Source: Ascidia mentula (taxonomy: Eukaryota; Chordata; Ascidiacea; Phlebobranchia; Ascidiidae). Taken from it: 64,000 nt of DNA. The notes beneath the pieces are model-generated. The model saw nothing but the letters and a program-made list of their open reading frames with translations. It made no database searches and had not been told where the DNA came from. Where the stretch lies: the NCBI GenBank assembly GCA_947561715.1, contig OX387200.1, positions 10,542,501 to 10,606,500 on the forward strand, read 5' to 3'. Of the stretch, positions 1-64,000 are shown piece after piece. The position numbers and the translations under genes are program-made. Each line of letters starts with the position of its first letter. Position 1 is the first letter of the stretch.

Positions 1-795
1 ATTACGAACGCGGCGCTAGAAGAGAAAAGTAGTACAGCACAAAAATAAATTGTACAAATTATCGATGTTTGCCTGCAATAAAGGTCATAATCCTGGCGTA
101 ATTTTGTTGAATAAGTGATTGAAACAAAATGTGAATATTTTGGGAAATTTTACGACAAATCAAAATTTTTCATTAGGCAAAGTTTGGGATTAACCGAATA
201 CCTGTATATCATGCCTGATGACGTTATTACGATAGTGATACATCGTTAAATCGCATTAATTTAACACAGCTTGGACTTCTTTGTAACTAGCCGGTCAAAA
301 AAACACTGCAACAGGTATAGGCTTTTTCAATCTTACGTAGCCTAAATAAGAAAAACTTTGTTCGGATTTGGCGAATGCAAATAAAAAGTTATTTGTCAGA
401 AAAAAGATTACAAATTGTTTGTTTCTTCATAAATTTCACAGGATTTTGCGAAGATACGGATTAACTGAATCCGCAATACCAGATGGTTCTTGTGTTTCGG
501 CGTTTCGGTGATACAAGTTACTTGATGTGGAACTTTGTTGCTGGAAAATCTGGACTAAAAGTGTTTAAGCAGCAGACCAAATTGTATCACAATCTTTGAT
601 TATGTTTTGTTGCCTATTTGCAATAACCCACTACAGGAAGTCACAGGTTGAAAGCAGCGCACAGATTTTTTTATTTTTTTTCGAAACGAATTGAACGCAA
701 ACGAATGCAACGTAGTCGTCTTTATGGCGTAGTTTCGATAGAAAAAGGGTCAAAATTCCTGTGCTAAATCAAGGGTAACTAAAGCTTTTAAAAAT
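1..795. other. non-coding region upstream of the TRPC-like gene
   Basis: No open frame longer than a few dozen codons, no tRNA and no convincing repeat is visible. The stretch is AT-rich and ends at the proposed first coding exon of the TRPC-like gene, so it probably holds that gene's promoter and 5' leader. Confidence 0.5.
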
Positions 796-3700
796 ATGTC
801 GACCAGTAGCTGCAAAGTCTGTGGGTAAGTTTGGTTTGAAGGCAACGGCACGAAAATAAATCAAACTTTCGTAACTGCGAAGGACAATTTACTACAAATG
901 TTGTTCAACTCCGGATAAAGAACGTTGCAAACGAAACACAGTTAAACAAGCACTCATTGAAAATATTGGTGTGTTATTGTTAAAATGTTGTCTTTATCTA
1001 TTCGGTCACAGCCGTTTAAAAAATAATGGATATGTTTTGCATTTTCGCATTATGACAAGATTCGAGATTTAAAAATGTCGTGGTAGGTGTAACCCCGCTG
1101 TTATACTGTTGTTAATGGGGCTTACAAACGTGACCTAGTTTCGTACTCGCATACCAAAACGACTGCGCAAGCGGTAAACCGTTTTGAGCAGGTTTGCTTG
1201 GCGAAATTGTTTTGCGTTCACTCAGTGACAGGTTGACTGGCCTACTCATGGAATTTTCTGATAGCGATGACATTTATTTCTCGACAAAAACTTCGCTCTC
1301 CGATTCAATGTGGAGTTTCTTCAAAAATGAACCAGGTTCGTAGTCACTTATACAACTTACACTTTTGCATAATTTATATTCCCTGTTTGCACGCACTTGC
1401 AGCCGGAAGCATCACACCAAAACTTTATGCTCGTTCCAGTTCTTTCACCCAGGGGGAACGCAGAAGGTAATTATATGTTAAGAAGGGAAGCTAAAAACTA
1501 ACCCGAAGGTATGCACGTACAAGGAACGCATAACGTCCTTATCCACTTCTGTTTGGAAGGCTATTTGTACTTCATTTTCTCATTTAACAAAGTTGTGGTC
1601 TGATAAACACTTTCACTCGCAGCTGTCACGTAAAAACCAGCTGACTCGCCACGAAATAAACACAATTATACGTTTCGGTGGATACCTCCCCAAGGAAACT
1701 AATTTATGCTAATGAACCCTTATTTTCTCTTCGGCAGGGGATTGTACGGGAAAAAGAAGAAAACTGAAGACCCGGTTGAATCAAATGAATTTGCAGGTAT
1801 TTTTTTAGTTTTCTGATGCGTGATATTGTGTGTGAATGTTTCTAACGATTTTGTACTATTTCAAGTTCGAAGAGTGGAGTCGGAGGGAGACATCTTTACC
1901 CTGAGACAAGAAAAAGACATTTCAAAGCATCGGAAAAAGTTAGTTTTATTAATTTTTACTAGTTAAGAATTAATGCGTGTGGCAAAATGTATTCGTATAC
2001 AAGCAATAAAAATAATGTTTAGTGTGCTATACAGACAGGGCCAGTGCATTTAACAAAATAAAGTGCGTTTTTAACAGATCTAGAAGAAGAAGTTATAAAA
2101 TTGTCAAAAGCCCCAGCAGTTCGCCGCCAACAGGTAGGTTTTTCTTATTTCAAATAAAAACACCAAAATGATGCTGGGCGATAAAAAATGTTGTGATCAA
2201 AACCACTTGTTCAACTTAAATGTGACTTCGTAAATGTAATATTTATAGTTTGCTGCAACATCATGTCAAAAAGTGCGTCAGAAAACAAAACAATTTTTAC
2301 TTCATAACCGAGTTCAAATATTTAGTGAATATTTCATATTTGTCATTAAAATTACACACATCGTTTGGATAAATTTTTCTTGACCAAAAGAATCGCTGTG
2401 CTTTTATATAAGACTCAATGTCTATCATATCTATTCCCCCTTCTTCAACCATTGCGCATAAAACATTTCTACTTACTCGCTCCCACTTTGAATCCCAAAT
2501 AAGTGTAAACTGTTTTTTTTATGGATTTTATTAAACTTAAGGGAATTGTAATCGGAATGCCACTTATTTTGTACAATAGCTTGGGTATGATTAATGCTTA
2601 TATTATCGTAACTCTCCCTAAAAGTGGAAGGGATTTGCCAGCCAGGGTTTAGTCGCAATTTAAATTTCTTTTAGAGTCGATCCAACATTTGTATCGAAAA
2701 TATCTGGTTTATACCAATTAACTGGGATTTTAACTCCCAAGTACTTTATGTGGTTGCCAAGCCACATAAGTAAATTTAAATAACATTCGCATGATAAAGC
2801 TAGAGGACTATTTATATAGCATTCATGTGGTGGGGACTATTTTTAATAACATCCGCGTGATGGAGCTAGGGGATTATTTCAAATCAGTGCTCTCCAATGT
2901 TTTTGCGCCATGAAACTCTTACAGTAGTTCAAGAAATATTGCTGAACCGCACATTTTGTCACAGAGAAAGAAAAACATACATTTTCCACAAACACGCTCT
3001 CCGTACATGAATGTATGATTTAATGACTTGCTGGTAATGCTCTCCTAAAAACACGTCTTGGTCCAAAATTGTTCTTCAAAACAGGCGTGACTACTCTCTA
3101 TCTATATAGGCTCGCTTGCGGCAGTTGCCAGTTCATGTGCGCATAGCGCTGCGCAACTACTCACACATTTTATGTCACTTTGGCGCGATTGCGTTTACAA
3201 CGGTTCAAACACAGCTTTTATTATCTGCATCTCAAAAACCCGCGGCCTTTTCAAACATACTTTTTTTCGCATAAATTTTTATAATTGTGGTTGCCTGTGT
3301 AAATATTTTAGATTTTCAATTTCCCGTGTCATATGCACTTCAAGCACACATGTTAGAGACAAATTGAAACAAATCTATACTATTCGACCGAATCCCAATA
3401 TTAGGATCTTTTCGAATTTGTTGTTTTATTCACGTTTTGATGAAAGCTGATTTTGTTTATAGTGAGAAAGTATGCAATTAACAACAAAGAGACCTTACAA
3501 CGTGCAGCGGAAAGGTATGTGCTTTGTAGGTGGAAAAATAAACAGCAATACAAAGTGCACGATTTATTCAACATTAATTAATAAAACAACAGTCAAGTGC
3601 AGGATGTGCGACCTTAATCATGTCACGATTGCTGTTTTTCCGGCCAAATAATCGGTTTAGTCAGACCTAGTTTTTTTTAGTCATTATCTTTGTCCGCACA

Positions 3701-6700
3701 AAAAAAGTTAGTATTGTTTCCAGCCCAAATGTATGCGACATATTGAAATTCACAGTTTTTTCCAGTAATATTTATTTGCATCTTTTATGAAAACAGAGTA
3801 GCAAGACGTCGGTCGTTTCAAAAAGTGCGAACTTCACCAAAATCAAGCAAGTTCAAGTCTTTTGGTGAGCAATAAAACACTAATGCAACCCGTCTGCAGA
3901 AAGATATTTAGTTTGAGTGGAATTATTTTTATATGTCAACCTTGATTGTTTTATGATAGCACGCTCACAGAGTTTAACAATACGAAGATCACCAAACGCT
4001 CGTAAAAATACGAGGTAGGACAAAACCCAAATCCATGTCGTCTTTTCCGTTTTACTGAAAAATCAAACTTTTCAGTGCTCCGAACCAACAGTTCATCATA
4101 GCGGTGAAAAATGATCGAGTGGATGCTGTAAAATTCCTTGTTACAAACACGCAAATTGATATAAACTGCACCGATGAAGATGGTAGATCCGCGTTAAGAA
4201 TTGCTATCAACAATAAGTCGAAGACAATGTGTGAAGTGTTGTTGGACAAAGAGGTCTAATTTACCCTTTTATAATTGTTTTCGTTACAATTGAGTAAGGT
4301 GAATGTAAAACCTCCGTTTAACAAAACAAAAGCACACATATAAACTTACTAGTGAGATAAGTTGTATTTTTTAAAAATCATTGACGTTTTTTGCAGATAA
4401 ACATCAAGAGTTGTCTCTTTCACGCTATCAAAGAAAAGTTTGTAGACGGCGCGAAAACCATTTTGGATCACGAAAAAAAGTTAGAAATCTGCCATAAGAG
4501 AAAGCTTCAATCCAGCGACTACTTTTTCCCCGGGTTTACGCCAATGATCCTAGCAGCACACTCTAAAAACTACGAAATGGTCGACCTGCTATTTGAATAC
4601 GATTACAAAATTGAGGTAATTTTCTACATAACTCGTTTAATACTAAATCATGGTTCACCTGCGGTTAAGGATCAGAAGTTACGTGACGGTGTCTTTTGGG
4701 AAACTGCCAACGAACGACAAATTATATGCAAAGCAAAAGCTAGTCCTGCCTATATTGCGGCTGTTACAAAGGTATCTGTAGAACACAATTTCCTACAAGG
4801 AATAAGTACTATACATATACTTACACGTTGTCCATGTGCACAAAACGTTACAACCTCAGCTCAAAAATTACCTGCATCCGTCTTGTTTTAAAACTTATAT
4901 CAAATATGTGAGGCACTTTACGTTTAACATATTTATTACTTTTTTTAAGCATCGTTTCAAAGACCCATTCAAACATTGTCTTCAACTCATTGAAATTATT
5001 CGAAAAAATGCAAAAGAGGAGCCTGAGCATAGCGAGTTTTACATGGGTCTGGAAGAGACTGTAGAAAGCTACATGTGTGATCTTCTTGATCAAGTAACGA
5101 AAGCAGCAGATCATAAATTGTATAAAACGAATTACAACGTATAAATTATTATTGTACCATACAATTTCAGGTGCGATCTTCCAACGAACTCCTGTGTCTT
5201 TTTGAATGCAACACTGACGACCAGGACTTGACCGGCTCGGAATTCTTTATCAATAATTTAGGCAGAGTGGAAAAGCTTCCCAGGCCCTCTGCAAGCAAGT
5301 ACACGAATGAAGACGTTGAAAACCCAAAAGATCTTACATCAACTGCCACAAAGCTCCGACTGCTAAAAAGCGCAATTGATTTGAGATTACTGCAATTTGT
5401 TACCCATCGCAACTCACAGGTTTGCCTTCAAAACTCGATACAGCACCTGTACTAACATACTTAATTATGCTGCTATTTCAGCAATGCATCACACACATTA
5501 ACTACGAAGGTGCGAAGTTGTTGAACCAAGGTAATGTGCTTATTTGGATTTTCCTGCATTTTGTGATCGGATCACTTTTCCCATTTCTTTCAATATTTTA
5601 CTTGTTGGCCCCTCTCTCATGGCTTGGAAGTAAGTACAAAAAATTATTCATAAAGTATTTAACAAATATTACAAGTAAAACAAAGGAACACGTGATAATT
5701 TGGCGAAGTTTCAATTATTTGACAAATTTGCTAACCTGAATCATTCGAAATAATTTGTTTACTTGGACAAAAGAAGCTATTATATCATAGGAGCCCAACC
5801 ACAGGGTCACAGGCCTATACTACATGCCTTAAATCGGCCAGTAGTGCAAAACGTTTGGGGGTCTCCTGCATGGTGGTTTACATATTCATCAATTTTCGTC
5901 GATAGAAAAAAATGATTCAATTTATGAATCTGTCAAATCTTAACGAATGTTCTGAACATTCAGTTTATAAGAAAAGATCAGTTTCTTTTTTTTAAACTTT
6001 ATGTTAAAACAGTAAGTTATAATGCACAAATTTTCTACCCGCTGTGTGTAATGAAGTTGAAACTATCAATGAATCTCTTTTTGTGTGTCGCTGCAATTTG
6101 CAACAATCAAGTCGGTGTTACCATGTCAAACAATTATCATTTGTATTATTTAGAGCTGATCACAAAACCTGCGATTGCTTTTGCCTGTCATTTAATGTCT
6201 GATTTTGCCTTTGTCCTGCTTGTCTTTGTAAACGTTGCAACCAGATCAGTGGAAAACGACTATCTAGGTTTGACAACAAACCGGACAACTTACATGCAGA
6301 AAACAATATGTTACATAAATTTAGGGGCATTGCCAACATCCGCGGAATGGTTGATTCTGTTTTGGGTCATTGGAAAGTGGATTGAAGAGTTACATCAATG
6401 CAAGCGGGGTTTGAGGGTTTACATCTCAGATTGGTGGAATATTAATGACCTTGCCCAGCTTCTATTAATGACCACCAGCATTTTACTCAGGTTTCTGTTG
6501 TAAATGTTTTCGAATCTCGAAAGCAAGTTCTGCAAGCGAAATTTCGAGTAAATGCAAAATGTTTTGTTGTTGTTCCAGAACGATCGAATACAGTCAGCAC
6601 TACAACGACCAGAAGAGAATACGAAGAAATGAATGGGAACCGACAGAACTCAAACTAATATCAGAAGCGCTTCTGTCTTGGGCATACGTCTTCGTTTGTC

Positions 6701-7401
6701 TTCGAGTGCTTAACCTAATCCGGACCATCCGGTGGCTTGGTCCCCTTCAGGTTTCACTAGCCCGTATGATGAAAAATGTCATCGAATTTTTCTTCATCTT
6801 TGCACTCGTTCTAACGGCATTCGGTTTGGGCCTGAGCGAGTTGTATTGGTATTATGGCACCAATGCGGCAAAGGAGTTGTTTTGCGAAAGTAATAATTCC
6901 ACGACATTGGAATGTTCTCGAGATGTATTGTTCACTGGGGTTTGGGATTCTTTGCAAATATTGTATTGGGCTATTTACGGTTATTTTGATACATCTCAAA
7001 TCTCACTTTCAGGAAGGCATTATATTACAGAGGGTTTCGCGTGGTCGCTTATTGCTGTTTATCACGTGGCGGTTATTTTGGTGTTGGTCAATATGCTTAT
7101 CGCGATGATGGCAAAGAGCTACGACGAAACAACTAGTAACGCTGAAATCCAATGGAAACTACACAGAGCAGCCGTGTGGCTTCGTTTCATCCGAAACGAA
7201 GTTTTATTACCGCCTCCAATGAATATAATTCCCAACATATACCAGCTGGCAAAAAAAAGCCACAATGTTGTCAAAGGGATGAAACGACTATCGATGAGAA
7301 AAAGTTCTAAAAAAGGCTCCAGTATTCGTTGCAGCTCAAGATACAAAGCTGCGTATGTATTGTTGCAACGGTACAAGTACGAAAAAAACATTAGGCATTA
7401 A
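796..7401 (+). CDS. TRPC-like: TRPC-type cation channel (multi-exon)
   Basis: A canonical transient receptor potential channel predicted to pass Na+ and Ca2+ across the plasma membrane. About 16 exons join with consistent phases and GT-AG borders: 796-824, 1738-1796, 1866-1938, 2078-2133, 3463-3514, 3797-3864, 3960-4014, 4076-4253, 4397-4615, about 4669-4771, 4950-5093, 5171-5419, 5482-5629, 6154-6490 and 6579-7401. The N-terminus is basic and Ser/Arg-rich. Ankyrin repeats follow (4076-4771), including the TRPC-like stretch TPMILAAHSKNYEMVDLLFE and the ASPAYI motif. The six-helix channel core lies at 5482-7120. The pore exon carries LVNMLIAMMAKSYDE and the TRP box region, with QWKLHRAAVWLRF and LPPPMNIIP. 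The C-terminal tail is short, about 75 residues after that motif. The intron at 4616 is uncertain because the frame stays open across it. The first exon is the least certain: it is chosen because its phase and donor fit exon 2. Confidence 0.88.
2776..2885. repeat. degenerate minisatellite in a TRPC intron
   Basis: About three imperfect copies of a roughly 35-bp unit with the core AACATTCGCATGAT..AGCTAG.GGA.TATTT lie in tandem inside the large intron between the exons ending at 2133 and starting at 3463. The copies differ at many positions, so the array is old. Confidence 0.5.
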
Positions 7402-9159
7402 TTGGATGAAAGTTAATCTGCAAGTGTTCATGATTTTTTTATTAACAATTTGCTGTAAAAAAGACTGTTGTAATGTACATAAGTTTTCGTTTTGCTGACA
7501 AATGTATTGTAACAAATTATTGTCATCCACGCTTTTTTGTAAAGAAATCAACAAGATTTTAAACAACTAATAGTTGTTTGTTATCAAACAAGTCCGCATA
7601 ACGTGCAAGTTCGTGGTAGTTTAACACAGAGTGTGGACACATTGGTTGTGGTTGGGAGTTCTTTTTATAGGTACATGTTTATCAATAAGCTACATGATGT
7701 CGTAACGCCGTTGGGCTATTTATTTGTTTGTTAATTATAAAACAAGAAAACAGTGCATCAAAAGAGTTGTTTTCTAAGCAAGGTTGTCAAACGTGCGCTC
7801 CGTGGTGCGGAAAAAGTAGTATTGTTAGGCAAATTACACGTGGCTATGAAGTGATATTAATTTTTCATGGAAGTTAAAGTGTCAGATCTATAACAACCGA
7901 AGGACATCTTCATAGAGAGGTGCCCAAAACCAATCCTCATAAGTGTCTCATTACAGGCTTAAAAGTCACTGCGAGATTTCAACAGGTAGCTCACTTCTCT
8001 TCTCAACATTTGCAAGGTAGAGCAGGAGTCGAGTATTATTTACTTTATTATGACCGAAGTACATTACATGAAGAATCGTAGGAAAGTGATTCAGGGATGA
8101 CATGAAAACAAAAGGCGACTATCGAATAAACAATTCGGACAAAGCGTTCAATAATAAGGGTTCAAAAACAAAAACAAGAAACTCATATTCAAGTGACACA
8201 CAGTGTATACATAACTCGACTAAAAACTAAAATCAAGACAAAAATTCTAATCATCTAAAACTTCCTACTAACGGGAGTGAAAAAGTTAACATCCGCTCGC
8301 TTTCAGCACAACAGCTTGAAGCAAAACATGTTGTATAATTTGGTAAAAAATTGTGCAGGTTCAATGATACACATATTAAACAAGCACCATGAACGTATTC
8401 AATTAGGCCTATACCAATATATATGCTTTTGTATAAAAACGTTCTAGGCGCAAATTTGAAGACATCACTGAAAATACACGACGTATATTACGTGAACGCG
8501 GCTACAACAAAAAATGTAACGAAAATATCACCGAAAACATTTTGCCTTTACTCACTATAAGGCACAGAGTACAAAACGGCATATCCAAACATTAAAATTG
8601 TTATTTGTGATGTTTTGTGAAACAATGCAGTTGAAATGTGCACTCAAGTGGAACCGGTCCTACAGCGCAGAAACAGCAGCAATTTGAAACTTTCATTTCA
8701 AGTCGCAAGAAATAACATAACTGTTTGTAACTTGCTTAACTTGCAACACTTGATTCAAAGCAGGAGAAACGGCGGATTGCTTTTGAGGAAATAAATCTTT
8801 GCAAAACAATCTTCAAACAGTTGTCAACAAACTTAACAAAAGCACAACCTCGAAAATGAAATACTCTTTCAAGCTTTCATAACAAGGTACAAACTTACGT
8901 CAAATAACCAAACCTCTTAACCATGATTTAAAAGGGATTTGATACAATTCCAAACTCATGCTAGCAGGTGCCAAGCAATTCATGGAATAAAACAGCAACC
9001 AGGAAACTTACACGTAACAGGCACAGTTTAAGAAATTATCTAATCGCTTCTAAACGTACATCTTCACAATAAGAAAAACGTGAAAATGGAAACCATTTTT
9101 ATTGGGACATTCCCGTATTTGTGCTATTTTGACCTTTGGCGGCCGTCGACCAAAACTAC
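7402..9159. other. intergenic region between convergent genes
   Basis: This AT-rich stretch separates the TRPC stop codon (+ strand) from the PP2A-B56 stop codon (- strand). It should hold both 3' untranslated regions. No coding region, structural RNA or repeat could be recognised. Confidence 0.5.
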
Positions 9160-12100
9160 TCAAGTCGATTTCATTCTCTTTTTCTTTTTCACGCACAAGT
9201 CATCCAACTTCCGCCACAAATCATCTCTTTCCTTCTCCTTTTTCTGCTCCCTTTAAAACGACAAGGACATAGGGGAGTTAGTGAATGCTCTCACGCGATC
9301 ACAAATGGTTATTGGTAAGCGCGGGGTCGGGCTTAACAGGGCTAAAGATCTCTTGATAAATATCAGTTTGACATTTCACAGTCAGGCAAAAATCGAAATG
9401 CGACCTCCGAAAGCAAAATATAATTCCCCTCAGGCAAAGACCAAGTTGGTCCACAAACGTTTCCGTTTTGCACTTTAACAACTTTGAAACAACTGAAAAA
9501 AACTAACTTTTGTCTTTCAGCCTTGTAGGAAGCAGTTAAACTGTCGAACAAATCGCTGTTCATCTCCATGAAAGTCTTCAACACGTTGTAAACAAGTGCA
9601 ACAATTGTTCTGAAAAAAGCGTTACAAGTGGCTTACAACTAAATATCATATTTTACGTGATAAACATATATTGAGAAACATACAGGCAGATTAAATAGTG
9701 CGTGTTCTCCCCACACTACCAAGTTTATCAATAGACACTTGCGTACGGTTCAATTTCACGGTTTTCAATTAACAACATGACACGGACCCAAAGCTGGCAA
9801 CACGATTCTCTCAAACCTTGAGATGTCACCTTGCAGTCGCAAGTTTTAGTGCAGTTAGGGCTTGGAAACGATCATTAATTTTGAAGTTTTGGTATCGAAT
9901 AATGAGGGAAAGATTTATACGAAACAGCAAATTACCGGTTTAGCCAAACTACACACACGAGTCCAACCAAATTTAATAAATCCAGGGATTAATCGCTCCA
10001 GTAATGTTGAATTGTATTTCATTGAAGTTAATTTGACAGAGAGCGTTTAGCGCATGCTACACACGTCGGTAACTTGTTCAATAAAAACAAACGTATCAAA
10101 CTGAAATCAATTTTATGCAAAAAAATACAGGGCCTTGAATAAGATAATACGTTATCACGAGTCGTGCAAACGTATGAATTTCAAAAAAGCAGAAAACCAT
10201 ACCTCCTCTAAAACCAATAAAGATCTAATTTTTCCGCCTGGCACAATACAACAATAGGAAACGGACAGAGAATTTGTTACATGACATAAAGGTTTTATTT
10301 GCACAAAACGAATCTCCAAGGCAGAAGATAAATCAAACCCGAGCGAAGGTGCTTGTGAGACTGACGAGGGCGTTTGTTTGTTGAGCGTCAGCCAATCTGC
10401 TTTTTTATTGCCCAAGAGGCCAAACGGAACGTTTGGTCAAGTAGCATAGGTTGACTTTTGCGGGTGGAAACGCTCTCTGCAATGCACTGGCAACTGAGGA
10501 AACGCATATGACGAGCCCACCACACACACTAATCTGCCTTGTGGTAAGCGTGCTAAAACTAAACTCCCTACAAATGAGAGACGACCAATAACATGTGACC
10601 AAGCAGATAAAAAAATACATGATGTGTCAAGTTACAAGGCAATAGAACCAGAATGCCATTTGTCAGGTAAACTGATAAAAACACAGGATCCGAAAACTGC
10701 TCAACCACTAAACTACCCAAAAAATTAAGAAGTAAAATTAAAGTTAGGTGCAAAAACTTGCAGTTAGTTAGTTTGAATAGAAAAAGCAAAGCTAATATGC
10801 TATTCATTAAGCAGATATGTTTTACACTTACTGATTCCAATGCTCTTTCGAGATTTGATAAAGATTGGGAAACATCAGGGGCAAAATTGCAGAGGAGTTT
10901 TCCTCAATAAGGTTGAGAATGTATTCGTTATTCCAAAAATACAAAGCTCTTTCTGCAACCTGACATCAATATTACAAGTCATGACACATACCTTCATCAT
11001 ATTAACATGATAATTTACTTAGTCACAGAGTTAGCAAAAACAAGCACAAATGCCCACAGCTTGGAAGTACATTTCCTCACAGTATATCTACAACCAGCAT
11101 TCTTTAAGCACCACATTAATATTGCTTGATATTTTTTTGGTCAGTATCCAACTTCAGCATACAGATGTACCTGGAAATGTGGGCTTGCTACACATTTTGC
11201 AAGTTGATGAAAAATGTCAAGTTGGGCATTAGTAAATTGAGTTGGATCAATCACATCAAGTATTTCTTCAAGTTCACCCAGAAACATTACTTCTTTGGAG
11301 CTGCAAGTCTGTGGCCAGTACTTTAATATTCCTTGTATGACCTAAAATAGACTTTGTTTTGATTTGTTTTATTGAATTGGTAAGAATACACTATATATTG
11401 GATTGTATTCATTGATACACAGTTTGACATGAAATGAACTGCACACAATTGTACATCAGACATGAAATTTTGCAAAAATGCATTTAGGCAATTTAAAAAA
11501 ACAAATTTAAACTTTATACCCATTCTGACACAGAGAGAATGATAACAAAATGGAAAAAGTACAACTAAATGTAGTAAAACATTGAACACCTGACCACAAA
11601 GAGAATTCATTCATTGCCAAACCCACAATAGAAGAGGAGTCTTTACAGACTGATATGTACACAAACCGGGGACAAGACAAAGACATGTTAGGTAGTAGAC
11701 ACATTCTTTTCAATAACTATGACATTTTATCCTTAACTGACAATATGTGTAGCATACATTGACAGAGAACATAGTTGGGTTTAGGTTGTATGTGTCAGTA
11801 AACACTGGGTTTAAACCAAAGCTAACTTTAAATCTAATCAACAACCCACATAGTGCAGTAAGTACAGTCTTCTGTGCACTTTTTTTAAATTTTACTGATC
11901 ACAAAGCTTGATTTTTTGCTAAACAAATAGTACAATTAAGACATCAATCAAATGACTTACAGGTTGGGTAAGACTTGAATCCTTTTCAATGAATTGAACA
12001 ACACAATATGCAAGCTAACAAAAAATAGAATTGGTTATTACAAAAACTACCATTTAAATCATTTATTTGAAAGCACATACCTGTGCATGAAACATTGCAA

Positions 12101-13913
12101 GTGCACGTGTTTTGTGTAGTGGTAACAGCACTTTGATTAAGAACTGACGATGCTCCGTTTTCAAGGGAAGTGCAAAACCATTTATGATGCTTTAAAAGTA
12201 TACAAAATATGTTTACCGCACATATTTGCAATATACATTGCACATCTCATACCTTCCCAATATCTCCAGTAGTTCTGGAACTCCCGCAAACTGCTCACTT
12301 TCATAAATAAACCTGTAAATTAAATTAATTGAGTATGCAGCATCAAACTGTAAAAGACATCGCACACAACAATGTAGTGTTGTTGCCTTGCTTACGTTAA
12401 AAAAATGTTGTTTATATTCCGACGTATGAAAGCACGCAACCCCAAGAACTTTCCATAAATTCTATGCAGCACAGTTTTAAGAAAATCCCTTTCACGTGGG
12501 TCTTCACTGGCAAACAACTCCAAGAGCTAAAGATACAAAAATACCCTTTTTTAAACCTACGCAAATATTTTGGCAACAAAACATTTTTAACCACAAAGTC
12601 TTAAAAACCATTTACCATGTATATTTAGACTTTTTTGTTATATATCATACGCAATCCCTTTAAAACATTGTTGATCTCCAGAATATATAGTAGCGGATTT
12701 TGTTTTAGGTACACAAAATTAATACATGTTGAGTGCCAATTACCATTAGTTTATAATCCCATTGCGCCACGCCGAAAACAAATTTACTAAATATTCCCCC
12801 ATCTGTAATGCTGTACAAGGAAACATGGACAACATGTAAGAATAGGTGATGTTACACTTTTGATTCAATAAAAGAATTAGCTTTTGTCAAAATCACAATA
12901 TTTTATTGTCTGAAGAAGGTCCTTGATATATGAAATTGTTTTCAAAGGAAATTAACAAGTTAAATACATGTTGTATATACTGCTACTTACTTTCAAGACA
13001 AATTTTTGATCAATATACTTTTTTGCTATGGAAGGTTGGAATTCAGTGGATTCCATAATGCGCAGAAAGAACTCATATATAAGCTGAAAAAAATTATATA
13101 TATATACACAATTACAATTGTATTTTGCACAAAGGCATACTTGTAAATGGGGCCATGATGCTTCCAAAGTTGGGTCATCCTCTTCTGGGTCATACTCTGC
13201 ACGTTCTGGTGGAGGTAAAGTCCTCAGAATGTTTTTTGAAATCTATTTCATAAATAAAGACAGGTGTGAAGTGCTCTTCAAAAAATCATTCATCATGGTT
13301 TTATGTACTTAATGTCAAAAGGCCCTCCGCATTGTTTGCATTTTAAGTGACAAAAAATGCTGGTCAAGTTTCAGAATTCATTACAGATCTTATAACAAAA
13401 CACATTACTTTACCATTTCAATAATCTGGGGATATACACTCTCAGTCAGCACCCCATGTGCAGTGGAAACATAATCAATTAGTTCATTTAAACATGCTCT
13501 TTTAATCTCTTTACCCTATAAAACAAGCAATGGATTAGAATAAAATTCTTAATAACTTTTTACAGCAACAGCACCTGAAGATCTGTAATTACATCCATAA
13601 AGTTAAAAATGACACATCCTTGTTGCAATTTTTTGCAAAACAGTTCACATTGTTCTCCTGGAGAAGTATCTAAACATGAGAGAACATTTCTAACACAGGC
13701 TATGTACAACACCACATATAATTACAAAACCGTGAAATTTGTAAACATCTTACCTTTAAGTTGAGGTAAAGGCTTTAGTTCAATCTTTTTCTCTCTATTA
13801 TAGTTTGATGAACTTTGTGAACGTCTTTGTGCTGCTTGCTTGTGCAAAGATTTGCGATTAAATGGTGTTTCATGATCCATGACTTGCGCCGAAACGCTTT
13901 TTAATTCTTTCAT
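9160..13913 (-). CDS. PPP2R5: PP2A B56-family regulatory subunit
   Basis: Regulatory B' (B56) subunit that directs protein phosphatase 2A to substrates bearing LxxIxE motifs. Exons on the - strand run from 13913 down to 9160. They encode, in order, the N-terminal [19 protein letters not shown] segment (13913-13754), the block [20 protein letters not shown] (about 13670-13576), and [10 protein letters not shown] followed by the [21 protein letters not shown] segment (about 13240-12990). Next come [20 protein letters not shown] (about 12530-12410), [10 protein letters not shown] (about 12175-12080), [20 protein letters not shown] (about 11340-11180) and [14 protein letters not shown] (about 10963-10850). 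The last blocks are [17 protein letters not shown] (about 9608) and the basic coiled tail ending in KKKKRMKST. These are the HEAT-like repeats of B56 in their usual order. The N-terminus and the GEQCELF region resemble the alpha/epsilon class. The start is the first ATG in the first recognised exon; a second ATG 11 codons later, directly before the conserved region, is also possible. Confidence 0.95.
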
Positions 13914-16298
13914 GTATTTTCAACTCATTTAGATTTTACAAAAAACAATTATCTGAGCTTTGAAAAAACAACATTCGGTACCCAAGATTGGAAAAATGTC
14001 GTGCTTTTGAAAATGTATTAGTAATCTGCGCAATACAATCAATGATGGCAGAAAAAAATACACTGCCTAATTACCAACTTTCCAACATGGCATGTATCTA
14101 AATCTAAAAGGGGACTGTGTCATCGAAAATCATATAGGATCGCATGGACAAAAATATTATTCTCCATGCACAATAATGTTCCATGCAGTTACAAATAAAT
14201 TTATTGGTAAACAAGGAAAAAATAAAACTGAAATATTTTCAACAATAAACCCTTTTTTGAAACTATTTACACAAAAATGTAACACTTGATTTTGATTGAA
14301 TTTGTTGGTCACAAAAGTTTGTTTACTGCTACACAGTGCATAAGCAATCCAGGGGCAATCAAAGTTTTATGAAAGTTTACAATACACAGATCATTAAAAG
14401 GGTCTCATTGATTTTATTATTGCACATACCGATGATATAAAAACCTTAAGTAGAAATACAACTGCTGGTCTAAACAATTTACCAATCATCCATGTAACAA
14501 ACATTGATGGATGGAATCACCAAACAGCAAATTCATGTTTCTATTTCCTTGGCACTTCAGCAAGCATTTTTACCGTTTGTTCGTTACCCTATTTGAGTGA
14601 AATTGACTGAGTCCTGACAAGAAACGTATTGCTAACTTTAACGTAACGCTGCACTAATGCGGGTAAAAGGCGATCACTATGGATCGAACATCGAAAAATA
14701 ATTTGCTTTGGATAGAAACCAACTTTGTCTTACTTCGTTGCCGAAAATTAATTCAACACATAATTTGCAAAAAATAACAACACAATACTAATGTGGAGTA
14801 GACTTGTTGCCTGCATCGGAGAGGCCACATCAACAATCTGAAGAAATATGGATCAGAAAAGAAACGCTTTTTTATAGTGTTAAGATAGAGAAATAATGTT
14901 TCTCCAATTATGCATGTGTGGAAATGGAATAGAGCAATTTTGTTCATGATATGCGGACTCCGGGCCAGATAAACAATTTCTCACAGGGGAGAATGGTGAT
15001 TACTATCCAAAACTCACCATGACGCATCAACGGTGATTTTATCGTCAGGCGAATCATACGCCTGCGCCAGACAAGGCACAGCAGTGATAAACGACAATCA
15101 ATGTTAAAACCTTTTGTCTACCACCGGAACCGGCACCCAGCTGCTACTGTTATAACAAAATCTCCTCATGTGGAGCAGGAGAACACGATTAATCCGAATT
15201 CGCCTAATCCGTACGAAGCTGGAGGTAGGCTACATTTGAGTTGTAATATCTTTTTGACAAAAATCTTTATCTATTTCGGATAAAAGATGCTCTTTTGACA
15301 TTTCGTGATCTGTATATTAATTGGGTGGTCCAGGCCTCAACTTTGCATTCATACACCAAATCAAGTTTCTTATGCACGTTTTAATTGTTCCCAAAACCTT
15401 TGCCGGTACGCCGTTCCGGTAAGAATTCAGCTACTGGTGTGGCCCAAATAGTTGTGAAAAATTTAAATTTAGTAAACTTATTCTAGTAAACATATTTAAG
15501 ATATCACCTATAACTACACAACGGCTTAATTTTTCCTGTGTATTCAATAGTTCCGGTAAGAATTTTGCTTTAAATCCTGGTAATCTAGGCGTAAGGTTAC
15601 AGTGCGTTTTTGATCTTTGGGTTACAAAGATGACTTGACAGTCGGACAAACTGGGTTCTGCTGCATTTACAACTAAAAATGTTGTAATTTAACCGACAAA
15701 GAACGCAACATTCATGGCAGCATTGGAGACTTCTTTCAGGACTCCAGTGCAGTATTGTGTCCGTTGCAATGCATTTATTTTATAGTTGCATGATTTCCGG
15801 TCTATATAATTAAACATAACTTTGAACGTTTAGAACAAACTTGATCGCAAATATACCTCGACGTGTTTCCCCGGCCAATACAATCTAACAAAGCCGTCCC
15901 GGATCATGTGCACATCTATATACAACTCTGGTGTGATGCAAAGAATATCCTGTTCCGTTTTGTGAAACATTTTATTCTGTTTCAACGACGATGCTTAGAA
16001 GTCTTACACAAAAAATGATATGACTGGTTAAAAAAAACAGCTGTCGGAAATTTCCTACAACAAACAAACAACATCAAGAAATACATGTCACATTTACAGA
16101 GAAAAGGATTACACTTTTAAGGGCACATGTTAACTTCCATAGGCTTTAGAAATGAAACCTCAAAATTTCAGCTACACAAAACCGTATGAAACAAAAGCAT
16201 GTGGGTTTGAAATGAATATTTAGACATAGTAAAGTGTTCTGCACAAGTTTTTGTACTCTGTACCATAATTTGCTAAATAGGTAATGGACATCAGGCCA
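13914..16298. other. intergenic region between PPP2R5 and MEMO1
   Basis: It includes the promoter side of the B56 gene and the 3' side of MEMO1. I see no recognisable protein. A 14-bp direct repeat, TTCCGGTAAGAATT, occurs at about 15413 and 15549, which hints at an old mobile element without clear ends. One isolated candidate exon (15101 onwards, + strand) is listed separately. Confidence 0.45.
15101..15223 (+). other. orphan candidate first exon
   Basis: An ATG opens a frame of about 41 codons (MLKPFVYHRNRHPAATVITK..., ending ...NPYEAGG) that runs into a good donor, GAG|GTAGGC, at about 15223. The composition (Asn, Pro and Ser) looks like a disordered N-terminus. I could not find a downstream exon on the + strand before MEMO1 begins on the other strand, so this may be chance or a 5' exon of a distant transcript. 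Confidence 0.2.
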
Positions 16299-18364
16299 TC
16301 ATAAGACAACAAGTGAACCAGCTGCATAACTCACAGAACTGTCATCAGTACTCTGACATTTGCTTGACTGTTTGTAGTCAAGAAACTTAAATTGTAGTTG
16401 AATACCATTACTACTCAGCAAGTGTTTCACAGCCTGTAATAACAAAGTTCTTTTAACACTGTTTAATTTATATACTGTATGTCACTTACATTGAGCATGA
16501 CTCCAATTGGGTGCCTACCGCAAATAGTGTTTTTGTATTTCTGTAAATATTCATGAAATCCATCAGGGTCAAGCTGCTCAATAAGTCTCATGCCCTGTTT
16601 ATAATAAATCAATCCTGTTTGATTGCAAAGTGTTGTTAGTATTCAGACGCAAAATTTTTCCCTACCTCACTGTCCAAAGCTTCAATAGATTTATGTATTT
16701 CACCATGTTTTGAGTCATAATGAGTATATCTAAATCGCCGACCTGTGCAAATGTCAATAATTGGTTCATACAACAATTACCAATCAACAGGGTTAATGCT
16801 ACATACATACCCCAATGGCAAAAGTCAGATGATATCACAAACACATTTTTTGGATCACGGAGGTATTCACTCAACAACTTTCCGTATTCTTGCTCCTTGG
16901 CTTGATTTAGGCTTCCAACAAGTATGGGAACAATGGTGAAGCTTCCATGTTTGCTATGCAATGTTAAATATATAACAAACAAGTTTTATTTGTATCATCA
17001 CCAAAGTAGAAAATTTAGATAGTATTTCTTGAAGCGTTTTCATTGCAGAAAACAATTTGCAAAACAAACATTTAGGGTGGACAGAAATTTTTTTGGTGTT
17101 TTTTTAAACATACTTTAATTAAGGTTAAATTGTGTGGTTTCATGTAACAATATGCTTTTGTTTGTCATGTAACAAGACTGTTGTTCACGGTTGTAGAGCA
17201 TGTTTTTGGGCCTTTTGTAAAATGCAAGAATATTTTTTTTAATTGTGAATTAGCAATTTCATAGCATGCATATTCAGAAGTTGATGGGGAATCTGACAAC
17301 ATGAAATGGTAGAGCAAAAGTATTTTAAAACAACAGTGGAATGTTGTACCATTTGGTTAAAAAAATGTATTTTTGTAAGTGAAGGTCAAATATTCCGGTC
17401 CTTATTTTTTGGCTCAAACAACATTTAATGCAGGCCTTATCCACTTATTGCTAACAAAGTTTGTTTGCCATTCTGACATGACAAAATAGGTCATCATGTA
17501 GACAATTGTGGAATCTAGCATCATTAAAGGTAAATGGCATTCCTTTTCAGTCATCTATATTATTGCTCTAGCCCTGCCTATAAACATACAACTTGTGCCA
17601 TACTAAAAATTTAGGGACTGTTTCAAAATCAGTGAAAAGGATTACCACCTTTCCATAACTTTGGCTATGTATGGTAGTTGCATTTCAATGCTGTGTTCTT
17701 CCTCATCTGTCTGCATGTTCATTGTCTCAAACTTGCCAGTATCATGAAGGTCCTTGTAAACTTTTTCAAATACAGCAACTGTCACAAAAATAATTAAAAA
17801 AACAAAAGGAACTTACTTGCTTGGTCAATTGTAAGATCATACAGTGGTGTTTTGTATGTAGCAGCAGAAGACAGTGCACATTCTTGAAGATACACATGAT
17901 GGGAAGGTCCAAGAATAAATATTCTTTGCCTGGTGAAATGTTGAACATTTGATTCAAACACCACTCTAATTATGACACAAAATCTTACACTTGAGATGGT
18001 ATAATTTGTTTGTAGGCATGAGCTGCACATGATCCACAATAAGAATATCCAGCATGTGGTGATATTATTACTTTTGCTGGACAGTGGTGGGATGAATTGG
18101 CATCTGAAAGCCATTGTCCAAGCTGTTTGCTTAGTTGACTACCTATAAACAAATGCCAATAAGTTTTTTTCAAAATATAGGAGCAATCTACAGTGAAACA
18201 AAAACTTAGCATATGGATGGTTCATTTCTAACATTCACTTCACCAAACATGTTATTTTCCCCTCTAAGAGGGCCCTAACCAATGTAATTTTGTTGCCTCA
18301 AGAAAAATTACTTACCAGAGTTAGAGTACCATGTTCCAGCATGGGTGGCTCTTCTTTTGGTCAT
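16299..18364 (-). CDS. MEMO1: MEMO1 family protein
   Basis: MEMO1 is a metal-binding protein related to LigB-type extradiol dioxygenases. In animals it links ErbB receptor signalling to cell motility and is involved in iron and copper handling. About eight exons on the - strand can be traced. They encode [17 protein letters not shown] (18364-18316), the block [20 protein letters not shown] (about 18143-17990), then [20 protein letters not shown] and [10 protein letters not shown] (about 17940-17820). [14 protein letters not shown] follows (about 17778-17645), then [20 protein letters not shown] and [12 protein letters not shown] (about 16955-16812), [15 protein letters not shown] (about 16744-16668), [13 protein letters not shown] (about 16604-16491), and the C-terminal [15 protein letters not shown] (from about 16435). 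The conserved His and Cys of the putative active site ([19 protein letters not shown]) are all present. Length is close to the usual 297 residues. The start lacks only the first few vertebrate residues. Confidence 0.95.
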
Positions 18365-19591
18365 AATTACCAACACAAGCAGCGCTATTGAAGAAATTCA
18401 ACTCAAGCAGATATAATATTAAACCTGACATATTTAACAAAACATAAGATTAGAAAAATGAAGACAAAAAGCACCAAAAACAGAAATTTTCGTTTAGACG
18501 AAGAAAACGTCTGGAGTTAACGGCAACTTGCGCGTTAGCCTCTAATCAGATTATTCGCGGTGTGGTGCAAATGACAGGGCAATGCAAGTACCTAAAGTAA
18601 GGGCACGGGGGTACCTATACCTACGTCTGTGACCTCACAAAGAGATTGGCAGCAGTAAAAAAAAGTGACAAAAAATGACCGTTATCATTTCAGAAATAAC
18701 AAAAGAAAATGTGAAATTTTGTCATGCACCACTGCACATAATAATTGCACATTGCGAATGCAGCCTGGCGCCTGTCGAATAGAGAGACAACATCTTTTTT
18801 GAATACATATCTGCACCAATACAATCGGTTCTTTTCTATGGTGCCACAATGCACTTGCACTGAACTACATACTATACAGTTACAGCACGATGATTAGTTT
18901 AAAGGAGCAGCGACATGTTTAATAAAACGTTTCAAAGGTAGCCCAAGTAACGCACCTTTTTCATAGGTCTAACACCGCATGTCATATTCCACCAAGTTCT
19001 TGACTGCATTAAACCTGGAAGTTGTCGTTCCGCAATATGCAATCGTGTGTAGTGGTGCGTGACAAATAGGTTTTTTTTTCTCGCCAAAATGACAACGGTA
19101 GAAATTGTTTGCAAAAAATGCATGTGCGCCTGGGCTCCGGGGTCGAGAAACAGACTTTGTTGCGCATGAGCGATTGTATCAAGAGAGCAACAAACCTAGA
19201 AAAAGCAATAAATGGAATTCTTATTGATGGTAGTTGCACACTTTTGCCCAAATAGGCTATTACTTTTATTCCTGTGTTCTGTTCATTATGTATTAGACTG
19301 TTGAAACCTTTGCAATGTTTATCAACATGTTCTATTTTAGGTGTTTACCATATCACATGCCGCACGTGCCATACTAGTAGGCCACTTTATATGTGATGTG
19401 GTGGCTACACAAACTATAAGCTACCTAATTGCAAACGCAACACGGATGTGATTGGAACTTCACGGACACTCTACAACGGTGGCAGCAGCGGAAAGACAGC
19501 CTTAATAGAACATTTTTACTGCCAGGATTAGGAATAGCCACCAACCTTCGAAACGCATATACAACGACAGTTTGTTTTTAGTGGTGCGTCT
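18365..19591. other. non-coding region upstream of MEMO1
   Basis: No gene is recognised. At about 18487-18536 lies a segment (AAATTTTCGTTT... then TTAAC.GCAACT.GCGC) that is similar to one at about 43868-43922, so both belong to a dispersed repeat family of unknown type. The rest probably includes the MEMO1 promoter. Confidence 0.4.
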
Positions 19592-19597
19592 GAAAAC

Positions 19598-20614
19598 TAT
19601 GGGCGACCAGAAGGGTCATAATTCGTCTGAATCAACCCTTTGCTTATTTAACCAACATGTTACTTTTTTGACTAACATGTTGCTTATTAAGCAACGTGTT
19701 ACCTGGCGCCATAAGGGTCCAAATTCACACGTTGCTTATTCAAGCAACATGTTGGTTAAATAAGCAGCATGTTCCTTAACAAGCAACATGTTGATTAAAT
19801 AAGCATGGCGACCGTGGTCGGCCAAAATGGTCAACCGCGGTCGGCCAAAAAGGTTGTGTAAATATAGGCTAACGAACATGTAGATTATTTAACGACCGTC
19901 TTCATTCTGACTCTTCTGGCGCGCTTTGTTACGCAACCTTTAACCCTGCATTCTCAACCTGAACATGCAATAAAGTCGACGTCATGGCATTTAAATTGCT
20001 CATGAACTACAATGACCTGTAAAGTTACAGTTGTTCATGTTGCTACAGTACAAGTAGCAATTGTATATACTGAATTACCATGATCTTTGAACAAGTGCTC
20101 CATTATTGTTTCCCGATCGCGCCTCATCCATTAGCCGTCGAACTTTTCTCCGAAAATTCACTTTAAAAGTAGGCTAATACACACCTTTAACTAAAATACA
20201 ACGAGATACACAGGGAAATTAACCAGACCTTGTTAAGTAGGTTTTATAATGTGATGAGGACATGCATTAAAATGATTACAGTTCAACATCAAAAAAAGTT
20301 TCCCGCGAAACGGGAAAGGAAAAGCGTGGTCTTTTAAATCCGCTAAATAATGTCATTTTCCCACTAGGGTTAAGGTTGTGTAACAAAGCGCGCCAGAAGA
20401 GTCAGAACGAAGACGTTCGTTAAATAATCAACATGTCCGTTATTTAAGCAACATGTTGTTTAGGCAGACATTTGAGCCTTTTGGCCTACCACGGTCACCT
20501 TTCAGCAACGTAACTTTTAACATGTTACTTATTTAAGGAAGTAAAATGTTGGTTAAATACGCAGCGTGTTGATTCAGACGAATTATGACCCTTCTGCTGT
20601 TCTGGCCGCCCACA
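19598..20614. mobile_element. fold-back (inverted-repeat) MITE
   Basis: A 1,017-bp element has long inverted arms, roughly 19598-19945 and 20365-20614. The tips are TATGGGCGACCAGAAGG on the left and the complement of GGCCGCCCACA on the right. The stretch AGAAGGGTCATAATTCGTCT occurs in both arms in opposite orientation. The 6-bp direct repeat GAAAAC lies at 19592-19597 and 20615-20620 and is best read as a target-site duplication. The arms are filled with many copies of the palindromic motif AGCAACATGTTG(G/A)TTAAATAAGC. The inner ends match as GGTTGTGTAACAAAGCGCGC-like sequence. No coding capacity is seen, so the element is non-autonomous; I cannot name its superfamily. Confidence 0.8.
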
Positions 20615-20620
20615 GAAAAC

Positions 20621-21531
20621 CGGATAATCCTAATGGTTAGCTACGCTCGCGATTTTTCGGAGAGAGACTTCTGTCAAGGTTAGGGTTTAGATTAGGGTAA
20701 GAATTGGTCTAGACTGTAGGCTAGAGTTAGACTAACCCTGGGTAACCTGTGAATTAACGTAAATGGCCAACATGTCCCATTAACTTTCATGGTCTATGTA
20801 AACGCACACCTGCCAGCTTTTGCCTCTAAACGAAAACAAACGACTACGTAATAGTATATAAGTTTCCCTGAAGACATCTATCAGTGCGCCATGTCTGATA
20901 AAAATACAAGCATATTTAGATTAGAAAACTAAGCATGCAATTCAATCAGAAAAAAGCACTCGTGTTTGCCAAGACACAGCGGCTAGTCTAGATATTCTAA
21001 TAGAAAAGTTTTTAGAAAAAGTCTATTTAGGGTACAAATAAAATAAGTACCACATAACGGTTTTATCGGGTTTCCATTATTTGCAACGCCTAAAATGTGG
21101 AAGAGCTTGTCATTAATGACTGTCAAAAACGGTGAATTTAAAACTAGCCTCCTATGAACCGTTTTGTTTCACTCTGAACCAATAGTGGTTTATTAACTGC
21201 CCTTGACAAGGAAAATACATAGTATTGGTTTAGATGTGATTACATTTTCAATACGCATGTTCCTCCAATAATAACAAAGTAACATAGTTTATGGGCCTTT
21301 TACATTTATTTGCAGGTTGTACACGACAAAAGTGTGCACTATAGTGACATAGTTAATATCATGTACATTCACAAAACCAATTACAACTCCTTGGGAGGAA
21401 CAGAATAAAAATTAATTAAAATTCACCAACACTGTAACAAGATTGCACCACAAATACTTTGCACGTTTGATCGTCAATATTTACACAGGAACTAAAAGGT
21501 GACTCGTAAAACGTGTCTCTTACAAACAAAG
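20621..21531. other. intergenic region with degenerate TTAGGG-like stretch
   Basis: No gene is seen. At about 20680-20700 there is a short GGTTAGGGTTTAGATTAGGG run that resembles telomeric repeat but is too short and imperfect to be called an interstitial telomere. The stretch ends at the stop codon of the phospho-lyase gene. Confidence 0.4.
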
Positions 21532-26514
<4,983 letters not shown>

Positions 26515-26616
26515 TGTATCCAAATACTGTGCGGTAGCGATTGTGTGGGCGCAAGTCTTAACAAACTTGGTCAGCGACGATCCTGCTCCTCTGTCAACTT
26601 GAGACCAAAGCGCCAC

Positions 26617-27238
26617 ACTTTATTTGTCGAGAGGCTTTTTGAACCGTTTCTGGATAAGCGCACACTGGGAGGATGCGCGAAATTCGCGCAATACAATTGC
26701 AGACATAATGCAACCACGAGTCGCACGCGCTTCTCATTTTTTCGCGTATCCGGAAACTTTCTGTTATGTATTTGTTACTGCCAAATGAGAATTTTATGAT
26801 TAAACATTTTTTGGGTCTGATTATGGAAATATTTAATATACCATCAATTAGCCTACTACTGCAATCTTATTGAGAGCGCCACGGTTATTACCTACCTTGT
26901 TATACTGAAGCAAACTTTCGGTAGACGTAATTGTTAAAAATAAAAATAAAAAACACAATACATTTGCGCTCAAAATCGCTTTTCATGTGCCTTGCAATGG
27001 ACGTAATGTTTGGTTTCATTTTGCGAAAACATTGTTGATTGTAGACTATTGTCATTCATGCAGAATCCAAAATTTATTTGTTGAAACATATGTTCCGCAT
27101 CATTGAATAGCATTTCACAGCAATGTTTACACTACACATTTAAGTTTCTTTTGGGTTTATTTCATAGCACTAGCACGTTACATTATTTTGCAAAATGATT
27201 CATTTAACAACTATTTCGCATTCATACCACCACAGAAG
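26617..27238. other. upstream region of the phospho-lyase gene
   Basis: AT-rich, no coding region or repeat recognised. It extends to the outer edge of the TIR-bearing element and probably contains the promoter of the - strand gene. Confidence 0.4.
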
Positions 27239-27441
27239 TCAGAATGACCTGAAACACAGGTCTTTTTGCGCTTTTTTCTTTGCCGGTGACGTCACTTTCA
27301 ATCAAGTGCCAAACCACTTTCCGCTCCATAGAATTATTTTTTTATTTCAGTATCTGTCAAGGATTGAGTGCCGAATGGCGTGATAAAAATCGGTGGACAT
27401 CCCACGTATTCCATCTGAATGACCTGAAACACTGGTCTTTT
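27239..27441. repeat. left terminal inverted repeat of the 27-30 kb element
   Basis: Matches 30005-30204 in inverted orientation over about 200 bp with only scattered differences by eye. It starts TCAGAATGACC and includes a CRE-like palindrome, TGACGTCA, at about 27288. It contains one full subunit and the start of a second (TGAATGACCTGAAACACTGG at about 27414). Confidence 0.85.
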
Positions 27442-27721
27442 CGCACGTTATAACTCGATCAGTTTTCCTCGCATACTCGTCACTGACCAACAGACTTTGT
27501 TTAGGAATGCTGCAAATATGAATTGGCTTTTGTTTAGTAGTTACCTGTCTGTTTTGTTTGTGGACTGGCTAGTCGATTGATGGTTTTTCCCCTTTCGCGA
27601 AACCATCAATAAAATTCTTTTTTGAAAGGTGTTAGACTGAAAACGAAGAAAGTGATACATATATATATATATTTGTAAAGGAATATAAAAATTTAATTTC
27701 CTTTTTTTTGTTAATTTCTCA

Positions 27722-28000
27722 TCAAGAAGAATCTCCGACCAGTTTTGCCGTAACTCGGGCAATTAGTTGCCTATTGGAGTAAAGTAGCATCGCCTCTGTT
27801 TCGGAGAAAGGAAAAACTTGTATTCCTTGACCACCAGTTGACCCAACAGTTTCAATGCCCACAATATTTATCTTTGAACCCTTATTAAATCCATATATCG
27901 GTGCTGTCCTTGACTTTAACAAAGAGATGTAAATTTCACAGGGGGCGATTATTTTATTCGAGGCACTAAGAGTCTCCACTAATACCGGTCAATAACTACA
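27722..28000 (-). CDS. unrecognised short ORF at the left end of the TIR element
   Basis: An intact frame of about 88 codons, from about 27990 (PVLVETLSASNKIIAPCEIY) to the stop at 27722. It has an ordinary, non-repetitive composition and alternating hydrophobic pattern (YGFNKGSKINIVGIETVGS) that suggests beta structure. It lies downstream of the LINE-like segment on the same strand, about 280 bp inside the left inverted repeat. I do not recognise its family. Its conserved-looking coding character makes it more than a chance frame. Confidence 0.35.
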
Positions 28001-28389
28001 AATAAACAATAAGACACCAAGTATGAGTACGCAAATAAACGAGTGTCGGAAAATAAACAGTAACATAACAAGAACAAGTACATAAGAAAGGAATATCGGA
28101 CATTAAAAAGAGATATATAATACCACAACAAGTACGAGTACGCAAAAAAAATGTTAACGAGCACTGGCACAGAGTGGCCAAATGGATATTACAATAAGGT
28201 CCACAGGTGGGCGCTGAGGCGAGGTTTTGCCTATATTGCCGGGAGATGTAACTTAGGTTGATATTCATGTAGTTACAATTTACAATATATACAATACACA
28301 ACATGCAATAACGTGGTCAGAGCTTTTTCGGATGTGTCACCCGGGAGAGGTTTTTACGGTTTATTGGTTGGGTATGGTGTAAACAACTT

Positions 28390-28760
28390 CAGCGAAGACT
28401 TCCTGGGAAAAGGGTTGCCCCTGTTCCATTGGATAGCTAGCTTAAAGTATACAAAAGTTTTGAAGGATGAAACCAAATGCCGGAAAATGTCGTTGATGGG
28501 TCGTATGTATTGTTTAATTCTGTTCCGTGTTTTCCAAACAGTGTGTGTAAGTGAGGTGTTGAGGAATGCTGCTAGTGTTTTCGTGTAAGGTGTTGTGTTG
28601 TGAAGTTGTGGAAAGGCGATGTGTAAAGATGTGTCGAATAGAGAAGAATTTGAGTTTTGCCGGATGTGGAAAAGAAGTTCCTTGGGGGTAGAAATAGGAA
28701 GGCCGTGGATGTCTTGAAGCTCGAGTACAGGACTGTGGAGGCGTGAGGGTACCAGTTGGG
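28390..28760 (-). pseudogene. LINE ORF2-like linker and C-terminal tail
   Basis: A - strand frame reads LELQDIHGLPISTPKELLFH, like the linker that precedes the reverse transcriptase in LINEs. About 50 residues later come NTSLTHTVWKTRNRIKQY and FKTFVYFKLAIQWNRG, like the W..RN region after the reverse transcriptase. The reverse transcriptase core that should lie between them is absent. This is family resemblance by eye only. Confidence 0.4.
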
Positions 28761-28950
28761 AGTAAGAAGTTTATTAGTTATATTTTTAAAGTGGGCGTCG
28801 GAGGAAAGATAACTTAGAATAAAAGAATAGGATTTAGAAAGGTAAAGAGAATTTAGTTTTTTTTTTGATAGATTGGAAAGAACGGAAGTTTTCAGAAGAG
28901 GGGTTGTCGTTGAGAATTTGGATGGCGGTGTCGAGTTGTTGCTGTAGGGT

Positions 28951-29290
28951 TTAGGTTTGGTCTCGGGATTGTTGAGCCAGGCGTTTCGAGTGAGATTTTA
29001 TCAAAGATTTAAATTTAAATTTAAGAGTCAACCAAAGTCCATTGGGGTTAGAGTGGAAAGGAGCAAGAGTTTGCCATAGAGGGTAGAAGCGGTGAAAGTT
29101 GAGAATGTAGTGATTTGTGCCGGAGGGTGCGTATATATTACCTAAGTGAAAGGTGTGGGTCAGGGTTGAAATGTCGGCCACAATGGTGCGACCGTCAGAG
29201 TCAGAAACGGAATTAAGAATTCGAAGATTGTAGGAGTTTAGAAGAACTGCGACAACCCCGCAGACTGGGCCTTTTAGAGGTACGTTTAAA
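28951..29290 (-). pseudogene. LINE-type AP endonuclease fragment
   Basis: The - strand frame reads CGVVAVLLNSYNLRIL, then SDSDGRTIVADIS, then FHLGNIYAPSGTNHY. This is the pattern of the apurinic endonuclease domain of non-LTR retrotransposons (G.aVLl.., D..GR.vv..i, f.l.NiYAPs). Only this central part is recognisable. The frame ends at 28951, after which similar-looking LINE linker sequence continues in another frame. It lies inside the element with terminal inverted repeats and is not expected to be functional. Confidence 0.6.
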
Positions 29291-29536
29291 GAGGAAAGGT
29301 ACTGGAACAGGGCTTGGACGAGACCGTTACCATCAAGGGGGCAAATCTTTAAATATGACGCAATTATGTGAAATTAAAACGAGAGAACAAAAAATAAATA
29401 AGCACGGGACAAAATGGTGCATGTATGGTTGAATAAAAAATATTAAAAATCATCTGTTATTACTGCTTCACAACTGCACACTATTTTCTCTCGGATCCCG
29501 ACGCAAGGTTATAACATGTTCCGCAAGTACATGCTG

Positions 29537-29893
29537 TCAAGAGTCGCATACATTCAATGTTAAGACGGCGTGAAGGGTTGAGGTAAGCCTCTTCTGGGGC
29601 CCAGTTACCACATCTGCACTCAAGGTGTAAGTTGCCACAAAGGCATTTAATACTCCGCCTGTTGTGTACGATGTAATGCAGCAGGGTGTCTTTTTCGGCT
29701 TTGGGGTGGTTGGACTTGTCTTCCGTTTGCGGGGGCGAACTTCCGTGATTCCTTCGTTGAGGTTTGGCTTGGGGATGGAAGTTGCTGATGGGTGTGGTTG
29801 CACGCTGTTGGTTTGGGTTGGGGCTGTGTTAGCCAACACTGGCTTCGGCATATTGTGAAGCACCGCCTTTGGTGTCTTCAGTTGGCCTTGCAC
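29537..29893 (-). CDS. Pro/Lys-rich ORF inside the TIR element
   Basis: An open frame of 118 codons rich in Pro, Thr, Lys and Asn (for example RPRKRKTSPTTPKPKKTPCC). It starts just inside the right inverted repeat and precedes the endonuclease-like segment on the same strand, the position where LINEs carry ORF1 or the N-terminus of ORF2. I do not recognise a domain, and low-complexity composition alone could explain it. Confidence 0.35.
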   Translation of the reverse strand: MQGQLKTPKAVLHNMPKPVLANTAPTQTNSVQPHPSATSIPKPNLNEGITEVRPRKRKTSPTTPKPKKTPCCITSYTTGGVLNAFVATYTLSADVVTGPQKRLTSTLHAVLTLNVCDS

Positions 29894-29906
29894 GAGTACC
29901 GTTGTA

Positions 29907-30204
29907 GCGCTAGAGATTTAAAAAATAATTCTATGGAGCGGAAAGTGGTTTGGCACTTGATTGAATGTAACGTTACCGGCAAAGCAAACAGCGGAAAAAG
30001 ACTCGCGTTTTAGGTCGTTATGATGGAATACGTGCGATCTCTACCGATCTTTATTACTTTCACGCTATTCGGCACCCAATCCTTGACAGATACTGAAATA
30101 AAAAAATAATTCTATGAAGCGGAAAGTAGTTTGACACTTGATTGAAAGTGACGTCACCGGCAAAGAAAAAAGCGCAAAAAGACCCGTGTTTTAGGTCGTT
30201 CTGA
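29907..30204. repeat. right terminal inverted repeat of the 27-30 kb element
   Basis: Holds two tandem copies of the terminal unit. Both contain ATTCTATG.AGCGGAAAGT, ACTTGATTGAA.GT and TTTTAGGTCGTT. The outer copy (about 30090-30204) is closer to the left end of the element than the inner copy, which suggests the two subunits diverged before insertion. Confidence 0.8.
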
Positions 30205-30568
30205 TAAAGAACTCGGGAATTCTATAGAGATATCAGTGCGAAATAATTAGCAAGTGAAATATTTTGCAAAATAATGTTAACTGGTATGAAATAAACTCGA
30301 TTGGATTAGTTAAACCTTCTTGTGCAATGCTGCTCAATGATGCGGAACGTATTTTACGAAAAAAATGACAGAATGACAGTGGTGATTGTAGTTGGATCTG
30401 CGTTACTATGCCAACACTGTGTAAGCCGGGGAAAACCCGTGCTTTTATCTTTCCAGCAGCTGAAAAACAGCCAGCGTTAGAATTTAAAACGTTGCATAGT
30501 ATCTGCTTTTATATCTGTTTTTACTATATATTTAGGTTTATATTTTTCCTCTGGATTAACAGATAATC

Positions 30569-33500
30569 ATGGCCAAAACCACTCTACAACAGTGGAAAAA
30601 GTATAACCCATTGGACAAAGGCTTGGCTGATTCAAACATACATGCAGTAAGTAACACGCTTCCATTTTCCAAAGATGAAGTCCTAAAAGCAGACATGTTG
30701 AAGCCTAAGACTACCTCATTGGGTGTATTTCCTGTACGAAGCTCTTTAGATGTTGATGACTTGAATGTTATGGTGGTTGGAGGATCCTTGCAAAGTATTT
30801 CTGATCAAGAGTATGAAAAGCATGAAAAGTCTTGTACCTCAGAAATTCATGAAACACTAAAAGAATTTAAAAAAGTTACAACCAAACACAAGCCGAAAAT
30901 GCCAGCAATTTTGGCAACTGAGGGAACTACAACCCAGGCCCCATTTTGTATCCGGGCCAGACCTCCAGACATGCCCAGATCCCAAGTGAAAGTAAAACAA
31001 AAAAGAAGAGCCCCCGCACCTCCCAACAGTTCCAACAGTTATAGAAAAGGTTCTTTAAAATCAGTGGATAAGTCAGAAAAGTGTGAGTATTGTCTAATAC
31101 AGGGTCCAAGTTTGTGAGCATCTGGGGCTGCACTATTGCTTTAATACCACAAGCTACCTGTTTTAAAGTGACCTTCCCAAAATTTTTTGCCTTGTATTAA
31201 AAAATAATCCTAAATTTATTTTTAAAAAAATGATGAGATGTGCACTACAGCTGAACTGGCAAGCCACAGTGTTATGTATCCTGTGTATTAATGTTTAACC
31301 AAAGTACTATTTAAAAACTATTCGTCAAGTTTACATTTCACCAAGATAATATGTTTTGCTTTCAATATGCATATTTAATCCCATAAAACCTGCTAAAAAA
31401 AGTGAAGATAAAACTGCAACTTGTGAAATTGTGATTAGAACCATAATTTTCCTAAATGTTTCTCCCAAAAAATACTTTTTAATTGTAAAATGCATGTTGA
31501 AGTGAAGTTTACCTAAATGCAAGGCAGTCTAAGCACTTGTTTTAATACCTTCAGCACAAAAAGTGACAATCAGCACAAGTTCCCCTGTATTAATGGTTCC
31601 TTCCCCTGATGATGCTGGTTCCACACCTAAAAGGTTTGTTGCGAACTTAGTACATTGCAAAATATAGGTATATTATGTATGTAGGTCAATTGATGACATG
31701 ATTCAATCCCTGAGATCTTCCCGACAGGCAAGTGGAACACAAAAATCACTGTCTGATCTGAAAATTGACCAGCTTTTGCAACAAGTAATGACACATGCTG
31801 AAGAGTGGATGCAAGAGGTTCAATATGTTTTTCCCTTTTAAAACTCAATTTTGTACTTTAAAAGTATATTTTTGCTCACCAAGTGTCTGCTATTTTACTT
31901 AGCATTTCGTATTCTAGATTTTTTTACAGTTATTTTTACAGCTACAGTTATTCTGTTTTACTAGAAACAAACTGATGATGAGGAAAGGCAATTGGAGTTG
32001 ACTGATGAAACACCAGATACAAGTGACATGGACAACAAAACTCCCAGAAAAGTTGAGATAGAAATTGAAGTTGATGTGAGTGACACGGTATCAACACTAG
32101 CAAGCCAAATATCTGCACCAGCTGGTAAGAATCATAAGTTTTTTACAGTTTTTTCCTTTAACTCTAAAATCAATTATTTTCATTAAACAAATGTGTGCTG
32201 TGTACAAGGCATTCCAGATGTTTCATCAATATTACTGAGAAAGTCATCTCATGCATTACCTGGAACCAGTTCTTTAAGTGAAACTTCATCTCCAATTGCT
32301 ATGATTCAGGATGAAGGTATATGAAAAATGAAATAATTTATGTAGAGCTTATAAACTTTTTATTTCTAATGTTTCAGATTTGAGTTTTGATTATGAACAG
32401 GCAATTCATGACTTTAACTTGTCTTTGAATGTTACCAATGATGATGTTTTAAATGTACAAGGTGGTTGTCCAGCATTGCTGGAAAAATCGGCAAAGCCTG
32501 TTCCAAAAGGTATTTCATTTTTATTTATAGTTGATTTGCTATCACCGCGATTGGTTTACCTAATTGACCTTTTAAGTTGTTGAAATCCAACATGTACTGG
32601 CTTCTTTGGATGTATTTGTATGGGTTTAAAGTCAAACAAATATTTATGTGCATCAGATGAAATTGTATACTTAAAAAGTAAAGTTTAAACAGACAATGAT
32701 GACATAGCTGGAAGAACATCGAAAATGCCCCAGTTTGTGAGCAAAGGAAAAATTCATCGGTTGTGTCTACTTCCTTCTATTGGTGATTTAGAAGTTTCAC
32801 CCAAAGAATATGCACTAAGTAAGGTAGCACACACAGCACAGCATCCCATAGTGGGAGTAGGAGATGCCCCAATGTCACAAAAGCAAGCTTATTTCAGGTA
32901 GTTGTAAGAATTATTTTTTGTAATATTTAATCTGGTTTATAAATAAGTTTGACTTTCTGTAATATCAGCCACTTTAACCACAATTAGCTGCTTTTAGTTG
33001 GATTTTTCTTTGCTGTAAGAATATATTAATTAAATTAGTTTCATCATGTCTTGTTACATGTTTGTAAATTTTAGTATTGTTGTCAGTGTTTGATCATTTG
33101 TTTGACTATTTTTTTTTATATAGTCAAATTTATGTGCTGATATCACAGGAAAACAATGCCAAACACATTCCAAGATAAACAAAACAAAGCTTCGCCTGAC
33201 AAATCTGTCACCTTTGACTCCAGCAAGCTTGACCCTCTAGACATTGATGGATGGAGAAAACTTGTTGAAGGAGAATTTACCAAAACAGATTACACGATCC
33301 AGGGCTTAAAGTAAATGATGTGTTGCTAAAAATATAACCAACAAAAATGTTATTTTTACACAACAAATTCATTTCTTTTCAACATATTTATTATTGATAA
33401 ATAATATTTCATCTGCATGTTCTGGATTTTTGTTTGTGTTTTTGGTTCATGTCTGGTTATGTGAACTTGTTAGTAAATTTCTGACAGATATAAACTAAAA

Positions 33501-36500
33501 CATAAAAATAACAGACAATGTGCCCTTTTTGTATGTTGTGCATTTATGTTTTCACAAGTCTTAAAAAGCAACTAACTGTTCCTGCTTTAAAGTTTGTAAT
33601 AATGTTGAAACACAAACAAAATTTTACAGAACAGATACAAGAGACTGGGGAATTTGGAAGTTAATGTGGACAGTTGCACCTCCTAAAATGGGACTCTCCA
33701 CTTCTGCCGTAAAAGCTCTTATGTTTCCAAAGTATCATGGAACGATGAGGTCTGCAGAAGAAGAACCAGAGGAAGAGGTAAGTACCTAAAACTGTAATTG
33801 ACAGTAATGCAACTACCATCAGGTTTTCAGGCTTCATATTACTAGCATTGCAGAATAGCTGGATCAGCCACCTGTGCAGTGGGGTGATCCTGTCAATCAT
33901 GCGTTTGCATGAAACATTACTGCATTGTAACTAGGGATTCTCAGTTTCAAATTATCCATTTAATTTATTATTATTATAATTTTAAGGTTAGCTTATCATG
34001 AGTGGAACAAATCACAGTGGGTATTTATTAATATGGTATAACAGGCCACGAAAAACCTTAATAACAAGCAACCGAAAAATCGGTAGTCGGTGAGTATAAC
34101 CCAAAAACAAGTAATTTGCGAAACGTTTGTCCGTTTTTAAGACAAAAACTCTTTGCCAACTATCCGGTAAAATTAAGCGGAATATCCGGCCGGGTCCGGG
34201 TATTTAAAATTGGTAAATATCTGGCCGGTCCTGGGTACCCGGATCCGGAGCAAGACATCACTAATTGTAACACAAGTATTTTTCATTTCAAGAGTTGGCA
34301 AGGTGATGATGACCTATCAGACATAGTGGTGGAAGATGAGAACAAAATAGAATTTAATCCAAGAACACTGAATAGAAGGCACAAGTCAATGGAGGTGTTT
34401 AAGGCAGTTTTATGTGCAAACCAATAGTTTTAATTTTTTTATATTGTAAATAGAATTTGCTGTCGGTTCCTGCAGATGGGAAAACAATTTCCAAGTCAAA
34501 ATCAACTCCAAATCTTTATTTTGCACCATTCAGTGCTGCTAATGCCCTGGTAATGTTATAAATTAGGTTTTATGTGCATTTAATGTTACAGTGGTACTCA
34601 ATAAAATGTGGAAATTATTCTACTGTGTAAAATCAAATAATAAAAGTTACCTGGAATGACCATTCTTTTTGGTAAAATAATTCTGGCCGGATGGATGTTT
34701 TTTTTCTGAATCCAATGGCTGGTGTGTCAGAAATACTTGGATATTTAATTTTTAATTTATCCTCTCTTTAACAAATCTCAATATTATTTTGTAAAAATAT
34801 TTTTTACTTTTACCATTCGTAAAATCTTATAACAAACTGTGTAAAATTCTATAATTGTGAAACTTTAGAAACAAAAGCTACTATGAATATGAAGACATAG
34901 GAATACTACGAGTTATCATATAATATTCTGCTATTGTACTGAACATCTTGGTACCTACATTTTAAAGGTATTGACAGACTACCAGATAGCAATGGCAGAA
35001 ATCACCAAGCAAAGGGAGTTATTGCAGCAAGAAAAAAATGCGAAAATACCATTACAAGAAGGTGTTAATGTTGTTTCTGATGTGGAAGAAAAAGTATGTT
35101 TTATCACAATAATTTATTCATAAATTTCAGATCATCTGCGTTTTTGTGCAAATCTAATCCTTTTCTGTTAAGTTATTGTTTACTGCCTATTAGGAAATTG
35201 AATCAAACAAGGAAAAACAAGATTCTCGGATAAATGTCCGGTCATCCACACAGAATGTTGAGATTAAAGAAAGCCGGTCTGGGACCTTGGTAGAACAAAC
35301 GCACAATGCTGGAAAGTCATATGTGACGTATTCCACTAAAAAACTTGTAAGACATACAGCATGTGTGACACTAGTATTGGTAAATTTTGCTTTTTGTCAA
35401 AGTTGTAATTAAACTTTAATTTGTAAAATCCCAGGTAAAAATTTCTGTTTGGTATTTTTTATAATTTGCATTACAACTGTTATTGCAGAAACCAAAACGA
35501 AGCAAGAAATTTGTGCAGACTGTAAGAAAACAATTGCTTAACTATAACCCAAGCAAATTAAAACGAAGCTTGTCTATTCAATCTTTTTTTACAAAACCTA
35601 AAGTGCTATCCAAGTTTGACGTACTGCCCAAGAGAATTATGCGTTCAACAAGGTATTGAATGTAAACTGTGTTGTTAGCTATTACAAAATACTCTAGAAC
35701 TAACCCTCTGTTTTAGCTGTTTTAACAAGCCTTTAAATATCATAGCATATGCAAATAGTAGTACTTGGTGACCAACCAGAACTTTATACAGTTTTTTTTA
35801 AACATTTATAAGTCAACCCAATTTAATGGATTTTGGTTGGTTCATCAACCACCATCAAGCATACCCAAGCAAAATAGATGACTTGCGGGAATGGGTTCGG
35901 GATATTTGGAATCACTGGTTTGATAAAGTAAGAGTTTTAGCTTGCTTTTTAAAGTTTAAATTATCAGTATTCATCATTTAATTAAGTTTAAAATTTATCA
36001 TTGATATTTTCTTATCTGTCACAAATAAAACAGAAAATAATTCTCACTTACTAAGGTTTTTCCACCGTTGTCTGATGATGAGAGCAGTTCATTTTCTGAT
36101 GAAGATTTTGTAAACAGCAAAGATACGTTAAAAGAAAAAGATGCATTAAAGCAAAAGACTGAAAAGACAAGTGTTCCAGACACTATTCCTCCTGCCATTG
36201 TTTTTCATCCAGGTAACCCATGTTAATATATGATAAGACTTTTCAAAAGTTTAGTGCTCAATTCACAGAAACGGTTGAAGATACGGAAGAAGGCATCAGG
36301 CATGAGGTTGAAAACTTGACCGAACAAATTGATAATTTACCTCCATCAGAAACAGCCAGGAAAGCATGCCATTTGTCGCGGCGTGGTACATTGCATCGCA
36401 AACTTGGAAATATAAAGTAACAAAGCAATGTTTTTTCGTAAAATGAAGTTATTGTAATACTTTTTGTCAGACAATCGTTGGACGACGTGAACGCAGCTAT

Positions 36501-39500
36501 TGCTGCTGAACCTCGTCTAACTCAAGCTTACTGGCAACGTCACCTCATTCATTTGCTAAAAGATCAGGAACACGATGCACTTGATGATCTCAACGCGTTG
36601 CTGAAGATTAACAGAAAGGATGTGGACGCATACAGGTCAGTTAGCTTTGATTTTTTAATTTAGAAAATGTTTAAGTTCCGAAACGTTGACCGTCGTTTGT
36701 AAACATATGTTGTTATAGTCCTGCATCAAAAATATGTGATTTTCCGACTAAAGTAGACTAATTTCTTTCAAAGGTGCTCCTTTATTTAAGCTTTTGCGAT
36801 GGTAAAATAGTTGTAGCATGTAGACTTATTCACTAAAATAAGTTGGTGATTATTCACGCAATCGGTTTGGTTTTCCTTTAGTTATTTAATGATGTTTATA
36901 TTTAAAAAAGAGTTGCAGATTTCAAAGAAAAACACGAATAAGTTCGTCGTGGACTGCTTGATTTTTAAGTTTAAATTAACTCCTTGGATTAAAATATGTA
37001 CGTTATTTATATGTTTCAGATCAAGGGGTGATGTCTTTGCTTCATTGGGCGATTACACGATGGCTGTAGTAAATTACAGTCAAACCATTAAGTTAAATCC
37101 TGAAAACGAAGAACCATATTTCAGACGTGCTTCTATTTTCGAAAAAACAGGTTTTTATGTTTGTTTGCTCTATCTTAATAAATTGAGAGACGTTTCTAGT
37201 TTTGGATGCAACTGATAGAATACAACCAACTGTATCATAAAATTGTTGGCGATGTTTCAGGAGACATGCTGCTTGCGATGGAAGATTATGCGTCAGTGGT
37301 GAAGTTGAATCCCACTCGGACTGACGCTTTGTTGAAAAGAGCGATATTCCACTTTAATAAAAAGTCGTGGCATGTGGCAGTGTCCGAATTTACTCAACTC
37401 ATTCGGAAGGAACCATTAAATGCAGAAGCAAGGTATAGTTGCAAAAGTAGATCAACTTCCCGTTAACATTTCCTGCGATATCCCATAAGCAAAAAAAACG
37501 CCAATTTTTATCCAAGATACTGCGAATGGTCCTTAAAATCTTACATTATTTGCTCATGATTTTAACAGAATATATAGAGGACGAGCTTATGGTGCGCTGA
37601 ACCAGCACGAAAGCTCCCTGATGGACTTGTCAGCCTCAATCCACCTCGATCCACGAAACGCTGCAGCTTATTATTACAGAGGGGCATTGTTGAGAACTGC
37701 TGCACCTCACAAAGCTTTACAGGATTTAAGTGTATCTTTGCTGTTGGACGATACAGAACAAAACGTACTGGTGAGTGTGAGTATTTATACCGGAAAAACG
37801 CTGCTGGTTCTCTGCGGCGACCGGCGACCATACTGTTTAAACATATACATGTATAAGCAGGGGTGTATTGCTGTACAAGTGAATGATTGGTCATTATCAA
37901 GACGTGCCATCTTTTCCCTACAATTTTTTGTTTTTCATGTCGTAGCGCCCCGCTACCTATAAAATTACCTCACACCGCTGTATAAATGGCAAAATAACTA
38001 GGAACTCACGTATTTTATGTGATGCAGGCTTTACTGCATCGTGGAATTCTCTACAGTGAGTTGAAAAAGTACCAGGAGGCAATGGCGGACTTTGAACAAA
38101 CTCTGAAACTTGACCACACACTTGCATGTGCTCACGTCAACATCGGTCTCATCCATTTACAGGTGACATAAAAATATTAAATCAAGTTGTTGGCCGTTTT
38201 TTATACTAGACTATTAAGCATACAGGCCCACTGTCAGCCTAATTTCAACTAGCAGGGGTTGTTTTAACCGTTAATGCACACGAAACAACGTAACCGTCAA
38301 CAAGCGATCTCAGCACCGAAATCACTGAAACTACAAAAGCAGCAGATTCGTCCAAGAGTATCGAAAGCTTTTAGTGTTAAATATTTATTCAAATTACTTT
38401 TTTTTCCAAAATGAGCTTTGCATAGAGCTTCAACAGAGTTAATGAAAGGGTTGCCGACCTTTCTCATGAAAGGTTTTGTTAGATTGCCACACAACTGTGG
38501 ACACCTGTTTCAGAGTTTCAGAAAGCTGATTTGAGGGTGACATTATATTTGTTTTTGTCCTTACAGGTGACTGAAAACTACTGGGAAGCCGCAAAACAAT
38601 TTTCAATGGCGATTAAAGGCGACCCGACCTACATACGGTAATAAAACAAGTTTTGGTTTAAGTATATTTCATTGCGGTACATTATTTATGCAGCTCGTAC
38701 GTTTGCCGATCCGACGCATTGGCAAAATTTCATGATTATCGATCCGCTGTCCGCGACATCACCAGAGCAATACATCTGAAACCGACTGAAAGACATCTTT
38801 ACCTCAGACGGGGAAAACTTTTGCTTCAACTTCGCCAACTTAAACTTGCAGCTTACTGCGTGAGACACATCGCCACCCTTGATAAGGTTAGACATTAAAA
38901 ATAATCGCGGCATTCGTCGGTAAATTTTCTATTGCGTATGTTACAGAGTTTGGTTTCAACGTCTGCTACACAACAGGCCGTTGTTCAATCGTTTCTGGGC
39001 AATCATACGGCGGCAGTGGATAGTCTGAGCACAGCCTGTCGTACTAAGCCTGTCCCACACATGTACGTGCTGTTGTCCAAAGCACTTATTAAAGGACAAC
39101 GTTTCAAGGTATAATCGTCCGCGTGCCCTTCTTTTTTTAATTGGGGCAAACATATTTCATACATTCTGAAGCGTGAGGGGAAAAAAGTACAAAAATAAAT
39201 TTAAAATTACTCGCAATAAAATATCTATGTTGTAAGAAAAATGTGAGTCGGTCGTTTCAGGAAGCAATCACAAATCTGAAAAACGCCCTTGAATTGTCGA
39301 CGCTGTTTGCCTATGGGGAAACTGCTCTCCAAAACCACCAGGCGCCACCAGAGAGCGCTGAAATTTACTTCTTGCTTGGACAATGTCACGTGGAAATGTG
39401 TGACCATAACCAAGCTCTTCTCTCTTACAACGAAGCACTTAAGGTAGTTTATACAAGAAAGTTAAACCTAAGCAATTTTACAAAGTACTTGACATCATCA

Positions 39501-42493
39501 AATTAAGAAATGTGCCGTATCAGTCTTATGTCTGCAACTAAATTGTCCTGCTTTGGCAGGGCCAAAGAGTGCCAAAGCAGGACAATTCACAAAGTACTTA
39601 AAAACAGATAAACCCAAACTACGCTGAAGCTTATTACCAGCGAGGAATGTGCCGCTTAAAACTTGATCATTCGAAAGGAGTGCAAGACCTGAACAGGGCT
39701 CTTGCCCTTCAACCAAAGTTGTTTGAAGCTTATCTTAGTAGGGCGGCGTTTTATTGCACCAAAAAGCGATACAGCAAGGTATATGTGTGTTCATATATTT
39801 TTCTCCATTTTTTATCAGAATTTTGCCGCATAAAGAATATAGTTGGATTAAACAAAACAAGTTTGCGCGCATCCAGTTTCTTATACCGCTCCCGGTTTGT
39901 CAAAATTGTTTCAAACATGCTTGTTCATCTTTGGCATTTCAACAGTGTTTAAACTACTTAACTCCCAATCGTTTGCAAAGGTACGCATTTACACATTTTT
40001 TTTATCTTTTTAGGCGATTCTCAATTGCAATGAGGCTCTTCGTTTACGACCACGAAGTGTTCGGGCTCTACTTTGTCGTGGTGCATTGAAATATCGCATT
40101 TCAGCTTTCCATCATGCCATCACTGATCTCACGCAAGCGATTCGACTAGACAAACAGTGTTCACTTGCTTACTACAACCGTGCAGTGTGTCTGCACAAGA
40201 TGAAAAAACATCAAGCAGCTTTGAAGGTGTGTACATTTTCGAAGCTTTGATAAAAATCATGTGGTTTTCTTAAAGTTTAGTATCATCATATTGCCACAGC
40301 CAACATAAAGTCATCACTGGTTTGATTTTATGTAAATTAAGTAAATTTTTAATAATTATTTTTAAATATTTCTTATCGACTGGCCAGTGTAGGCCATTCA
40401 CTGAACGCCAGAGAAACAACAAAGTTTCCAGCTACTAACAAATTTAAACCCAGATTTGGTTGTAAGAAAACATTATCAAGGTAAATCTACCTATCTGTCA
40501 CGCAGCACTGGTATGTAACAGGACTATAGCATAATTCTGATGCTGACATTGGACGATGCGAGTGAAGCAGCAAAACATCTGAGGGTTCGAGTTTTCGTCA
40601 ATCGAGCTTTGTTGTACGTCAACAGTGAGTTTCAAGATGCACGAAATGCTGCGTTGGATCTTGAGCAGGCTTCTCTACTTTCATCTGAAGATACTTTAAT
40701 TCTTCATACCATGGCATTGTGTTACCACAAGTATGAATTCTTGTAACATAACAAAATTTGGCATTCAATCTATTCGAAAAAAATAAATTTTGCCTAAGGA
40801 CATAGCAAATCCTAAAACGGAAAGAAAAACCTAGGCTGACCTGGAAAATCTTTGGTCATTCGTGTCGTTTTTAACAATTGAAAAATTTTCCACCATTAAT
40901 TTATTTAAGGATGTGGGAGCATGTGAATCTAGGCTGATGTTGCAACCATGCTTAGTATCGGTCCAAGTGTATTTGTTTGAAGGCCACAAAAGCTTCAAAA
41001 ATATATTACTTAGAAGTGATGTATTGTTTCTGCACTAGGTTATCGGATCTGGAAGAAGCAGAAAAAGCTTACTCGAAATGTTTGGAAGTCGATCCGTACT
41101 TCCTGGCTGCATACATCGGTAGAGGTGATGCTTACTGCGATGCAGGGAAACTTCGGGAGGCGAAAGTCGAGTATGAAAAAGCACTGCGGCTAAATCCTTC
41201 CAGTGTGGAAGCCAGAGTCCATCTAGGCTACAACTTACAGGCAAGGAAACTTCGACTTCAAATTTCTCATATCAGCCGACAAGAATGGTTTCCAGTTACA
41301 AAATATAAACCTCCCGATTATTTTAACTATATATATTTAACTCACCTTATTGTACAGATGAGTGGCTTTCTTCAGCTAGCTTGGACACAATTTACTTCCG
41401 CCATCGAACTGGACCCAAAATGCCAATCAGCTTTGGAAGGTCGAGCAGTCACGTGTCTACATGCCGGTAATCTCGACGCAGCCTCTCGAGATCTATCGGT
41501 TGCCCTGAAGTGTGGAGCTCCAACAGCCAGACTTCTAACAGCCTGTGGGGTTGTTCACCAGTGTCAACACGACTTGCATTCAGCAATGGCGTTTTACAAC
41601 GTAAGGAGCTAATCGATAAATGCAACAGTTGTGGTAAAACCGTACCTTATCTCCCATTTATAGTAACGTGGAAAATAGTTCAAATGGTAATTAGCCTAAC
41701 CCTAAAATATGCACATCTTCTACTTTTGCCCCATATTTAAACCAAAGATCACAAATGAAGATGTTGTTTTTTATCAACAGAAAGCTCGATCCCTCAACCC
41801 ACAATACACTCCTGGTCACTTCAATGCCACAGTTCTTTACTTAAGAGATCGGAGGTTTTCTGAGGCCAAGCAATGCCTTAACACAGTGGTGGAGCAGGAC
41901 CCAACGAACAGCGTCGCTTTTCTCAACCGCGCTGTAACAAATGTGTTTCTTGGAGACTCCAAGGTGGATAATTGTTTATATGTTACGTCACAAAGCGTGT
42001 GTTTTACCAAAGCTTTACAAAGAATGTACGTCGCTTGAAAAACATTGAACTTTCTTATACATTGCAGAATTTCTGGGACATATTTGTTCAAAGTTTGTAT
42101 AAAAATGTTTACTTACTCTTCAGAATGCAATGGAGGATTTTAACCGTGCGATTACATTGGATCCCCAGTTCGCACACTTCTACTACAATCGAGGAAACCT
42201 CTTTTTTATGCTAAATCAGTACGAAAATGCAGAAGAGGATTTTAACACAGGTAAGTGGAGATTTATGAAGATTCTTCCACTTTTCCATTAATATGAGATA
42301 CATAACCGAAGTAAAATTTGTCCGGTTATATTTAGCACTCTCGATTGACCCAAGCGACCATATTGCCTTAAAACGAAGAGCTGATGTGCATGGATGTCTT
42401 GGTAACAAGGAAAGGGCTGTTGAAGATTACCAAGAGTCACTACTGCTCTATGAAAGGAAAAAAAGGCTGGGAAAGAAGAACAAACAACAGTAA
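30569..42493 (+). CDS. TTC6-like: long TPR-repeat protein, TTC6-like
   Basis: A large protein of about 40 exons. The N-terminal part (30569 to about 36200) is charged and mostly disordered, starting MAKTTLQQWKKYNPLDKGLA. From about 36254 to the stop at 42491 there is an almost unbroken array of some 25-30 tetratricopeptide repeats. Examples are GDVFASLGDYTMAVVNYSQT, GILYSELKKYQEAMADFEQT, GMCRLKLDHSKGVQDLNRAL, GDAYCDAGKLREAKVEYEKA and RGNLFFMLNQYENAEEDFNT. Exon phases join well throughout where checked, for example 31682-31819, 31966-32125, 32691-32899 and 33630-33778. TPR solenoids are protein-binding scaffolds; the combination of a long disordered N-terminus and a C-terminal TPR array matches vertebrate TTC6, but other long TPR proteins are possible. 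The last residues are very basic (KKRLGKKNKQQ). An AATAAA lies at 42542, about 50 bp after the stop. Two introns carry small insertions, described separately. Confidence 0.8.
33932..34263. mobile_element. hAT-type MITE in a TTC6-like intron
   Basis: A 332-bp insertion flanked by the perfect 8-bp direct repeat ATTGTAAC (33924-33931 and 34264-34271). The ends are TAGGGATTCTC and, inverted, TAGTGATGTCTT, an imperfect inverted repeat. An 8-bp target duplication and TAG.GAT ends fit the hAT superfamily. The interior is rich in CCGG/CCGGGT motifs. It has no transposase frame and lies between the exon ending at about 33778 and the one beginning at about 34292. Confidence 0.85.
39491..39588. mobile_element. 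98-bp insertion ending in a perfect hairpin
   Basis: Within a short TTC6-like intron, the 11-bp direct repeat ACAAAGTACTT occurs at 39480-39490 and 39589-39599. The 98 bp between them end in a perfect inverted repeat with 18-bp arms, 39541-39558 and 39570-39587, and an 11-bp loop. The arms read AATTGTCCTGCTTTGGCA and its exact complement. The perfect match suggests recent origin or selection on the stem. The direct repeats look like a target-site duplication. The family is unknown; a miRNA-like precursor is possible but the stem is short. Confidence 0.6.
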
Positions 42494-42666
42494 ACTCACG
42501 TCGGGATGTATATTGTTCATTAAGCGTTTACATGATTAAAAAATAAAAGTCTCTGAGGTTGAAGTGTTTTCGTGACGGTAGAATACAAAAAAATAATGGC
42601 ATATTTGGTGTGATGATTGAAGTTTCATCCTGCTTTCTATACAGCTGGGTGATATTTCCTATCAAT

Positions 42667-42779
42667 TCCTATCTTTGCTTGGCCGTTTGGTCAGCAAAGT
42701 CGTCTGATAGTCACACCAGCTGCACTGATGAGACCTTTTAGGTCGAAACAGTGGCCATCTGTCTGCAGCTTATACACAA
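42667..42779 (+). mobile_element. short hammerhead-bearing retroposed unit
   Basis: About 113 bp lie between two copies of the 13-bp direct repeat ATTTCCTATCAAT (42654-42666 and 42780-42792), which look like a retroposition target-site duplication. The unit starts with a small hairpin (CTTTGCTTGGCC, loop GTTT, GGTCAGCAAAG; 42673-42699) and ends with a complete hammerhead ribozyme. It is too short to code for protein, so it must be non-autonomous. Its related copy is at about 46967-47071. Confidence 0.65.
42718..42770 (+). ncRNA. type I hammerhead ribozyme, complete core
   Basis: All invariant core positions are present. Stem I pairs 42718-42724 (AGCTGCA) with 42764-42770 (TGCAGCT), 7 perfect base pairs. 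CTGATGA lies at 42725-42731. Stem II is GACCT/AGGTC (42732-42736 with 42740-42744) with loop TTT. GAAA is at 42745-42748. Stem III is CAG/CTG (42749-42751 with 42759-42761) with loop TGGCCAT. The cleavage triplet GTC ends at 42763, so self-cleavage would fall between 42763 and 42764. Stem I is the open stem, hence type I. The very short stem III is like those of retroelement-associated hammerheads, which often work as dimers. It lies about 225 bp after the TTC6-like stop on the same strand. Confidence 0.88.
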
Positions 42780-44536
42780 ATTTCCTATCAATCATATACA
42801 GTTGTACGTTTGTTAAAACTATATGACCAACTCTTTTGAACCACAGTCCGCGGCAGTTCGCAATAACTTCATAGCACTTGTGGTACAAATTGTTCCAGCA
42901 AACACAACTACCGCATTTGACACCCCGTATGATAATAAATTGTTTAAATGTTTCACACATCATGTAGCTCTAAGGATGTGTAAGGTTTCAACCTCACCAG
43001 CAAACCGTTGTATCCGAATAAACAGTATATTATCAGGCTATGGGAATAAATCCCAAGCCGGCGAATAGCTTTGAGTCTCAGTAATAATAGCAGTGTAACA
43101 GTAATACGATGAAACAAGTAGAATCGAATGGAATCAAATAGAATCAAATAGAATGGATTTACCGGTCTAAACTGGGCCATTTAAAGCTCTCCGTACTGAG
43201 AGCTGATTGGTCAATAATGTCACGTGATATCACGAACCGCTCGAAGTAATATAATACAAGAACATAGGTGTGATGTGACCTAGGCATAGGAGAACATTTT
43301 ATGTGGTAAACAGGATGTTGAATGAATCACTTTACTCGAGAATATTCGATGGCTAAATCATTTGGGTCACATTATGGGATTATGCAGTACATGTGCAAAG
43401 CTGCGCGCAAAACATTACGCAATTCAAGCACTGGTTTCTGTGACGTATGTTACACATGTCTCCTTTCTTGCGCAGTGGTTCATAACTTCTTTTTATGTCA
43501 TTTCCCACTTTCAGTTTGAACTGAATCCTTATTTCCCACTAGGCTATTTAAATTTTTTAATCAAGAATTTAATGATTTCCTTTTCGCTATTCCAGTTACA
43601 CTAGTTTAACTTTTTCGACCGCATGGTAGCCTATATAACCAATTGGCAATAAGTGTAGCCTACGACATACAATGAATACAGATATTTCTTCTACTTCTGT
43701 TGTATATTTCGGTGCTGACTAATTACCCACACACAACCCTATAACTTCCCACCGGTGGTACAGATCTGGCACTTCAGCGTATTCATGGTTCCAAATTCGC
43801 GTCATAAATGGGTCTGACGCCATAATGTTCTTCTATAAAACGCGTGTAGCGCAGCGTGCCATAAACCGAAAATTTTCGTTTCGCCAAAGAAAGAAAAATC
43901 TAGAATTAACTGCAACTAGCGCTTCTTGCAGCTACGTGCGCTTTTGCTTCCTCGTTAGTGAGGAAAATCGCAGCACGTGGAACAAAATACTCAAAATCAA
44001 ATAATTTTCCCAATTCTAAATCCAACTACTTTATGTTTCCTGTTCCAGCTTACTACCTTCTTTTGAACAAAGTTTCAACAACAAAAAATGGGTTCAGGCC
44101 TTTTACACCAATAGCTTTAGTTTCATTTTTTTACAATTGCCATTATTGCAAACTGAATGGAAATTTATTAACTTTCGAAAGCGCAACAGCACAAATGAAG
44201 CATACTTGCACGAATTAGAATGAAAAAGTTTTATGCAGATTTTACAAATCATGATTCATTTTTTCTTATCATCTCTCCATAAACTCCAACATCAGCCAGA
44301 ATCACAAACAGTTTTTCACTGCAAATTGCTGGGTGCAAGTTCCTAACAATATTTGCCATATTTAGCTGACATCTCACACTGAAAGTATAAGCTAATGAAC
44401 AGGCATTTGAAATCTTTTGCTTCACTCGGTGCTGGATGGGAGTTCCCTGTTAATAACACAACACACCATCATGACATTGAGTGTTACATGCATGATATCA
44501 CAAATGAATGTGAGCATGTTTATGAGAAACAACTTC

Positions 44537-47500
44537 TTACCCATCCGAGTTCTGTGATATTCCTTCATCAATGTTTGGCACGGGATTTGTTTCCACAACA
44601 TTTTCTGCTGATGTTACTGCATTAGTTTTCGTATCTGAATCTTCATCTGTATTGTCTGTGGCAACCCCAGCAGTATGTTGTGGTTCCTCCACTGTTTCAA
44701 CCTGAATTTGTGAAGAATTTGTTTTTTCACCAGATTCTTGAACCTCAGTTGTCAGAGCATCATCGAAGTTGTCTCTGCACAACACAATTGCTGATCTTAC
44801 ACGCGGTCACTTTATATTGCTAAATGCAGAAAATACTGTAACAAAAATTAGAAACGGCCAATAAGGTGGCCTAATCTTATATATATAATATAAAAATACA
44901 ACCTACCCTTCTTCACTATCAACACTTTTAAAGTCATCATCATCTGATTTACTTCCTTCAGTTTGTTGGTCTTCTTTACCATCTTTAATTTCAACTTCAT
45001 CACACTTGTCAGTTTCCAGATTTGCAGTTATTTTTTCATTGCTGTTGGCATCTTCTCCATTTTGTTTTGATGAATCATATAATTCACTACTATTTTCATC
45101 CTTGGTACCAGGACTGTCAGCATTTATAATTGCTTCGGTTTGGAGTTTTTCTTCTGGCTCTTCAGGTACAGCATCAACTGACAGTGCACTTTCAGTTGTT
45201 TTTTCTTCAACATCTTTTTGAGTTAAAGAACTTGACTCGGGGGTTACAGTGTCACTGCTCATTTCTCCCCTTTGTTCACCTGTGAATGCATCAATTGTTC
45301 CCGGTTCAATTTGAATAGGATCTGCACTAACAGCAACCCTTTCTTCCCCATCTCCAGAGTTTGATTCATCAGTCTGTTTCTCATCTGAATTAGGCACATT
45401 TTTATCAATGGATTCACTCGGAACCTCTACATCAGCTATTTCCAATTTATCACTAGCTTCATCCATCTTTTCCTTTTTCAAAATAGGATTAACATCTGTA
45501 GTGGTGGAATCACTAATCAGATCTACTGCACCAGCAGATTCCAAAGGTTTATCACCTGTTACATCCTTATTTTCCTCTTTGTTGATATCATCAACTTGCT
45601 GAGTAGCACCGCTATTTGAATCACCTGCACTGGTAGACTCCAAGGGTTTGGTACTGTCTCCATCTTCATTTTTCTCTTCAACAATAGGATTAACTTGCTG
45701 AGTAGCACCGCTATTTGAATCTACTGCACTGGTAGACTCCAAGGGTTTGGTACTGTCTCCATCTTCATTTTTCTCTTCAACAATAGGATTAACTTGCTGA
45801 GTAGCACCGCTATTTGAATCACCTGCACTGGTAGACTCCATGGGTTTGGTACTGTCTCCATCTTCATTTTTCTCTTCAACAATAGGATCAACTTGCGGAG
45901 TAGCATTGTAACTTGGACTTCTCATCTCCATTTCAGTTGCCCAGTCATCAACTTTTCTAAAATTTTCAGGGGTTTTCATTGGGCTTATCATTGAACCACC
46001 ACTGTTTGGAGTTTTATTTGCCGATGAGTTAGATTCAGAATCTCCTGAGTTTGGGGTCTCTTGGTTTTTTATGGAGACTTTAAGATCAGGATGTTTTTTG
46101 GCTTTTTCTTGTGGCTTTGGGGTGACACCCTTGGGTTCTCTACCTCTACCTCTTCCACGACCCCTGCCCCGACCTCTTCCACGGGAGTAGTTGTTAAACT
46201 GATTTGTGGTGCTCTCTGATGATTGTTCTTGCTCATGAGAAAGATTTCTAAATGTCACAAAAATTGGCAGGTAAAAATAGAAGCAAATTAAAAGAGACAA
46301 CCTCTCTGTGATAAATAAGGTAGTCGCCAAAAAGTAGTCAATAATTTGTGCTACAACAAAAGGAAAGCTGTTTTATCATTTTAGGCATTTTGTAAATATG
46401 TAACCAAACTACGTTCCTTTACAATTAGTTGCTGAAGTTAACACTCAAAGTATTCTTACCTGGCAGAATGATGGGTTTCTTCATCTTCATGAGAATATGT
46501 TTTAGGTCTGCTGTTATTTGGGTTTTGAGTGTCATCATTCTGCGACTTATCTGCAAATATTTTAGGCCAATATAATTTTTGCAAATACGTTTATCGTCGG
46601 TAAATAATAAACCTACGTCCTGCAGAGCTACTTGCATGTCCTGAACCCCTTTCATTTTTTGTCCTTCTTGGTCTTTCCTTTGGTTGCTGTTGTTGATCAC
46701 CATCGTCTAATCCAACATTTTTTTTATTACTGTAAAGATAATTTCACTTCTTTGTTCTTTTAAAAGTTTTACATAAACAAGTCTAGGTTGGTCGGTTTGT
46801 TGTATATGAAAGTTATCTTAATGAATATTATGGCTCTTTTTGCACATATATGAATTGGGTTAACCCGAGCCAGAAGCACTACCGGCTATGTGGTTCATCT
46901 CTATCATTTGGGACATAGTTGGGTACCCAACAGATCAACGTTGACCGAAAGGTACCACAAAGTGGAAATCTGTGTGCCTGCTAGTGTAAAAGCTAGTGCA
47001 ATGCCACAGTCAACAGTTGCACTGATGAGACCTTTCAGGTCGATACAGTGTGTACACCCTGTCTGTGACTTTCAAAGTGTAAGAAGTTACCCAAAGTCGG
47101 CCAATTTCCTTCTGGGTCTTGTGAAGAGCCAGATTTACGATGCTCTCTATTTCTTGTTTGCTGTGGTTGGCGTGACTCAGAATATTGGTCTCTGTAACTG
47201 CGTTGTCCTCTGGGTTGTTGATGTTGTGGAGGTCTGTCACTTTTGTGACTATTCTCACTGCAAGCAGCCAATAAAGACAACAGTGATTCTATTCAACAAC
47301 AAATGTTATTACTTCTTGAGCATAAACAGTTTTCCATTAGGTCTTAATAGCTAACAAATGGGAGTGCTATAAGAGCAGCCAAAACATCCTATAATTAGTC
47401 CCTGCAAATAGCAACCGTTTTTATCAAATTAGGTGGCTTACTGCTTTTCATTGTCCCATTCTCTTCTCCACTGACCAGCCTCGGTGTGAGATCTTCTCAT

Positions 47501-48680
47501 ACGTTCGTTGTCAGCTTGTTCCTGTTGTGTCTTCCATTGTGCATAATCTCGTCTCTGTCGACCAGTCATCTCAACAGTCATTTCCATTTGAGTTCTTGGG
47601 CCATCGTAATTCTATTGTTTTACAATAACCTATTACAATGTGCATAAGTTTTTAGTAACGATACAAATACCCTTTGGTTTGGGCGATCACGTTTTGGATT
47701 GTATTGAAAAGATTTTGGTGGAGGTCTTCGTGGATATTCCTCCCTTCCGTCACGTTTAGGGTCATGTAGATAACCAACAGGATCTTGCCAGTCAGAATCT
47801 CCTTTCTAACAGTAAGGATTTGTACTCCATAAAAATATATATACTGATAACTTCATTTTAAGTTTTTTTTAACACACACGGTATATAGACCTGGACTTGT
47901 CCAGACATCTGTGCTTCCATTTTATCTACGTTGGTTCTTCTTTGTCTTTCTCTTTCTTCAGCCTGTAAGGCATTGTGCACCCATGTTATGTACAATTCCC
48001 AATACAACTCTCGTAAGTTTATTTTACTACAACAAATCATTAACATCCACCAACCTGTTGATTATAGCGGGATGGTTCTTCATATCTCTCATTGTGCCTC
48101 CCATACTTTTGTGGTTGTCTTTGGTCTGGAGCTCTTCTCGGGTTTCCCCTACGTTCATTATAGCTCTGATCTGGTTGTCTATATCTCTGTTGCTTTTGTG
48201 GTTGGTAATCATCACCACCATCCCAGGGCTCATCCATATGAGCATGATAATTGGAGTTTGCTCCTCTGGCTTTGCTCTATGACAGATGGACAAGAGTCCA
48301 ATAAAATTTCAATCACATTTCATGCATAAATTCCAGATCGTTGTTTTTTACAAACCTTCCTAGCTTCATTCTGGGGGCTGTCTATGGACCTTCCAACTGC
48401 AACTGCATGCCTAAAAACATTTTTTGATATTACTCTATATTGCAGGGTATGACATGTTATGATAATGACAGTAGTCTTCCATTTCTTGCCTTCAAATTTT
48501 TACACAATAATGAAGGCTTGCACACACACACACACACATTTGTTTCATTGTCTCAAACTAAGGTTTTACACACTTTTTATCTTCTTCGATCAACTTGTGT
48601 CTTTTCTCCAGAAGTTGATTTTTCTCCCGCAATAATTTTATTTTTAGACTAATTGCTTCTTCCTTCGTTGAATCATCCAT
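44537..48680 (-). CDS. CCDC9-like: CCDC9-like RG-rich coiled-coil protein
   Basis: Starts with a short coiled coil, MDDSTKEEAISLKIKLLREK and following KRHKLIEEDKK (48680 to about 48568). Then come VGRSIDSPQNEARK (about 48410-48356), an RG/Gln-rich exon with YNERRGNPRRAPDQRQPQ (about 48285-48057), ERERQRRTNVDKMEAQMSGQ (about 47960-47890), and the block TVEMTGRQRRDYAQWKTQQE followed by GQWRREWDNEK (about 47590-47440). These blocks match CCDC9 in order, notably MTGRER.EY.RWK and GQWRREWD. After an exon at about 47267-47091 and two small exons, a large exon (about 46248-44906) holds an RG tract, (RG)8-like, then a long acidic Glu/Ser/Asp/Thr-rich tail with a 33-residue tandem repeat. The last exon ends at 44537. 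CCDC9 proteins are poorly characterised and bind the exon junction complex; an RNA-related role here is inferred from that and from the RG tract. Confidence 0.8.
45593..45990 (-). repeat. 99-bp coding tandem repeat in the CCDC9-like gene
   Basis: Copies of the AACTTGCTGAGTAGCACC segment start at 45593, 45692, 45791 and 45890, exactly 99 bp apart. Each unit encodes 33 residues beginning VNPIVEEKNEDGDSTKPLES. The inner copies are nearly identical at the DNA level, so the expansion is recent, and 99 is a multiple of three, so copy-number change keeps the frame. A more diverged unit (VDDINKEENKD...) follows on the C-terminal side. Confidence 0.9.
47015..47070 (+). ncRNA. hammerhead ribozyme copy with one altered core base
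   Basis: A relative of the 42.7-kb ribozyme. Stem I pairs 47015-47021 (AGTTGCA) with 47064-47070 (TGTGACT), seven pairs including two G-U. CTGATGA is at 47022-47028. Stem II is GACCT/AGGTC with loop TTC (47029-47041). Stem III is CAG/CTG (47046-47048 with 47059-47061) capped by GTGTACAC, which can pair further. The triplet is GTC at 47061-47063. The invariant GAA after stem II reads GAT (47042-47044), a change at a catalytic adenine (A14), so strong activity is not expected. It lies on the + strand inside an intron of the - strand CCDC9-like gene. Confidence 0.75.
48520..48538. repeat. CA microsatellite
   Basis: A run of about nine CA dinucleotides in the first intron of the CCDC9-like gene. 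A simple slippage repeat; no further function is suggested. Confidence 0.8.
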
Positions 48681-49753
48681 TACTTACAATTATTTGCCTC
48701 CCTGTCGATATAATTTTGAGTAAAATTCACATGTGTTGTTAATTACGTTGCGACAACGGAGATCAACAGTGGTTACATTTACAAGAAATTATAGTTGTGA
48801 GACAATTAAAGACATAGGACTGATCGTTTTTGTTTTGTGATGGATCTAAAACAATCAAAACAAACGAACGAAACCTCACTGAAACAAAGTTCCCCACTGA
48901 TCGACACAATTTTGAACGCCCAATAACTTTTGATTTTACGAGGTAGAAACATGTCCAAATCGGACCTCGTGAAACGAAGAGCTCACGATGTTGAACAACT
49001 TACAATTTTTTTATTTTTATATCCCGAACAAACTAAATAAGCCACTTTTCCAGAATTTGGCAAAAAAATATTATTGTCCCTTCATTTTCCTAAAAATGAT
49101 CGGAGTTGGGAAATCTCGCCAAAGAGGTTTGTATAGGGTCCCGGAGTAATGGTGGTAGCGAATTTATGCGGTGTTCGCCACATGGTTTTCATGGAAGGTC
49201 ATCCAAAGCGGAGGACCCAATATGGGACAAGTGTGAAGGCTAGCTACATTCTGTGTATCTGAGACCACGATGGCTGGTCCCAGTGTTTGTTTTCACAAAA
49301 ACGAATTAATTATAATTACATGAGTACTTCCTATGGCCGACTGACTTGATTCATTAGAACAATTTCTATGTAAACAAATGCAATTCAGTCACCTAAATTA
49401 CACATTCAGTCACAAAAGATCCCTAAAATTGCTCTTGACAGATTATATAGGCCGTTTCGTCGTGAACGACGAGCAAAATCACAGAATACACGACGTCCAA
49501 TGTTAGCACATACTGTATAACTCAACAACACAAACCAAATTTTAATGTGCCGCTTTACTAACTCACATATACCTATGTTTCAAAAACGCTTTTCTTACAC
49601 ATGAACGTTGCAACAGTAAACTTCACCATCCACATTAAGGGCAGCTATTGCATGAACTCTGGTACAACGCAAAATTCTGTCGGTAATCGATTTAAAAAAC
49701 AAATGACAAAAATTTTATTTTAGTAGGACGAAAAACCTTAGACAAATAATGCG
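48681..49753. other. intergenic region between CCDC9-like and HAUS6
   Basis: AT-rich, no coding region seen. At about 49450-49475 there is a short hairpin (CGTCGTGAACGACG). The stretch should hold the 3' end of HAUS6 and the promoter of the CCDC9-like gene, both on the - strand. Confidence 0.45.
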
Positions 49754-52700
49754 TTATTGTTTCATGGGTCGCGTTCGTTGAAGATTGGGTGTTTGCAAAT
49801 CAATGAGAAGCTCTGAACTCGAACGGGGATTTAGAGATACTTCCTGCAATGTGGGTCTTTCTACAGTTGGGGTCATTTGCAGAAGGTTCGTGTAAGCTTC
49901 TGAAGTCGGACCCAAGTCCACTAAAGGCGACACAACACGTTTAGAGCAACGCAATCTCTTGCCAGAAGTCGATTCAGCTATTGGTGGAGGTGTTTCCATA
50001 AGCAAATCAATCGGATTGTTACGCGCAGAGGACTGCTGCGAACAAACCGGCTTCGTAATCTCTTCCAACGACACTGCAACACAATGTTAATTTGTCATAT
50101 TTAGCAGCACACTTTAAACAATGTATTTTGACGGTAATTCCTTTATTTTAAACTGTCTCCACTAGTGTCACCTTTTGGCAACTATTTTCATACATTTTTC
50201 GTGGAAACGTGATTGTGGAAAATATTTTAAACTGATGTGAAGTCAAAAACCACTTAACTGCCAAAAATACCCTTTAGAAAACTTACCAAGCTCATCACTC
50301 ACAGACACAAGTTTGCCAGTTGCTGCTGGAGGTGTCGAAGGGGGACTATTTTCTGCATCAGAAAGATCAAGGAGTTCGCAACCTAAACCTGATTTGCTCA
50401 AGGAACGGAGGTCCACCCCACTTAGAAAAGACTCAAAGTTGTCAAGGTCTAAAATAATACGAAATTGGGTAAATTGCAAAAAATATAATCAATTTTTATA
50501 ACCACAAGAAAAAATGGACCTGGCGATATATTGACAGGAGAGTCGGAGGAACTACTCTGAGATGAAAATACTGGTGTAGCTGTCCCTCTATATTGAATAT
50601 TATTTTCACATTCAAGACCTCCACTACCTAAAAATGGATTAAAGTTTAATGTAAAAAGCAAATAATGCCTAATCTTGCAACTTACTGCTTGGGGAACTTC
50701 GTTGTGAAGAATTATTTGGTGTTGAGGTTGAACTCAAACTGTCATCGGATAACACTTGTTCATATTTCAGTGAGGTATCTGCCAAATACAAATGTATGAT
50801 ATTTATGTGTTTGTAAGAAATCAATTTTAGGCAAAATGTAGAACATTTCCAGACATTGGCAAACAACAGAAAGCAAAATGGCAAATTATCTGACCTTGCT
50901 ATTGGTCTAAGTTGTTCCACATTGTGTTAGCCAAAATTATACATACCAATAGGGGCAAATGAAGTTTGATCACGCACTTGTTGTAATCGATCTTGTAAAA
51001 TATCTGTTGATGATCGATCTATAAATATGATATGCAAAATATGTGTGTGTAATGTGATTAAGTTTCAACATACAAATATAGTGAAATGCAACCAAAATAT
51101 CACCATAAACACTTGATGTCTTGATGTTTTTTAATGCATTTTAAGTCTTAGCTACTAAAGCCATTATTAACAAAGTTAAATGATATCAACATAAGCAGCA
51201 AGTAATATATTGAACATGATAATAAGTTTTATTATATTGTATCTAGTTTAATTTTGTTCTAAATTTTTTAAAACATTTCAAAAGTCCCAACTTGTTGATT
51301 GTGTATGAAATATAACCAATGTTTTATTTAATTGTACATCAGAATTTTTGTATTTTATTAGATTTGGGATTAAGAGATGAAAAAAAAAACTATATCTATA
51401 TTTCTGCACCAGTGTGCACAAGTCACTAAATGTCTCTGATCATCGAGGAGTTAATTAGTATATTCATCTACTGACAAGAAACTCAACAACATTGTTATGC
51501 AAAGCCCTCACAAAAAAAGCATTTTTTTAATAGAATTGACAATAGTTTGTCATACGCCAGACACACTAACCAGTTGACAAATTAGCAAGTGGTGGAGTTC
51601 GTTGAAGTTTGTCCAAAGAGATAAACGCAGTTCTGTCTAAAAGTATTAAATTTGGAAGTAAATACAAGCTACATGTTAAAACCTAAGTAATGTTTAATTT
51701 ACCTACTACGACTTTTCAACATATAAACCTCCCTTGCTCGCTGTGTATTTTATAATGTTTTTAATTTTTATTGTGCACAGTGCATTTAATTTGTTTTTTA
51801 CCCTTCGTTTTTATCACTACCACAGGCAACTCCGTTGGGCTCTAATCTTGACAATTGCGCTTATTCAACTTACCGCATTTTTCTACTTATCGCAACTTCA
51901 TTTGCCTTTATTTTACATTGAAAATGATTGTAGAAAACAATCGAAACGTCTGTATGAAGTTCTCTACCATTGTATGGGCTATCTTGTTTAGAATAATTTA
52001 CCTAATTGTGAGGTTGAATCTTGGTGGTAAACAACAACAGGATTCTCTGATACATTTTCATTCACAGTGCAGTTCACAATCTGCACATGAACAAAAAACA
52101 TCAATGGTTCCCTTTGTTTAACATACCAGTATTATTTACAATTAACTAATACATGTTATATCTTTCAACTAAATTTATAAAATTTAACCTGTTCAATCAA
52201 CTTTGTCTCAGCATGTTCTTCTTTGTAGGGTGTCCCAGTTGTCGATGGTGGAAAAGGTGAAGAAGGCAGAGATATCGACTTTCTGCCTCTTACTTTAGAT
52301 TGAAAATGAGACTTTCTGTGTATTTCTGAAAAATTTAACCAACACAATATTTATATAAAACAGCAGTATACAAAATTTATATGTAAAATGGAGTTTCTTG
52401 TATGCAATTAAACCGATGTGCAATATAAAAAGATTCATTGCTAACACAGTGTCTAACACTTAAACAGTCCCACTACTAAAATAGAAAATTACCTGGAGTG
52501 AGGTGTTGAGCCTTTACCGGCTTTCTGACATGTAACGTTTGTTTGAAATTTGTTCGTTTATGTGTTCCCTGCACCAAAGTTGATTTTGTCAGCGATGGTT
52601 TTGGTGATTTAACAGTGGGAGATTTATGCAGGATATCCTGAACGGAAATATTCCACGCTTGTGATGCAGTGGAAGTGTCCAGATCTATGCAAGGCTTTCC

Positions 52701-55700
52701 TCTGACGAGGTCCTTTTTATGATCAGGAGATATAAGTTCATCAAGAAACAACAAGTCCTTGTTATCTGTACACAGAAAACTATTGTGAGGAATGAGATTG
52801 ACCAACATAGCGTTATACAATTTTAAATTTTGTCAAAAAAATACCTGCAGGCATCAGATATATTTCAGCTAAACCTAGGGCATGTTGAGGTGAACAAATT
52901 GAGTTTTCCCCCGTGCTTTCAGTGTCACTTTCATCATCCAACGAATCATGTAAACTAACTGTAAATTAGACAACAAAAAGAGTGTATGAGTAAAAGAAAA
53001 GCTTTTTTAAATGGTAATTTACCAACTAACTTTTTTAAGATTATGTTAATTTGCTACAAAGATTTAGTGCATTCCTTTTGCCATATATTATTAGTATCAA
53101 TTAAAAAAAATAAAATAAATTTCTGGTGAATTTAAAACAAAATACGATACTCAAGGGAGGTTTTCAGGATGATATACCCCACATGTGTTTCGATTATATT
53201 CTATGAAAAAACTTTAGTGAAATCATTACTTGCGTACAGCAGGAAATACTTGCAAAACTGTTTCACTCATACTTAATATATTTGAGTACCACTAAAACAG
53301 TTTGCCTTTTTATGCAGAGCTGTACACAGCTTACACAACACAAACCATGATTACCAGAATCAGTTTCATTTTCAATTGTTAACATTTTTCTCTGATCATA
53401 AATTTCTTTAAGTTTGTAAATGTGATCAGCAGTCTGTTGTTCTAAATCCTGTTTGGTAATTTCCAATGTTTTCCTGTAATAAATGCAATAATGATTCAAA
53501 TTACCAACTGGAAAAAACCTAAACAAAATACTGAGATGTGTAACAAAATCTTTGAAATAGCGGTTGAAGTGTGCTTGCAAAATTTAAATTTAATTATGTG
53601 AAAAGTATGAGGACCTGATATCTGCCAAAGATTCCAGTTCGCTTCTGTGCAACTTATGCTGAAGTGATAAAAAGTTTGTGTTGCTCTCAAAATTTGGAAC
53701 ACCATCTGTGGAAATACAAGTCGCTGTAAATTTAACAAGTGATTATAATTGGAAAAAGTTAACAAACCTTCATGAATTTTGTCAGTGATGAGCGCAAGAG
53801 ATAAATCAGCAAGTGACGCAAGACTCGCTAAGTTTATTTTTCCACCCTGGTACAAGCTTGTCCCAACTGACTGAAAAAATTGTTTTATAATTTGAGCACT
53901 TGTGGGTGCTTTTGAGCCTAAGAATAACATATGCAATCCATTCAATAATTTATGTAAAAACACTTAAAGCTATTTTTAAATATCTGCATAGATGAATTCC
54001 TTGTAGATCAAAATAAAAAATAATTTGCTATGTCAAAATCCACAGTAAATACAAGAAACTTTTTGAAAGTTTTCCTAAAACTGCATCATGCCTAAATTTG
54101 ATAATTGTTACCAAACAAATAGCATTTTTGATTAATCTGAATGATAAATCCTAAAAAAACAAAAAATTCAATAAATATATCTGGAACCCTAAAAAAAACG
54201 CTTGAAAAAACTTTTAATTACACACATAAAGAATAATCACTAAGTCACACCTGGTATATTTCTTCTTGGCATTCATCCAGCAGCTTTGCAGGAACTTTTA
54301 CTTGCAATTCATTGGAATCCACAGCATAATGATCTCTTTCACCACACAAAACACTATTTAACACTTCCCTCTGAGGATAAAAAAACAAAGTAAACAACTT
54401 TACTTTTACCAATTCCTTTCAACTCACCAAGTAGGATGTGCTTTCAACAGTTGCAGAAAGTTGATTCCACATTGATCTGGCTGTTTCCATGCTTTTTACT
54501 GCTTCTTGCTTGCAACATTTCTTATGTTCTACAAATTTTCTGAAATACAACAGAGATTAAAAAATCGCCAAAGAAAGTTTACTAAAGAGGTAAAAACAGT
54601 TTTTTAATGCAAACAAAAAATGTCAATTGAAAATTAACCTTTCCGACTTTATCCTGTGTTTGTCCATTATGTGGGATCGAGTTTGAAGCAGTTTCTTTTT
54701 CTGCTGCTGCAGCAAGTGATAAAGTTTGACTTGTTTCCTGTAAAGGAAATGTCCTTGAAGCTACATAATATGCTGTAATCCTATAGTCACTGGCTCAAAA
54801 TGGACTTATTTAGGTTGTGAAATTTGCAATTTGAGAGTCTCTATTGCAGCAAAAGCTTGTCAGTTCATATATTATATGTTAAAATATAAAAAAAACTACT
54901 ACAATAATAAATGTTAGAATACTCAGAAAAGTGTTGTATTTGATTATCATTCTTTCTGATATTTATCATCTGGGAATGTAGCTTGATGAACGAATGGTGC
55001 AAAAACACTTCAATGCCTTGTCTCTGAATTTTGTGCAGTCTTTTATCGCTACTTAACATGGTTGGTTGTGGGATTCCACCCTCACTGACTTTTCCTAATA
55101 AAAAAAAACATGTGTCTAAAAAACTAATTATGTGTTTTTGCCACACAATTTGTGGAAGTACAAAAACTTTCAGCATAATTTGTTTGTTATTATTCTCTTT
55201 TTATTGTGCAAAATATTTAACCATATATTTTTAAAGTTTTAGGTAAATTCACGGTGATGTTACCTGCTAGTGTGAATAATACATAGTTGGAAAAATGAAA
55301 CATTAAATGGATAAACTCTCTTCCACCAGGAGACATAAATACAGTAGAATTAACTTTGGGGAAAGTTGGCAATTTGCTTTCCTGAAAACAAAAACATTGA
55401 TAAAAATTTGGAATACAATGATTCAAGTTCAAACTGTCAATACATATTAGGTGTTACATCAAGCTATACCATAACAAACATAACATGTATTGAAACGTAC
55501 ATCAGCAATTCTTCTTAGCCAGTTGTAACACACTTTCCTGAATTCTTGAGTTGACTGCTTGTTGCTCATGGGAAAACATGTTCTGAAATTAATATTATCG
55601 AAACCTTGCTTTAAGTAAACTCTTCTCTATCAGATAATATTTTTAAAAACAAAACATACTAACCTAAAAAGTTCCTGTGCTTGCTTTGCATTTAGCTTTT

Positions 55701-55945
55701 TAAATAGAAAATGACAAACAACTGAAAAAGCTCTGTTGTTTGGTTTGTCAAACATATACTCATCAAAGCGACAACTACAAAGACAAATTGCAGGGTTACA
55801 AGAAATTTTACAAAAGTTTTAGTATATCTTAAGTATTGCAGTAACATATATACCCATGTTTCTGTTCTTCTGCTTGCACTTCAAAGCCTAGTGCCAATAG
55901 ATTTAAAAACAAGGCATGTTGTTCCTTGTGAACACTGCTGGGCAT
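49754..55945 (-). CDS. HAUS6: HAUS augmin-like complex subunit 6
   Basis: HAUS6 is a subunit of the augmin complex, which recruits gamma-tubulin to existing spindle microtubules for branching nucleation in mitosis. Exons on the - strand begin with [20 protein letters not shown] (55945 to about 55853), the N-terminal calponin-like domain. Then come [20 protein letters not shown] (about 55775-55660), [15 protein letters not shown] (about 55580-55500) and the diagnostic block [20 protein letters not shown] (about 55380-55262). Coiled-coil exons (about 55090-53360) follow, including [20 protein letters not shown] (about 53860). The C-terminal half (about 52960-49754) is a chain of small Ser/Thr/Pro-rich exons expected to be disordered, as in vertebrates. 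The start fits the family N-terminus (KEHLWMYLQALGF in vertebrates). The short C-terminal exons were joined by position and composition, so some could belong to another transcript. Confidence 0.88.
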
Positions 55946-56375
55946 AGTAAGCCAGTTTTTGTCCTATATTCTGTATATTACAAACATCAGTTACACGTTC
56001 GAATGTAAGTTAATGATTGCATGTTTACATCCAAATACAAGGAACAAACCTAGGACTTCAATGAACTGAGGAAATCTAATTGAATAAAAAAAAAGACAAT
56101 GGCAATAAAGTGCCAGGACAACTATACATGTTACAACAAAATCAGGAGCCAATGCCAGTTGATTTGACACACAAAATAAACAACTTCTTGCATACAGTGA
56201 AAAAGCTTAAGTTGGATCTACACACATCATTCATTTTGAAATTTGTTGACAGGCGGATGACAAAATAAAAAGCTTTCACTGCAAAGTGCTTGTGTGCAAA
56301 TCCAACAAGTTTTAATCAACCTTGGTTAAAAACTAAACAATTTCACAAAAAATACTCGCCAGCAAAATAGAATGT

Positions 56376-58181
56376 TTACTCAATCATAACAACATCATCA
56401 ACAGTTGAAATCCTTCTTCTTTTAATATCACTTTTATTGCTAACAGGGTTTTGCACAGAATCACTTAATTTGCGTTTGCGATCAGAACAGACAATTTCAA
56501 CAATGCAATCATCATCATCATCATCATTGTTTTGAACATTGTTTTCTCCAACTGATGCTTCTGCTTTTTCCATCTTGCCTGTCTGACTTAAAACTTTAAA
56601 AGTCACATCATGTTCTAAGTTTTCCTCTTGTATTAAATTAATGTGAATATCATAGTTTTGCAGAAAGTCATCTGCCCGTAACCGAGATCCACTAATAAGG
56701 TCGAAGTCAGCCAGGGGACGACTAAAATCAATCGTGTCTTCGTCATCTTCTTCACTAGAAATCAAAATTGTTCCTTTGCCATCAAGAACTTCAACATCCG
56801 GGGCAAGCATACCCAAGTTGTCTTTCAGAAAGTTATCCCTAAACTCAGCCACTGTGAAGGTTTGTATGTTAACTGCAATTGTTATTTCTGGTTTTTCTGC
56901 ACAAACATAACAGTCCGGCTTGGGTGGATCCAAACAACAAGGGACAAGAAGCTTTTTAGCTGGATTTGCACATTTACGAACATATACACTACGACACTTT
57001 TCAAACTGATTCCTTAGTATACATATTGCTTGCATCACAATTAGCCCAGCAACAATTGCATTTGTTGTTGCAATGGCTGGGATAATGTTTCCAGCCATTG
57101 ATTTTACTTCAAAGACACTTTTAGTTTCAATGCCAAATATGTGAGCTCTAATGTTGGCAGCAGATGCTGTAAAATTTAATGCAGGAGCATCATCTTTATC
57201 CCACACTAACATGCCTTCTTCGTTAAGCTTGATGTTTAAATTTTTAATGCTTTCAGCAAATAACTTGGCATTATCCACAAGACTTAACACAGTTTGATGA
57301 TCTCCCTGTCCCAGGAATGGGGTGTTTTCAGGTTTCACTTCAGCCCATTCAACTGGGGTGGGAGGTTTTCTTTTTTTCCACAGCTTGTCCATAGATAGTA
57401 AATATTTTATGTCATGAGCAAAAAGCTTGTTGAAAATTTTTTCTGGATTGTAATCATTTTCCTTTGCCCAGTTCCGCGTACTTTTTCTTTCAATATTGCC
57501 CTGTCTATTGATTTTGGCCTCACTGATGTTACCTTCATTGGCTTCAGGGTCTTCTGTATCAGGAGAAACATCCTGATCTGCATCCTCCTCACCAAATAGC
57601 TGATTAAATAAGTACTTGGCCCAAACTATGCAATGAATTGGTTCAGAAGGTGTGTTTCTAATGGTACATCCAGGAAAAGTTTTTTGCCTTGGTGCTGGTG
57701 TGCATTCATAGCATTCTGTTACACCACGTTTTATTGCAGTGACTTGGCCGAGATATCCAGCAGAACCACTTTCAATTAGAGGCACATTGGCAGCAAGACA
57801 CATTCTATTGACATGGTTGCGGGCTGATCGGTTATCAAGGGCGTTCATGACAAGATCAAACTGCTTGAAGTACTGCATGTTGTATTCTGGATTGAAAATG
57901 GAATCATGAATGGCAGTTATATTTGCAGTAGGACAAAGTCGTAATACACTTTCTTTTGCAACATTAGCTTTGGAACAACCAACATGCTTTTTTTGAAAAA
58001 GGAATTGTCGGTTAAGATTGCTAACATCAATTGTGTCCAAGTCGATCACTTTAATGTGTTTAAATCCTGTTAAAACCAAATTTTTAAGAAGTTCACATCC
58101 GATGCCGCCTGCTCCAACCACAAACACATTAGATTCAGAAACATATTTTTGCAGTTCTGGCAACATACAAGGGTTTGCCAT
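56376..58181 (-). CDS. UBA2: SUMO-activating enzyme subunit 2
   Basis: Catalytic subunit of the SUMO E1. With SAE1 it adenylates the SUMO C-terminus, forms a thioester and hands SUMO to UBC9. A single frame of 601 codons covers the whole protein. Residues 18-39 hold the nucleotide-binding GAGGIG, followed by DLDTIDVSNLNRQFLF. RNHVNRMC lies at about 121. CYEC (157-160) and CYVC further on supply the structural zinc Cys. The catalytic Cys is residue 172 in FPGCTIRNTPSEPIHC (human Cys173). IKSMAGNIIPAIATTNAI-type sequence, the LLVPC.LDPP.P.CYVC segment and the ubiquitin-like domain (GKGTILISSEE, LRADDFLQNY) follow. The C-terminus has a basic nuclear signal (KRRRIS) and ends DDVVMIE, like a SUMO-interaction motif. 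The start is the MANP methionine rather than 19 codons upstream, because TTCTTTTCAG lies just before it and looks like a splice acceptor. Confidence 0.97.
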   Translation of the reverse strand: MANPCMLPELQKYVSESNVFVVGAGGIGCELLKNLVLTGFKHIKVIDLDTIDVSNLNRQFLFQKKHVGCSKANVAKESVLRLCPTANITAIHDSIFNPEYNMQYFKQFDLVMNALDNRSARNHVNRMCLAANVPLIESGSAGYLGQVTAIKRGVTECYECTPAPRQKTFPGCTIRNTPSEPIHCIVWAKYLFNQLFGEEDADQDVSPDTEDPEANEGNISEAKINRQGNIERKSTRNWAKENDYNPEKIFNKLFAHDIKYLLSMDKLWKKRKPPTPVEWAEVKPENTPFLGQGDHQTVLSLVDNAKLFAESIKNLNIKLNEEGMLVWDKDDAPALNFTASAANIRAHIFGIETKSVFEVKSMAGNIIPAIATTNAIVAGLIVMQAICILRNQFEKCRSVYVRKCANPAKKLLVPCCLDPPKPDCYVCAEKPEITIAVNIQTFTVAEFRDNFLKDNLGMLAPDVEVLDGKGTILISSEEDDEDTIDFSRPLADFDLISGSRLRADDFLQNYDIHINLIQEENLEHDVTFKVLSQTGKMEKAEASVGENNVQNNDDDDDDCIVEIVCSDRKRKLSDSVQNPVSNKSDIKRRRISTVDDVVMIE

Positions 58182-58189
58182 TAAATTGA

Positions 58190-58215
58190 TACGGCAATGT
58201 ACCTGAAAAGAATTT
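58190..58215 (-). promoter_or_regulatory. splice or trans-splice acceptor before UBA2
   Basis: On the - strand the sequence TTCTTTTCAG|GTACATTGCC stands about 23 bases before the UBA2 ATG. It is a strong acceptor with no obvious donor close upstream. It may end an ordinary 5' UTR intron or, since tunicates use spliced-leader trans-splicing, receive a leader. Confidence 0.4.
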
Positions 58216-59216
58216 AATGTTAATTTATTTATTAACACTAAACAACCTTTAGCTTTGTATTAGTAAACAATTATTTGGCAGGAAATTTTTTTTCCAATGT
58301 GGACTATTAGTTTCATTATGATTGATGTGCTTACATCACATTTTGACCTACAATAAGAACAGAAAAAACTTTAAATTACAAGAAAACAATCTTGCCTATC
58401 AAATTTAAAGCCATTAGTAATTAAATCTCAGCTCTCAGGTAAAACAATCAATCAAACTCCCTTTATTAAAACAACTTAAATCGATTTAGTTTGCAAAATA
58501 GGGAGGAAGCATGTTACATGAGCATTTTTGAACTTGTAATAAAATATAAATTAATACCGACGAGCAAAGACATGTAAAACCCAGATTGGAAAATATGTCG
58601 TGCGCGGAGGATTTATCCTCCGCGCAGAATTTTCAAAATCGGTCAAAAATCCGCGCAATTTTCGTGATTTTACTAGCAATCCGCGCAAAAATTATTAATC
58701 CGCGCACAAATCGCTCCAAGTCTTGCAACACTGATGACTTTTCCCCTAGACCCCAACTGTTCTGTGCCAATGTTCGGTTTGAAGGCTCTTTGGATATGCT
58801 TCACTGACCTGAGCGTTGATTTTTTTCTCTCCTTCTCTCGAAAATCACGAACAACGAAAAAAGGACAAGGTCGAGCGGGGTGAATGCAGTATTTGCCATC
58901 TGCACTTTATAATGGCGAAATTACGCACATTCGTCAAATTTGGAAATCCATTTGATCTTTTTTTGGAAAAACATGCGTTTTTGAATTCTTGGGCCGAGTT
59001 TTCTGCGCGCATACATAGGAGGTTACAGTCAACCTTACTTAATGTAGTTTGGGGATTAGCCTATGTTTCAAACTCACTTTGCCGAAATGTTTGATCACAT
59101 TAAGACGGAAGATTGCGACCCAAGCTAAGAGCCATTTTCTAAAATTGATGTTTCTACAACTCGGTTTCTTGAGTTTTCCTTCTTTTCTAAAACGTTCACC
59201 AAAGTTTCTTTCGGTG

Positions 59217-59608
59217 ATGGAAGATCGTTTAATGCTGCCTTATTTAACGAAAGAAATTTTATCCGCGCCATATAGGTACATCGACCCCGAGCTATACGCG
59301 AAAATTGGTCAGGAATTTTGCTTGGTTTTTCATATTATGTATGCAAAAACAGGCACTGATGAAGCAGTTGTCGAGTCATTCTACGAGTAATGGAAAAAAG
59401 TTTTGAAGTTCTCAAAAACAGAACAATCGTTGATTGGTCTATGCCCCATGCAATCCAGTGTGACGAGGCGTTATACGAGATGGCCAAACTTTATGTTAAA
59501 GGCAGCAAAAAGAAACATGGGATGGCACTCATCCCCGTATCGAAAGGTCGTCGGAGTAAACATAGGCATGGCGCTGCTTCTAAAGTGGTTACACGACAAA
59601 AAAATTAG
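59217..59608 (+). pseudogene. transposase-like C-terminal fragment (hAT element)
   Basis: Starts around MEDRLMLPYLTKEILSAPYR and continues through GTDEAVVESFYE, where the frame ends at 59390. A second frame overlapping that stop continues with VDWSMPHAIQCDEALYEMAK, then LIPVSKGRRSKHRHG (to 59608). The combination resembles proteins of the zinc-finger/hAT-derived type in animal genomes. This is recalled similarity, not a search result. The frame break and missing N-terminus show it is not functional. Confidence 0.5.
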
Positions 59609-59818
59609 GAACCAAAGTTTCCCTTTCTTGCATAAATTTTCGTGATGGCAACTGGCAAGTTACAAATCAAGCGTAAATAAAGTTAAAACGTTTTGAAACA
59701 CTTGTTTTTGCTTCACAGTTGTTTGTGGCAAATGGTTTTGTTAGGTTAAATGCGTTGTAGCTCCGTGCCAGAAAGAAGAACACCAATTAAACATTAATAA
59801 GTTCCTGGACAAAAAAAG

Positions 59819-59897
59819 GTGGGACCACGGGATTCCAACTCGCAACCCTCCAGACTAGCTTTCGCCACCCGTGGCAACTACGCCAAGTCATTGTACC
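59819..59897 (-). other. tRNA-like (SINE-type) segment
   Basis: Read on the - strand, this stretch has an A-box-like TGGCGTAGTTGC, an anticodon-arm-like GCTAGTCTGGAGGG, and a B-box-like GAGTTGGAATCCC. It ends GTCCCACC followed by a run of T (a Pol III terminator). The acceptor stem does not pair and the T-stem has mismatches, so it is not a working tRNA; a tRNA-derived SINE head or tRNA pseudogene inside the hAT element is most likely. Confidence 0.4.
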
Positions 59898-60187
59898 AGA
59901 CAGCCGCTTAAAAAGCGGATATAATCATCTGTGAAAAGTGCAATTTTATTCAAGTAAACGCTAATAACATTAAAGTATTATGAATCGGTTCTTAAAAATA
60001 CATTATTCCAGTGTTTTTTGCCAAAGGGAAAATAGGCTTGTTACTAAAGGCACAGTGCACTAAACAACAAAAAAATCTACTACAATCCGCGCAAAAAAAT
60101 CGCTAGTCCGCGCACAATCCGCGCAATCACCACCAACAGAAAAAAATCCTCCGCGCAGTTTGCAAACTTTCCAATCTGGTGTAAAAC

Positions 60188-61909
60188 AATGATTGTTTAG
60201 CATGTGCACAAAAGGTGTCAAATTAAACCTATCAAATGTTTCACCTGAAAGTAATACGAGTTAAACCAAACTGTTTTGATTCATAAACGCATATTGTTTG
60301 CTTTGAAAAAAACAAAGTTTTTACATTGCATTTTTCAACAAACAATAAAGACTTCGCAAATCTCATCTTACTACAACAAATGTTTTAACACTTCACTGTT
60401 CACTCTTCTAATTTTCAACGTTCGGCGCGTTTTTTCTGATACATCCGCGCCTGTAGAGTAAATGATTTGTAAAAAATTGCTCCCACTTTTTGTTATGGCT
60501 CCTAAATGACAACTTATTTAGAAAATAAACTGTCATGTAAATTATCATATAGTGGCATATTTTGGTTGCGAGGTATGTTTTGGTTTATGTACGACTGTAC
60601 GTTGAAGAGTCAGAGTAATTCGTGCATAAACGGTCGTAGCCGCGAACCTGTGGAAAACGCAATGGGCGAAAAAGTCTAATTTTTTACGTCGGTTCTGATT
60701 ACTATTCAGGTACAGACATCGAAATTTTGTTTGGTATGGTTGGAAAGGATGTTTAATGACGTTTCCAACGATGTAGTGGCCGCGGTGGCGTAAAAAAGTT
60801 ATGGCCGATTTATGACAATCCCATGTCCCACAAATCGTTGGTATTTTTATTTTAAAGTGTTTGAAACAAAGATTTTTCGGCTTGGCGTCAGCTAGTTTGC
60901 AATTCATAACATCTTGTTTCAAACAATTTAATTAATATTTCGATGTAGCCTATTGGTTTTGATCTGACCAAACTGCATCGATATTGAAGGATTGAGCTAC
61001 TGTGCATGGCAGTTCTACTTTTACAATAGCCCGCACGTTGTGACTAACGCAATGCAGTTTTACAAATTTTGCCTTGATACAACCAAAATCTGCATTTAGA
61101 TAAAAAAAAACTCAACCTCTCCAACAACAACATCGGCGAAGAGTCAACTCTTGTGGCCAGTTGTATTCACAAAAGTGTAAAACTGCTGCATTATACTGGT
61201 TGCGATATTAATCCGGATGCTGTAGGCCTTGTCGTCGCACAACACATTTATATGTAAAAAAGGCCTAAAGCGTACAACTGTCTTATGAACGAGAGTTAAA
61301 ACCAAAGTCATTGTAATCACGCGTTCAACGTATGTTCAAGTTGTGATGTCCGATAAAACGACATGGGAAGAAAAGAAGAACTAATTCCCGGGTAAGGTCA
61401 ATTCCTGATCGGACATTTTATTAGGAAAAACTTGCCGAGCTGGTTGCAGGTGAAAAAGTTGCAGCCGGCAGAAGCAGAAACATTATAGTTGTATTATAAA
61501 CCATGTAATTTGGGCAATGAAGCCATATAGGATATAGGCAACAAAATTAACTGCGTCAATTAAGTTAAAATAGTTATTGGCATTTCTTTGGCAAATAATA
61601 AATAAGGTTAATTTAAATACAAGTACTTCTTTTGCAAATGATAAATAAAGCTATGATATAACATAACTACTTATGGTTGGTCGGAAAACAAAGTCAACCC
61701 AACATAAACAACCTATTTAGGGCACTTATCTAAGCTATATAAATAACTGACGTAATCGACCAAATCGGCCAACTTTAAGTTGCATTCAAGTTGCGCAACA
61801 ACTCCAAACAAGGTATCAATACGTGTGGCCAAACGCAGACTATATAAGCAGAGCGACTAGCGCCTGCCAAGTCAGTGTGTTTTAATTGTTACTGTGTAAG
61901 GGTCTATAG
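60188..61909. other. non-coding region after the hAT element
   Basis: No gene is recognised. Two similar 27-bp segments, TTCTTTGGCAAATAATAAAT and TTCTTTTGCAAATGATAAAT, lie about 44 bp apart near 61584 and 61628. A TATA-like TATATAAGCAGAGCG at about 61841 precedes the hAT MITE and could mark a promoter, possibly of an old LTR-type element that extends to an AATAAA at about 62236; ends for such an element are not clear. Confidence 0.35.
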
Positions 61910-62147
61910 CAGTGTTTCTTAACCTTTTTGGGATCACGAACCCCTAAAACATTCTTTGAAAAGCTATGGACCTCTTTGCAAGAAACACATTGCAAATGTC
62001 GAAAAATTAAAATTCGTGGACAGCGAAACCTTATGGACATAGGAAAATACGTGGATTTTCGGAATAATTGTATTTCGTTTCATGGACCCCTTAATGCATC
62101 TTCTCGGACCCCTTGGGGGTTCATGGACCCCAGGTTAAGAACCCCCG
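61910..62147. mobile_element. 238-bp hAT MITE
   Basis: Flanked by the perfect 8-bp duplication GTCTATAG (61902-61909 and 62148-62155). The ends are CAGTGTTTCTTAACC and, inverted, CGGGGGTTCTTAACC. An 8-bp duplication with CAG....TTCTTAACC tips is the standard form of Charlie-like hAT MITEs. It contains AC/GT-rich CGGACCCC...GGGGGTTCATGGACCCC repeats and no coding frame. Confidence 0.92.
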
Positions 62148-62155
62148 GTCTATAG

Positions 62156-64000
62156 GCTGTTGGTTCTGCTTTAGTAGTGTCCATGTTTTGAAGAAACTTC
62201 TGTACAGTGCTGTATTATATTACTGGATTATCGACAATAAACGGATTTATGAACAACTTTTGACTGGTTTGAAGCTTGGTAGATGTATGTGTTTATAGTC
62301 GGGAATTAGACTACTTAGAAGACGCACAGACTTGTGTAAAGGAGTTATTTAACTCCAACAGTAGCCTTGAGATAGAGAAGGTAAAGTTGCCTACGAGGCC
62401 AACTAGGTGCCATCGAGACACAGTCGTATCCTTTGGGTGCAAGGCCGAGGCGCAGTCGTACCCCACGGTCACGCAGCAGGGGCGTACTCTGACAGCCTAC
62501 TTGCTAACTGCGTCCCCAAAATCAATACTTTGCCAACTTGCGGTTTGGCAGCAATAGGAATGAATTGTATTCAATCGAAATCAAAATGGAACACCATTTT
62601 TACAGTTGTAGGCTAATGCTTAGTAAATTTGATTTAAAGATTTTGTATGATTGCTAAACATGATTTAGGCACTGCAAGTAGAACACACGCCACATGAAGG
62701 AAGACGAATCTGCATTAAAGCAAAACAAGCAATCTGAAATAAAAGGTTTCGATCAAAATGTGGATTTTATTTAACGTGGTATCGAAGACGAGCGGTCCAA
62801 AATTGTGTTGAAATGTGTGGGTGTGAAGCTCATGCCCCGCAGGCTAAATAAACTATATTTTCAAATATCGTACACAGGTTTCAGTGTTCAAAGCGTTACC
62901 AAAGCATTTATACCGTGGACATAGTGCGTGGTATAGGTATAATCTACTCTATTAACGTTTAAGTAATCTTTGGTGAACGCAGGGCAAGGTATAGCGAACT
63001 TTGAAAAAGGTTTTAATTTATTTAAACTCCTCCAAGTATGAAATTATGAGCGTTTGCTTTTAGGCAACCGATTTTGTCCAGCCATTGATGTTGGGCGACA
63101 ACCAATCTTAGCCGTATAACGCTACAGGACATTCTCAGACAATGAAGCATTACTACAATAAAAAGTACATACATACGTTGCCGTCGCTCGGCCATGGAAG
63201 CCGCGACACAAAGTGTGTGACTTGGCAGACAACCGGATAATTCTGGTTTGACGAATTAGAGCAAACTATCGGCAATTATATAATTCCAATCTATTTTTTG
63301 TTTTATCGAGAATGCTACTTTGTCCAACAGCTTTGTAGTTTACATTTACTAGCTATTAAGATATGTGCGAACCGTTTTCGAGCCTATTGGCGCGTGTCAC
63401 AAAACGGGTTTGTATTCCTCACATCAACTTGTATTGAAACTGTGTAGCAGTTCACGAAAAATACTAACATTAGACGGTTTATAACGGAAAAGATGTTTGT
63501 AACGCAACGTAATTGCTTATTTAACTGATGTTTTACTTGAAAACATCAACGCATAAATTTTTTACAATATGCTCATTCAAAATTTAAATAGGATTTTTCA
63601 AAGTTATTCAGCAAAAAAAACAGTAATAAGACTGATGGTGGTTTGTGCGTTTCACAGAACATAATAGTCAAATCGGCTGCTATACACATCAAAAATAAAT
63701 CCATTATAGGCTATATATGCCCAGACGTTATAACGCCAACAAGTCAGAAAACAAGGTGTGTGGAATCTCTTTGTGTAAACAAATTCAAATGCAATACACT
63801 CAAAATAATAGGTGCTGTTTTTTTTTCCATTCATTGTTCAACATTTCCGGGGGATAAGTTTCATCCCACAAGGGCCCCTTTTACAGTTTAGGGGTTTACA
63901 CAAGCCGACATCGATGACAAATCCGAGATAGGCATGCGGAGAAAGAAGATGTTATTGTCTGACGAAACTTGACATCCAACACACTGTACACCAGTACGTT
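62156..64000. other. right end of window, no gene recognised
   Basis: AT-rich sequence with only short chance frames. The 93-codon frame at 62276-62557 has no recognisable domain. No structural RNA or clear repeat ends were seen. Confidence 0.4.

What the first reader, a model, noticed from the sequence alone, without database searches (positions are those of the whole stretch)
42718..42770. Complete type I hammerhead ribozyme downstream of the TTC6-like gene
All conserved core bases (CTGATGA, GAAA, GTC) are present with three correctly placed stems, and stem I is a perfect 7-bp pairing of two separated heptamers. This combination is very unlikely by chance. It sits on the sense strand about 225 bp after the TTC6-like stop codon and past its AATAAA, so read-through transcripts could self-cleave there. 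The catalytic core is known; this genomic setting and unit appear unlisted as far as I can tell from sequence alone.
Basis: partly seen in the sequence, partly recalled or inferred. Interest (0 to 1): 0.88.

Follow-up and report, generated by a model that had tools for sequence, protein, structure and literature searches.

The report
Sea-squirt ribozyme retrotransposon fragment (retrozyme)
The self-cleaving RNA motif is real: it sits in a broken copy of a tiny repeated jumping element in a sea-squirt genome, and the way copies of this element are inserted points to one particular class of retrotransposon (Penelope-like elements) as the machinery that moves it.

Summary
The hammerhead is real (42718-42770), but it lies in a 5'-truncated 113-bp mobile-element insertion (42667-42779) between perfect 13-bp duplications, not in the TTC6-like gene. 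The element is a ~285-bp non-coding unit: 86 matches in 40 insertions, 12 of them with same-strand neighbours, in a genome that matches the sea squirt Ascidia mentula. This is a new family of known metazoan non-LTR "retrozymes".

The stronger result is how it moves. Of 40 insertions, 28 have 12-16-bp duplications. Of 63 outward 3' ends, 34 are at site A, 27 at site B, none at the cleavage site. Of 23 double-ended insertions, 20 pair A with B. In 6 of 6 Penelope-like insertions tested here (five of one family) the same signature appears: 12-14-bp duplications, 3'-out head-to-head copies, one end 31-42 nt longer. This supports Penelope-like mobilisation of animal retrozymes, so far only proposed in the papers read. 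Self-cleavage and RNA circles were not testable.

The parts
42654..42666 (.). left target-site duplication ATTTCCTATCAAT (13 bp, perfect)
42667..42779 (+). 5'-truncated retrozyme insertion (113 bp between the duplications)
42667..42673 (+). 5' junction TCCTATC, which repeats part of the target duplication (last 2 bases shared with the unit): junction filler
42672..42782 (+). stretch matching unit positions 174-284 of the ~285-bp element at 100% (last 3 bases shared with the duplication)
42718..42770 (+). type I hammerhead ribozyme, helices I-III
42752..42758 (+). loop III TGGCCAT with palindrome TGGCCA
42763..42764 (+). predicted cleavage site, after C17 of GTC
   Evidence: sequence and established hammerhead chemistry; not tested
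42779..42782 (+). 3' end class A of the element (...ACACAA/ATT), 16-19 nt past the cleavage site: inferred reverse-transcription start
42780..42792 (.). right target-site duplication ATTTCCTATCAAT
42491..42493 (+). stop codon of the tetratricopeptide-repeat host gene (not part of the element)

Best explanation
Proposed cycle: tandem copies are transcribed; the hammerhead cuts the transcript into ~285-nt units (inferred); these are ligated into circles (inferred); the protein of an endonuclease-bearing Penelope-like element (PLE) binds the RNA just 3' of the ribozyme, cuts both target strands 12-16 bp apart and starts reverse transcription internally at two adjacent sites, A (16-19 nt past the cleavage site) and B (about 43-59 nt past it). 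Going round the circle gives tandem copies. When both cut strands prime, two cDNAs meet head to head, one ending at A and one at B. When only one primes, a single truncated copy results, as in this window. Shown by sequence: unit, tandem arrays, duplications, A and B ends, 3'-out geometry, and the same signature in PLEs of this genome. Inferred: self-cleavage, circularity, PLE protein acting in trans.
For: Window copy bounded by perfect 13-bp duplications. 86 matches in 40 clusters on nine chromosomes. Tandem arrays of period 285 with 3.5 and 5.9 copies in the two arrays scanned; 12 of 40 clusters have same-strand neighbours. Duplications of 12 bp or more in 28 of 40 insertions (17 of 26 first set, 11 of 14 held out), against 1 of 650 mismatched flank pairings. 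Outward 3' ends: 34 A, 27 B, 2 other, 0 of 63 at the cleavage site. Double-ended insertions: 20 of 23 pair A with B (15 of 17 first set, 5 of 6 held out). Copies within an array differ less than copies between arrays (mean 1.8 against 3.0 differences, 22 copies from 10 loci; 1 of 5000 label shuffles). Two PLE reading frames examined have RT and GIY-YIG domains; GIY-YIG gives 121 places (150 of 382 candidates scored). Neighbouring GIY-YIG hits within 6 kb lie -/+ in 17, ++ in 5, -- in 1 and +/- in 0 of 23 pairs. Outer ends were fetched for 6 of those 17 -/+ pairs: 6 of 6 have 12-14-bp duplications (30 mismatched flank pairings gave at most 8 bp) and one end 31-42 nt longer. Three more distant relatives picked from the -/+ pairs (L074, L083, L085) show 12-14-bp duplications and unequal ends, 3 of 3. 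The retrozyme and the main PLE family share AATT|CAT at site A. A lizard PLE protein in vitro starts at two adjacent internal sites and extends both strands, and the authors equate the interval with the PLE tail (PMC11167929). A rotifer PLE carried an unrelated gene between its repeats in trans (PMC3846280).
Against: No RNA evidence: no cleaved ends, no circles. Rfam scores are far below threshold. I could identify no internal loop in helix I, so the tertiary contact that makes canonical hammerheads fast is not shown. The predicted minimum-energy fold pairs the core CUG. Covariation within the family is not informative (1 pair changed on both sides; 107 of 500 shuffles reach it). An uncleaved tandem transcript could be the template: in PMC11167929 ribozyme mutants did not affect PLE insertion in vitro, the lizard ribozyme cut only with protein added, no reads ended at its cleavage site, and no difference in start site between top and bottom strand was seen. 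PMC3846280 explains head-to-head PLE repeats by self-priming on an antisense template and sees no cross-mobilisation between the two PLE types of its host. Twelve of 40 insertions lack duplications of 12 bp or more. Five of the six PLEs tested belong to one family; the sixth (L056/L057) and the relative L085 do not share AATT|CAT. One PLE array (L052) has no hammerhead by my pattern. One relative (L086) seems to end near its GTC. LINEs of this genome were not examined as a control.
Confidence: 0.7

Rival explanations
1. The template is an uncleaved multimeric linear transcript, not a circle; the ribozyme acts elsewhere or not at all. (This differs from the best explanation in one step only.)
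For: PLE insertion in vitro did not need ribozyme cleavage (PMC11167929). Existing tandem arrays could be transcribed and copied. Ends at A and B need only an RNA continuous across the cleavage site.
Against: Array copies share private variants, and the core is kept in thousands of copies. Both fit circles but do not exclude this.
Confidence: 0.25
2. The unit is a solo or tandem pseudo-LTR left by a Penelope-like element rather than a separate retrozyme: a PLE lost its reading frame and only the ribozyme-bearing repeat spreads.
For: Two PLE families of this genome carry a hammerhead-like motif beside sites A and B, AATT|CAT is shared at A with one of them, and insertion geometry is alike.
Against: The PLE-type motif (CTGAAGA...GAAACGTC) has no evident helix III stem, whereas the retrozyme has 4 bp. 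BLAST of the unit against the 22 loci L044-L065 gave two significant loci, L058 (outside the PLE, in its flank) and L045 (opposite strand to its GIY-YIG match), and marginal hits in L057 and L048 (E 0.96); none in a PLE end. Only these loci were examined.
Confidence: 0.12
3. The hammerhead is a functional 3'-end element of the TTC6-like gene that cuts read-through transcripts.
For: Same strand, 225 bp past the stop codon, intact core.
Against: It is an insertion with its own target duplication, shared by 40 places on both strands. Nothing seen marks this copy as selected.
Confidence: 0.04
4. The arrays are ordinary satellite DNA that grew by unequal crossing-over, and the ribozyme is incidental.
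For: Tandem period 285, likeness within arrays.
Against: Dispersed insertions with 12-16-bp duplications, two fixed 3' end sites, variable 5' ends and head-to-head junctions call for insertion of reverse-transcribed copies.
Confidence: 0.03

Closest known systems
Metazoan non-LTR retrozymes with type I hammerheads (Cervera and de la Pena 2020, PMC7229834; parts 1-4 of 6 read, plus a term search)
   Same: Type I hammerhead, non-coding tandem repeats of 170-400 bp, dispersed, GC under 50%, duplications longer than 4 bp, PLEs in the same genome
   Different: Different sequence and host (sea squirt). Its main text has no mention of tail, inverted, head-to-head or initiation and gives no duplication length for animals beyond 'larger than 4 bp'. 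No identifiable helix I internal loop here. RNA circles not shown here.
Endonuclease-bearing Penelope-like elements and their optional tail (PMC3846280, passages read; PMC11167929, passages and the second half of the main text read)
   Same: Inverted and tandem repeats head to head, short duplications, 30-40-bp tail at one end, hammerhead beside the initiation sites, initiation inside the RNA
   Different: The retrozyme has no RT reading frame and has a helix III; its duplications are 12-16 bp, against 8-10 bp in the rotifer passages read
Minimal hammerheads of PLEs and Terminons (seen only through PMC7229834 and PMC7761336; two original papers were not held)
   Same: Type I, helix I without identifiable tertiary-contact loop
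   Different: Helix III of 4 bp with a palindromic loop; minimal PLE motifs are described as lacking helix III or the tertiary contact

Membership tests
Type I hammerhead ribozyme | conserved core CUGANGA, GAAA, NUH with three helices, helix I open (recalled definition, agrees with the finding) | tested here: met
Type I hammerhead ribozyme | Rfam covariance model above gathering score | tested here: not met
   no RF00163 hit listed; RF00008 20.6 bits against 48.5. It is called a hammerhead by core and helices, not by Rfam membership.
Type I hammerhead ribozyme | helix I to helix II tertiary contact | tested here: inconclusive
   helix I is an unbroken 7-bp stem; no internal loop identified by eye
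Type I hammerhead ribozyme | self-cleavage | not testable with these tools
   needs in-vitro transcription or RNA-seq
Metazoan non-LTR retrozyme | non-coding tandem repeats of about 170-400 bp with type I hammerhead | tested here: met
   period 285, 3.5 and 5.9 copies in the two arrays scanned
Metazoan non-LTR retrozyme | GC under 50%, duplications longer than 4 bp | tested here: met
   47.5% GC in one unit (window 36.8%); 28 of 40 with 12-16 bp
Metazoan non-LTR retrozyme | expressed as linear and circular unit-length RNA | not testable with these tools
   no RNA data
Metazoan non-LTR retrozyme | highly self-paired RNA | tested here: inconclusive
   -96 kcal/mol, z -2.6, 2 of 200 shuffles as stable; the reverse strand gives z -2.5, 1 of 200, so it is not strand-specific
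Penelope-like element (as a member) | reading frame with RT and GIY-YIG domains | tested here: not met
   frames of 120 aa or more listed in L032 and L033 show none by eye and were not scanned; two PLE frames of the genome do have both domains
Insertion by PLE machinery (works like) | 3'-out head-to-head copies, longer tail at one end | tested here: met

The most novel reading that the evidence does not exclude
Animal retrozymes are the SINE-like parasites of Penelope-like elements, and the A/B rule records the working complex: a PLE protein dimer holds a single ribozyme-made RNA circle, each protomer cuts one target strand, and the two primers start on the same RNA at two adjacent sites, so the two ends of one insertion can hardly ever be the same. 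The A and B sites next to the ribozyme would be the portable recognition module shared by PLEs and retrozymes.
Probability: 0.4. Interest if true: 0.75.

Novelty: new member of a known kind. Interest (0 to 1): 0.55.

Why it matters
Retrozymes make ribozyme-cut circular RNAs in many animals, but which enzyme puts them back into DNA has been only a proposal in the papers read ("strong candidate", PMC7229834). [quoted passage not shown] That makes the question testable with one purified protein and one ~285-nt RNA. The near-absence of same-site ends (1 A/A in 23) also constrains any model of PLE insertion, since the in-vitro work reported no strand difference in start site.

Tried and rejected
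Rfam: no help at threshold; the whole-genome RF00163 search found nothing even in its controls. For the PLE motif of L053, Rfam listed no hammerhead either.

First candidates for an autonomous partner, hammerhead pairs 2.1-2.8 kb apart on C1 (L041, L042), turned out to be repeated segments carrying a hammerhead, with no frame that looks like a reverse transcriptase (by eye).

Covariation in 18 family members is too low to count as support. I left out of that alignment one poor member (L069), one truncated one (L081), the PLE-like ones (L067, L068, L075, L077, L078, L079) and the second copies in L041 and L042.

A target-site consensus beyond A+T richness was looked for by eye in the duplications; none seen.

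In print: searches hammerhead+retrozyme+Penelope, hammerhead+sponge+retrotransposon, hammerhead+Ciona, hammerhead+tunicate, Penelope-like+duplication+inverted+pLTR, hammerhead+Penelope-like+tail+pLTR, retrozyme+Penelope-like+duplication, Ascidia mentula+transposable element. The only tunicate report seen is 9 type I loci in Didemnum vexillum (PMC8704543, one passage). The library lacks most subscription journals, so I claim no more than that these searches did not show it.

Full report
Observation. The window holds a complete type I hammerhead at 42718-42770 on the plus strand, with every feature at the stated place. A loose core pattern occurs twice in the window against 0.11 expected, and the second match has no evident stem II. 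Rfam does not call it at gathering threshold, and with lax settings gives only low-scoring hammerhead hits. The same holds for array copies in L031, so decay of this copy is not the reason.

What it is. The hammerhead lies in a 113-bp insertion, 42667-42779, flanked by the perfect 13-bp direct repeat ATTTCCTATCAAT. The inserted sequence matches positions 174-284 of a ~285-bp unit at 100%. The window's own genome (195.8 Mb, 79 contigs) gives 86 matches in 40 clusters on nine chromosomes, both strands; most matches are 98-100% identical, the lowest 85%; the tool calls such counts lower bounds. Twelve of the 40 clusters have same-strand neighbours; the two arrays scanned have period 285 with 3.5 and 5.9 copies. 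The whole genome holds 3,241 cores of the form CTGATGAN{6,16}CGAAAC against 27 for the reversed control; only the first 100 places are listed, and these include several sequence families.

Host. The cytochrome oxidase gene on contig C79 has glycine at its conserved glycine positions under the ascidian mitochondrial code (table 13), arginine under table 4 (other tables not tried; the conserved positions are recalled). The nine long contigs match the nine chromosome lengths of Ascidia mentula kaAscMent1.1 in Table 2 of PMC11109543 (passages read); the fifth is 22,343,712 bases against 22.35 Mb. The held genome is slightly smaller (195.8 against 197.0 Mb). The identification is inferred but strong; the window would lie on chromosome 4.

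Neighbour gene. Five exon-sized frames upstream were scanned and all match tetratricopeptide repeats, the last one only below the curated cut-offs. The gene ends at 42491-42493, with AATAAA at 42542-42547. The name TTC6 was not tested. Nothing seen ties the insertion to this gene.

Insertion anatomy. I classified the ends of 26 insertions and then of the remaining 14 clusters as a held-out set, by one script. Duplications of 12 bp or more: 17 of 26 and 11 of 14 (longest 16). Pairing left flanks with right flanks of other insertions in the first set gave 1 of 650. The outward 3' ends fall in two narrow classes: A at unit positions 281-284 and B at 24-40. Cleavage is after unit position 265 (one search places the hammerhead at 220-272), so A is 16-19 nt and B 43-59 nt past it. 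Of 63 outward 3' ends, 34 are A, 27 B, 2 other (positions 249 and 254), and none lies at 262-268. Templates were therefore continuous across the cleavage site: circles, or uncut multimers. The search query spans the ribozyme, so very short copies would be missed; copies ending at the cleavage site would not.

Double-ended insertions. In 23 of 40 both outer ends are 3' ends, with minus copies on the left and plus copies on the right, meeting head to head, often with a few bases of overlap. Of these, 20 pair one A with one B, 1 is A/A, and 2 pair B with another position. The other 17 are single-ended or complex. Against an even mix, 20 of 23 has p = 0.0005; this treats insertions as independent. 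The window copy is a single-ended A insertion with a 5' junction that repeats part of the target (TCCTATC).

Within-array likeness. Among 22 full copies from 10 loci, copies in one array differ on average by 1.8 changes, copies in different arrays by 3.0; 1 of 5000 label shuffles was as low. One locus (L034) contains a deleted copy and fits less well. This agrees with one circle per insertion, and also with copying of a homogeneous array.

The PLE link. The GIY-YIG profile gives 121 places, from 150 of 382 candidates scored. Two reading frames examined have both RT and GIY-YIG domains. Neighbouring hits within 6 kb are -/+ in 17 of 23 pairs, ++ in 5, -- in 1 and +/- in none: the same 3'-out geometry. 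In the listed hammerhead cores the pairs within 1 kb are -/+ 7, ++ 6, -- 1, +/- 0; in the retrozyme hits -/+ 21, ++ 13, -- 11, +/- 1. I fetched the outer ends of 6 of the 17 PLE -/+ pairs. All 6 have exact duplications of 12-14 bp; 30 mismatched flank pairings gave at most 8 bp. In all 6 one end is 31-42 nt longer than the other. Five of the six are one PLE family, so they are not six independent families. In that family the shorter end lies 0-1 nt past AATT and the longer end goes on 37-43 nt, beginning CAT at the start of the reading frame; the retrozyme has AATT|CAT at A. The other PLE family tested (L056/L057) and the relative L085 do not share that motif. [quoted passage not shown] It also reports no difference in start site between the strands, so the A/B pairing seen here goes beyond it. 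A tail on one of the inverted repeats was described before in rotifers, with a self-priming explanation of the head-to-head form (PMC3846280, passages). Three more distant retrozyme relatives in this genome show 12-14-bp duplications and unequal ends. PMC7229834 names PLEs as a strong candidate for retrozyme mobilisation and PMC7761336 as likely candidates, without this evidence in the text I read. LINEs of this genome were not examined, so the signature's exclusiveness to PLEs rests on PMC11167929.

Ribozyme details. Helix III has 4 bp and a loop containing TGGCCA; other subfamilies have different loops that are again palindromic, GTGTACAC and GTGTATACAC, though not every member keeps this exactly. 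Newt-type hammerheads with palindromic loops work as dimers (PMC7229834), so dimer action is a fair guess. The predicted best fold of the family pairs CACUG with CAGUG and blocks the core by a small margin; the energy model has no terms for the hammerhead core. [quoted passage not shown] this fold is another candidate, untested.

Verdict. Its main worth is the PLE insertion signature.

Noticed in passing
window 42752-42758 and L082, L085: Loop III is palindromic in several subfamilies although the sequence differs (TGGCCA, GTGTACAC, GTGTATACAC): possible RNA dimer contact.
   Followed up: partly
L086 548-585 (C1:3526447): A hammerhead relative that seems to end at or just before its GTC (BLAST match stops at unit position 256; GTC then unrelated sequence by eye), as a cleaved linear RNA might leave; no duplication of 9 bp or more found.
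   Followed up: partly
L052 (C67:6134028-6146916): Head-to-head tandem array of a Penelope-like element of period 2,870 bp with an unbroken 892-aa reading frame; no hammerhead found by my pattern.
   Followed up: partly
L041, L042 (C1:1923400-1976000): Repeated 2.1-2.8-kb segments that each carry a hammerhead relative: ribozyme copies spread by segmental duplication.
   Followed up: partly
L039 (C67:9119234-9119768): The only A/A insertion; its flanks form an inverted rather than a direct repeat (CATTAAAACTTA / TAAGTTTTAATG).
   Followed up: no
window 45593-45905: Tandem repeat of 99 bp, 3.2 copies, 96% alike, period divisible by three; perhaps a coding repeat.
   Followed up: no
L031 and L032 arrays, around unit position 150: Copies in one array differ by inserted or changed bases next to a GGTGA...TCACC hairpin, which looks like copying error at a fixed spot.
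   Followed up: no
L058 214-370: A 74%-identical older retrozyme relative in the flank of a PLE insertion.
   Followed up: no
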